Origin: Cliona cf. orientalis
Lineage: Eukaryota > Porifera > Demospongiae > Clionaida > Clionaidae
Length of the DNA stretch: 64,000 nt
Assembly (NCBI GenBank): GCA_963930775.1
Contig: OZ005705.1
Location: 434,001-498,000, forward strand
Direction: 5' to 3'
Both the position numbers and the translations under genes were made by a program. Positions 1-64,000 of this stretch are shown one piece after another. The notes beneath the pieces are model-generated. The model was not told the origin of the DNA, made no database searches, and worked only from the letters and a program-made list of their open reading frames with translations. Numbering within the stretch: the stretch's first letter is position 1; each line of letters opens with the position of its first letter.

Positions 1-3000
1 AGCTCTGTGACTTTAGTGAGCAGGATCTGGGAGGTAGTGAATACAACATCAGGAAGAACACTGGGATAAAACTCGAAGATGTTGAGCTGAGCAAGGTACT
101 CGATGGCAGCTTGGAGTCTAACTTTGTCCATTCCAAGACGACCAGCCACCTCAAGGCACTTTTTGAAGCTGATGATCCCTTGTTGAGAAAGCTCTTGAAG
201 GAGTGACTCCAAGACAAACCATCTGATGGGAATCTTTCGCTCGTGCCTTTGACATTTCTCCATTATGTCTTGCCTGAAGCTAGCAACTACTTGCTTATCG
301 GCTGCCGATGGTGTTTGGGCATTTACAGGATACAGAAGCTGGTCAACACTACCTAAGGAATTGTAGGCAAGGTGCTTGCGAAAGGTAGCATGTTGATGTA
401 AAATTGCACAAAGCTGAGCATTTTTATCACTAAGCGGCTCTTCTTGGCTTTCAAGGTCATAGTGTGTACCGATAAAGAAGAGCTCTGGGCACTTGACTGT
501 ATCTTCAATCAAACACCTTGCCTGCATAGCCTGAAGGCAATTCTGTATGATCTGGAGGTTGGTCTGAGAAGACTGGTAAGGCTCACACAAGCACCCACCT
601 TTGCTGTAGTACTCTATCATCGGTCTAGTGGCTAAAGTTTCATTGAGCTTGACAAAGAAAGCAACGGCTGACACGTGGCGTACAAAAGTTGGAAGTAGCT
701 CGTGAAACTGCGGCTGCCCTCCACTGTCTACGATGTACAGCCATTCTCGTCTAAGCAGCTCAACTGATCCTTTAGACTGCGATATCATACCAAGAAGCTG
801 CTTCACTGATTCCGTCTCAAAAAGCTGATCAATATCAGATAACTGGGGTTGATTCACTGTAATTGCTTCTGTAGGACTAACTATAGCGGTTTCTGCCCGG
901 TCCATTTCTCTGTACATCTCGTGTGCACTAACAGTGTGTTCTATCAGAGGCACTACCCTATGCTGGAGGTCTTCACTCACTGACAAAAGCACTGACAGGT
1001 GTTCAGCTATTACCCCAGGGTTGGTACCAGGCTCAAAACTCTTGATGTTTTCAGCAATTAGACTATTGAACATCTCTGCTGAAATTCGCTCCCAAAAGAC
1101 AGCTCCCTCTCTGTGAGACAATGCCACTCGCTCGAAAGAAAGACCCTTGGCCCTACCACTGACAGAGCTGTTGGCTCTAATGGATGATTTGGCCAAAGGA
1201 GTGCTTTCTCTGAAAGAAGGAGGAGGCTCGTCAAAAAGCATGTGACAAAAGCACGTCTTTCCAGCTCCAGCAACACCAATAAGCAAAAGAACAATGGTGT
1301 GCAATACAACGTAACCACTCTGCATAGCTTCTTGAAAGAGCTTCTTTGATTGATCAGCTGTAGGGAATAACATTAGTGACTGTTAGTGTGCACTGATCAT
1401 AGAGATTCTGTGTAGCAGCATACCTTTTGGCTCGGATAGTTCAACAGATTTTGAGTCAGTTACCTCAGGATGAACCTGCATTGGTATTGAGGCAGGGCAG
1501 GATAAATTTGCAGACCTTAGCTTATCAGTCCATACCCAAATCACTGTTTCCTCGTTGTATAGCATAGCTACACAAATGTATCATACCTGGTCGGTTGGTG
1601 GGGGTGTGGTCTTGGAATCAGAATCCGAAGGCTGTGTGGGTAGAGCAGTGCTAGTAGCTGATGAATCTGGTTGCCCTGAATTGGAGGTGTGTTTTAGGAA
1701 CCAAACCTGTTCGATCTCCTAGTTTAACCTGTACACAATAATAATATAATAAATAGCGCTATCTAGAGCATATACCCCATGGGGCACTACACATCCTGCC
1801 ACTGTAATGCACTATAGCAGCTGTAGTCACATTTTCCAATTTGACGACCATTACCTGATTTAATTTGCCTCATACCCCTAACTGTATTCACACCATTTTG
1901 TTTACCTTCCACCATCCACTGGAGTCCTTTTCCTTATCAGTGATCTCAATAGTCTCTCCAACTCGAACAGTTAGCTCATCGGCACTTTTAGCATCATAGT
2001 CAGCAATGACCTCCGCCTTGAAGTTCTCTATATCTGGTGATTGAGCAGTAGAGTAATGGGGGTGATAGGAGACTTCCCTTCTATAAATCAATTTTATCCA
2101 GGGGGAACAAAGCTCTACTTTATTTTGGGGGATTATATAAAGAGAGTGTCAACGTAGTTACCTTGCAAATGCCTGAGCTGGAATTCAATAGTAGATCCAT
2201 TCTTCAAGCCATGATCAGACACTTTATGTTCATCGTCAAGTTCCTTTCCCGCAAATATTAGTATCTGATCATCAGGCGGTATTCCTTCCTCATCTTCAAT
2301 CTTAGCCTTGACAGTCTCAATGGTGTCTGAAGCCTTCACTGTCAGAGTGATCCTCTTTCCATCTGGTGTCATCACATATATCAGCATTCTAACCACTGTA
2401 TAATATGATGGAAGATTTTCTCTATAATAATATTATACACATAGTTCAGCAAAAAAATCAACACTATTTCATTTTAAATTTACTATGTGGATGGGTATTG
2501 AAATTTATCACCTCATACAGATATCGGACAAAGCACAAATTTAATAATAATTATTATTATTATAACTAACTTTTGTGCCAAACTTTTATGACAGAATGTA
2601 TTGCAAATCCGCCTTGCATGCATGCCTAAGCCCACGTATAGGGTTTCATATTATAACAAAAAAACAGCATAATTATCCTAGTCAACATACAAATCATACA
2701 TGCAGAACTAAAATAACATACCTTTCATACCCCATCCTAGTCTTAGGAGTAGATCAATAGTTGATCCATCATTTATGCCATAATCAGACACTGTACATCC
2801 ATCTAGAAGATCTTTCCCAGCAAATATTATTCTCTGCCGATCAGGAGGCATTCCATCCACTGTTTTAATTTTATCCTTGACAGTCTCAATGGTGTCTGAA
2901 GCCCTCACCGTCAGAGGGATTACCTTTCCTGTCAGTGTCTTAACAAAGATCAACATGTCTGTACAATAATGAAAACAATATAATAGTAGAGCTTTGCCTC

Positions 3001-6000
3001 TCATCTTGGTATACTATAGTCTCATGAGAATAGCTCAGCCCTTCATGGGTAAGATACAAATTTATGTGCAATACAATGTGCACTACATGCTTCATTGCAA
3101 GTTTACTGCATGAGCATCTACAACACAACTTAGTATATATTTACCCTCAGCTCCAGCTGGTGCACTGTGATAGATCGTTGATCCCTCCTGTATTCCATAG
3201 TGACTCAATGTGCAGCCATTGTCTAACTCCTTCCCGTTATATAACAGCCGGTGGCTGTCAGGCGGAATTCCTTCTGCCGCATGAATCTTGTATTTGACAC
3301 TCAGAATGGTATCTGATTGCTTCACTATCAAAAGGATGGTCTTCCCCATCCACATCTTGATGTGTATCAGCGTATCACCTGTGAATGGAAATAAATTGAA
3401 AGTGTCCTCAATTCATTATATAGAAAATTATGAGGGAGGGCCAACTAACTGTAATAAGTAGGACCTGAACTGCCACCTTACCTGTGCTATAATTCATTGT
3501 CACTGTGTCTCCATCCTGTATGTTGTAGGCACTTAGCGTGCGCCCATCCTTGAGCAGACCACCAGAAAGTTTGAGTTTCTGTTCATCAGCAGGCACTCCA
3601 ATCTTTTTGTGAATCATAGATTTGAGGTGCTTAATAGTGTATGACGGCTGTGTCTCCAGGAAAACCTTCTTCCCTTTTGGTGTCAGGATAATTGCTGCAT
3701 AGCAGGTTTATCAAGAATCATGAAATTGTTGTATCAGCTACTACTCGACAGAGTATAGACGTACTTACTTCCAAGCACTGTCAGTTCTAATTTTGATCCA
3801 TTCCGTATGTTGTAATCATAAACTGCAACCCCATCTTCAAGCACTCTTCTGTTATAGGTCAGCCGTTGAGAATGCGGGGGTATGCCCTCCCTCCAGGAAA
3901 TCTTTTGCTTGACATCCTCAACAGTACATGGATGTGATACTTCCAGCCTGGTTATTTTCCCAGTTGGCATCTTCACAAGTACTGCACATAATGATTGTAC
4001 ATTACAGCATGGCGGGAAACATTCGAGGGAGAAAACTTTCATAGATCGGTAGCTGTCGAGTGAGCATCGTGGTGTCTCAAACCACAAAATTCATGAATTT
4101 TCTCCCTCAAAAGTGTCCCACTATACCACAACCTCTTATACTCAGCCTCTTCCCAGATTTTCACTATCACATAAGAAAAGTGTCCATGCAGAGTTTCAAA
4201 ACCTAGGCCTGGGAAGAGCCCATGTACAAGGCTATAATATAATACACAGTATAATAGCAGTGAAATAACCTAAGTAATGGAACAATCCTATACAACATTA
4301 ACATAAAATCGTTCTGGAAATATTTTCAGCAGCTCCTCTCTTTGATGAAAAGTATTTTCTCCTGTTTTAGAAACTACATGGAGGGTGTGGTACAACAGTT
4401 GCATACCTTCCCACTCCGTGGTCCTCAGAGATAGCTGTGTACCCTCCAGTATGTTGTAGTCACGTAATGTATGTCCACCTTGAAGTTCTTTCTGTGCAAA
4501 ATTCAGTTGCTGGCACTCATGAGGTATTCGTCCCTTCTCTTGAATCTTAACCTTGACAGCCTCAATGGTGTCAGAGAATGCTACCTCCAGAGTGAAGATA
4601 TTTTCTTCATATTCTTGCTTCACAACTATCTGGTACCGAACATCTGAGGAAATACACTGTCATGTATACATGCAATTTCTAGTATAACAGGAGCTAAGAG
4701 AAATCTTTATGCTTTAACTACTCTCGTTGACCTAGAATTTGTTGTAACACACTCCACCCTCCCCCTTCGTCAGCAACAAGTGCAGGATTTCAGAAGAGTA
4801 CAAGGTGTGGCATTACGCATATGCAAACATTTTAACAGAGGACTTCAACAAATGATCTAGGGTGCCTGGGCATTTACCCCACCCCCCCCCTTGCTGAATC
4901 ATGTCTGTGATGACCTTTACCAAATGACCCCATACTTTTAGTATAGTGACTGGTATTTAATTAAGAGGGATTGAAACCAGTATGGCAAGGGTACATGAAC
5001 CTCCATCCTACCTAGATTTAATGTGGCTCCATCCTGTATGCCATAGCCACTCAGTGTGTGTCCATCTTCAAGATATCGACTATCAAACATGAGTTTTACT
5101 CTATCAGCAGTAATTCCTTTTTTTTCTTGAATCATAGCTTTGACACGCCCAATGGTGAATGAAGGCTGTGTCTCCAGATAGACGTTACCTTTTGGCGTCC
5201 AGACAGTTACTGGCAGGGTGCAAATAGAAAGGTTATCATTTCCATATCAATTATACATGTTACATCAGCACTTGAACTTACTTCCTTTCCTGACCTCTAA
5301 GTCTAATGTTGATTCATACTCTACGCCATACTCATCCAATGTGTGTCCATCTTCAAGCACTCTCTTCTTAAACTTTAACTGTAGATAGTGTGGGGGTATG
5401 CCCTCCTTCTGGGAAATCACTCGCCTGATGCTATCAATGGCAAATGGCTCAGGTACGTATAGCTCGACAGTGTTCCCTGTTGGCAGCTTCATGTACACTG
5501 CATAAAAACTCAACAATAATATGCTGTACATGTACATATTCTAACTACAGTAATTCAGAACAGCTGGTTATCTACCTGTCCAGTATAGCCTTTGTGCCAG
5601 GTGTAACGTTGACCCTACTTGTATCTTCTGGTCTCTTAATGTGTGTCCGTCTTCCAGCTGCTTCAAAGCTGAAGTGATCAACCATTGCTGAACAGCAGGA
5701 GGTATTCCTGGCTCCTTCCCATAAATCTTAGCCTTGACAGTCTCGATGGTGTCTGAAGGCTTCACGTCCAGAGAGATGGTCTTTCCAGCTCCCGGTATCC
5801 TTACAAATATCTTATACAGCCCATCTCCTACATTTTGTTATTAATATCCCACATACACATATGTACATCACACAAAATCTTCTGGAGGGGTGAATATATT
5901 AAATATTTAATCATAGATAATTAAGACTGCGCAGTCTTAATTATCTATGATTTAATATGGCAGGCTGGATGGGAATTTGGAGAACATATACATAGAGCCT

Positions 6001-6044
6001 TAAAAGGGCTTGGAAGATCATAGTACGCTCACTCACTTACCCAT
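1..6044 (-). CDS. Poly-ubiquitin-like / SH3 / Roco-like GTPase fusion protein (3' end beyond window)
   Basis: Exons in transcript order: 6044-6041, 5827-5576, 5497-5282, 5209-5012, 4643-4407, 3981-3769, 3694-3482, 3378-3145, 2958-2722, 2395-2162, 2027-1906, 1728-1587, about 1550-1424, and 1357 to the edge. Exon 1 supplies only ATG plus one base. The next nine exons each encode one ubiquitin-like domain, with recurring cores such as [23 protein letters not shown] and IQDGSTL. An SH3 domain follows across two exons (ADYDA, SGWWK, then GLVPKTHL). The last exon encodes a P-loop (GVAGAGKT), a switch-like [10 protein letters not shown], a GTHYD base-recognition-like motif and a COR-like helical stretch to the window edge. 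All UBL introns are phase 1. No UBL ends in Gly-Gly, so they are probably non-cleaved interaction modules. A reading-frame break in exon 1728-1587 is unresolved. The protein is probably a cytoplasmic signalling scaffold (inference). Domain calls are strong; the single-gene model rests on continuous phase. Confidence 0.8.
1587..1728 (-). other. Exon with unresolved reading frame
   Basis: The exon enters in phase 0 and completes the SH3 domain (GLVPKTHLQ), but that frame then meets TAG and TGA. The frame shifted by one base is open through a Ser/Thr/Pro-rich linker and joins the next exon if the acceptor at 1551-1552 is used. A sequencing indel at the A4 run near 1698, an unrecognised intron, or a real frameshift could each explain it. 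Confidence 0.5.
4003..4130. mobile_element. Short inverted-repeat element (MITE fragment)
   Basis: This lies in the intron between the fourth and fifth UBL exons. Its two ends are inverted copies of a GGCGGGAAACATTCGAGG-like sequence followed by GAGAAAA, and they match the ends of the longer element at 56181-56393. The terminal TACCGTA is degraded here. It is probably an old deleted copy. Confidence 0.55.
5909..5952. repeat. 44-bp perfect palindrome
   Basis: Two 22-bp arms meet with no spacer at 5930/5931 (centre AAGACTGCGCAGTCTT). It lies in the first intron of the poly-UBL gene, just downstream of its predicted start. It could be a minimal palindromic element or a dyad binding site. Confidence 0.85.
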
Positions 6045-6244
6045 GATGGAGATAACTTTTAATATCAAATCTCCAAAAAGAAAATTAGTCGCTCAGCGCA
6101 CAAGCCACGGCGCCAATTGGCTACAGTACAGAGACAAGGCAAAGGATCGATTAAATTTTTAATGTTGCACCACACCCTCAACCACACCCACAAGGTGTCA
6201 TTTTCACGGAACGACCATTACCATACGAGATCAGTAGCTATACA

Positions 6245-7825
6245 TTAAGGCACGTCATCATTAGAATTACAGCATTGATAAATAGAACTAGTCCAGTTAT
6301 ACAAGTACCCATGATAACGGTGAAAATATGTCCTCTGCGAGCAGAATATTCCTTTGGCCTCCATTGAGCTCTGCAGGGAATACATACTAGAGGGCGGGAC
6401 TTTATGGGACACCAGGTAGGGCCACTTGCAGCCCTTCGTGAAGGCCCTAGTGTTGAACCTCGAGTCATGTTTCCGTTCAACATTATAGGGAGCAAGCCAA
6501 GCAGCCACGGACACATCCTCACTCTTGTACTGCTTTAAGTGAGGCTCATTCTCGACCAGCAGCTGGACCACATCTCTAGAGAGAATATAGCCACCTCCAT
6601 AAGCATACGGGAGGTACTTGTCACAGATTGACCAATGAAATTCTCTGTACGCTCCCCAGAATAGTACGGGAGCATAGCCTCGGAAGGCACCCCAGTAGAG
6701 ACGCTCCTTGCTGGGTCTTCTGTGGAGCACTGTGGCCAGTCTGAGCATATCGACGAAATCGTCATCATCACATTTCAGAATGTAGTCAAATTTGAAGCGA
6801 TCGTAGGTGTACTTGAATCCGTAGAGAGTTCTCTGAGTTAGAGTGTAGAGGGAATCGGTGACAGTGGGTAGGATGATCATGTCTTTATGCTTGGAAGACT
6901 CAATCTCCAGCTGATGTAACTTGTCTGGACTGACACCAGACCCTCCCAGCACAAACCTGCGCACATCAAAATAAGTACAAATATAGAAATAATTCCAATC
7001 CTTAAAAGGTAGCTACTATAAATATTTATGTAACTTTATTAAATCATGCCAATATCGGTACATAAAAAGTTTAACATTACATGTAGCTTGTTGGCACCTG
7101 TATTGAATTGGTGATGTATCTAGATTAGTGATATCTTTGGCCCATGTTGCTCGTATTGCAGTCCTCCTCTTGATTCCCATCACACTGGCGTGGATCAGGA
7201 CCAGCAACAGGTTGGCCGGCAGCTGAGACTGACCAAGCGGCTTGATGACTTGACAACTCTCGTCAATACACGTCTCAGGAACAACATATGCTGCAAATTA
7301 TATAATAGCATGAAAATAATTCTATACTCGGGTCATACTTTAGGCCCCCAACGTTTCACTTGACCAACGCAGTCTACCCTAATATGTGGGTGGAGGGGGG
7401 GGGTGCGACTTACCAGATCAGCAAAATTTAAAATTCCCCTTCGGATTTTACCGTATACCACAAGGTATGACCAAGACTACTATAACAAATAAAGTAATAG
7501 GTGCAGAATGAATTCAAATAAATTTTCATAGACCACATGTGTCCTATGTTAGCTCAATCAACGATAAAATTAAATTACCCAGTCTCTGCTTGTCGTTGTA
7601 GCAGCTGGCAGCGTAGTAGGCGATCATGAGTGTCCAGGCCAGTGCACAGCCGTACCACGAGTACCTCGCCCATCGCGATCGGCGCAGCGTTCTCGTTATT
7701 CGGTACCACACGAGTCCACAAGGCCGAAGCCAGCGGGGACACGTTCTGGTGTGAAATGTCATCCAGATGCGAATGAAAGTCATTATCCACGGGCCTCGCC
7801 CCTGTGGCCGTGGCTTATTAGCCAC
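6245..7825 (-). CDS. B3GALT6: Beta-1,3-galactosyltransferase 6-like (proteoglycan linker GalT-II, GT31)
   Basis: Exons 7825-7579, 7290-7098 and 6956-6245 encode 383 residues. A basic N-terminus followed by a membrane segment around WYGCALAWTLMIAYYAASC predicts a type II Golgi protein. The GT31 motifs are in order: RRTAIRATW, FVLGGSG, the metal-binding acidic run KCDDDDFVD (about residues 209-217), YGGGYILS and EDVSVAAWLAP. The end YNWTSSIYQCC followed by an acidic tail closely resembles the C-terminus of B3GALT6, which adds the second galactose of the glycosaminoglycan linker tetrasaccharide. A second in-frame ATG at 7783 could also start the protein. It is divergent from the SDR gene, 85 bp away. 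Confidence 0.9.
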
Positions 7826-7910
7826 GCCCTTGACAATGCTACCCTATTACGCATGCGCACGGATAGCCACGCCCCTGAATTGGCGATACTGTACCCAATT
7901 TTTCAATACT
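7826..7910. promoter_or_regulatory. Divergent promoter gap
   Basis: Only 85 bp separate the ATG of the galactosyltransferase gene (minus) from that of the SDR gene (plus), so promoter and 5' UTR elements must be shared. No TATA box is evident. Confidence 0.55.
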
Positions 7911-9631
7911 ATGGGTGTGTTGAAAAAGGTGATTATCCTGAGCTGCCTGGTGCTGCTGGCTGCGCTGGTATGGCAGTGGACACGATCTGTTGATATTCAG
8001 GGTAAAAAAGTTCATGAGCCATAATTTGAAGCATCATAAAATTATGTTTACTCAATATCATAGAATTCTACAAGGGCAAGCGGGTTATCTTGACTGGTGC
8101 ATCTCGTGGCATTGGAAAGAGCTTGGCCATCCAATTAGCACAGCTCGGAGCCAAGTAAATCCAGCCTTGAATACTTCATAAAGCATGATACTATCCTCAA
8201 ACCAAGCTCACAGCCCCTCTGCATGCTATCCCATTGAGACGATAAATTCTTATTTACTCAATCACAGAGCAGGGAGAAAGCATTCTTTGAGTAGCTATTG
8301 TGCCATTTATATAATTTGTCTGAACAGGTCTCCAGAATCTAAAATAATAATAATGATCTTCATGCAGGGTTGTGATAGCTGCTCGCACAGCTGACAAACT
8401 TGCAGAGACCAAGCGAGAGTGTGAACAGTACACCTCTGGTGTGCACACGGTCATTGCTGATGTATCTAAGGAGGATGACTGCAGAGAGATTGTGAATAAA
8501 GCTGTGGAAGAGTTTGGTGGCATTGATATCCTCATACTGAATGCTGCATATTCCCCTACACCCCAGTTCTTCACTGATAGCAAGAAGCCTGTGAGTACTC
8601 ACTCTGTAACTATAGATACAGTCATACTATAGCCAATACTATGAGTAGTATTTACCTTGCATGGGCTTGATGTGAACTACAGTTTCTGAGCCTACTTCCT
8701 GTCTTACTGTAAGAGCTTACCTTTTGTGACTTTATCTGTATCCACAGCATGGAAAGGAGTTTGCTGATGTGTTCAGGTGAGCACTCACAGGGTTTGTGTA
8801 TGTTTGCCCAAAGTTATATAATACTGCTCACTGCTAGTATAAATAACCTCTGCTTTATTATTAATTCCCCACTGCAGTGTAAATGTGCTACAGAGCATTC
8901 ACTTGGTGCACTTTTCTCTCCCATATTTGAACGCGAGTCGTGGAATCATTGTACCAGTATCATCAGGTGCTGGTAAGTGACGAATTATTGATAAAATTTA
9001 ATTTCACCACCTATGGTCAAGAATAATTATCCAGAGTGCTAACAAGAGTATATACTCTTGGTGCTAATCGTTAACAATAATCCTCCAGGCCTCACTGCTA
9101 TTCCCAAGACTGCACCCTATGGAACCAGTAAACACGCCCTTCATGGTAAAAAGTGTCCAATTGAGATAAAACTGGCTTTAATAAAAATTGTTATTGTAGG
9201 CTTTTTCAAAGCACTTAACCAGGAGTTCATACTAACCAACACCCCAATATCCATCTCCATAATGCCACTACCCTATGTGCTGACGAAAAAGGTGTGTGCT
9301 TGGAATAATAATATTGCCGATGTAGATTTCTATTATTAAAATTAATTCGATACAGGCTGTAGACAATTGGAAACCTATTGGTACAGGTGATGGCATTACA
9401 CCAGAGGTATAATTTTACATTTCATTTTTTGAATAAAATTTTATTACACCATCATGTTTAATCCTGCAGGATTGTGCTGATCGTATGCTTAGGGGGATTC
9501 CCCTCAGACAGCTTTGGTACTATGTCGACTGGACAATCTTTGCTGTCGCTCACCTGTACTCACTTGCTCCTGAGTTTTTTGACTGGTTTGTTCGGATTTA
9601 CCTGCCTACTACTAGCAACTTATTTGTTTAA
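7911..9631 (+). CDS. Short-chain dehydrogenase, 11-beta-hydroxysteroid dehydrogenase 1-like
   Basis: Exons 7911-8001, 8064-8154, 8368-8590, 8748-8776, 8878-8972, 9089-9145, 9200-9291, 9356-9406 and 9470-9631 encode 296 residues; HSD11B1 is about 290. An N-terminal hydrophobic anchor (VIILSCLVLLAALVWQW) suggests an ER membrane enzyme. The NADP-binding loop is TGASRGIGKS, the structural motif is LNAA, and the catalytic residues are the Ser of VSSGAG and YGTSK. The layout (DMLILN-like stretch, SKHALHGFFKAL, an NVSIT-like strand, then a WYYVD tail) fits the HSD11B1/DHRS7 branch. The substrate cannot be read from sequence and may be a steroid, retinoid or lipid carbonyl. A possible AATAAA lies at 9716. 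Confidence 0.88.
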
Positions 9632-10030
9632 TTTTTATCATTTTGATATTATTATTTATAGTTGACTAAAGTTAATGACCAAATACCACGTACATCTATA
9701 AATCAAAATGTTGGCAATAAATCTAATAATATTATTAAGAAATCCATGGGAAATCTAGGCTATGATTCTTTACGAGTTGAGATTCATCATCGATACGAAT
9801 TTAATGCCAGTGACGAAAGAATGCAATGAATGTTGGTTGGAATTGGGTGCATGCATGTCGCATGTACATGCGGCGTAATGCAATGTAGTGCGAGTGGGCG
9901 TGGTCAATCGTCACTGCATCCAGGCAACTGAACAAGTTTGGAATTCACAAGTCCAAACAACTATTTCCAAGCGATGCAAGCAGGTCGAGCTCGGCCAACC
10001 ACATCTGTCCTTCAATAGAGAGAGGGAAGC
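9632..10030. other. Intergenic, tandem plus-strand genes
   Basis: This contains the 3' UTR of the SDR gene, with AATAAA near 9716-9721, and the promoter of the next gene. A short CATGCATG/GCATGTACATGC-rich patch lies at 9850-9885. I see no coding potential. Confidence 0.5.
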
Positions 10031-12707
10031 ATGTCCGTACGCTCGCGGATCAAAGAGTTCGAGGCACTAGCCCAGGCAAACGATGGATCCAGTGAGAAGA
10101 GAAACGAAGCAAGTAAGTAGAAAATCCTGACCAGTAGTTTACATCACAGCTTTGCCGGATTAGAGCTAGCTACAGCCACTTTTTCAATAATCTGGCGTAA
10201 TTACGAACTACCAACGTACAAAAGAGGGTGGTTAGGGGGTGCTCTGATGTGGCAATAAAAATCTTTGATGTATTGTTATCATGATCTGTGGTTTATAGAA
10301 AAGCGTTTCCACTTTCCTGGAAATAAGCGTGTGTCTGAGACAGAAATGGAGCAACCTGCTATCAATTTCACCAATGCGCATACTGGCAGCAAGATAAAGA
10401 CACAAAGATTTGATGGTATTAAATACATGTACAGTCTACGCTAAGACCTCCTTAATTGGTAGCTCACCCAAGCTTCTAATTTCTTAGCTTGTTGGAGATT
10501 GTAAACTACCAGCCATATCGGTCCACTATGCATATGAAAGAGTAATACTGTAGAGTTTATGATCTTCTTTCTTGCAGAATTTGAGGCTGATCTTCAAGCA
10601 GCATGGAGTGTTCGCAAGAACATCCACCACCAAGGGGTCACCTCTACGCAAACCCCCCACTCCTCATCCGCTCCCAGCATGCATAGCCAGGCCAAGGCCG
10701 GCCAATATTCAAGACACGGAGCCATACCTGCCCAGCAGACCAGTGGACCCAAAGCAGTCTTTGGAAACAAAGAGAAAGGTACGAGTATCTATTGCAATTT
10801 TTGTGATTTTGGGACTAATGGAGGAACCATTTGAGTTCCTTGTTGCCCTATACATTTGGAAACAATAAGCTTCTTTGAGGCTAGTGTTTCACTGCTGAAT
10901 GCTTGCAAGACGGAAGCTCAAATGTGAGCATACACAACTTTACTCCCAAATGTATAAAAGATTTTGACAAATTAGAGCCATAAAGGGAACTCTATCACCT
11001 TCAATGTGTACATTTGTACTCGTGATGGAGACATCAAGAATGAAAGCTGCTACATCAGCTAACTAGTTCAGTTGCTTGCTTGGGACAGACACACAGTGTT
11101 TATAAGAAGAGCTCAATATTATGCTTCACTATGAATGCATCATTATAGTGAATCTGACTACGACACATATAGCAGCTGGTATGCTGACTATGTGCTCTCG
11201 TGCTTTGACTACTGCAAACAGAAGAACCACAACTCAGAATATTTGAGAGATAGTTATCTTTCTAGCTTATCCTAGAGCTTCACCGATACGCTGGCAAAAT
11301 ATTGATGCAAAAGCGACCGTACGTGTACATGTTTAAAGTGCATCCAATGCCCAAGTATGGTCACAGAGTGATCAAAAGTATTAGTCCATGGTTTGTGAAA
11401 CTTTGAGCTAAAAATTGTTTATACGTTGAAAGCCAATCCACCCTGAGGAAAAGTTGGCATACACGGTACATTTGTACAACCACTATCATCCGTTCTGCTA
11501 CTACTGTACATAGTACAACACAGGGATATACTTACTAGGGCCAGACCTTTTGAACTAGCAAGTGCATCCACTTACCAGTGCCATTTTGACCATTTATGAC
11601 CATGTTGCTAACTAAACTGGGTTAGTGAAGCGGCTAATATTTACAAGACATGCTGCATTCCGATCATACCTTTCAGTACACTACAACACTGGTGCACCAT
11701 GTGGCGTCTAATGTGCTCAATATGCAACAGTATTGCTAGGAATTGTATTATTGGTGTTCCTCTTGTTTGTAGGTCAACCGTTTGAAAGCCGACGATCCCC
11801 ACTCCAAGGTGAGATATCCTTGGTATTTAATCTCTAAGCAATAAAAGACGGGGATTGTAAACGTGCAAACGAATATCCTATTATGCCCCAAAATAAAACC
11901 AGTGCACCTGCAGTGTACAATATTTATCTGAGACTTAATGCAAGGGTCCCATTTATTTTGAGCTTCAGTGGCTCATGATACTTATCAATTTTTTATCATA
12001 CTCTTGTAGAGAAAAATTCAAAGGGTGCCACTCCATGGAACGTAAAGACAGCCACATACTCGTACAACTCCCCAGAGATGGCCACAAAGAGACCTATTGG
12101 TTTACCACCAACCAATGAAATCACTTCGCCTCCAACAGCCAAACGAAGAGGCAACGCAGCCATCTTCGACATGGTACGACCGACTAATGAACAAAAGATG
12201 GCCACTCATTTCACCACTCACACTGGAGGTATGTCTATAATATGGCAGGATGTGGAAAAACATACTTTGGATTATGACCCTTAGCCTAGGGGAGAGGCTG
12301 AACATGTTGTTCCCACATAATATTATGACTATGAATAATAAAACAATATTTATAATTCAAGCAGAAAGGTGGGTTGCTAAGAAAAATTACATTTAATAAG
12401 TTTAATGCCTGAGTTTGCCATGTTGAGAGTATCCCTTTACCTTACACTCCCTTTTTCTACGTTTCTTGCAGAACATCACAATAAGAGTGAGAAGGTTAGC
12501 TACGCTAAGAGGATGGCTCAGGGTTACCTCAAGTCCATGGGTATGGGGGAGTGGACACCAAAATCCAGCGCTCCACCAGACACAGCCAAAAGCAAGCAAG
12601 CCACCACTTCACCAGTGCACGCCACCAAGCGGGCTGAATCTGGTGTCACTTCAAAATCAATAAATAATGGCATTGACGATGATGATGATCAAGACTTCGA
12701 TTTCTGA
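10031..12707 (+). CDS. Unrecognised low-complexity protein with basic body and acidic tail
   Basis: Exons 10031-10112, 10299-10415, 10578-10778, 11773-11808, 12010-12228 and 12472-12707 keep phase throughout and encode 296 residues. The N-terminus MSVRSRIKEFEALAQAND is probably helical, and a second helix-like segment is FEADLQAAWSVRKN. The rest is rich in Lys, Pro, Ser and Thr (for example TKRPIGLPPTNEITSPPTAK), with a conserved-looking block YAKRMAQGYLKSMGMGEW near the end and a final DDDDDQDFDF tail. No catalytic motif, signal peptide or membrane segment is visible. Consistent phase and codon use make it a real gene; I do not recognise the family. The third intron is about 1 kb, long for this locus, and holds nothing I can identify. 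Confidence 0.75.
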
Positions 12708-13087
12708 TTGTGCGATGTTATACCTTCTGTGGCTTTCTTATTGTACATACTCGATTCATTCACCGCATATAATTTTATGGATCTACAAACTTCTGAACTT
12801 GTGTGTACTGTTATGTGTTTCAGCTATCGTTTCAGCTGTTATTTGTTTTTGTATCATGTGAGTGTACAGCTAGTGGAATCAGAATTTCACATAAATTTCT
12901 ATTGATGTATAAAAGTTACCTGGAAATATCAATACTTATGTGTTGTTTTGCTAAGAGATCATGAAGATTTTTGTGCATGTATATACATCACATTGTAAAA
13001 ATGATAAGATTTATAAGGTGACCTGTGCTTATGTGTGGCGGTACAGTAAAATCAGCCTTATTGCTGTTACCTATATATATTATATTA
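12708..13087. other. Convergent intergenic region
   Basis: This is the 3' UTR space between the plus-strand gene ending at 12707 and the minus-strand THAP gene ending at 13088. It is AT-rich and I see no gene in it. Confidence 0.5.
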
Positions 13088-14410
13088 TTACAGGCGCGAC
13101 CTGACCGTTTCAGCACCAACGTTCATGAGGAACATCTCATTTCTCAACTCCTTCACTCTTCCCTCGCTGTCCTGAAGACTCCTCCACAGCACCCAAATAC
13201 CCGCCTCCAGCTGCTTGTTGTGATTGCCAAGATTAACTTTCTCCAATTCCAGGCTCTTCTTCTGCCGTTCCAGTTCTGACCTTTGAATCTGTAGCTTATC
13301 GATCTCCTCCTTTAGTACACGGTTCTCTGCCTGGAGTAGTGCAACGCGACAGTTAGCCTGCTGGACACCAACACTAGTACCCTCCTCCTCCACTTCCCGA
13401 TCTTTAGATGGTCTGCGATCTTCTTTGGTGCTACAGATCTCCTCGGCAATGACTCTCGGTCGCTTGCTCATGTGAAGTAGCGCCTCTGCTGCATCTACGT
13501 CGCTTAGTTGCCTCTTTATTTGGTCTGTGGATTTATTTATGATGGGGGCAAGGACTGCAGGGGAGGTCTTATTGCCGTTGCGAGATGCCACTCTAGAACG
13601 CCAGTTTTTCCTTGATCCAGGGAAGATGGATGGAGCATAGTCTGGGTGGTTGGGGTTCTTGGATGGCTGACCTGTGTGTATTTTAATACGACATATAGTT
13701 AGGTCATCAATATGTAATTACTGGGACTATCAACACAAATCATAATATCTACATGTAATCCTCCCCCTTACATTATACGCTGTGTCTACAGTGCCAGTAC
13801 CGGCACCGCAATTTAAGCGTTATAGTGCCGGTAAGTCCATATAAAATACTGTACTCTTAGGTAGCCCTAGTCCCGCCCCCTCCTGCATATGGCAATATAA
13901 ATTTGTACATAAATTTGCCGGCACTCTAGACACTGTGTACATTATAAGCCTTATACACCCGTTTACATATAATATTATTATGTAAGCTCCCAATTACATG
14001 TAAGGATCCCCCCTTACTTTGTAAGCCGCTTACATGTCAGCTCCCAATTACATGTAAGGGTCCCCGTTTACTTCATAAGCCGCTTACATGTTAGCTCTCA
14101 ATTACATGTAAGGGTCCCCCCTTACATTGTAAGCAGAAGGGGCTGGTACCCTAGTCTCGCGCGCCACATAAACAATTAAGTCTACTGTACTATATATTTC
14201 GATCTTGCCATATCTCGTGCAGTTTGACTCACCCAATACGAAATGATCACTGCATATTCTACTGTACGGAGTAGGGGTCCAGTCCTTTCGATTGATTGCG
14301 GCTACCCACTGCTCCCGCTGGCCGCGATCCACTGGAATTCGGTAGAAGCTCTTCTTACAATCCTTGTCCTTTCTGCTCTTGCACCCCGCTGCGCTACAGG
14401 TCTGCGGCAT
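13088..14410 (-). CDS. THAP zinc-finger protein with coiled coil
   Basis: Exons 14410-14233 and 13671-13088 encode 253 residues. The N-terminus is a THAP (C2CH) zinc finger: CSAAGC, then FYRIPVD, a conserved Trp (REQWVAAINRKDW), CSDHF and, across the intron, the closing YAPSIFP segment. THAP domains bind DNA specifically. A basic patch with KRPR and a strong coiled coil (LLQAENRVLKEEIDKLQIQR and LERQKKSLELEKVNLGN) follow, suggesting a dimeric nuclear factor. The start at 14410 is chosen because THAP domains usually lie at the extreme N-terminus; an upstream in-frame ATG at 14545 would add 45 residues. It is divergent from the synaptotagmin-like gene. Confidence 0.88.
13768..13950. mobile_element. 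Possible MITE with imperfect inverted ends
   Basis: The left end (TACGCTGTGTCTACAGTGCC) and the reverse complement of the right end (TACACAGTGTCTAGAGTGCC) are similar over about 22 bp. It lies in the THAP gene intron. The inner part contains further GTGCCGG repeats. No clear target duplication is seen. Confidence 0.35.
13982..14146. repeat. 54-bp tandem repeat, about 3 copies
   Basis: Copies begin at 13982, 14036 and 14090. Each carries AGCTCCCAATTACATGTAAG, a C-rich run and a TTACTTTGTAAGCCGCTTAC-like palindromic part. The copies differ at a few positions. The repeat is in the THAP gene intron, next to the possible MITE. Confidence 0.85.
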
Positions 14411-14717
14411 GGCTGCTTTAGCTTTTCGGCTTTCGCAGCTGACCACCACCCCCTTTCTAATTTTTGCCAACCAAGCGTATAGACACCTCTTCGTTTTATA
14501 GTAGTCATAGCAACGCTTGTCCGGACATGCGCATGCGCAAGGCAATAGCGCTAGGGACAGGAAGTATTTTGACCTTTGAACCGCACGTGTTGCCGTTTTT
14601 GGCGGAAGAGGAGTTCAAGTTGACTGTACTGTACATGTACTATGAGTTGACATCAACACCAAACTCCAGCAAGCTAGCTAGACGTAGGGGTAAACGAGAG
14701 CGCCAAACGATTGAACG
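14411..14717. promoter_or_regulatory. Divergent promoter region (THAP / synaptotagmin-like)
   Basis: This is a 307-bp gap between two divergent start codons. It contains GC-rich stretches (GACATGCGCATGCGCAAGG, CGCACGTG) consistent with a TATA-less shared promoter. GCATGCGC and CACGTG resemble NRF1- and E-box-type sites (inference). Confidence 0.5.
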
Positions 14718-17700
14718 ATGGAGACGGAGAGTTATATCATCGACCTGAGTTACCTGACAGAGGAGGAGAGAGAGCGGCTGGTGGCTGTCATCAAAGCGGA
14801 CGAAGAGCTGCGCATTCGAGACAGGATTCGACTGGGGTGAGGCAGCAAAAATTAGTAGAAGTACTATTCTAAAAGAGTATGTGCATGTATCACTGTGAAA
14901 TTTTAAACTCATGTGTATGCTTGCACAGAACCGTTCGTCAGTCAATCCAGCAGCAGCGTAGCCACCAGAGTCAGCTCGATGGCCTACCTCAGTGCAGCTG
15001 CTGTGAAACTAGGCTAGGGAAGGTCTTCAATAGTGGAGCCCTGTGCCCCAGGTGTGGCCACAGGGTCTGCAAGACATGTCGGACACTACAGAGCCCCCCT
15101 CCACCGAAATTTATCTGTTCTGTGTGTGAGAGACAGAGGTGAGGGTTCGTGGGGCAGGGGGATGGGGGGGGGGCAGGTGACAGGTGGGAGATGGAGATAC
15201 TTGGCTTAAGGGGGGGGGGGGCAGCATATGACATAATAATATCTCGTGGGAATTGGTATATAGCAACAGTGTAATCGATGAAGAATGCTTGAAAATTGCC
15301 CCTTGACATGACGTGAATGTCTCTTGACATCTGAGCCTCATAATTAGTCTAACTTACATGTAATTGTCAAAAATATCCTCCTTTCTTTTTCTAGCTCCCT
15401 ATACCCAGTGGGAGCACGTGACTACACCTATTATTGCTTACTATAGCCTATCTATGTCTTGCCTTGAGTAGATATTGTTGATTCTCTAATTCCAGGTTGC
15501 TAGATCTCCAATCTAATGACTATGCTGTTGGTACGAAGCTCTCTTCTCCTCATCGAGCCTCTGGTACCAGCCAACAACCCAGACTAGAGTTCAACCAGGA
15601 GCAGGAGAATGATCATCCCTACGGCTCAGAGCTCATCAGAAAATCACTGGCAGTTCTATCAACTCCTGGTGAGCTCTCTTTCCCCCCCTCCCCTTTCTCC
15701 CCCTCTCCCTCTCTCTCCCTACTGTGATTCGTGTAGCTACAACCACCATAAGGGTTCAGAAGCCCCTTATTGAACATACCTTCTTATGGGTAGCTGGCCA
15801 TCCCAGACTCGGATGCTGACAGCCTTTCTGAATTGAGGCTTATCCTATGCATATACATGCTTTCAACAAGGACATGGGGTCGGTGGTTTACGGTCAGAAG
15901 TGGCTCACCTTTTTTGTGTGGTTGCTGATAAGTGATCAGCTCTCAGTCGACAATAGTTTTACAAACTAATAATTTCACAAAAATTGTTTGTAAAACCTTA
16001 CCTGTACACACATCGCGTGTGTGGAGTATATCCATTGTATTTTTCCCAAGATATCCTTTGGGTGTCTAATGTGTCTTCAACGTGTGCATATTGTCACACA
16101 TCCTCTTTTATAGACATCATACACATGTATTCATCCCATTGTCTCCATTTCCTCTCTCACAGGAAGTAGCCACCCGCCGTCCCCCGTACCCAACAACAAA
16201 CCACTTCCTAGTACAAGTCCCTCCAAGACCCGTCCCTCCGTATCGAGCTCCATTGCCGGCAGCTATGCCTCCTCCATTGTCGTACGCTACGCAGAGAGAG
16301 AGGGCAGCGAGGACGATCGTTCCCTTCGATCGTTCTCTCCCCTGAACGAAGAAGAAGCAGCGACCATTCAGCCGGCGAAAAAGATTTCTCTAGACGAACT
16401 TCCCGAAATAGATGAAGATGAGCTGATGGAGGAGGGTAAGGAGAGAGGGAGGCACAGCGCTGTGAAGAAGCATTCATTAGCGGCATCGTCGATAATTTCT
16501 TCCGGTAGTATGGGGAGTCTGAACAGTATCACGAGTATGTACAGTGCGTCGGTTGAAAAAGGTGACTATGACATCACCGGAGAGGTGGAGCTGGGGGTGT
16601 GGTATAGGGAGGGGCAACTCTTCGTACGCGTGGTCCGAGCCAAGGGTCTAGCGGCCGCCAAGAAAGGGGGCGTGTCCGATCCCTACATCAAGACCTACCT
16701 ACTGCCCGATCGTGGGAAGCGATCAAAACGAAAAACAAGTGTGCAACGCAAAACCACTAACCCTGTCTTCAATGAAATACTGAAGGTAAAATTTTTATTT
16801 GCATGGTGTGATTAGTTATGTACACATCACTGACATGTATGGCCGTCTGTTATTGAAATATTTATCACTTTAGACTAAGATTGAGCAACATGAGCTGAGC
16901 TCTCGTACTCTCTGGCTGAGTGTGTGGGACTGGGACAGATTTGGTAGAAACCAGTTCTTGGGAGAAGTCCGTCTCCCTCTCTCTTCTCTTGACCTCACTA
17001 ACTCAAAAGACCACTGGCACACCCTGCTGGACAAGGTACGTACATGTAGATAAGCGCGAGTGTACGATGTAGAAAATTCCTCCTTTTTCAGAAAATTTAC
17101 ATGCCTTTCATTCCTGAATAATACGGTTATCACTTCTTTAGGATGAAAGTAGTCTTCATGATGAATTCTACAAGGGTCGTCTGAGGGTCAGCCTCAAGTA
17201 CACGCCCCAGGCCAAAGTGCGGTCGTCGAGCAGTAAGACCTCCAGGACAATCGGCACCCTCCACATCACGATCCACCAAGCCGAAGATTTACCGATTATG
17301 GACGAACACGGGCTCACTGATGCCACCGTCAAGATGTATCTACTACCGAACCAGTCGTCTTCGGGTAAACGAAAAACACAAATCGTCAAGCACAGCCTGA
17401 ATCCCGTCTGGAACGAACAGTTCACCTATGAGAATATTTGCCTGGAGGATCTCACTTCTGGAAGAGTGCTGGAGGTGACTGTCTGGGACTACGATAGGAG
17501 AGGGAGTAATGATTTCATAGGAGGTCTTCGTATTGGTCCATCTCCTGGCTCGGTGGCTGCTGCTGCTAAGCCCAAGGACTGGATGGACTCCATTGGAGAT
17601 GAGATCTCTCACTGGGAGGATATGTTAGCTCGTCCCGGAGAGTGGGTGGAGCAGTGGCACGTACTTCGACCCTCCATGCAGCCGCTGGGAAAACGTCCTA

Positions 17701-20700
17701 GCACCTCTTGGAGCCCTAAGCCGAGGAAAAAAGAACTCAGTCCCGTCCAAGAGATCAGCCCAGTACACGAATTTGAAGAATCTTCTTCCTCTCCGCCACC
17801 TGTCATGGAGGGATTCTCTTTCTCCCTCCCTCCTACACCAAAGAGATCTGTCGATAGTTCTCCCATTGGCCAGCCCAGCGGAGGTTTCAAGCAAGCCATG
17901 CCAGTTGAAGCTGATGAACTGTTCCTGGAAGAGGAAGAGGAAGGAGAGGGAGAGGGAGGAGACGAGGAAAGCGTGTTGCCAGCATTGACTCATGAGTTTG
18001 TGACGGCGGCCGCCGTGGCCGAGAGGGAGCAGCCCCCAGAGAAAGAGGCCACACCCACTTCAAGGGAAACCACACCCATCCCTGAGGTCGTCGTCACTCC
18101 CGTTGAGGAGAAAAGCTTTAAGGTGAATTTTAACGCAGAATTGACTCCTATGAAACTCTTTTGGCATTGGTAATTGTGTTTGTTTCTCTATTGTAGGATC
18201 AATTTGGCAGTACTGGCAGTCTTCACCATAAGGGAGACTATGACATCACTGGTGAGGTGCTGGTGGGCGTGTACTACAAGAGTGGCCAGCTGCATATCCA
18301 TGTGGAGAGAGCCAGGGGACTAGCAGCTGCTGACAGCAATGGCTACTCTGATCCCTACATCAAGACCTACCTTCTTCCCGACAAAGCCAAGCACACCAAA
18401 CAGAAGACTAGTATCAAGAAGAAGACACTCAACCCTGTCTACAATGAGACTATCAAGGTAAGGAAATAACCTTTGGACTCCTATGGATATTTGAGATTTA
18501 CATGACTTGTGTATTGTATAGTACAAGTATTCAAAAGCAGAGCTGAGCTCCCGTACTCTCTGGCTGAGTGTGTGGGACTGGGACAGATTTGGTAGAAATC
18601 AATTCTTGGGAGAAGTCCGTCTCCCTCTCTCTTCTCTTGACCTCACTGACACGGCAGATCACTGGCACACCCTGCTGGACAAGGTACAGGAAATGTACAT
18701 AATAATAATACTTAACATAAGAATGCTGATAGCCACTTTAGTACATCTAATTACTCCATAACATACAATGATGCATTGTAATAATATTATTAGATAGCAG
18801 ATCTGTGAACCCTATTCCCCTATTTCAGGGTGTAAGTGGTCAAGCCACTCCACAAAGCTCCTCTGCCATATCAGTACAGCACTCCTCACCTGGAGAACAG
18901 CCACCATCATCATCATCGTCACGTTCTGCTGGACTAGAAAAAAATTCATTGAAGCACGACTCTTCACATGTAGCTTCAGCCATAGCAGACTCTAAGCCTC
19001 CCCCTCCTCCCACTGTAGACAGTGAGAGGAGCCAAGAACATCATTCAAAAGAGCCTCCTCAGAGTGAAATTCACACTACTAGTTCTTCAACCACAGCAGA
19101 CTTGAAGACTCCCCCTCCCCCTGTAGTCAATGAGAAAGTTGAAGAACGCCAACCGAAAGAACCTCAGAGTGACAGTCACACCACAAGAAGTCTACCTCCT
19201 GTCTCTGGTGGTGTAGTGGTAGCTGATGCCCTCGGAAGTAAAGAAGACGATGTCCAGATCGAGAGAAAATCACCAAGTACAGAGGTTAAACATAAAGATA
19301 CGACAGAGCTCGTAGCAGAGAGTATAGAACCACCGGTCGAGCCAAAAATATCCCTGGCTGAGATTCATCAAGAATTTGAAGATTTGCCTCAGAAACAGCC
19401 CAGTTCACAGGGTACAGCGGTGCCGCCAACTAAGCCTGTGTTCTCGTCTAGTGTGCGGAGTCGCCCCAACAAGCCTCCAGTACAAAGCACCGCTGAGTCA
19501 CATGATACAAAGACGCTGCAAGCGAACCTCCCTGCTAGAGATAGCGAGACTGGAGAGAGAGTCGAGCTAAAGACGCCATCACCTCGACTTGGTCACAGTA
19601 GAGAAGAGGGGGAGGAGGAGACACCAAGAATACAGGCAGAGGAAGAGAAGAGGACACCTTCAGCTTCCCAGCCCCCGGCCCCTCAGGCACACTCCACCCC
19701 CATCATAGATCTGTCAGAGGCTAGCAGATTCACTGAGGAGAGCCCGGAATCACGTCAGCGTCAGGTGAGTATCAAATCTATGTGACGACCACTTACCAAC
19801 AAAGTAGGCCAGGTAATGGTCGTCAAATTTGTTAGTTTCCCTAGCTATCCTGTGTTCTTGAATATCGCATGCTTGGAATGACGAATTTGAATGCCCCCTC
19901 CCCCTACTCCCCCCTTAGACAACACCCCCTAGCCACCCTGGCCTGCTCAGTCTAAAGCGAGCAGGCAGTGCCACTAGTTTTGGCAGTATGACCAGCATCT
20001 ACAGTGAGGCCGGAGGGAAGGGTGACTATGACATCACTGGTGAGGTGCTGGTGGGTGTGTACTACAAGAGCGGCCAGCTATATATCCATGTGGAGAGAGC
20101 CAAGGGACTAGCAGCTGCTGACAGCAATGGCTACTCTGACCCCTACATCAAGACTTACCTTCTTCCCGACAAAGCCAAGCACACCAAACAGAAGACCAGC
20201 GTCAAGAAGAAGACACTCAACCCCATCTACAATGAGACTATCAAGGTAAGGAAATAGCTTTTAGAATAATATCATATTCTATGGATATCTGAGACTTATG
20301 ATATGACTTATGTGTTGTATAGTACAAGTATTCAAAAGCAGAGCTGAGCTCTCGTACTCTCTGGCTGAGTGTGTGGGACTGGGACAGATTTGGTAGAAAT
20401 CAATTCTTGGGAGAAGTCCGTCTCCCTCTCTCTTCTCTTGACCTCACTGACACTAGTGACCAGTGGTATTCTCTACAAGATAAGGTTAGTATTTCAACAA
20501 GAAAATGATGTTCTTAGTACCCTTCCTCATCTCTAGGCCACATTCAAAAGTTGGGAGGGCCTGGGGATGAGGCTACAAATTTGTAAAAGCATGTCATTAT
20601 ACTGTAGTTAATCGAATACAATGCATGATCCAATTTAACGCAAGAAATTAGCATTTTACGAATTCTCGTAGTTTTTATTATTATTATTATGGAGCGATTG

Positions 20701-21344
20701 ACGACCTTTACCAGAAAAACGCTCGTTTTTCGAAATTTTTTTTTCCATACATTGTATTAGATATCCTACATCTGTCTCAAATTAGTGCTATGTATGTGAA
20801 CTACTTTCAGGATGAACAATTGACCACTGATGAAACGTACAAGGGTCAGCTGAAGCTTTCGCTGATGTACTCTCCAGAGGCCCAGTCAAAGAAGAGCAAG
20901 GGACAAGGAGCTCTGCACATCACTGTGCATCAAGCAAAGGATTTTCAAGAACCAGTCGATTCATTCGTGAAGCTGTACCTTCTACCGGACAAGAGCTCTA
21001 GCGGGAAGAGAAAGACAAAGATCATGAAGTCCAGCTTAAGACCTTCCTGGGAAGAAAAGTTTACTTACGAGAAACTCAAATTGGATAATCTGAGTAGTGA
21101 ACATGTTTTAGAAGTGACGGTGTGGAATTTCCACAAACGATCAGGCAATACGTTCATAGGAGGTCTTCGTGTTGGTCCATCTCCTGGCTCAGTGGCTGCT
21201 ACTGCTAAGCCCAAGGACTGGATGGACTCCATTGGAGACGAGGTCTCTCACTGGGAGGATATGTTAGCTCGTCCTGGGGAGTGGGTGGAGCAGTGGCACA
21301 CGCTCAGAACCACAATGAACCCTAGGGATATTTTACTTCACTAG
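14718..21344 (+). CDS. Synaptotagmin-like protein (Slp) with RabBD zinc finger and five C2 domains
   Basis: Exons 14718-14836, 14929-15138, 15496-15668, 16163-16785, 16874-17035, 17142-18122, 18197-18457, 18522-18683, 18829-19764, 19919-20245, 20323-20484 and 20811-21344 encode 1549 residues. Residues 1-110 form a Rab-binding domain: LSYLTEEERERL, then a zinc finger with CSCC, CPRC, CKTC and CSVC. C2 domains lie at about 301-429 (A), 440-590 (B), 765-897 (C), 1245-1372 (D) and 1380-1545 (E). A, C and D share SDPYIKTYLLPD and WDWDRFGRNQFLGE, so the calcium-binding aspartates are kept. B and E carry the Slp-specific tail DWMDS..GDE..HWEDM. E has lost acidic loop residues (WNFHKRSGN). Vertebrate Slps have two C2 domains. 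The likely role is tethering Rab27-type vesicles to membranes. Linkers are Pro/Ser/Glu-rich. Confidence 0.9.
19988..20484 (+). repeat. Exon-pair duplication (partner 18232-18683)
   Basis: The exon pair 10/11 for C2-D is nearly identical in DNA to exons 7/8 for C2-C. The intervening introns are also alike (TATGGATAT, then GTATTGTATAG or GTGTTGTATAG before the acceptor). Exon 5 (16874-17035) matches the second exon of each pair. This indicates recent duplication or ongoing gene conversion. Confidence 0.85.
20602..20769. mobile_element. MITE copy A (inverted relative to 42811-42972)
   Basis: This lies in the last intron of the synaptotagmin-like gene. Its reverse complement aligns along its length with 42811-42972, sharing GAGCGATTGACGACCTTTAC and AATTTAACGCAAGAAATTAG. 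It carries an extra TTATTATTATTAT insert in the middle. Its ends are eroded relative to copy B. Confidence 0.85.
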
Positions 21345-21802
21345 AATTAATTTCAATAGCTATGCTGTATTACATAATATAGTGCCTGCAGAAATCAAAT
21401 CAAATTGTGCAAATCATTGCATCATATATTTTTTTATTATTCTTGAAAAAAGAGTAGCCTAATTGATTCCTCTAGTCTAGCTTCTCAACGCCCAAGACTT
21501 AGTATTAAAATCACACAATAATTGATTTTTGAAGTGCAAAAGGACCTCGTGAAGATAGAGGCTGTGAATATTATTACAGGTGACTCAAAACTCAATTCAA
21601 AAACAAACTACACTTTTTTAGCATTATAAATCCTATTAGCACTTTACACTCAATAATAATATTAGAATTATGATACAATGATTATACAAAAGGTGCTCGA
21701 TAATTCCTTTTTTCTTTCTTTTTGAATAATAATATTTTTTTGCTACTTTTGCATGATTGTAGGGATGGATCAGTTACTTGTAATAATAAATTTTTAGCAC
21801 CT
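21345..21802. other. Convergent intergenic region
   Basis: AT-rich 3' UTR space between the synaptotagmin-like gene (plus) and the MAP7-like gene (minus). No coding potential or structured element is seen. Confidence 0.5.
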
Positions 21803-24800
21803 CTATTGCTCAGGCCCACCAAGGTCGATCAACGTCGACTCCTCAACGGCGGCTGCTTCACTCATGCCCCCCTCGTCCGCTGGCTTGCCAAACGAAAAAT
21901 CACCTCCAAGAAGATCACCAGTAGGAGGAGCGAGCTCAGGTTGCATGGGGGGAAAGTCGGTACTATCAAAGCTTGGAGGAATCTGCACCGTCTGATCACC
22001 ACTGCTTGAATCGCCGAAAGAGAACATGTCTCCAAAAGGGTTTGAAGAGCTAGGGGGAGGGAGAGCAGGATCGATAGCTGGCTGTGGAAAGCCATCAGAA
22101 CCGCCAAGGAGATCTCCAATGAGCGGCTCCCCACTAGCAGTTGGTTGATCTGCCTGTTCAAGGGGCACAAGGTTGTCCAACCTTTGATTCGTATCGTCGA
22201 TCATCTTCTGGAGATCTCGATCGGTGTCCTCTGGGAGCATTTCCAGAACGTCAGCAGTGGCTTCTTCATCACCGAAACTCACAAGGGAGTCATCCTGAGC
22301 TCCTTCCCTGTCAGTGGGGGGAGGAGAAGTGGGAGGGGCTGGGGAGGGGTCTTCATCTTCATCCTCAGCTTGTGGTTGATCATCTTCTGGCTGCTCATCA
22401 TCGTCCTTAACGACAGGGGGAGGCTCATCATCCACCAAAACAACAGGGGGTGGGGAAGAAGGTTCGGCAGGAGGTGATTCATCATCATCACCAGTGTCAG
22501 GGGGCGGGGTCTCAGGTTCTGGGGGTGGAGCTTCATCTTCATCTTCCTGTGGCGGGGTAATAGGCTCCTGGGGTGGAGCTTCATCCGCCTCTTCCTGTAC
22601 ATCAGGGGGTGTGGTTATGGGCTCTTGGGGTGGAGCTTCGTCTTCATCTTCCTGTGTGGCCAAGAGTTCAGGTGGAATGGAAGGTTCAGGAGGTGCTTCA
22701 ATTTCCAATTCATTGGCAGCAGCAGGAGGCTCCTCACTGTCGATTCCTTCATCAGGGGTGGGGGTGGGGGTGGAGGGCTCTTCAAGAGGCGATTCTTCTA
22801 CATCTGCCTGTTGCTGTTGTACTGGTGATGTATCGAGGCTGTCTTCGAGCTCTGTTGCCATAGCTCCCCCCTCTGCAGGTAAGGTTTCGGCCACAGCTTC
22901 TTCAGATGGGGCGACTTGTTGAGTATCATCTGCTGCTTCAAACAAGAGCTCGCCAATTTCACCTTCTTCCTTGACTGTTTCAACGGCTGGTGGTTCAGCA
23001 TCCTTGCTCCATCCTGGGAAAGCTCTGAACTCAAATGAGTCTTGAGAGAGAATGGAGCCTGATGGACGACGCTCTTCAGCATCAAAGCCTTCGGGAACAC
23101 CATTGTCGACTTCCGATGGTGGAGTCTCCTCTTTTGATGGTTCTTCAGGAGCTACCTCTTCCGGCTCTTCTGGCTCTGGCGTCCTATCGGTGTCTGCTAA
23201 CTCGGCAACTTCCTGCTGGAAATCTGCAGCAGCTGTCTCCTCTAGCTGCTCTGAGACTGGTTCTTCAGATTCAGCTCTCTCTTCTGGCTTGTCTTCTTCC
23301 TGTTCGGGAGATTCTTCTCTCTCCTCTGGCTCGGGCTCCTTGGGTGGCACCTCCTCTGCTTCTGGCACTTGTTCTGGCAACTGGTCTGGCACTTGCTGCT
23401 CTTCCTCAGGCCCTGTGGCTATCACCTCCTCCTCCCTGGTCTCTGCCTCAACTTCCTCTCTGATTTCTTCTTGTTGAGGTTCAGCCTCAGGTTCTGCTGG
23501 CTCGGATTCTTGTTGGATTTCTTCCTCAGGCGCCTGCTGTAGTTGAATGTCCACTGCTGATACTGGTTGAAAATCTCTCTCCGGTACTATCTCTATCTCT
23601 GCCTCTGGTTCTGCTGGAGGCTCTGCTTCTGGCGTGGCTTCCTTTGGTGGCTCAATGGGCTGTGAAGCCTCTTCTTCTTCTTCTTCCTTCTCCAGGGGCT
23701 CTGGTTCTTCTACTGCTGCTACCTCTTCTCTTTGCTGTGGCTCTTCAGGCTGCTCCTCTTGTGTGGGTTCTGCTGATTGAGGTTGATAGGGTTCAAATGA
23801 ATCTTCTGTGACTGCTTCTTCCTTGTTCTCGTCCTCAGCTGCAGCCACGCCTGGGGACAGCTCTCGAGCCTCGTCCGTTTCCTAATAGAAGATAACAAGG
23901 GAGAACGTGATTATCATCCACAGTTTCCAAGGTGATACTTAGCAGGAGTATGCATTTCTATCAGTCAACAGTATCACCTATATACACAATACGTAGGTAC
24001 AAAGATATGTGCACACATACACACACACACACCCTTGTAGGTTTACAAGCTCCTACATAAAAGGGTGCTTCTCTTGAATGACCTCTGTTGAACTTCAGTT
24101 TACCAAGCACAGGCCCCTGAAGTGCTTCTTGCTAAGCCCGTTAGAGAATGCCTCATTGACCACGATACTGCTAGGGAGGGAGAAGGGCTGCCAAGCCCCA
24201 AAAAAGCCAAGCAGGGTAAGAGAAAGGAAGGCAAGGCAGGCCAGTAGTGTTGTTCCTGGAGGGACTTCTGTAGCTATGTATGTTCCAGGAAATGTGCTAC
24301 ACCACAAGGACAACACACAGCGACCAAAGTTATGCGCAACAAATAGCTCTCCCCAAAACAATATTAAGTGTATGTGAATAATGAGATACAGGCACACATT
24401 CACCATATTTTTACACTCACATACTTGCATCTGCCTGATATTCCATTCAGGCCCAAAGGGTGATAAAGAGTCAGCTAAGAAGTGTTGATCGAGTTTTTAG
24501 ATTACAATAATTAACTAAGCCAGTTTACCAAACCATGAGTCCAAACATAAGAGGCTTAATAATGTTAATACTTGAGGTGGCCCTTGAGACCGTACTGGGA
24601 ACACAGGGGTGTACCAGAGCCAAGCCAAATGCACTTATGAGTTAAGGAGTTGGTACACACGTGTAGATACATCAATTGGCTCACTCCTCAGCAGTATAGC
24701 TACATGTATTTACCTTCTCCTTGAGCTCTTCAGCTTTGGCTCGCGTTCTCTGCATAATCTCTTCAACTCTCTAGAAGTGTGGAGGTGGTGGGAGAGAGAG

Positions 24801-27800
24801 GGGAAGAGAGAGAAAGAGGGAGACAGAGGGAGAGGGAGAATGAGAGAGAGAAATAGGGAGGGAGAGAGAGAGAGAGAGAGAGACAGAGGGAGAGAGAGGT
24901 ATGTTATGTGCGTGTATGAGACAATGTAGATGAGTGCGTTACCACGGGAGATATCACCAATCTTGAAACAGCTTCACAAACGCATAGTGTACACATACTA
25001 TACGAAAATTACCCATGTCTTACACTATGTATGCGTACAAGAAGCAAATTAATGCGTACACGAACGACAACACTGTGGCATCACTGGCATTCTCTCAGCG
25101 GCTCAGCCGTGATCCACCCAACCTCACATTAGTCTCGCGGAGTCAAGGGGCTGCTACATACGAGCCACAGATCCATTCATTTGATTGGTCGACGCGTTGT
25201 AAGCGGATAATTGCGATCAAAGACGGCGCAACATGTTGCTAATAGCGTCTCGATTGCCTCATGTTGCCGTATTATGTCAACGGTAGCAGCCCACTCACGA
25301 GAAACAACACTACTATCAGGATACACTCATGAGCACTGCTATATAGCTACAGCTGTCCCAGCCTGTAGTCACGTTTGGGAGGGAACCAGCCAGGCACTAG
25401 GCTGGGGGATATTATATTATACATGTACTATAGGTGTACGTTGGCCTATGTGTATGATATTACTATGCACACATGGAAATGTACCATTCTCAATCCAGCT
25501 AAGGGTATATATGTCTATGGTGTGTGTAGATAAAGCTTGATAATAATAATATTATGAGGACACCTCCCAGATCAGAGCATCATCCTCTTAGCCAAATAGA
25601 AACTACGTAGCGCCTAGTAATGAGTATGGATCCCAGCTGTGTATATATAGCATAGGGAAATGTATACAACAGACCTAAAACAACAATGCTAAATAATTAT
25701 TATGTTTCATAGAAAGCTACTATATTACTACAGGCAACATGAAGCTGTTTTCCACAATGGAGAGAGGCTTTACTCCATCAAAACAATGCGTCAGTAACAG
25801 TCATAGTCAGCGGTAAGTAGAGGAATGTTGAAGAGATGATTCAACAATGGATCAATCAACGCCATGCCACTCTGGCTGCCATTATTACTCTAATCCAGCT
25901 ATTCAATGGCTACTCCTCACACAAAGCTCCATACAGGGCAAGGGGGGGGGGGTTCTCTTTATGAACACACACTTCCTACAATCTGCACCCCCAGTCAAAT
26001 TCGGGGCTTCACAGCAGAGCAGAGGCATATCATTTGAAGTGTTGAAGGAAATCTAACACAGGAACTTTCCACATTCATAATTAGCCCTACAAGTCACAAT
26101 ACACCCAAAACAACATGCTCACATATTAGGCAACAGCGCAAAGCATGCGCTGTACGACACAAAATACATTCTGTGTTGGATTCAACAAAGGCAAAGGTTT
26201 CTTTATGACAGTTAGTTATGTACCAAAGACTGCACTCACCTTTCTACGCTCAGCTCTTTCACCATCCATCTCCTTCACTTCCTCGGTCGACTCAGTCTCG
26301 AGTTCCTTCGCTCTCTCCCCTCCTCCCTCCTCTAGACTATCGCTGTCCACCTTGTCCACACTCGTGCCCTCCTCTTCCTCGCCAGTTAGAGCTGCGCTAA
26401 GTCGAGGTAGCTTCTCCGCTAGAGCCTCACTGAGCGATGTCTCTGTCGACGCAACCTGCTCCAGTTCCTCCTTGGTGCCGGCGGGTGCGGTGAATGTTAC
26501 ATCCACTAATGGTGTGGCGTCTACGCTGGTTGATGAAGGAATCTCGACAACAGGGGGGCTCGCCTCTTTCTCCTCCTTCTCCTCGGGAGGTTCGGAAATG
26601 GTCACCTCTACGGTCACTTGTTCGGTGGCGGCAATGGGGGGAGGCGTAGCTTCAGGTGTCTTCTTCTTCTTGTCAGAAATAGTAGTCTTTGCGCTAGCTT
26701 TACCTACGGCAGACTTGGCAGAAGTAGAAGTCCTGGCTGAAGCACCAGCCTTCGCGTCCCTTGCCGTCCTTGCGGTGGAGGCCCCAGAGCCTGATTTAGG
26801 TCGAGTGGTTTTCGTTGAAGCTCCCACCGCAGTCGTCCTAGCCCCCGCAGAACCAATGGGTCTCTTTGCCGCGGCACCAGTAGTCGCTGTTGGTTTCTTC
26901 GCTGCAGCAGTTGTACCAATAGGCTTCTTCGTCGCCCCTGCCGTGGTGCTCGTTCCTGCTGGCTTTCTCGCGTGAAGAGGGGAACGTGAAGCAGCAGCAG
27001 TAGACGAAGTTGGTCGAGCAGAAGTAGTAGATTTCGTTGGTGCCGTTTTTGTTGTAGTCTTGGCGGCCACTGTTTTCGCAGCCGCTGGCTTTGTCTTGGA
27101 AGTTGCAGTCGACGACGAAACTGATGTGCTTGATTTAGAAACACCACCAGCAGTCGTGGCTCTTGCTGAAGCCGTTGGACGAGTTGTACCAGTTGTCGAT
27201 TTCCCCGATGTGGGTCGTGCTGGTGACCTTCTCGCAGTTGTACTTGTGGTCGTGGCCGGCTTGCTGGTAGCTCCAGTGGTCCGAGTGGCTGAAGTAGCTG
27301 GCGATTTGGGGGCAGTCAATTTTGAAGCAGCCGGCTTTGAGGGAGACGTCTTTGACACTGGTCTGGTAGCCCCTGATCGTTGAGGGCTAGCCGTAGTAGT
27401 AGATGACGAAGCAGCTGCCTTCTTCTCCAGTCGTTTCTTTTCATCTTCCTTTCTCTTTTCAGCGATGGCCTCTCTCTTTTGAGCCTCCTTGGCTTTCTTT
27501 TCTTCCAATTTTTTCTTCTTTTCAGCCTCTTGTTGCTCCCTTAGCTTCTTAGCCTTTTCCTGTTTCTCCAGCAGGGCTGCCTTGGAAGAAGCAGTACCTG
27601 CTCTAGAGGTAGCTTTGGCGGTGGCGCCAGTTTTTGAAGCACTCGTCCCGCTCTTTTTGGCGGTAGCGCCGGTCGAGCCTATAAGAGAACAATTTATACG
27701 TTATTCATAGGTGCAGCTAGCTACAGTATGGTATGGTATGGTATGGTGCGCACGGCAAATCCCACACTATGATTTTTATCTTCCCACGCTAGCTCGGCTG

Positions 27801-27864
27801 GTGCAAAGTTACCTGCTCTCTTTTGACGCAGTTCGTCGACGGAGATGGCTCCTTCAGTCGCCAT
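21803..27864 (-). CDS. MAP7/ensconsin-like microtubule-associated protein with long acidic tail
   Basis: Exons 27864-27813, 27678-26240, 24770-24714 and 23881-21803 encode 1208 residues. After MATEGAISVDELRQKR comes a charged helix of Lys/Glu/Ala repeats (EKQEKAKKLREQQEAEKKKK) that fits a MAP7-type microtubule-binding coiled coil. A basic Thr/Ala/Ser/Pro/Lys-rich stretch of about 270 residues follows. Then comes ERAERRK joined to RVEEIMQRTRAKAEELKEK, which closely matches the C-terminal MAP7 domain (known in that family to bind kinesin-1). The remaining 690 residues are extremely Glu/Pro-rich. The end carries NPFGDMFSF, two DLLGG motifs and a final TLIDLGG, resembling EH-domain and clathrin-binding motifs. 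MAP7 membership is inferred from the two helical blocks; the acidic tail could have another role. Confidence 0.75.
24791..24899 (+). repeat. GA-rich purine tract
   Basis: An imperfect (GA)n/GGGAGA tract in the MAP7-like gene intron 26239-24771, just upstream of the 57-bp exon (minus sense). On the coding strand it is a long pyrimidine tract before the acceptor. Confidence 0.85.
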
Positions 27865-28146
27865 GATGGAAACTGAGTCACGAACTATCTTCCACACGCG
27901 CGTGAGCAATTGGGCAAAGCAGCTAGCTGAACCTGAGCTGAGCCTAGTCACGATCACTTAGCGCTAATTTCCGCTTTAGACATCCGGCATTCGACACACC
28001 CGCGACGTTTGTGCGCATGCTCAGAAAGCGCGAAGGTTAGGGGGCGTACACATGAGACACGCCCAACAAATTTGTTGCGCGTAACTTCGATCGAGAGACC
28101 AAATTCGAGAGAGAGATCCTGCCGCAGTTGAATACGTGTGCCTAGG
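27865..28146. promoter_or_regulatory. Divergent promoter region (MAP7-like / TIG receptor)
   Basis: A 282-bp gap between divergent start codons. It holds several GCGC- and CGCG-containing stretches and TGCGCATGCTC, an NRF1-like site (inference). No TATA box is evident. Confidence 0.5.
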
Positions 28147-31102
28147 ATGCTTTGGAGACTAGCGCTGGTGGTTTGCACTCTCGTGCATTTCGAAGCCAAT
28201 GCGCAGATCTGTGATGCTGATACTGAGCAACCAACGGTGACATTATTGACTCCGCCATCTGGAACAACCGGGATGGGTAGCAGTCTCAATTCCGTATACT
28301 TTCTCCAAGGAGAACGATTCAATAGCATCTCGCGGATGGAGATTCAGTTCCCCCCTCCACAAAGTAGGGCCTCTCAAATTATAGGAACTGGTGACATTTT
28401 GCAAAGAAACTCTACGACAATCTCCTTCCAAATCCCCCAAATTTCCAATATTGATAGAATACCAGGTGGCATTCCAGTCTCTCTCGTAATCTATCCTTCC
28501 AATACAGCCTGTCAGAATATAACATTGTCGATGAGTCTTCATGAAACAGGTATACCAGTAGTAATAAAGTAGTAATGCTGCATTTTCAGTCATAATAGTA
28601 TGTCGTGTGGGGCTGCAATCATTTATTATTATTGTTATTATCTACCTACAGTCGCTTTCATCGCATTGGTTAGATTAGATGCCTCGCCAGGAACTACAAT
28701 CTCCACTGACAGTGGAACGTGTATTCCTAATATTTGTGGAGATAACAGTACAAGAGTTTCCTTGGTGGTTGGAGGGATCGTGCTTGAGCAACTCAACTCC
28801 ACTAGACCTGAAAGTGACTTCGTAATAGCCAGATTCCCCAATTTTAATAGTACAATGGAAGGTGCCAGCTTCGTAATATCAACCCAGTACCAAGAGTTTA
28901 CCCTGCAAAGGAGTCTTAATGTTGACCTTTTTCGACCAGGCACCATCACATCAATAACACCATCCCAAGGACAGAGAGGTACAAGGGTCACCATCCGAGG
29001 GCAAAGGCTTCTCGGGAGAGGAGACTTCATTTCCCTCTCCCGAATCTTGCTAGGACAGATTGAGGCAGAAGTTGCTGAAAATCAGCGTGAAAATAGCGAA
29101 GTGATTGAAATTAGAGCAGGAATAGGTGGAATACCAGGAAATGTCTCCTTGACCTTAAACACTACACACAACTTCCCAAATGAAATAATGCCATTTCCAG
29201 GTCCCTACCTCTACCTTGAAAATGCTTGGGTGCAACTGGAGGATGGAATAGTGAGAGATATCATCCCCCCAGCGGCTCAGCCTGGTAGGACTGTGCTACT
29301 GTGTGGCAACAGACTACTTGGTGGGGGTGCAACAATCAGCACACTTCTTCTCGCTGGGGAAACGTTCTCCGTGTTCAACTCGACTCCAATGGCTTTTACC
29401 TCCTTAATGTCAACCAGCCAAGAGTGCATTACGGCAGTTGTGCCGACTCCGACAGCTGTAGGGACTACTGGTAGGGCGATTCTTGAAGCTGACACTGGAG
29501 CTCTGGTGGAGTCAAGCAACAACTTCACATTCGCCGATATTACCTCTATCATGCCACAGAGCGGTCAACCAGGTACCATAGTGACCATCTCGGGTGTTGC
29601 TTTGCTCTCTGGCTTCAACACAGCTATGCCTATGGTCTACCTCAGTGGAGTCCAGGCTACCCTAATGACCTATAGTAGCACTAGTATCATCGTAAGAGCT
29701 GCCAATCCACCTGCGCCAGTAGGATCAGGAATGATGTCAACACTCGATGATCTCTTTGGGATGGTGGGAGATGTCAATATTGTTGTGGACGGCAATAATA
29801 TAACAAACCTCACTACCTTCAGTGTATCGATGGAGTCAGCATGGACATACCTAGCCCCTGGCCAAATCACAAGCATTTCACCAAACTTCGGACAGTTTCA
29901 AACGCGAATTTTTATCAATGGCACAAACCTACTCGGTTACGGCTCCTCTCTGGTGAGAGCAACGATTGGAGAGATGAACGCCACCATTGAGAGCACTACA
30001 ACAAGTCAAGTGGTCCTTCTCACTCCAGACTTAGGCTCAAATCGACAAAATGCAACCATCACGCTATTTTCGGATAGCGGAGCCGTAATTACAGGGGAAA
30101 ATCTCTTCAATTATCGTGAACAAGGAATGATTGCCAGTACAGCTCCGTCACAGGGTCAAAATGGAACATATGGTGAGCATAAAGTACAGAATTTTGTGTA
30201 GGAGATTTGCATGCCATTCCAATTAGCTATAGCTAATTGCATTTGAAGTTTTCACTGATCCCTGTCTTAAACTAACTAACTGTACTACATAGTAAGAAAG
30301 TTGACATACTTGTCATACTATCAATTTACAATATTATTCATGAATTTCAATGCAGCTATCATATAGCCCTTGGAGTGTATAAAAGTTCATTCATAGTTCC
30401 ATGTTGTTGCTAGCTTGACCTCATACATGTAGCATAGTCTAGTCATGCCTTACTCAGCTAGTATCTCTCTTGCTATGAATATTCCCCAGGCCTCCCAAGA
30501 GGTATACACAGTAATGTCGTAGGGGCTCAAACTGTGTCATTACACAGCAAAAACAAATGGATTACACTAATCTATCGTGGGTTGCTTCAGTTGCACTGGT
30601 ATCATAGCTCTTGTAATCCAGTTAATTATAGATACTATAAATATTATCAAATTTGCCACAGTTACGTATTACATGAATTTGATAATATACTCATGGGACA
30701 AGTGTACGTGCAACTATGCCTGTTTGTTATTCACAAACTGGCTTTGACATAGTTTAGTAGTATTGTGAGATGGAGGTAATACTGTATAGTGTGTGCAACT
30801 GAAGTAATCCACATTAGTTTAATATGATCCACTTATTTTTACAGTGTAATAACGAAAGTGAGCAGATAGACACAGTTACAGAAACAACAGCAGAACATTT
30901 TAAACGTCCTACTGTTGTTTCTGTTTTTCTGCTCAAAGCAGACTAGATACTTTCATTATAGGTAGTTTTCAAAGAATCTAGCATGCCTAGGAGGTAATAT
31001 ACCTTTAGAGATAACAAATCATGAATATAATTAAGGATTCAAAGTTAGTGCCAGCTTAGATTTTACCACTTCACCTTTTCCTTCCCTCCACCCCCTCCCC
31101 TG

Positions 31103-31147
<45 letters not shown>

Positions 31148-34100
31148 CACAATCACTGGCAACAACCTCTTTGGATATGCTGGCAACATCACGACTGTAA
31201 TGCTGGGGTCAGCTCAAGCAGCTATCGACTACAACCAAGCCAACAACACATCAATCACAGTACGAGCCTCGGCTAACAATAATACAGTTTCTGCCGTGAA
31301 TGTACCAGTCACCATAGTAGCTAATACAAATGCCCAGGTGACCTCCACTGGAAATATCTGGACTTACCTCGTCCCAGGAAATATTGAAACTGTTTCGCCA
31401 GGTGAAGGGCAGGAGGGGACGAGAATTGAAATTAATGGTACAAACCTTCTTGGAGGAGGGGTGTCGGTAGCTAGTATATTCTTAGATGGTGTTTTGGGAA
31501 ATGTCATGTCCGCTACAACAAACAGAATAGTGGTTAGTATGAGTGATATAAGTGCAAGGGATGCAAGCTTCTTCCCCAGACAAGTCTACATCATGGCAAA
31601 CACTGGAGCTGTGGTATTTGGAGGAGCCTACACTCATCGAACTTCCGGTCAAATCACAACCTTCTCCCCACAGAGAGGAAGGAGGGGGACTCGTATCATC
31701 CTCAGTGGTATAAATCTTCTCGGATTTGGCAGCAGTGTAGAAAGAGTGGAAGTAGCCGGAATGCCTGGTACTCTGGAGGTTTTTGATAACACATCAGCTG
31801 TTATAAGAGCTGGGAACTCTGCTGCAGGAACAGTGGGTCCAATTCGACTAATTATCAATACTGGTGCAATAATCTCCTCCACTACCAACTTCACGTACGA
31901 GTCATCAGGAGTCATTTCAGAAGTGGTACCAAGAATGGGAGCAGAGGGTACTGGATTGCTCATACGAGGGACTGCTCTGACACCGTCCACGTCACAAGTT
32001 GTCAATGTCACCATTGGAGGGAATCCAGTGTCTCGTATCGTCACGGCAGCTGATTCGGAGATTTCAGTAATTGTCGGGCCAGCTCCAGCTTCGAATCCAA
32101 ACAATGCAGCGATTGTCGTTACAGCTGAGGATGGATCGATTGTTGATGGCGAATCGTTTAGTTTCATCAATCTTGCAATCTCACTCCCTGGACGAAATAG
32201 AGGGCAGGAAGGCACCTTAATTGACATACAACTGCCCAGTGCAGCAAATTTTGAGCCTAGTCTGAGCATGAGGGCTACGATTGACGACCAGGATGCACAA
32301 GTCATCAGCGTGAATGCTACGCTGCGACGAATAACAATCCAAGTGCCACGAGCTCGAAGGCAAGGAATGTTCACAGCAGACGTGGCAGTCGAGAGTTTAG
32401 ACCGACTCGTAGCTAGATTAAGGAATGGATTTACCTATCTGCCTGAGGGTAATGTCTTCAGCATAGAGCCAAACTTTGGACAGTTGGGCACAAGAGTTAT
32501 CATCCGTGGAGATAACCTTCTGGGAGGTGGAGCTAGCATCAATGCTGCATCCCTGGCTGGTGTCCAAGCTAATGTTCGGAGCAGTACAAACGAACAGATA
32601 GAGGTCAATATCATGGAAAATCTGCCATCTGCTTCATACCCTGTACTTGGAGATGTGATTTTCACTGCCAACACTGGAGCAGTCATTCGCAGATTGAATG
32701 GATTCTCTTTAGTTCAGCCTGGAGAGATCACTAGTGCCAGCCCAGGGGTCGGACAGTTTGGCACCAGAGTGACAATCAACGGCAGCAATCTCCTTCAAGG
32801 AACCACCTCCAATAACGTCTCGACTGTCACGCTGGCTGGAGAAACGGTTAACCGTATCATCTCAGCATCACAAACGCAAATCATTGTTGAGGCAGCCAGT
32901 GCTACTTCTGCAGGAACTCCAGGACAGATAGTAGTGATACTCACATCCGAAGCAAGAGTAGAGTCACCCTCTGGTATCACCTTCCAGTACCTTCAGCCTG
33001 GAAGGATTTCGACCATTTCTCCAAACGGTGGCCCTATAGGGTCAAACATTCTCATTTCCGGCACAACTCTTCTAGGAGGTGGTAGCAGTATTGCACAAGT
33101 CTCGCTTGGAGGGGTCCAAGCTACTATCACTGGATTCTCTGATACTCAGATTAATGTCACAGCCATGGAAGGTACGCCTGGAAGGGGTGATGTAATCATC
33201 ATCTCAAACACTGGAACAGTTATCAATGGCAGCGCACTGTGGACTTACGAAGAGCTAGGAGTTGTTACACAAGTCAGTCCAACAATTGGTCAGCAAGGCG
33301 TTGAAGTGACCATCACTGGTCAACGTCTGCTCAGCTCTCAGTCGATGCGATTGGTTGAATGTCGTATTGCAGGTGCAGTAGCTGATGTTGTGAGGTTTTC
33401 CGACAGCCGTGTAGTCTGCAGGGCGGGGTCTAGTCCCAATCCAACCGAATTTCAGACTGGGCCTGTCATCCTCATGACTAACATTGGAGTAACTGTAGTG
33501 AGCACAGCCAATAACACCAATTTCACCTACTATCCTGCAAGCATTGAGCAGGTTGAGCCAAGGATGGGAAATAATGGAACTATCGTCACTATCAGAGGTA
33601 CCAATCTCTACGGTTATCCTGACAGCTCCTTCGATATCCAACAAGTTACTTTTGGTAGCGTGGAGGCAGCAGTTATATCAATGAGTCTCTCCATGATTGT
33701 AGTGCGTGCCGGTGCCTTTGATGGACAATCAGTAGGCAATACCATTAGGATTCAGTCAACATCTGGAGCGTTCCTCGAGCTTCCAAATGCTTGGAATTTC
33801 ACTGAACCAAGAATTATTGATGATATTTCTCCCAGCACCGGAATTCCTGGTGATATGGCTTTCCTATTCGGACAATCCTTATCTCTGGCATCTGCATCCA
33901 GTGTTGAAGTCACAGTTGGTGGTGTAAGAGCAGAGAGAGCCCAAGTTATTGACGATGTAATGATCCAGTTCACTCTTGGGGTCTACCAAGGTGTGGCCAA
34001 TCCAGGAGAGAACCTGCCAGTTCAGGTGACCTACAGCACCGGAGAGACAGTCTACAATGGCTCAGTTACCTTCAACTACACCGCAACCGATGGAGAGGTT

Positions 34101-37100
34101 TCTTCTGTATCTCTTCAAGCAGGCAATGGACGAGTACGTGTGGTGATTAATGGAACAAATCTACTAAATAATCAGTCTCTAGTACGAGTATCCCTTGCTG
34201 GTGTAAATGCTAGCATCACGAATGCAACAGAGACACAGATTATTGTCGAAGCAGGGACCCTTCCAAATGGTGGTACTGCGAGATCAGGGGCTATAGTCAT
34301 CGAAAGAGATGATGGCACTATCATTGGACTGGGTGGCAATGCTTGGACTTATTATCCATCCTTAACATCTGCCAATGTATCACCTAATATGGGCCAAAAC
34401 GGCACAGTGGTTGCAATTGATCTCTCCCAATTGATCAGCGTACCAACAATTGAGAGTGTGACTTTAGCAGGCGTGCCAGCCATAGACATCAACCTCAATG
34501 CTACTAATATACTCACCGTTCGTGCTGGACCATTGGATTCTACAGCTGTTGGTGAAATCGCTGTCAAGTTTAATGATAACAGTGTACTCAGAATTCCAAA
34601 CTCTTGGATCTACCTGTCACCAGTATCCATCGACAACATCACACCACCAGGAATGCAAGGATACTTCAACACATCCCTGACTCTGAACGGAGGGAATTTC
34701 CAAGCTGATGGGGTGACAGTGGTCTCTGTCACACTAGCAGGAGTGGAGGCAATGATCGAGTCTCAAAATAACAGCCAAATACGAGTGAGAATAACTCGAC
34801 AGCTTAACACGACAACTAGCCCAATAATTGGACCAATTGTTATCGTTTCGAGCCAAGGAGCAACGTTCGTTTCGTCTGATAATTTCACCTATGTTCAAGT
34901 CAGAGTCGATAGTGTTAGTCCTCAGATGGGACAGAGAGGGACAAGAGTGACAGTTTCCGGAGTTGGTTTGCTTCTTGGAGGTACAATGGTGTCTACATTC
35001 TGGCTTGGCAATGTTCCAGCAGATGTTCTCATGAACAACGTGAGTGATAGATCAATCACAGTGGCAGCTGCTGACTTCCCAATGCAGACGAACGTGAGTG
35101 ACATCCGATACATAATGAACACAGGAGCAACGATCACAATTGGAAACTCTTGGAGGTACATTGTGCCTGGGGAGATTCAGTCAGTGACACCGACTGAAGG
35201 AAACATGGGGACCCTCGTCACGATTACAGGGACAAACCTATTTGGAGGAGGAAGCAGTGCTGAAATGGTGATCCTCAATAATGTATCTGCCATAGATATC
35301 ATAGTGAATTACGAAAATTTGATCCAAGTCCTTGCGGGTCCAAGCTCTACGATGCTCAACCCTGGAAATGTGCAGATCATCTCTGATTCTGGAGCAGTGA
35401 CAGAGTCGGCCTCATCAGTGGCATTTGCTTACCTGCAGCCAGGACGTGTTGCATCTGTGTCTCCAGCAGAAGGTCAAAATGGAACTAGAGTTCGAGTGAT
35501 GGGCTCCTATTTTCATAACGGTGAGCGCATACGTCGTGTGTTTTTGGCCGGAGTGGAGGCTGAGATAGTTGACATCAATGAGAATGACATGGCAGCCGGT
35601 TTTCCGGCTACGATCAATTTGATAGCCGGGAGACCTTCAAGACTGGGACCATTCTCAGGTCCTGTCGTTGTCGAATCGAATTTCAACACAACTACAACTA
35701 GCAGCACAAACTTCACCTATCGTCCAGAAGGACTCATCCTCACCATCTCACCAACCGTTGGTCAGAATAGCACCATCGTCACTATCACAGGGCAAGACCT
35801 CTTTGGAGGAGGGACATCAGTCCAGCAGGTCTTCCTAGCAGACATTGAGGCTGATATTATGTCTCAAAACAACACAGAGGTCACCGTAAGTGCTGGTGAT
35901 GCTGTAGATGGAAGCACTGGAGATGTAGTACTGATATCTAATACCAATGCTTATATCAGAAGGATAAATGGATGGACGTACGTAGCAAGGGGAGTTGTCA
36001 ACATGCTGTCTCCTCCTATGGGGCAGTTTGGTACCAGAGTCACTATCAGTGGAGAGAGGCTTCTTCTTGGAGCGAGCAGGATAGAGTTAGTCTTATTTAA
36101 CAACAATATCTCAGCCTTCAGTATCTTGAGCTACACCGACTCATCGATAGTCATTCGTGCCGGTCAACCATCCTCCAGCATTGGATTCACAACTAACAGC
36201 ATCACAATTGTCTCCTCTCTCGGAGGTGTGCTTTATCAGCCATTCTCGTGGAACTATACAGATGCCAGTCAAATAGTGACAGTTGATCCTCCTGGGGGCA
36301 GAAGTTTTACGATGGTAACAGTGACTGGTATGAACCTCTATGGAGGAGGGAGTAGGATAACATCAGTAACTGTTGCTGGAATTCCAGCAGATTCATTCTC
36401 ATCTCCCAACTCCACCATAGTGATGTTTCGAGCCGGGCTCAATACACAAGGCAGTATGCTTGCCGAAGGATTGATCGTGCTGGAGTCAGACACCGGTGCT
36501 CGCACTGAATCACCCGCTCCCTGGGACTATGAGGATGACTGCCCTGCTGGGATGTATGGAACAATAAACAATTGTCTGCCCTGTGATCCAGAGTGTGAGC
36601 TCTGCTTTGGACCAACGGACTTTCAGTGTGACTTATGTGCAAATTTCTCACTCTTTTACTCTGATCCTGACTCTGATAATGTTACTATGCAGTGTGTACC
36701 TACTTGTGCGAATGTCTCCACATTGGATAGAGTGTGTAGGGATGCCTGTGAGCTGAATCAGTATGTCAGAGTGAATAGCACAGAGATGGAGCTGTTCTGC
36801 TACAACTGCAGTGAACTCTGCGACCCTAACCGCATGTGTTCTGGCCCTGAGCCAATCCAGTGTGGTGCATGTCGTTTCTTCTACGATACCCTCAGTGGCT
36901 CATGCGTAGAACGGTGCCCAGTAGGTACTTTCTCCAATGAGTCCAATGACTGCCTGCCTTGTAATGATGAGTGCACGCCAGAAGGTGGATGCTCTGGGCC
37001 GAGTGCAGCAGAATGCAATAGCTGCGTTAACGTTAGTGTTTCAGCCAACTTACTGGGTACGTTCAGCTCGGATTCTAGCGATGTTTGTCTAGAGCAATGC

Positions 37101-38810
37101 CCCAGCAATTTCTATTTAGACGCTGATACTTCCACCTGCCTCCCTTGCTCCCCTGCCTGCATAGGCTGTACTGGACCAACTCCATACGACTGCATAACTT
37201 GTTTAAACAATTCTTTTGTTGAAAATGGTCGGAGAAGGTGTGTCTTGAGCTGCAATCAAAACTCCTCACAGCTCTACTACGACGATGAGAATGGCATCTG
37301 CAAAAGATGCGACAGTCGATGCTCCACGACTGAAGGATGCTTTGGTCCCAGTGCAAGCGAGTGTAACAGCTGTGCAACTCCAGAGCTTGATATGGGAGAT
37401 GATATCCGGGAGTGTGTAATCAGTTGTAATAACACACACTTTCACGAAACAGAGTCAAATTTATGTGTTGAATGTGACTCATCCTGCACAATTGGCTGCA
37501 CCGGTACGACCGCCCAGGACTGCATTGTGGCAGGACCTAGAGCTTTCGATGCAGGAGGTGGCACCATTGCGATAGTTATCATCATCATCATAGCACTGGT
37601 GATCATTGTGGTTCTACTGGCAATTTTCTTATTCTGGACATACAAAAAACACGGCATTTATAAGCCCAATGATAGACCACTGACTCCTAATGATAATATT
37701 GAACTAGGACAGCGTTACACACCTGCTAGTGGTTTCAATGAGACCACACTAACTAAGAAAGATAAAGAGGCAGAGGGGAAAGTTAACCCTATATTCAGTG
37801 AAGATGAACCGCAGGCCTTCTACACTGAAAGAGGACCTGAGGAAGATGATCATGCGGATTCATACATAGACACACCTAAAGCTCAGGATCAAGGCCCAAC
37901 GGAACTCTACACTGACATGACAGCTGCTGAATCGATAAAGAAGAGTGAAGGAGAAACTGGTAGCCAGGACTTACTCTATACAGATATGACACCAGCGCCA
38001 ATGGAAACAGCTGCTGCTCCAATTCTACCACCAAAGCCAGCTGGAGACAAGCCTAAGCCTGCCAAGCCAGAGCCTTATAAGGTTCCAGTCAAGAAGGAAG
38101 AAGAGAGCAAACCTGTGCAGAAACCTACACCACAGTGTCCACCTAGTCCAGAAATGTACATAGATATGGGAGGTAGGACACAGGAGATACGGCTCCATGA
38201 CACTGGCGGCCTTAGTCAAGATCTCTACGACGATGTTCAAGTATCACCACAACAGCCTCCAAAGAAGGATGACAAAGCTCCTCTGATTAGCCAAGGACCG
38301 GACGACCTTTACGAAGACACAGAAGTTGCCGCAACTCAGGCTCAACAGTATATCAAGACTAATAGGATGTCTGGAGCTGAACTGTTGCCACCTACTTCTC
38401 CATTGAGACAAAGTAACGACCCTCCTCCACCCACTCTGCCCCCTAGAGTACCGCAAACTGAACAACCTCCAGCACTACCGTCAAGACCCGTTCCCAAAAA
38501 ACGCCACTCAGCTCAACCCCTACCAGAGACTCCGCTACAGAAATCTCTAAGCGGCACTAGCATATCCTCCACCTCCTCTCAGCCCACTAGTCCTACGAGG
38601 CCAGTTAGCGTATCACCGTCCGTTGATGCTATATACGAGGACACGGCTGTTGTGCCTGCCGAGGAAAGCCTGTACGAGCCCATCCCTGCCAGAGAGGGGA
38701 ATCAGCAACTGATTCCACCACAGCATCATCAGCAGCAAGCGGCGGCAGCACAGCCAGCACCAAAGCCAGGCAAGGGGAATAAGCTAAAAGGAAGGAAAGG
38801 GAAGAAGTAG
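28147..38810 (+). CDS. Giant IPT/TIG-repeat receptor with furin-like Cys repeats and phosphotyrosine-motif tail
   Basis: Exons 28147-28549, 28652-30172 and 31147-38810 encode 3195 residues. The signal peptide is MLWRLALVVCTLVHFEANA. About 24 TIG/IPT repeats follow, with the pattern I..VSP..GQ.GT.VTI.GTNLLGGG...V.LAG..A, many with N-glycosylation sequons. Residues about 2438-2770 are Cys-rich furin-like repeats (for example CDPECELCFGP). A membrane segment (AIVIIIIIALVIIVVLLAIF) begins near 2780. The cytoplasmic tail of about 390 residues has YTDM twice, YIDM once, YEDT twice, YDDV, YEPI and several PxxP runs. YxxM is the consensus for PI3-kinase p85 SH2 domains, and PxxP binds SH3 domains. 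No kinase domain is present. It is probably an adhesion or signalling receptor phosphorylated by another kinase. The start at 28147 gives the best signal peptide. Confidence 0.88.
30846..30960 (+). repeat. Intronic imperfect hairpin
   Basis: Arms 30878-30890 (ACAGAAACAACAG) and 30912-30924 pair perfectly over 13 bp around a 21-nt loop. Weaker pairing continues outward (GAGCAGA with TCTGCTC, and GAAAGT with ACTTTC). It lies in the second intron of the TIG receptor gene. A structured intronic RNA such as a microRNA precursor is possible but unproven. Confidence 0.4.
31104..31145 (+). repeat. (CA)21 microsatellite at splice acceptor
   Basis: A pure CA run of 42 bases ends in the CAG acceptor of the exon starting at 31147, so it replaces the usual pyrimidine tract. 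Confidence 0.9.
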
Positions 38811-39239
38811 ACAATTCCTCTCTCTATCTTTTTTAAACACATTCTATAACCGATAGCTTCACACTTTTTATCCCATACACATTATACGAACTACAATTAA
38901 TTTTTATACTGAGTGAGTGTAGGTAAAGTATTTTATAAATGTATACAATACTATTATTATCGGATAATTTTGTATGGTAATAAAGAGTAGAAAAAAGTTC
39001 AACTAAGGTAAACAGATGCTGGATTTCCACTTAGGAGTAAAGCACAATCATACATAGTGTATCCAAACAACCCAAGGACCCCAAAAGTAGTAGAGTGTTG
39101 TTCTGGCAATAATATAAGAGGCTGTTTGGCATTTTATATGACAGAAGTGACTTTGAGAGGAAGTGAATACAGCTTGAACAAAAAGAGATCCTAGCTGGAG
39201 TTGGTCTGTCTGTGCATGTAGCTATGTAGCAGCTGCTAG
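38811..39239. other. Convergent intergenic region
   Basis: 3' UTR space between the TIG receptor (plus) and the STI1-domain gene (minus). AATAAA at 38979-38984 is the likely polyadenylation signal for the receptor gene. Confidence 0.55.
38979..38984 (+). terminator. Polyadenylation signal, TIG receptor gene
   Basis: AATAAA about 170 bp after the stop codon. Confidence 0.5.
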
Positions 39240-40725
39240 CTAGGAAAAAGACTGAAAATTAACCAGTTCATTATCGATCAGAATTTTGACCTTCCTCTGG
39301 AAGTCTTCATCACCAGATCGCAGCAACCTGTACACAAAACACATGAGATTATAAAATTTGAAGAGGGTGGGGCTGAAATGCCTGCATATAATACCTCTGT
39401 GCCTTGGGAGGGTCATCTTTGAGAGATATGATGAGTTGCTCTATTCGTGGATCACTGAGTGCGTCCTTCACTGGCGCTCGTGATATTATCTCTCTCATCT
39501 CGGCTTCCTCTGTGCTGGACATATTTGCCTCTGAGATGTGGGGAGTGTCTGCTCTTTTGTCCTTTTCTTCTTTATCAGCTAGCATCGTGAAGTGATCACC
39601 CATGAGAGCACAGAACTCTTGAACAAACTTCTGAATCTACAGCGATAATTTGGAGGCATAATATCATATATCGTAGAGAATCAGTAATATCTAAAATTCA
39701 CAGAATGACGCTAAATTGAATGATGCAATATTGAAGGAACTGTATTATATCAGCAAAATTAATGCATAATTATTTAGCTTACCTTTGGACTGTCCCTTGC
39801 CGCAGCTTCAACAGCCTGTGGGTTTGACTGCAGCTGACTCAGCACCTGGCCGAGGGTGGGGTCACTGAAGGCTTCAGAGAGGAATGGATTATCATGAATC
39901 TTCGAGAGCAGATCATCTGTCACCCAGTCTATATAAAATTAATAATAATAATTTGTACATTGCTGCAGTGCTACGATAGTAATCTTTCAGAAGCTCGGTA
40001 TAACACAGACAAAGCTAAGAAGCTACTATAGATATATTATGTGCAGCATTCTTATGATATAATATTATTACATGTATGTGCCCACTCACCTTTTGATTGA
40101 AGGAGGGGAAATGCTTCTTTCATTGCTTGCTGAACCTCAGGAAACTCCAGGCTCGACTTGGCTTTTTCTTTGGGCCTGATGAAGGGAATATCAGACTCGT
40201 CCTTGGAACCTTCCTCTTCTGCTGAGCTGGTCGCAACTGGAGTCTTCTTCTTAGAAGGAGCTGGGGGTTCTCTTTTCGCTTGAGATTTAGAGGAATCTGA
40301 GCTTGAAACAAGAAACCCCTTCTTGAATCCACCAAATGATGATGATGATTTCGAATCGCCAGCAGTTTTTGCCTTAGCTCTTCCTGTTTGACCTCTTTCT
40401 TTTGTAACTTGCTTGCTCTTTGAATCATTAACATTCGCAGCTGGCTTCAATGAGGCATCTTGTCGTGGAGGAGGCTGTACGATATCTGATTGTTCACGGA
40501 CTCCCTTGCTTTGAGTTCTCTGAAATTTTATTCTCGCCAGCTCCTCAGACATGTCCTCCAGTGGAGGAACATCTGCATTTTTAAAAACATTAATGGCTGA
40601 CCCAATGATGGGTGGCATGCAGGGTTGCTATGGTGATCAGCATGTATCTTTTTATGGTGCCACGATCCATTTTTTATACCGTGATACACATTAAGTGACT
40701 CACCTTCGTCAATATCTGCACTCAT
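39240..40725 (-). CDS. STI1/DP-domain protein, possible co-chaperone
   Basis: Exons 40725-40704, 40572-40090, 39928-39783, 39636-39395 and 39327-39240 encode 326 residues. The N-terminus (MSADIDEGDVPPLEDMSEEL) leads into a Ser/Lys-rich disordered region with FGGFKKGFL. Two helical STI1/DP-like modules follow. The first contains LLSKIHDNPFLSEAFSDP and then LGQVLSQLQSNPQAVEAA. The second contains KDALSDPRIEQLIISLKDDP and a final FQRKVKILIDNEL. DP/STI1 repeats occur in Hop, Hip and ubiquilins and bind hydrophobic client segments. No TPR, UBL or UBA domain is visible, so it is not a direct orthologue of these. I cannot name the family. Confidence 0.75.
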
Positions 40726-40876
40726 CGTTTCTTCAAGACTTCGTTACGAGTCTGATGTATGTGTGATCACCTATAAAATCGATGCTTGGCGTCCAAGAAA
40801 GATTTCCCTATTTAATGCGCACCACGCGGACACAAATCAGCTGTGGGGTGGAGTCGCTGGAATTTTAATTTTCATA

Positions 40877-41086
40877 ATGTCGAGTCAGCAATCAGATTCT
40901 TCGAGCGATCTTGAGGCGGAGCGATGGATCGAACGAGGAGAAACTCTCTCTGGCAGTGAGGGCGAACGGCCGACAGAAACCATCACGACCAACGAATCGA
41001 GCCGTGACCCCGATCGCAGCGTAGAAGGAAGCGATCGCTCTTGTTCACTCCTGGACGACTACGCTCTCCTTCTCAGCCACGAGTAA
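40877..41086 (+). CDS. Small acidic Ser-rich ORF, or upstream ORF of the PNPLA8-like gene
   Basis: This 69-residue ORF (MSSQQSDSSSDLEAERW...) is Ser/Glu/Asp/Arg-rich and has no recognised motif. It starts 151 bp from the divergent STI1-domain gene and ends 149 bp before the PNPLA8-like start. It could be a small protein or an upstream ORF in that transcript. Conservation would decide. Confidence 0.3.
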   Translation: MSSQQSDSSSDLEAERWIERGETLSGSEGERPTETITTNESSRDPDRSVEGSDRSCSLLDDYALLLSHE

Positions 41087-41235
41087 AACACCTCAAGAAG
41101 TACCATCGTCACGTATCTTCCTGTATAGACATATTTAAGAGAATCCGTATTCCTAGAACTATCGTATGGACCAGATGTTCGGGCGTGATCGATTTCACCA
41201 CGAAATCACACGCTAGCTAGGCTATCATCGTCACT

Positions 41236-43604
41236 ATGAGGAGCGCCGTGGGCCATCTAGGCCGGAGGGTCGCCATCGGCTGCTGCTTCGTTTGCCGCAG
41301 GGTACACACATGCCACTTTCTCAACTGCAGCCTATTATTTCAGGGTGAAGCACAACTCTACTGCACATATCAATCCACCGTGCCTCATTGCTACAGAGTG
41401 GGCAGTATGTCCCTTCTATCTCTACCACTGTCTAAATCATTACTACCGAAAGACCGTCAATCTTTACGAATGGATACTCGCTCATTAGCTACACCAGTTG
41501 CTCGCCTCCCCGAATTTGAATCAACGGATAATCTCCTAAAAACTTTCGTTCCTCTCGGTCAGAAGACCAAGAAGAACGGCGGTGACAATAAGAGCAGTAA
41601 TTTGCGCCATCTTGAGCAGCTGCGTCGTTTGGTCTATTCGCTGCGCAGGAACCCAGATTTGGCCGGGGAGGCGTGGAAGGTGGGGCTGGTACCCAAGCTG
41701 ATCGAATTCAGCAGATGTGGTGTGAGCGATTTTGAGCAGCAGGCTCGGATGGCGCTGTCGTTGGTCGGCTATGCTCCGCCCTATTCCGGGCGTGGTCTTC
41801 GGATACTCTCTGTGGATGGAGGCGGCACTAGGTGAGTTTTACACGTGGCTTTTATATGAATCAGTGAATATAAGGGAGGAGTATAAATATATAATGCAAA
41901 TCTAGAAAGAGATCTCTTCTCTTCTTGTCCAGAGGTCTGATTCCCATCATCATCCTGAAGCGACTGGAGGAGCTGTGTGGCGTGAAGGTCTACGAGCTCT
42001 TCGACTACGTGTGTGGCACGAGCACGGGAGCACTGGTTAGTGGCCTTCTGTTTGTGAAGAAGAGCACCCTCGCAGAGACAGAGAGGACTTATCGCGAGCT
42101 GAGCATGGAGGTATTCAAGATGAACAACCTGCTGGGTATCTCTCAACTCTTTCTGAATCATGCCTTCTACGACTATAAACTGCTGGAGAAGATTGTCAGG
42201 TACGAGTCGATATCAAGTGATTTTTAGCCACAGCAGATTTCACTATCTACCACTCAAAAAATTAGAATTATATTATGCTGAGGTTCAAATTATGATAACA
42301 AAGTGTAATGTGAGAAGCTCAGCTGCAGAGCCTCCTTCTTTCCTTACCTGTAGGCGAAACAAAGAGGCAGAGTTGATGATGTACGAGACGTCTGCTCAGC
42401 CAGTCACTCCTCGGATCTCTGTCGTGTCCACGGTAGTCAACCAGCCCATCATCCAGCCGTTTCTCTTCTGCAATTATCGCCATCACCCTGACAACCTCAA
42501 GGCGGCCCACTACCTGAGCTCGTGCAATGCGAGGGGATGGGAGGCAGTCATGGCTAGCACGGCAGCTCCTGGCTACTTCGAGGAGGTCAAGCTGGGCAAC
42601 TTTGTCCACCAGGTAAGGTAGGGGAGCACGGCGGAGAGAATGGATGGTCACTGTGCATGCTTTTCACTTCGAACAACCAGATCACTCCATGTATTTTTTT
42701 GGGGGGGAGGGGGGGGGGGGGGCATTTGCCATGACCTTATAATAATATTATGAGATTCTCAACCTCTCTCTGTCTCTCACCCCTCTGTCCCCCCTCCTCC
42801 AAATCACACATACCGTACTTAATCTAATACAACGCATGGAAAAAATAATTTCAATTTTGAAAAACGTGCGTTTTTCTGGTAAAGGTCGTCAATCGCTCCG
42901 TTATGAGAATTCGTAAAATGCTAATTTCTTGCGTTAAATTGGATCATGTGTTGTATTTGATTAACTACGGTACACACCCTTTCTACTTTTATAGGATGGT
43001 GGTTTGTTGACCAACAATCCTTGTGCTGTTGCCGTGCATGAAGCTAGGCTGCTGTGGGGTAGGAAGACTCCGATCCAGTGTGTCATCTCCCTGGGCACCG
43101 GCCTCTACAGAGAGAGAATCAACAAACCACAGAAGAAGAAAGAGAGCAACACCAGTCTCAAGGGGAAACTCACTAAGATTGTGGCCAGTGCTACTGATAC
43201 TGAAGGTATCTTAATAATATTATTATAGCCAATACAAAATTATGGTAAAGGTCGCCATTTAAACATGTTCACAAAATTAATATGCCATAACCATTTTCCT
43301 TCCTACAATTAATATTATTTCTTTGCCTGCAGCCGTTCACACTATATTGAAAGACCTCCTACCTCGCTCCACCTACTATCGATTCAACCCAGAGCTCACG
43401 GAAGACATTGCCATCGACGAAAGTAGACCAGAGAAATTGGAACAATTGGTTCAAGACGCTGACAACTACATCAGGAATAATCATGAGCTGCTCAAATTGG
43501 CAGCTGCCAGCCTGACAGCCGATAAACAGCCTCACCAGCGAGCGGAAGAGTGGGTGCGGTCTCAGTGGAACAAGGCGCAGAGTAAATTCTCTTCATTGAG
43601 ATAA
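41236..43604 (+). CDS. PNPLA8: Calcium-independent phospholipase A2-gamma-like (patatin-like phospholipase 8)
   Basis: Exons 41236-41831, 41933-42199, 42354-42612, 42995-43205 and 43333-43604 encode 534 residues. The patatin domain has the oxyanion loop SVDGGGTRG (about 193-201), nucleophile motif GTSTG (Ser about 229) and catalytic Asp in DGGLLTNNP (about 375). Flanking blocks (HAFYDYKLLE, SAQP..RISVVSTVVN, AAPGYFEEVKLGN, SLGTG, DTYFRFNP-like STYYRFNPELTEDI and DESRPEKL) match PNPLA8. The N-terminus is Arg- and Cys-rich without early acidic residues, compatible with mitochondrial or peroxisomal targeting, and is shorter than the human protein. The enzyme releases fatty acids from membrane phospholipids and is tied to mitochondrial lipid remodelling. 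Confidence 0.9.
42811..42972. mobile_element. MITE copy B with TACCGTA inverted ends
   Basis: A 162-bp element in the third PNPLA8-like intron. The left end is TACCGTACTTAATCTAATAC and the reverse-complemented right end is TACCGTAGTTAATCAAATAC. Copy A at 20602-20769 is in inverse orientation. There is no coding capacity. Confidence 0.85.
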
Positions 43605-43718
43605 TTATTATAACAAGCCATACTTCCAAATTGATTCTTTTTTGCTATTATACCACATCATTTTCAACAATTACATCGATTTTTCATTCCATCTGATTTG
43701 AATTCTGCTACACAGTTC

Positions 43719-43724
43719 AATAAA
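43719..43724 (+). terminator. Polyadenylation signal, PNPLA8-like gene
   Basis: AATAAA 115 bp after the stop, in the 175-bp convergent gap before OXSM. Confidence 0.5.
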
Positions 43725-43779
43725 GAAATATTTTAAGCTAGCTTATGTGAATTTGACTTGGGAATTGAATGCTAATTAT

Positions 43780-45473
43780 TCAGTATTCCCCAATGCACAG
43801 TGATCCATTTGTCCCTCCAAAACCAAATGAATTTGTCACAGCAATCCTTTGTTTCCCCTCAGCCTCTGTTGTCCACGTGGCTGGCTCTCCCGTCACATAG
43901 TTCAAATCGAACTCTGCCTCTCTCTCTTCAAGGTTCAAGTTTGGAGGGACAAGGCCACTACTCACTGACAAAATTGTCAAAATAGTCTCCACAACACCAG
44001 ATGCTCCCATAAGATGCCCCAGCGCACCCTTGGGGGCATATACGAGCAAATTTTTAGCATGTTCCCCCCAAATATTCTTAAAGGCTCGATTCTCAATTGC
44101 ATCTCCCAGCGGTGTCGAGGTAGCATGGGCATTTATGTGGCCCACACCTTCGGGCTCCACACCAGCATCGGCCAGTGCCCTCTTCATTGCGTTCCTCGCT
44201 CCCTTTCCATCGGGACTTGGGGCAGTGATATGATTGGCATCACCAGACATCCCGTAGCCAAGAATCTCTGCATAAATCTTAGCATTTCTCCTCTTAGCAT
44301 GCTCCAGTTCTTCTAGAACCACCACCCCAGAGCCCTCACTCGGTACAAAGCCGTCCCTCTTCGCATCAAACGGTCGAGAAGCCTTCTGAGGTTCATCGTT
44401 GAAGTGTGTGCTCAGAGCCTTTGCTCGACAAAACCCAGCAATGACTATTGGATGAGCTAGCGCCTCACTCGCGCCAGCCACCATCACATCAGCTGCTCCA
44501 CGCGCTATCATGCAGGCTGAGTCACCCACTGCGTGGAGTCCAGTAGTACAAGCCGTGCTGACACAGTGGTTTGGCCCCAGAAGGCCATAGCGAATGCTCA
44601 AGTGTCCAGCACTCATGTTGACGAGCACACGGGGAATGAAATAGGGGGACACTTTGCGATAGTTCAAGTTACTGAGGTAGTTGTGTACTTCAATGTAGTC
44701 CTTGGGGGCGTACATTCCAGCGCTGCCGTAAGAGACACCAGTTCTCTCGCGGTCCTCCTCTGACTGCATGTGAGGGAACCAGTTGGAGTCACTGAGAGCC
44801 TCGCTGGCTGCAGCTAGTGCTAAAATGGAGTCAAAGCTCATCATTCTTTCATCTGACTTGCTGACATGATCCCTGATGTTCAGTTGACCTGGCTCACTGC
44901 CTCTTGGTACAGCTCCAACTACCTGGAGGATAAAGGAATATTTAAATTAAATATTTAATAAGAGAAATAGATGATTTTCATAGATGCATGCATGACATTG
45001 TGTTAATGCCCCATAAGCATCCATACTGTAACTGTCATGGAAACGTTAACATCTTGGCTTCTACAGGGTACATGACACGAGCAAAAGGTTAATCAGTCAT
45101 TATTCTTGTGATCACATGAACATCATGATAGTGTCCTAGTCAGAGTGTACTCGCTTGCCAGTATTTTTGTTTTTGGAAAACTTATACTGGAAAAAGCATG
45201 CAAAATAAAGATATTTTATGCATATATTTATGCATAACTAATCAAAATCAGAGCCCCTTAGGTACAATAATATTATTATTACTATTGTCTATGCACTGTA
45301 GCTACCTGGCAGGGCAATGAGCTGTAGTCAAGCTCATCAGTGCTCTTCATCTTTCTGATGCCACTCTCTCCATCCAGCAGCTTCTTCCAGACCCTGGCCA
45401 CCCCCACGCCAAGGGGAGTCACCAGGCCAAGACCAGTCACTACAACTCGCCTTCTCAACACTGACAGACCCAT
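43780..45473 (-). CDS. OXSM: Mitochondrial 3-oxoacyl-ACP synthase (KAS II type)
   Basis: Exons 45473-45306 and 44922-43780 encode 436 residues. It opens with RRRVVVTGLGLVTPLGVG, typical of KAS II enzymes. The thiolase-fold catalytic triad is visible: nucleophile Cys in STACTTG (about residue 181), His in NAHATSTPLGD and His in KGALGHLMGASG. The end NSFGFGGTNGSL is also characteristic. OXSM condenses malonyl-ACP with acyl-ACP in mitochondrial fatty-acid synthesis, which supplies the octanoyl group for lipoate. The N-terminal extension before the enzyme fold is very short, so the targeting peptide is minimal or a further upstream exon exists. It is divergent from the ferredoxin gene. Confidence 0.95.
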
Positions 45474-45659
45474 ATGTACACTGGAGGTCTCGACTCCTCT
45501 ACACTTTTTCTACTGACGATCTTTTCCTACTAATCACCCGCGAAAATAGTTCGTCGATCAAAAACAAGAGGTCTATGGCAAAGAGGGTGGAGCAATCACG
45601 TGGCTAGGTAATAAGCAGTCCGGCTCCCACGGACTTGGAGACAGAGGGAACCGACAAGA
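45474..45659. promoter_or_regulatory. Divergent promoter (OXSM / ferredoxin)
   Basis: 186 bp between the two start codons. No TATA box. A CACGTGG motif lies at 45598-45604. Confidence 0.55.
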
Positions 45660-46854
45660 ATGGCCGCCATTAATGTATCTAAAGCGATCAGAACTTTCTT
45701 GAGGGGCTCTTCGGTATCCTTCAGGACTATAGGCTCTTCTGGCTTCAAGATCAGTCAGCCACAGCGCAGTGTCAACGGGGCGAAACAGACTGCTCCACTA
45801 CCCCAGCTAGTGAATCCAGCCTTTAGGCAACCTATGGCACTGTTATCCACCGAATCAGTTCCAAAGAAGAAAGCAAAAACGTATGTGAGAGAGAAGAGGA
45901 AGTGGGGTGGGGTGGGGAGAGAATGAGTGAGTGAGAAGGAGAGAGTAAAAGTAGAATAGAGAAGAGAATAGAAACTATAAAGAGAGAAATAAAGTGTTGA
46001 CTCATTTCCCTGTAGGGTGAAGCTGACGTTCATCGATCGTGATGGTGATGAGCAGATTGTCGATGCCAAGGTTGGGGACACACTGCTGGAGGTGGCCAAA
46101 GAGTTTGACATTGACTTGGAGGGGGCGTGTGAGGGGACTCTCTCCTGCTCCACCTGTCACTTGATCATTGACCCGGAGTGGTATGACAAGATCCCCGACC
46201 CCCTCACTGAGGAGGAGCAGGACATGCTCGACCTGGCGTACGGACTCACTGATACGTACGTCAATGTGCACACAGTAATATTTATTTTGATTGAGTTGCT
46301 GCCATTGTGAGACCCGACATATGCTTGTGCAGTTAGGCATTGTTTCAGTAAACTTAATGATCTAACGCAATGTCAGCTAGAAAGTTAAATTTTACATAGT
46401 CAGTGCTGCCAAGGATTAGGATTTTATCCTAACTTAGTAATTATTAGGATTTTTGAGCATCAATTTTGCTTCATTAGCATATGCAAATTAGGAATATTAG
46501 GATTTTATAGCCTTCTATATTATACTCCCATATTTCCGTGATTATCTCAGGATTTGGGGTATGTTCCTTAGGATTTATCATCAAAAGATTATGGCAGCCC
46601 TGCATAGTAGGTAGCCTCGATCACTAGAGTGTGGGGGATAATCATTCCCAAGATAGGGGTCTTTGCTTCCTGGGGCATTGTATGTGACCACAATCTATAA
46701 TAATATTTTTACCACTCCTTCCTGCATGTGCTGTAATACACACTCTCACTTCCTTTGCAGGTCCAGACTTGGCTGCCAGATTCTCGTCTCTGAAAAGCTT
46801 GAAGGAATCAAACTGACTGTCCCCTCGGCCACTAGAGATGTTAGAAACCTCTAA
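45660..46854 (+). CDS. FDX2: Mitochondrial [2Fe-2S] ferredoxin, FDX2-like
   Basis: Exons 45660-45880, 46016-46255 and 46761-46854 encode 184 residues. The N-terminal 70 residues are basic, rich in Ser and hydroxylated residues, and poor in acidic ones (MAAINVSKAIRTFLRG...), as in a mitochondrial presequence. The ferredoxin fold carries cluster ligands CEGTLSCSTC plus the late Cys in SRLGCQ, and the partner-binding acidic helix LTEEEQDMLDLAYGLTD. The wording DLAYGLTDTSRLGCQI is closer to FDX2 than to adrenodoxin FDX1. It donates electrons in Fe-S cluster assembly and related chemistry in the matrix. The polyadenylation signal overlaps the stop codon. Confidence 0.92.
46401..46604. mobile_element. 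Possible MITE in ferredoxin intron
   Basis: The ends CAGTGCTGCCA and TGGCAGCCCTG are short inverted repeats. The interior holds five TTAGGATTT or close variants on one strand. There is only one copy here and the ends are short. Confidence 0.35.
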
Positions 46855-46858
46855 TAAA
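46853..46858 (+). terminator. Polyadenylation signal overlapping the stop codon
   Basis: The sequence CTCTAATAAAGG contains the stop TAA (46852-46854) and AATAAA starting at 46853. If used, the 3' UTR would be about 15-25 nt. Confidence 0.5.
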
Positions 46859-47438
46859 GGCTTTTTATAGGCTACCAAAAACTTGCATTTCCCTTGATGG
46901 TATATATGCTAATGCATTCATGTACTGCTGCTTCACACATGTGCGTCACTCCTGGGTGCGTATAATATTATAATGTTCTATTTATTACAATATTATTATT
47001 ATGCAATAAAAAAAATTAATGTTCTTTAGACAATCATTTTCCTTATATTATAGTCTGTATCATTGCATGAGGGCAGAGAGAAAATCCACACTATATACAT
47101 ATACAAGGCTCAGGATTGATCAGAACTGTAGGGCTGTGTGCACAAAGTAGTGTCCTTAATGCCTCGGGCCATAGAGCTAGCAACAAGAAATATTTCAAGA
47201 AAAAAATTATGGCATAATTAGCAGGGATACATTTTCCTCACTGATGAAATGAAAAAAAAATTATTACCCTATCTAAGTCATAAGTTTACTGTTTTAGTTT
47301 GGGGTACCAGGTGCATGCCAAAATAATATCCCGTCTCCTGTTTAGCTGGTCAAGTGTGATATCAAAGTAAAATGATTTGATAACAGATTACAGATTTTTG
47401 GAATGAATGTGATCATGAACAAGTGATACTGTAGTCAG
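46855..47438. other. Convergent intergenic region
   Basis: AT-rich 584 bp between the ferredoxin and MCM8 stop codons. A second AATAAA-like site lies at 47003. No gene is seen. Confidence 0.5.
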
Positions 47439-57780
<10,342 letters not shown>

Positions 57781-58332
57781 CGCGCGCGCTTCTGCTGCGC
57801 AGCTGCAACTATTAAACCGCGCCTTTCTCCGGCCCCGCCCATGGCCCACCCAGCTATATAGCTCCACCCACGCGACAAATTACCATGGCGGTCAAACAGC
57901 CGCGAAACACATGGATTGCCCGCTCTTTCGCTGATTGGCATGCCATGACACGTTCAATGGTTTTCGTTGAAAATTTGAACGAGGCAAGAGCAGAAACACC
58001 TTGAACAAACTCTCCGTGAAGTGTACTAAGGCGAAGTACATCAACCAGCTACCAAAGCGTCTTCAGTCTATTCGAGACAAACTCAAACAGCTGGGCATAC
58101 GAACACACACTCCAAGTGGAGCGCATCGTCTACCATATTAATTCGTCCAACGACCTCTCTTGCTTCAAACGAGTAAGCTTACGTCTTGTATATTGCTATA
58201 TTTTGCGCCTTTTCGTGACTTTGCTAGTACTTTTTGTAAGCTTTTGCTCAAAACAGCAAGTAAGCTTACAGCTGCCACATAATTTGTATTGCCCTTGTAC
58301 CTTTGCAGAAATATTGTGACCTTCATCAAACG
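57781..58332. promoter_or_regulatory. Divergent promoter and 5' UTR (MCM8 / CTP synthase)
   Basis: 552 bp between the two start codons. The CTP synthase 5' UTR appears spliced: donor GTAAGC near 58171 and acceptor TTTGCAG ending at 58308, 24 bp before its ATG. A short upstream ATG ORF starts near 57883. I see no other gene. Confidence 0.5.
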
Positions 58333-60706
58333 ATGGCTGTGTCTGCCTCTAGCAGTGAAGCTCAGTTAGATGAGCAGCAGAACGCGATGAAGTACATCCT
58401 CGTGAGCGGTGGTGTCATCAGTGGTGTGGGGAAGGGGGTCATCACAAGCAGCCTGGGCACCCTGCTCAAGTCCATGGGCCTCAACGTCACCGCCATAAAG
58501 ATAGACCCTTACCTCAACATTGACGCTGGCACTTTCTCCCCCTACGAGCACGGTAAGCTAAAATTATGTATGTGTGTTCATTTTTGTACATGCATGATGG
58601 GTAAATGTATTATGTATACATGTGTGTTTTCTCACTCATATCATGTCATGCATGTTTATAGCTAGCTAGCTACAAGTAGCATGTAGATTTAATCAGCAGC
58701 TAGCTACAGATACATGTACATGTACATAATACCTTGTATACATGTGTTTCAAAAATTAATGTGCTCTACAGATTGCATAATATGATGTAATTAGTTCCTT
58801 TGATGTATATAGTGATGTCACACATTAGTCAGATGTGCATATCACGTACGTCTGGGCAGTACAATATGTGACCTTCCATGACAAAACCAACCATATTGCG
58901 CTGACAACCGATTTTTAGTTAAGGCCACCATTACCAAGTACAACCTTTGAACTATTGCTCCTGCAAATTTGAAGTCTCTAGCCCGTGTAGTCATGGAGAT
59001 ATGAGCCAAAATGTACCCGGATCGCCCGTAATAAAAATGTGCAGCAAGCACAATGAAACATTGCTACGTACGTTGCACGCGGAAGTCCGTATACTCGCCG
59101 TTTATACAAAGTACGTGGCCACGCCCACTAAGTCAAAGAGCCAGATGGCGGCCAGAACGTTGGAAAGAAAGCAGCAGACGGCGTTTCGATGGAAAAGAAC
59201 GAAAAGATAAGTGTGTCTATAGATCGTTAGTACACAAAATCGAAGAAAGAAGTGCCTGGAGAGCTTTTTCTGTGCAGCTGCCGTGCTTGCCTACCTGCAA
59301 CTATGGCAACGGCTCCGTATCATGGACGTTCAATGTTAGCTACCCGGCCGACTTCTTCGAGCCATAACTCAGTAAGTATAGCGTTCTAGAAGCTACGAAG
59401 CAGATTTTTGTGTAGAGGAATGATTCCTCTATCGATATATGCCAAAATGTGGAAAATGATAATTATCACCTTGGGCAACTAAATAGGCCTGTATCTCAGA
59501 TTGATATCCAGTGCAATATGGTTGGTTTTGTCATGGACGGTCACATATTATTATGGAAGCTAGGAAGCTCAAGCTGTTAGTTGACATAATAGCTAGCCTT
59601 TGATCTTGGTGCTTACTGAAGCCCCAAATCCTTAAAGCTGTGTGTATTCACAGTGAGAGCTATATAGCTAGAGGGGGTGTTATTGTCTAATGACAGAGAC
59701 CTCCTCCTGCAGTGTTTTGTGATTGTGGCATACTGTGAAATGTGGTGCTAATAAATTCCCGTAACTGTTAATATCCTTGGGTACGCTATAGATCAGCAAC
59801 AAAGCATTTTTAGATCCATAATAATTATGGGAGCATATTATTATTATAACCAAATTGTATTCCTGGATTTCATTATCTGTATCTTTCTTCATCCCCTAGG
59901 TGAGGTGTTTGTTCTTGATGATGGTGGTGAGGTGGACCTTGACCTCGGCAACTACGAGCGGTTCCTGGATGTGACGCTACACAGAGACAACAACATCACA
60001 ACTGGCAAGATCTACCAGAGCGTCATCGAGAGGGAGAGGAAGGGAGACTACCTCGGAAAGACCGTGCAAGGTGAGAAAACTATGGGAAATATTCTGAATT
60101 TTTCAGCTCTTATTAGCAGCTGGGAAGGAATCTGGAGGGGGGAAGAGTATGAGAAGTGCTGGTTAGCCATTGTAGTTCATTAATTTTACCAGATTCCTCA
60201 GACATTTGTGATTGTGTATTTTGTGTGCATTTTGTTTGCTTTTGTGGTTTGGTTATCTTCCCAACGATCCATCATGCATGCATGGTTAGTCTGTTGATGA
60301 CTTGATTCATATTTATTGTTTGTTTGACCGTGTCTGTCTATGTCCATATATACATGCAGTGGTTCCACACGTCACTGATGCCATTCAAGAGTGGGTGGAG
60401 AGGGTGTCCCAAATCCCAGTGGCCGGTGATCAGAAAAGACCAGATATCTGTGTCATTGAGGTACGGGAGATGTCAGTGGACAGTGAGAGAAAGAGAGTTT
60501 TTGGAGGGGAGGGGGCATGTGTTCATTTGATTTTTTTTTATTTCTGCCCAGCTTGGTGGTACCATTGGTGATATTGAGGGGATGCCATTTGTTGAGGCTT
60601 TCCGGCAGTTTCAATTTCGATGTGGTTCTTCCAACTTTGCCAACGTTCATGTCAGCTTGGTGCCACAGGTACATAGTTTATATGATATCTCTGTCTTATA
60701 CTAATA

Positions 60707-60744
<38 letters not shown>

Positions 60745-63397
60745 CATGCTCTGTTGAGCCACTGCTATCTGTGGCTAGATAACCTCGGCATTCATGCAGT
60801 ATACATGCAGGAAGTGGCGCATTAATCACATAGCTCAGACTATGTTGTGTTTGTGTATAATAATATTATTATAATAACGCTTCTATAGCCGAGCAGCACT
60901 GGAGAGCAGAAGACGAAGCCTACCCAGAACAGTGTTCGTCAGTTGAGGGGCCTGGGGCTCTCTCCAGACTTGGTATGATTTCCATACAATGCATGTGTTA
61001 TAATATTAATATATAATTGTGTATGTATTCATGTTCCATCTTACCATAGTATCCTGTTTGTATGTGTGTGTGGTCGCACACTGTCTAAATTGACTACATG
61101 ATAAACGCAGACAGGGCATAACATTTTAGAGTATGCATGGAATTCCTTCATTATTGTTGAATTTTAGGCTTCACTGGGAAGGGTGTATGTTTGAGTGATG
61201 TTTTTGATCATGTCAGGCCGCCCCCCTCCCCCCGCTAATTCCCACATCAAAAGGAACCACATTTTGCTGGGGCCAAAAATTTATGCTAAGAACATGTTCA
61301 TATACAATTATACCAGGAGTACTCCTGATTATACCTATTTGTGAGTATTGTGCTACGATGTCTTGTGTATTGTACTTTTATAATAGATCATCTGTCGGAG
61401 TCAGAATCCAGTCTCCCAATCGGTGAAGAACAAGATCTCCAATTTCTGTCATGTCAAGCCTGAGCAGGTACAAACTACTATAGTGTAGCTTTTTGCTAAA
61501 AAGCTACTAATTTCAGTAAACAGCTTGTATAATGTTTTCTCCCCCCTCCCTCCCTCCCTCCCTCTCTCCCTCTAGGTTGTGACTGTTCATGACTGCACTT
61601 CAATCTATCGTGTTCCCCTCCTCCTGGAGGAGCAAGGGGTGTTGAAGTTTCTCCTCAAGCGACTGGAGATCCCCTCCTACTCTCCAAGAAGCTCACACTA
61701 CCTCCACAAGTGGAGAAATCTAGCAGAGAGGTACGTACCACTATGGATGCATGGATTGGTGTGCTGTCTGTTGTTTGTCCTGGCTGTCTTGCTGTGATGT
61801 GTGAATTTCTTCACCTGAATGGAGAGAAAGTGTGGATTAACAAAAAAATCGAGCTTTTTAAGTCTGAGCAAGAAACTGCCATTAGAGTAGATGTAACTGC
61901 CCTTATATGAGTGTGCTTCATTGCATGTTTCGTACTGTATTCATCTCTCTCCTCCCTCCCTCCCTCTCTCCCTCTCCCTCCCTCTCTTCCTCTACACAGA
62001 AATGACTCTCATAGTCAGGAGGTGAAGATAGCGCTGGTTGGAAAGTACACTAAGCTTGAGGATTCCTACATTTCCGTCATCAAGGCGCTCAAGCATGCTG
62101 CCCTCAGTTGCAGACTCCGCCTTAAGCTGGACTGCATAGGGGCCGAGAATTTAGAGGAGGAATGTCACAAATCAAACCCCATAGAGTACCATGAGGCATG
62201 GAAGACTGTTTGTGCTGCCAATGGGATCATAGTCCCTGGAGGGTTTGGTAACAGAGGAATCGAAGGAAAGATCTTGGCTGCTAATTTTGCTCGAGAGAGA
62301 AAGGTCCCTTACTTAGGTGAGTTCGAATGTATGTGTGTATGTGTGTGCATGTGCATGTCTGTCAATATTAAAAATTTTCATTGTAACTGAGATTTATGAT
62401 TTACTTTCAGCAATTGAACTACGTATTTGATAGATGATGTTTTTATGACCTGAGCAAGTTTCAGCCATAGTGAAAATTGAAATGCAGTGTGGATTAATAA
62501 TTTTTCTTTTCTCTTTGTTTCCGTCCACCCATCCACCCAGGTGTCTGTCTTGGAATGCAAGTTGCAGTGATTGAGTTTGCTCGCAGTGTCTTGGATTGGA
62601 AGGACGCCCACTCATCCGAGTTTAACCCCTCCACCTCCCACCCCGTTGTCATAGAGATGCCTGAACACAACACTGGCCATATGGGGGCCACCATGAGGCT
62701 AGGGAAGAGAAGAACAGTCTTTACAACCAAGGACTCACTTCTCAGTAAGTGAATCACTGCATATCTACTAGTACTAAATTTTGATACTGTTGATAAAAGC
62801 TTTTTTAATATCATAGGCATGAACGACAAAAAATGAACAAAAATGGTTTTCTTCTTATTTTCAGGGAGGTTGTATCAGTGTGGTCAAGTTGGAGGCAGTA
62901 CCCATAATTATGTAGAGGAGAGGCACAGACATCGCTATGAGGTGAACCCGGACCATGTGAAGCAGCTGGAGGCAGCTGGGATGGCCTTCGTGGGACACAG
63001 CACCGACAATACCAGAATGGAGATCATGGAGCTGAAGGGTTAGTAGGTTCATATCCTCCTTGATTAAATTTTCAAGTTAAATCACCGAGACCATTTTCTC
63101 CTTTGTATAGATCATCCCTACTACGTCGGTGTGCAGTATCACCCAGAATACCTCTCTCGGCCGATGGGACCCTCTGCCCCGTACCTCGGACTAATTCTTG
63201 CCTCCAGTAGCAAACTAAAGGGGTTTGTATCGAGGGGCTACCAGCTCTCCCCCCGTGCCAGTTATGAGTATGACCCTGATGATGAGCTGGATGACGAGGT
63301 GACACAAGCGCTCGGAAGAGTGAGTCTGAGTCACGAATATGATACGTCAGAGTCTGCAGCGTCTAGCTCAACCTCTGTGGAGGCAAAGAGCCAATGA
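58333..63397 (+). CDS. CTPS1: CTP synthase
   Basis: Exons 58333-58552, 59900-60070, 60360-60460, 60552-60668, 60889-60972, 61387-61467, 61576-61730, 62000-62316, 62541-62744, 62865-63038 and 63111-63397 encode 636 residues (human about 591). The synthetase half has the ATP loop [25 protein letters not shown] and LGGTIGDIE. The glutaminase half has VPGGFGNRG, the nucleophile motif GVCLGMQ (Cys about 418) and the His/Glu pair in [10 protein letters not shown]. It makes CTP from UTP, ATP and glutamine in the cytoplasm. The C-terminal tail is acidic and Ser-rich, as in animal enzymes where it is phosphorylated. The large first coding intron holds a DNA transposon. Confidence 0.97.
58867..59545. 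mobile_element. Non-autonomous DNA transposon, 679 bp, TA target site
   Basis: The left end TGTGACCTTCCATGACAAAA and the reverse-complemented right end TGTGACCGTCCATGACAAAA continue as near-identical inverted repeats for about 38 bp (CCAACCATATTGC). TA flanks both ends (58865-58866 and 59546-59547), as in Tc1/mariner-type insertion. Short internal ORFs show no transposase motif. It is in the first coding intron of CTP synthase. Confidence 0.85.
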
Positions 63398-63712
63398 TGA
63401 TGGACATGAACCAAGGACATTGTTTAGCACCACCCCTCACCTATAGGATCTTCTACGATTCATCCATCTCTCACAAAATTACAATGTACAAGACAAAAGT
63501 GAACAGATTATACTAATTTTGACTATTATTACTTCGCAATAATATCGCAAAGAGACTCGACATTAATTTTGCACAATGGTGCTTATGTATGTATGCGCAT
63601 GCGCGCTCGTACATCGTATGCTTGCATCTGATTGGCTGATCAGTCAATGCGGCGCTGCGCGGCGGGGAATTTTGAACTTTTGAACTCGAGCTAGCTGAGC
63701 TGAGCAAAAAGA
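63398..63712. other. Intergenic, tandem plus-strand genes
   Basis: 3' UTR of CTP synthase, then a GC-rich promoter-like patch at 63590-63665 with TGCGCATGCGCGC, an NRF1-like site (inference). Confidence 0.5.
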
Positions 63713-63983
63713 ATGGACGCCAATACAAGACAGGTACGACGCTTTTTACTCGCGCTGAAGAGTACCTTACAGTCCAAACTTTTGCATCAATTTAAAATTT
63801 TTGTAGAAGTCCTACCAGGACGAGTGCTTCACTCCCAAACGAAGTTTAGCCAGAACTCCCCCAATAAAGAAGCAACAAGAGAAAGAGACAGAAAATATTT
63901 CACCAAACGTCACACAAGAGGCTCCTTTCGTCAAAGACAGGCAACAGAACCAAGCCGCCGTTAAAGTTGACAAGACGAGGAAG
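63713..63983 (+). CDS. 5' part of an unrecognised gene (continues beyond window)
   Basis: Exons 63713-63733 and 63807-63983 are in phase and end in a donor (AAG, then GTACAG). They give MDANTRQ followed by KSYQDECFTPKRSLARTPP and a Lys/Gln/Glu-rich stretch. TPKR and TPP are possible proline-directed phosphorylation sites. There is too little to assign a family. Confidence 0.6.
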
Positions 63984-64000
63984 GTACAGAATAGCAGCTC

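Follow-up and report, generated by a model that had tools for sequence, protein, structure and literature searches.

A predicted sponge gene of the Roco GTPase family with nine ubiquitin-like domains, an SH3 domain and a Death domain

Ubiquitin-fold domains arranged head to tail with nearly no linker are known from ISG15, and DAPK1 carries an N-terminal kinase domain and ankyrin repeats. In the portions of the literature drawn on here, DAPK1 is further described as having Roc-COR together with a C-terminal Death domain and no LRR (PMC6337361). Trichoplax adhaerens possesses at least 17 multidomain ROCO genes, in which Roc-COR stands amid Death, CARD and SH3 domains, with N-terminal Ras-like domains in three; the paper describing them never uses the word 'ubiquitin' in its main text (PMC4104024). 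Brown algae have from 9 to 47 ROCO genes per species and humans 4 (PMC11378527). Among sponges, the TRADD-N/Death proteins of Amphimedon have undergone a lineage-specific expansion with swapped domains, including Death-like and SH3, and Ub is among the partner domains named for such animal systems (PMC8195603), while UBQ, COR, Death and CARD appear in a figure legend among the domains of the NLR-type genes of Dysidea avara (PMC12909245).

The locus considered here comes from Cliona cf. orientalis (216.8 Mb of genome in 149 contigs) and lies at the left edge of the window, the 64,000-nucleotide stretch that was analysed (contig C17, C17:434001-498000). The predicted gene has the order nine ubiquitin-like domains (UBLs), SH3, Roc-COR and Death, for which no recognisable description was found in the open-licence PMC literature searched. 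Its Roc-COR switch is of a known kind; what has no match in that literature is the front end of nine UBLs and an SH3. An earlier note had put the locus forward as the best candidate for an undescribed system; this is too strong, given that Roc-COR is combined with Death, CARD, SH3 and Ras-like domains in the cited part of the Trichoplax account (PMC4104024). What it shares with DAPK1 is Roc-COR with a Death domain at the C-terminus (the last exon, where PF00531 scores 9.1e-7 and passes the cut-off); the exons found ahead of these encode nine UBLs and an SH3 in place of kinase and ankyrin domains, and the Roc-COR is divergent, with a long insert between G1 and G3. As in Trichoplax, Roc-COR exons in this genome also neighbour Death, CARD-like and Ras-family domains, although the exon-level Roco count is about 14 times larger than the gene number given in that account (PMC4104024). 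The brown-algal genes resemble it in belonging to an expanded family with N-terminal arrays of one repeat per exon, and are proposed to be immune receptors, but the arrays are of LRR there, as against a UBL array with a Death domain here (PMC11378527). The genes of Dysidea avara differ in being NACHT genes (PMC12909245), and in the cited portion of the Amphimedon account Roco is named solely in the title of a reference and no UBL array joined to Roc-COR is described (PMC8195603). The likeness to ISG15 and polyubiquitin is confined to ubiquitin-fold domains placed head to tail with almost no linker; the window gene has no Gly-Gly ends, its UBL surfaces have diverged, and a GTPase and a Death domain are fused on. 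We think it probable that the gene belongs to a lineage-expanded family of Roco GTPases, that it carries a Death domain at its C-terminus and nine UBLs with an SH3 as its N-terminal module, and that it acts as a signalling scaffold.

The gene is predicted on the minus strand at C17:432697-440044. It starts at window position 6044, the first in-frame ATG past a genomic stop, and ends beyond the left edge of the window, where the Death-domain exon and a stop codon are found. In window coordinates its parts are as follows.

6041..6044, minus strand: end of exon 1, ATG G followed by the donor GTAAGT; holds the predicted start codon
5576..5827, minus strand: UBL1 exon, phase 1-1; PF00240 1.9e-14, splice sites
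5282..5497, minus strand: UBL2 exon, phase 1-1; PF00240 4.3e-11
5012..5209, minus strand: UBL3 exon, phase 1-1; PF00240 7.1e-14, donor
4407..4643, minus strand: UBL4 exon, phase 1-1; PF00240 3.1e-14
3769..3981, minus strand: UBL5 exon, phase 1-1; PF00240 9.3e-17
3482..3694, minus strand: UBL6 exon, phase 1-1; PF00240 6.4e-18
3145..3378, minus strand: UBL7 exon, phase 1-1; PF00240 1.8e-19
2722..2958, minus strand: UBL8 exon, phase 1-1; PF00240 7e-23, the sole UBL near the ubiquitin Ile44 patch
2162..2395, minus strand: UBL9 exon, phase 1-1; PF00240 5.5e-23
1906..2033, minus strand: first SH3 exon, phase 1-0; PF00018 3.1e-10, positions 2-36 of 48
1587..1728, minus strand: second SH3 exon with a Pro/Ser-rich linker and an internal frame conflict (the SH3 frame runs to a TAG, the linker frame is +1)
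1424..1475, minus strand: linker exon; homology to the three closest paralogs starts in or just after it
1..1357, minus strand, continuing left to C17:433156: Roc-COR exon, phase 1-1, 733 complete codons
-972 to -1303, outside the window (C17:433028-432697), minus strand: Death-domain exon with the stop TAG; PF00531 9.1e-7

GT and AG are present at all 14 introns, and the phases agree if every exon is taken in its own frame, with phase 1 at all UBL exons and at both borders of the GTPase exon. The introns measure 66-425 bases, those of 111 and 66 bases flanking the linker exon. The stop TAG at C17:432697 is followed 80 bases beyond by an AATAAA, which is the sole AATAAA or ATTAAA hexamer 3' of the SH3 exons. 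These short introns and the lone 3' poly(A) signal support a single predicted gene joining the nine UBLs, SH3, Roc-COR and Death, and it is on balance this that we expect to be correct. More SH3 exons occur further left of the Death exon on the same strand; as they lie past the stop and the poly(A) signal of the gene they probably belong to another one.

The exon chain had been described in the earlier note as phase-continuous, which is correct for the splice sites and the matching phases and breaks down within the exon at 1728-1587. There, reading on through the SH3 to its end leads after 25 codons to a TAG, whereas the linker and GTPase are read in the +1 frame, so that the genomic sequence as given encodes no complete SH3 joined to the GTPase. 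The SH3 domain proposed in that note is itself well supported by profile search (the PF00018 match is over the cut-off from the first half-exon alone, and the second half is present in the sequence). An alternative acceptor at 1706 gives a continuous chain but truncates the end of the SH3, and the 17 bases before its CAG hold 5 pyrimidines as against 10 at the acceptor at 1728. A further way to restore the frame, a 31-base intron within the second SH3 exon that was noted by eye, was rejected, since it seems too short and costs SH3 residues. A genome search with the SH3 region found no second full copy, the two matches being the region itself and a 50-base piece. Behind the junction may lie an indel, either in the assembly or in one allele, an alternative splice or a gene that is truly broken.

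The last of these leads to a different reading of the locus, in which a UBL9-SH3 protein ends at the TAG and Roc-COR-Death is made separately or, the locus being newly broken, is no longer made. The conflict between the SH3 and linker frames and the pyrimidine-poor nature of the phase-restoring acceptor are as this reading would have them; poly(A)-like hexamers, AATAAA at 2124 and ATTAAA at 1864, are present in introns upstream of the second SH3 exon, and a sister UBL array elsewhere in the genome (see below) is decayed and without SH3, GTPase and Death. However, the linker and GTPase exons follow after just 111 and 66 bases with matching phases, gaps that leave little promoter space between the SH3 and GTPase exons, and the shift could come from one base of an AAAA run that differs between alleles or was misassembled. 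Furthermore, the Roc-COR exon is free of stop codons, and its dN against the paralogs, 0.067-0.076, is about as low as theirs among themselves, 0.059-0.073; both features indicate that any release of the exon from constraint is recent. We therefore regard two products or a broken locus as unlikely, if a reading to be taken seriously, and retain the single gene. Consistently low dN/dS values for the Roc-COR exon, of 0.154, 0.190 and 0.166 against the paralogs L027, L028 and L029, respectively, demonstrate purifying selection.

The identity of the GTPase emerges from its family. Searched alone against Pfam, the exon gives Roc at 0.027-0.074 (15.1 bits, below the cut-off of 27) and weak P-loop matches, and neither COR nor COR-A is matched. 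An alignment of 18 members was built from the window exon and 17 of the 20 other loci considered (L027-L045 and L019), L033, L039 and L044 being excluded as interrupted or short. All 18 keep a G1 motif of the form GxxGxGK[TS], an RxST motif, a G3 of DxGGQ and a G4 of GTHxD, and Pfam Roc is found in each at E up to 1 (best 4.2e-5). COR-A is matched in two of them (best 2.8e-6), and general P-loop families are matched too, Ras in 10 and AAA_22 in 10. When the family profile was aligned by hhalign with an LRRK-like Roc-COR reference, the two matched from G3 as far as COR-B, across 277 columns, with a probability of 89.4% and an E of 2.1e-6, the latter being the value for a single profile pair. 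That reference was built from four Roc-COR sequences that this genome also contains; as a profile they match LRRK2 structures at 1.3e-77, and GTHxD is present in these four as well. The stretch from G1 to G3, where the family has a long variable insert, was left unaligned to the LRRK-like profile. Taken together, the kept G motifs, the Roc matches and the LRRK-like alignment identify the family, as far as sequence comparison goes, as a divergent Roc-COR in which COR lies directly behind Roc; the P-loop GTPase with COR-like sequence claimed in the earlier note is thus recovered through the family, the exon alone falling below the Roc cut-off.

Searches of other collections returned less. A phmmer search of the PDB with the GTPase exon gave nothing usable (best 0.34), the family profile found weak matches in the PDB, mostly to Rab proteins (best 0.0061), and the matches in NCBIfam were also weak (best 0.0027). 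An AlphaFold model from the single sequence of the window part of the exon has a mean pLDDT of 38.6, too low to judge the fold. An NLR/STAND assignment was considered and rejected, NACHT being matched in one of the 18 members at 0.58 and nSTAND6 in one at 0.11, with a G4 of THxD.

The exon belongs to a family of considerable size. A genome search with it yields at least 136 matches that group into at least 92 loci, 70 of the 92 on contig C3, and Pfam COR-A has at least 150 genome matches, 147 of the 150 listed exceeding the cut-off. The 92 GTPase-exon loci have none of the 150 listed COR-A loci on their own strand at a distance of 3 kb or less, and this absence of overlap brings the total to at least 242 Roc-COR loci. 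These are exon-level counts from six frames, in which some loci have stop codons and pseudogenes may be included; they stand far above the 9-47 genes of brown algae, the at least 17 of Trichoplax and the 4 of humans in the cited parts of the published surveys (PMC11378527, PMC4104024). What surprises more than the window gene itself is how large, and apparently how modular, this genome's Roco family is.

The modularity is seen most clearly in the closest paralogs among the listed matches, L027, L028 and L029, which are 83-87% identical to the window exon by tblastn and 85-87% and 86-88% identical in two further comparisons. Over the 1.5 kb compared, homology to them starts only 75-106 bases upstream of the GTPase exon, and no match to the SH3, the UBLs or the linker was found in the 1.5 kb upstream of the three; inspected by eye, none of the 136 UBL and 122 SH3 matches listed falls within 20 kb of them. 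A kinase front end for L029 was entertained on account of a C-lobe-like motif seen by eye and was dropped, Pfam giving no match and no kinase being visible by eye in the 3 kb further upstream. Upstream of another paralog, L034, lie Ras-family exons (1.6e-9 and 1.5e-11). It is the halting of paralog homology some 100 bases upstream of the GTPase exon that makes the front ends look swapped, and to judge from these comparisons the front parts of the family look interchangeable. On the other side of the GTPase, open reading frames downstream of 10 of the 20 other loci, chosen as matching or death-like, comprise five with Death over the cut-off, one with Death below it, one with CARD just below it and three with neither, the frame at L034 being incomplete at the locus end. 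The Death domain is within the GTPase exon itself in two of the 18 aligned members. Apparently swappable fronts on one GTPase family suggest a switchboard for cell signalling or of an immune type.

We turn now to the UBL array. PF00240 exceeds its cut-off (25.4 bits) in all nine minus-strand exons, at 42.8-81.0 bits and E of 4e-11 to 5e-23, and the core of the fold is largely hydrophobic across the nine domains. None ends in Gly-Gly (0/9), by which a polyubiquitin precursor or a conjugated modifier is rejected; on the number of UBLs and on this point the earlier note was right. That note also supposed that the chain could mimic polyubiquitin, in which case it would be a non-cleavable imitation that draws ubiquitin-binding adaptors to the GTPase switch. 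The successive exons are indeed of 66-84 codons per unit, near the 76 of linear ubiquitin, and UBL8 keeps L8, R42, I44, G47 and K48 and UBL9 keeps I44, G47 and K48. However, of the residues that serve as contacts in ubiquitin, L8 is kept in one of the nine, R42 in three, I44 in two, K48 in five, H68 in one, and V70 and K63 in none, with residues 42-47 of UBL1 uncertain in this count owing to an insertion, and every UBL has an identity of its own that is matched by position in the sister copy of the array. Mimicry along the whole chain is accordingly not upheld, only UBL8 being near the Ile44 patch, and we consider this use of the array very improbable.

The sister copy, at C7:4306222-4310557, is collinear with the nine UBL exons and their introns and is 78-87% identical in the collinear pieces. 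It is decayed: UBL7 contains two TAA codons, UBL8 an indel of 5 bases and UBL9 a TAG. The copy is without SH3, GTPase and Death, homology stopping at the SH3 acceptor, and by eye the sequence beyond that end resembles the 3' UTR of the window gene. The simplest reading is that it is a duplicate of the whole gene minus SH3-GTPase-Death, although a plain segmental duplication would look alike; under the whole-gene reading the UTR-like tail would tie the UBL array and the Death exon together as one unit. In a tree of 41 UBLs the nearest relative of each window UBL is the C7 UBL of the same position (9/9). The nine domains have thus kept their order in both copies, which bears out the earlier description of a fixed chain, and the sharing of each identity with the same position in the copy suggests that the UBLs have separate tasks.

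An array that merely multiplied would be a passive spacer, and the gene would then work through SH3, Roc-COR and Death alone. Single-exon UBLs with symmetric phase 1 duplicate easily, and in the tree UBL2 pairs with UBL5 and UBL3 with UBL6, as if duplicated in a block. Against the decayed copy dN/dS moreover exceeds 1 in three of the nine, UBL5 (1.59), UBL8 (3.65) and UBL9 (1.09), values that derive from few synonymous changes. Set against this are the clear profile matches and mostly hydrophobic cores of all nine domains, the matching of all nine positions in the sister copy and an array-wide dN/dS of 0.574, a value that is equivocal with a decayed partner but below 1. We find the spacer improbable, and hold to a signalling scaffold in which docking and sensing are most likely the work of the SH3 and the nine distinct UBLs.

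The Roc-COR, the C-terminal Death domain and the very large family agree with the earlier proposal that the gene serves as a scaffold, or in immune-type signalling, with a GTPase as its switch, and how the protein would act can be sketched as a proposal. The UBL array and SH3 would bind partners or ligands, and this binding would alter the nucleotide state or the monomer-dimer state of Roc-COR, for which the cited part of the literature records a proposed nucleotide-linked monomer-dimer cycle (PMC6337361). Once several copies come together, the predicted Death domain most likely builds death-fold assemblies, and clustered Death domains would recruit death-fold partners to give a signal, be it cell death, an NF-kB-like or an immune response. 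Other family members would pair the same switch and output with different front ends. A bolder version, which we rate as a long shot, would make Roco GTPases the base of a receptor system in this genome that resembles the NLRs, with a conserved Roc-COR-Death engine, swappable fronts and, in this gene, the nine UBLs as built-in decoys or sensors aimed at effectors with which pathogens or symbionts target the ubiquitin system. If expressed as predicted, the gene would place the ubiquitin fold, SH3, a GTPase switch and a death-fold output in one protein, and the family would offer a ready-made collection of variants on Roc-COR regulation, of interest for LRRK2 and DAPK1, as well as a test case for whether Roco proteins can be swappable immune receptors.

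No other intact example of the nine-UBL and SH3 module was found in this genome. Among 59 of the 136 listed UBL positions, the only ones within 20 kb of a GTPase/COR locus on the same strand are the window's own two and C3:3052788, which is 17 kb from such a locus. UBL arrays on other contigs have other neighbours. One on C19 is adjoined on the same strand by kinase exons (2.4e-30 and 6.6e-31) and a Death match just under the cut-off (1.7e-4), one on C11 by a kinase exon (9.1e-30) and one on C13 by a Death exon, also just under the cut-off (1.4e-4).

Combined, the two genome-wide locus lists give at least 242 non-overlapping Roc-COR-like loci in this single animal genome, and contig C3 alone holds at least 70 loci of the divergent family, the relatives of the window gene's Roc-COR exon. 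The separate Pfam COR-A list includes the following loci with long open frames:

C16:401535-951974
C16:5516676
C10:7090639
C18:3064162
C5:9545976

Several COR-A loci are arranged in tandem on C16, and all four that were read (those on C18, C10 and C5, and C16:5516676) are LRRK-like Roc-COR sequences.

Roc-COR exons are also accompanied by other domains:

C7:1888541-2143139, + strand: COR-A cluster with SH3 downstream (COR-A and SH3 lists, paired by eye)
L034 (C12:2468913-2473253): Roc-COR exon with exons of Ras-family small GTPases immediately upstream
L041:239-646, - strand: CARD-like exon downstream of a Roc-COR exon (7.7e-5, just below the cut-off)

By this by-eye pairing, eight of the nine listed C7 loci, which include one below the cut-off, have an SH3 match on the same strand no more than 10 kb downstream, and for four COR-A loci it lies about 2 kb away; the cluster points to a second Roco-SH3 class. 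The order at L034 resembles that of the Ras-like plus ROC-COR proteins described from Trichoplax (PMC4104024). Where L041 has its CARD-like exon, several relatives have Death.

UBL exons recur elsewhere in the genome:

L014 and L015 (C19:6129001-6149000) and L023 (C11:1121001-1131000): UBL arrays adjoining kinase exons, same strand
C3:3052788-3052988, - strand: lone UBL match, 17 kb upstream of family member C3:3035361, same strand
L019:1767-4362, + strand: Roc-COR exon and Death-like exon (the latter by tblastn with the window gene's Death)
L019:5277-7578, - strand: UBL exons

Both C19 loci also have a coiled coil, and at one of the three array/kinase loci a Death-like exon shares the strand. 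The lone C3 match could belong to a second UBL-Roco gene or to a separate gene. At L019, on C13, the Roc-COR/Death-like pair and the UBL exons stand tail to tail. Within the window's own array (2162-5827), the tree pairs UBL2 with UBL5 and UBL3 with UBL6, consistent with an internal block duplication.

Beside the window gene, inspection by eye suggests two putative neighbours:

window 6245-7800, - strand: glycosyltransferase-like
window 7900-8980, + strand: short-chain dehydrogenase-like
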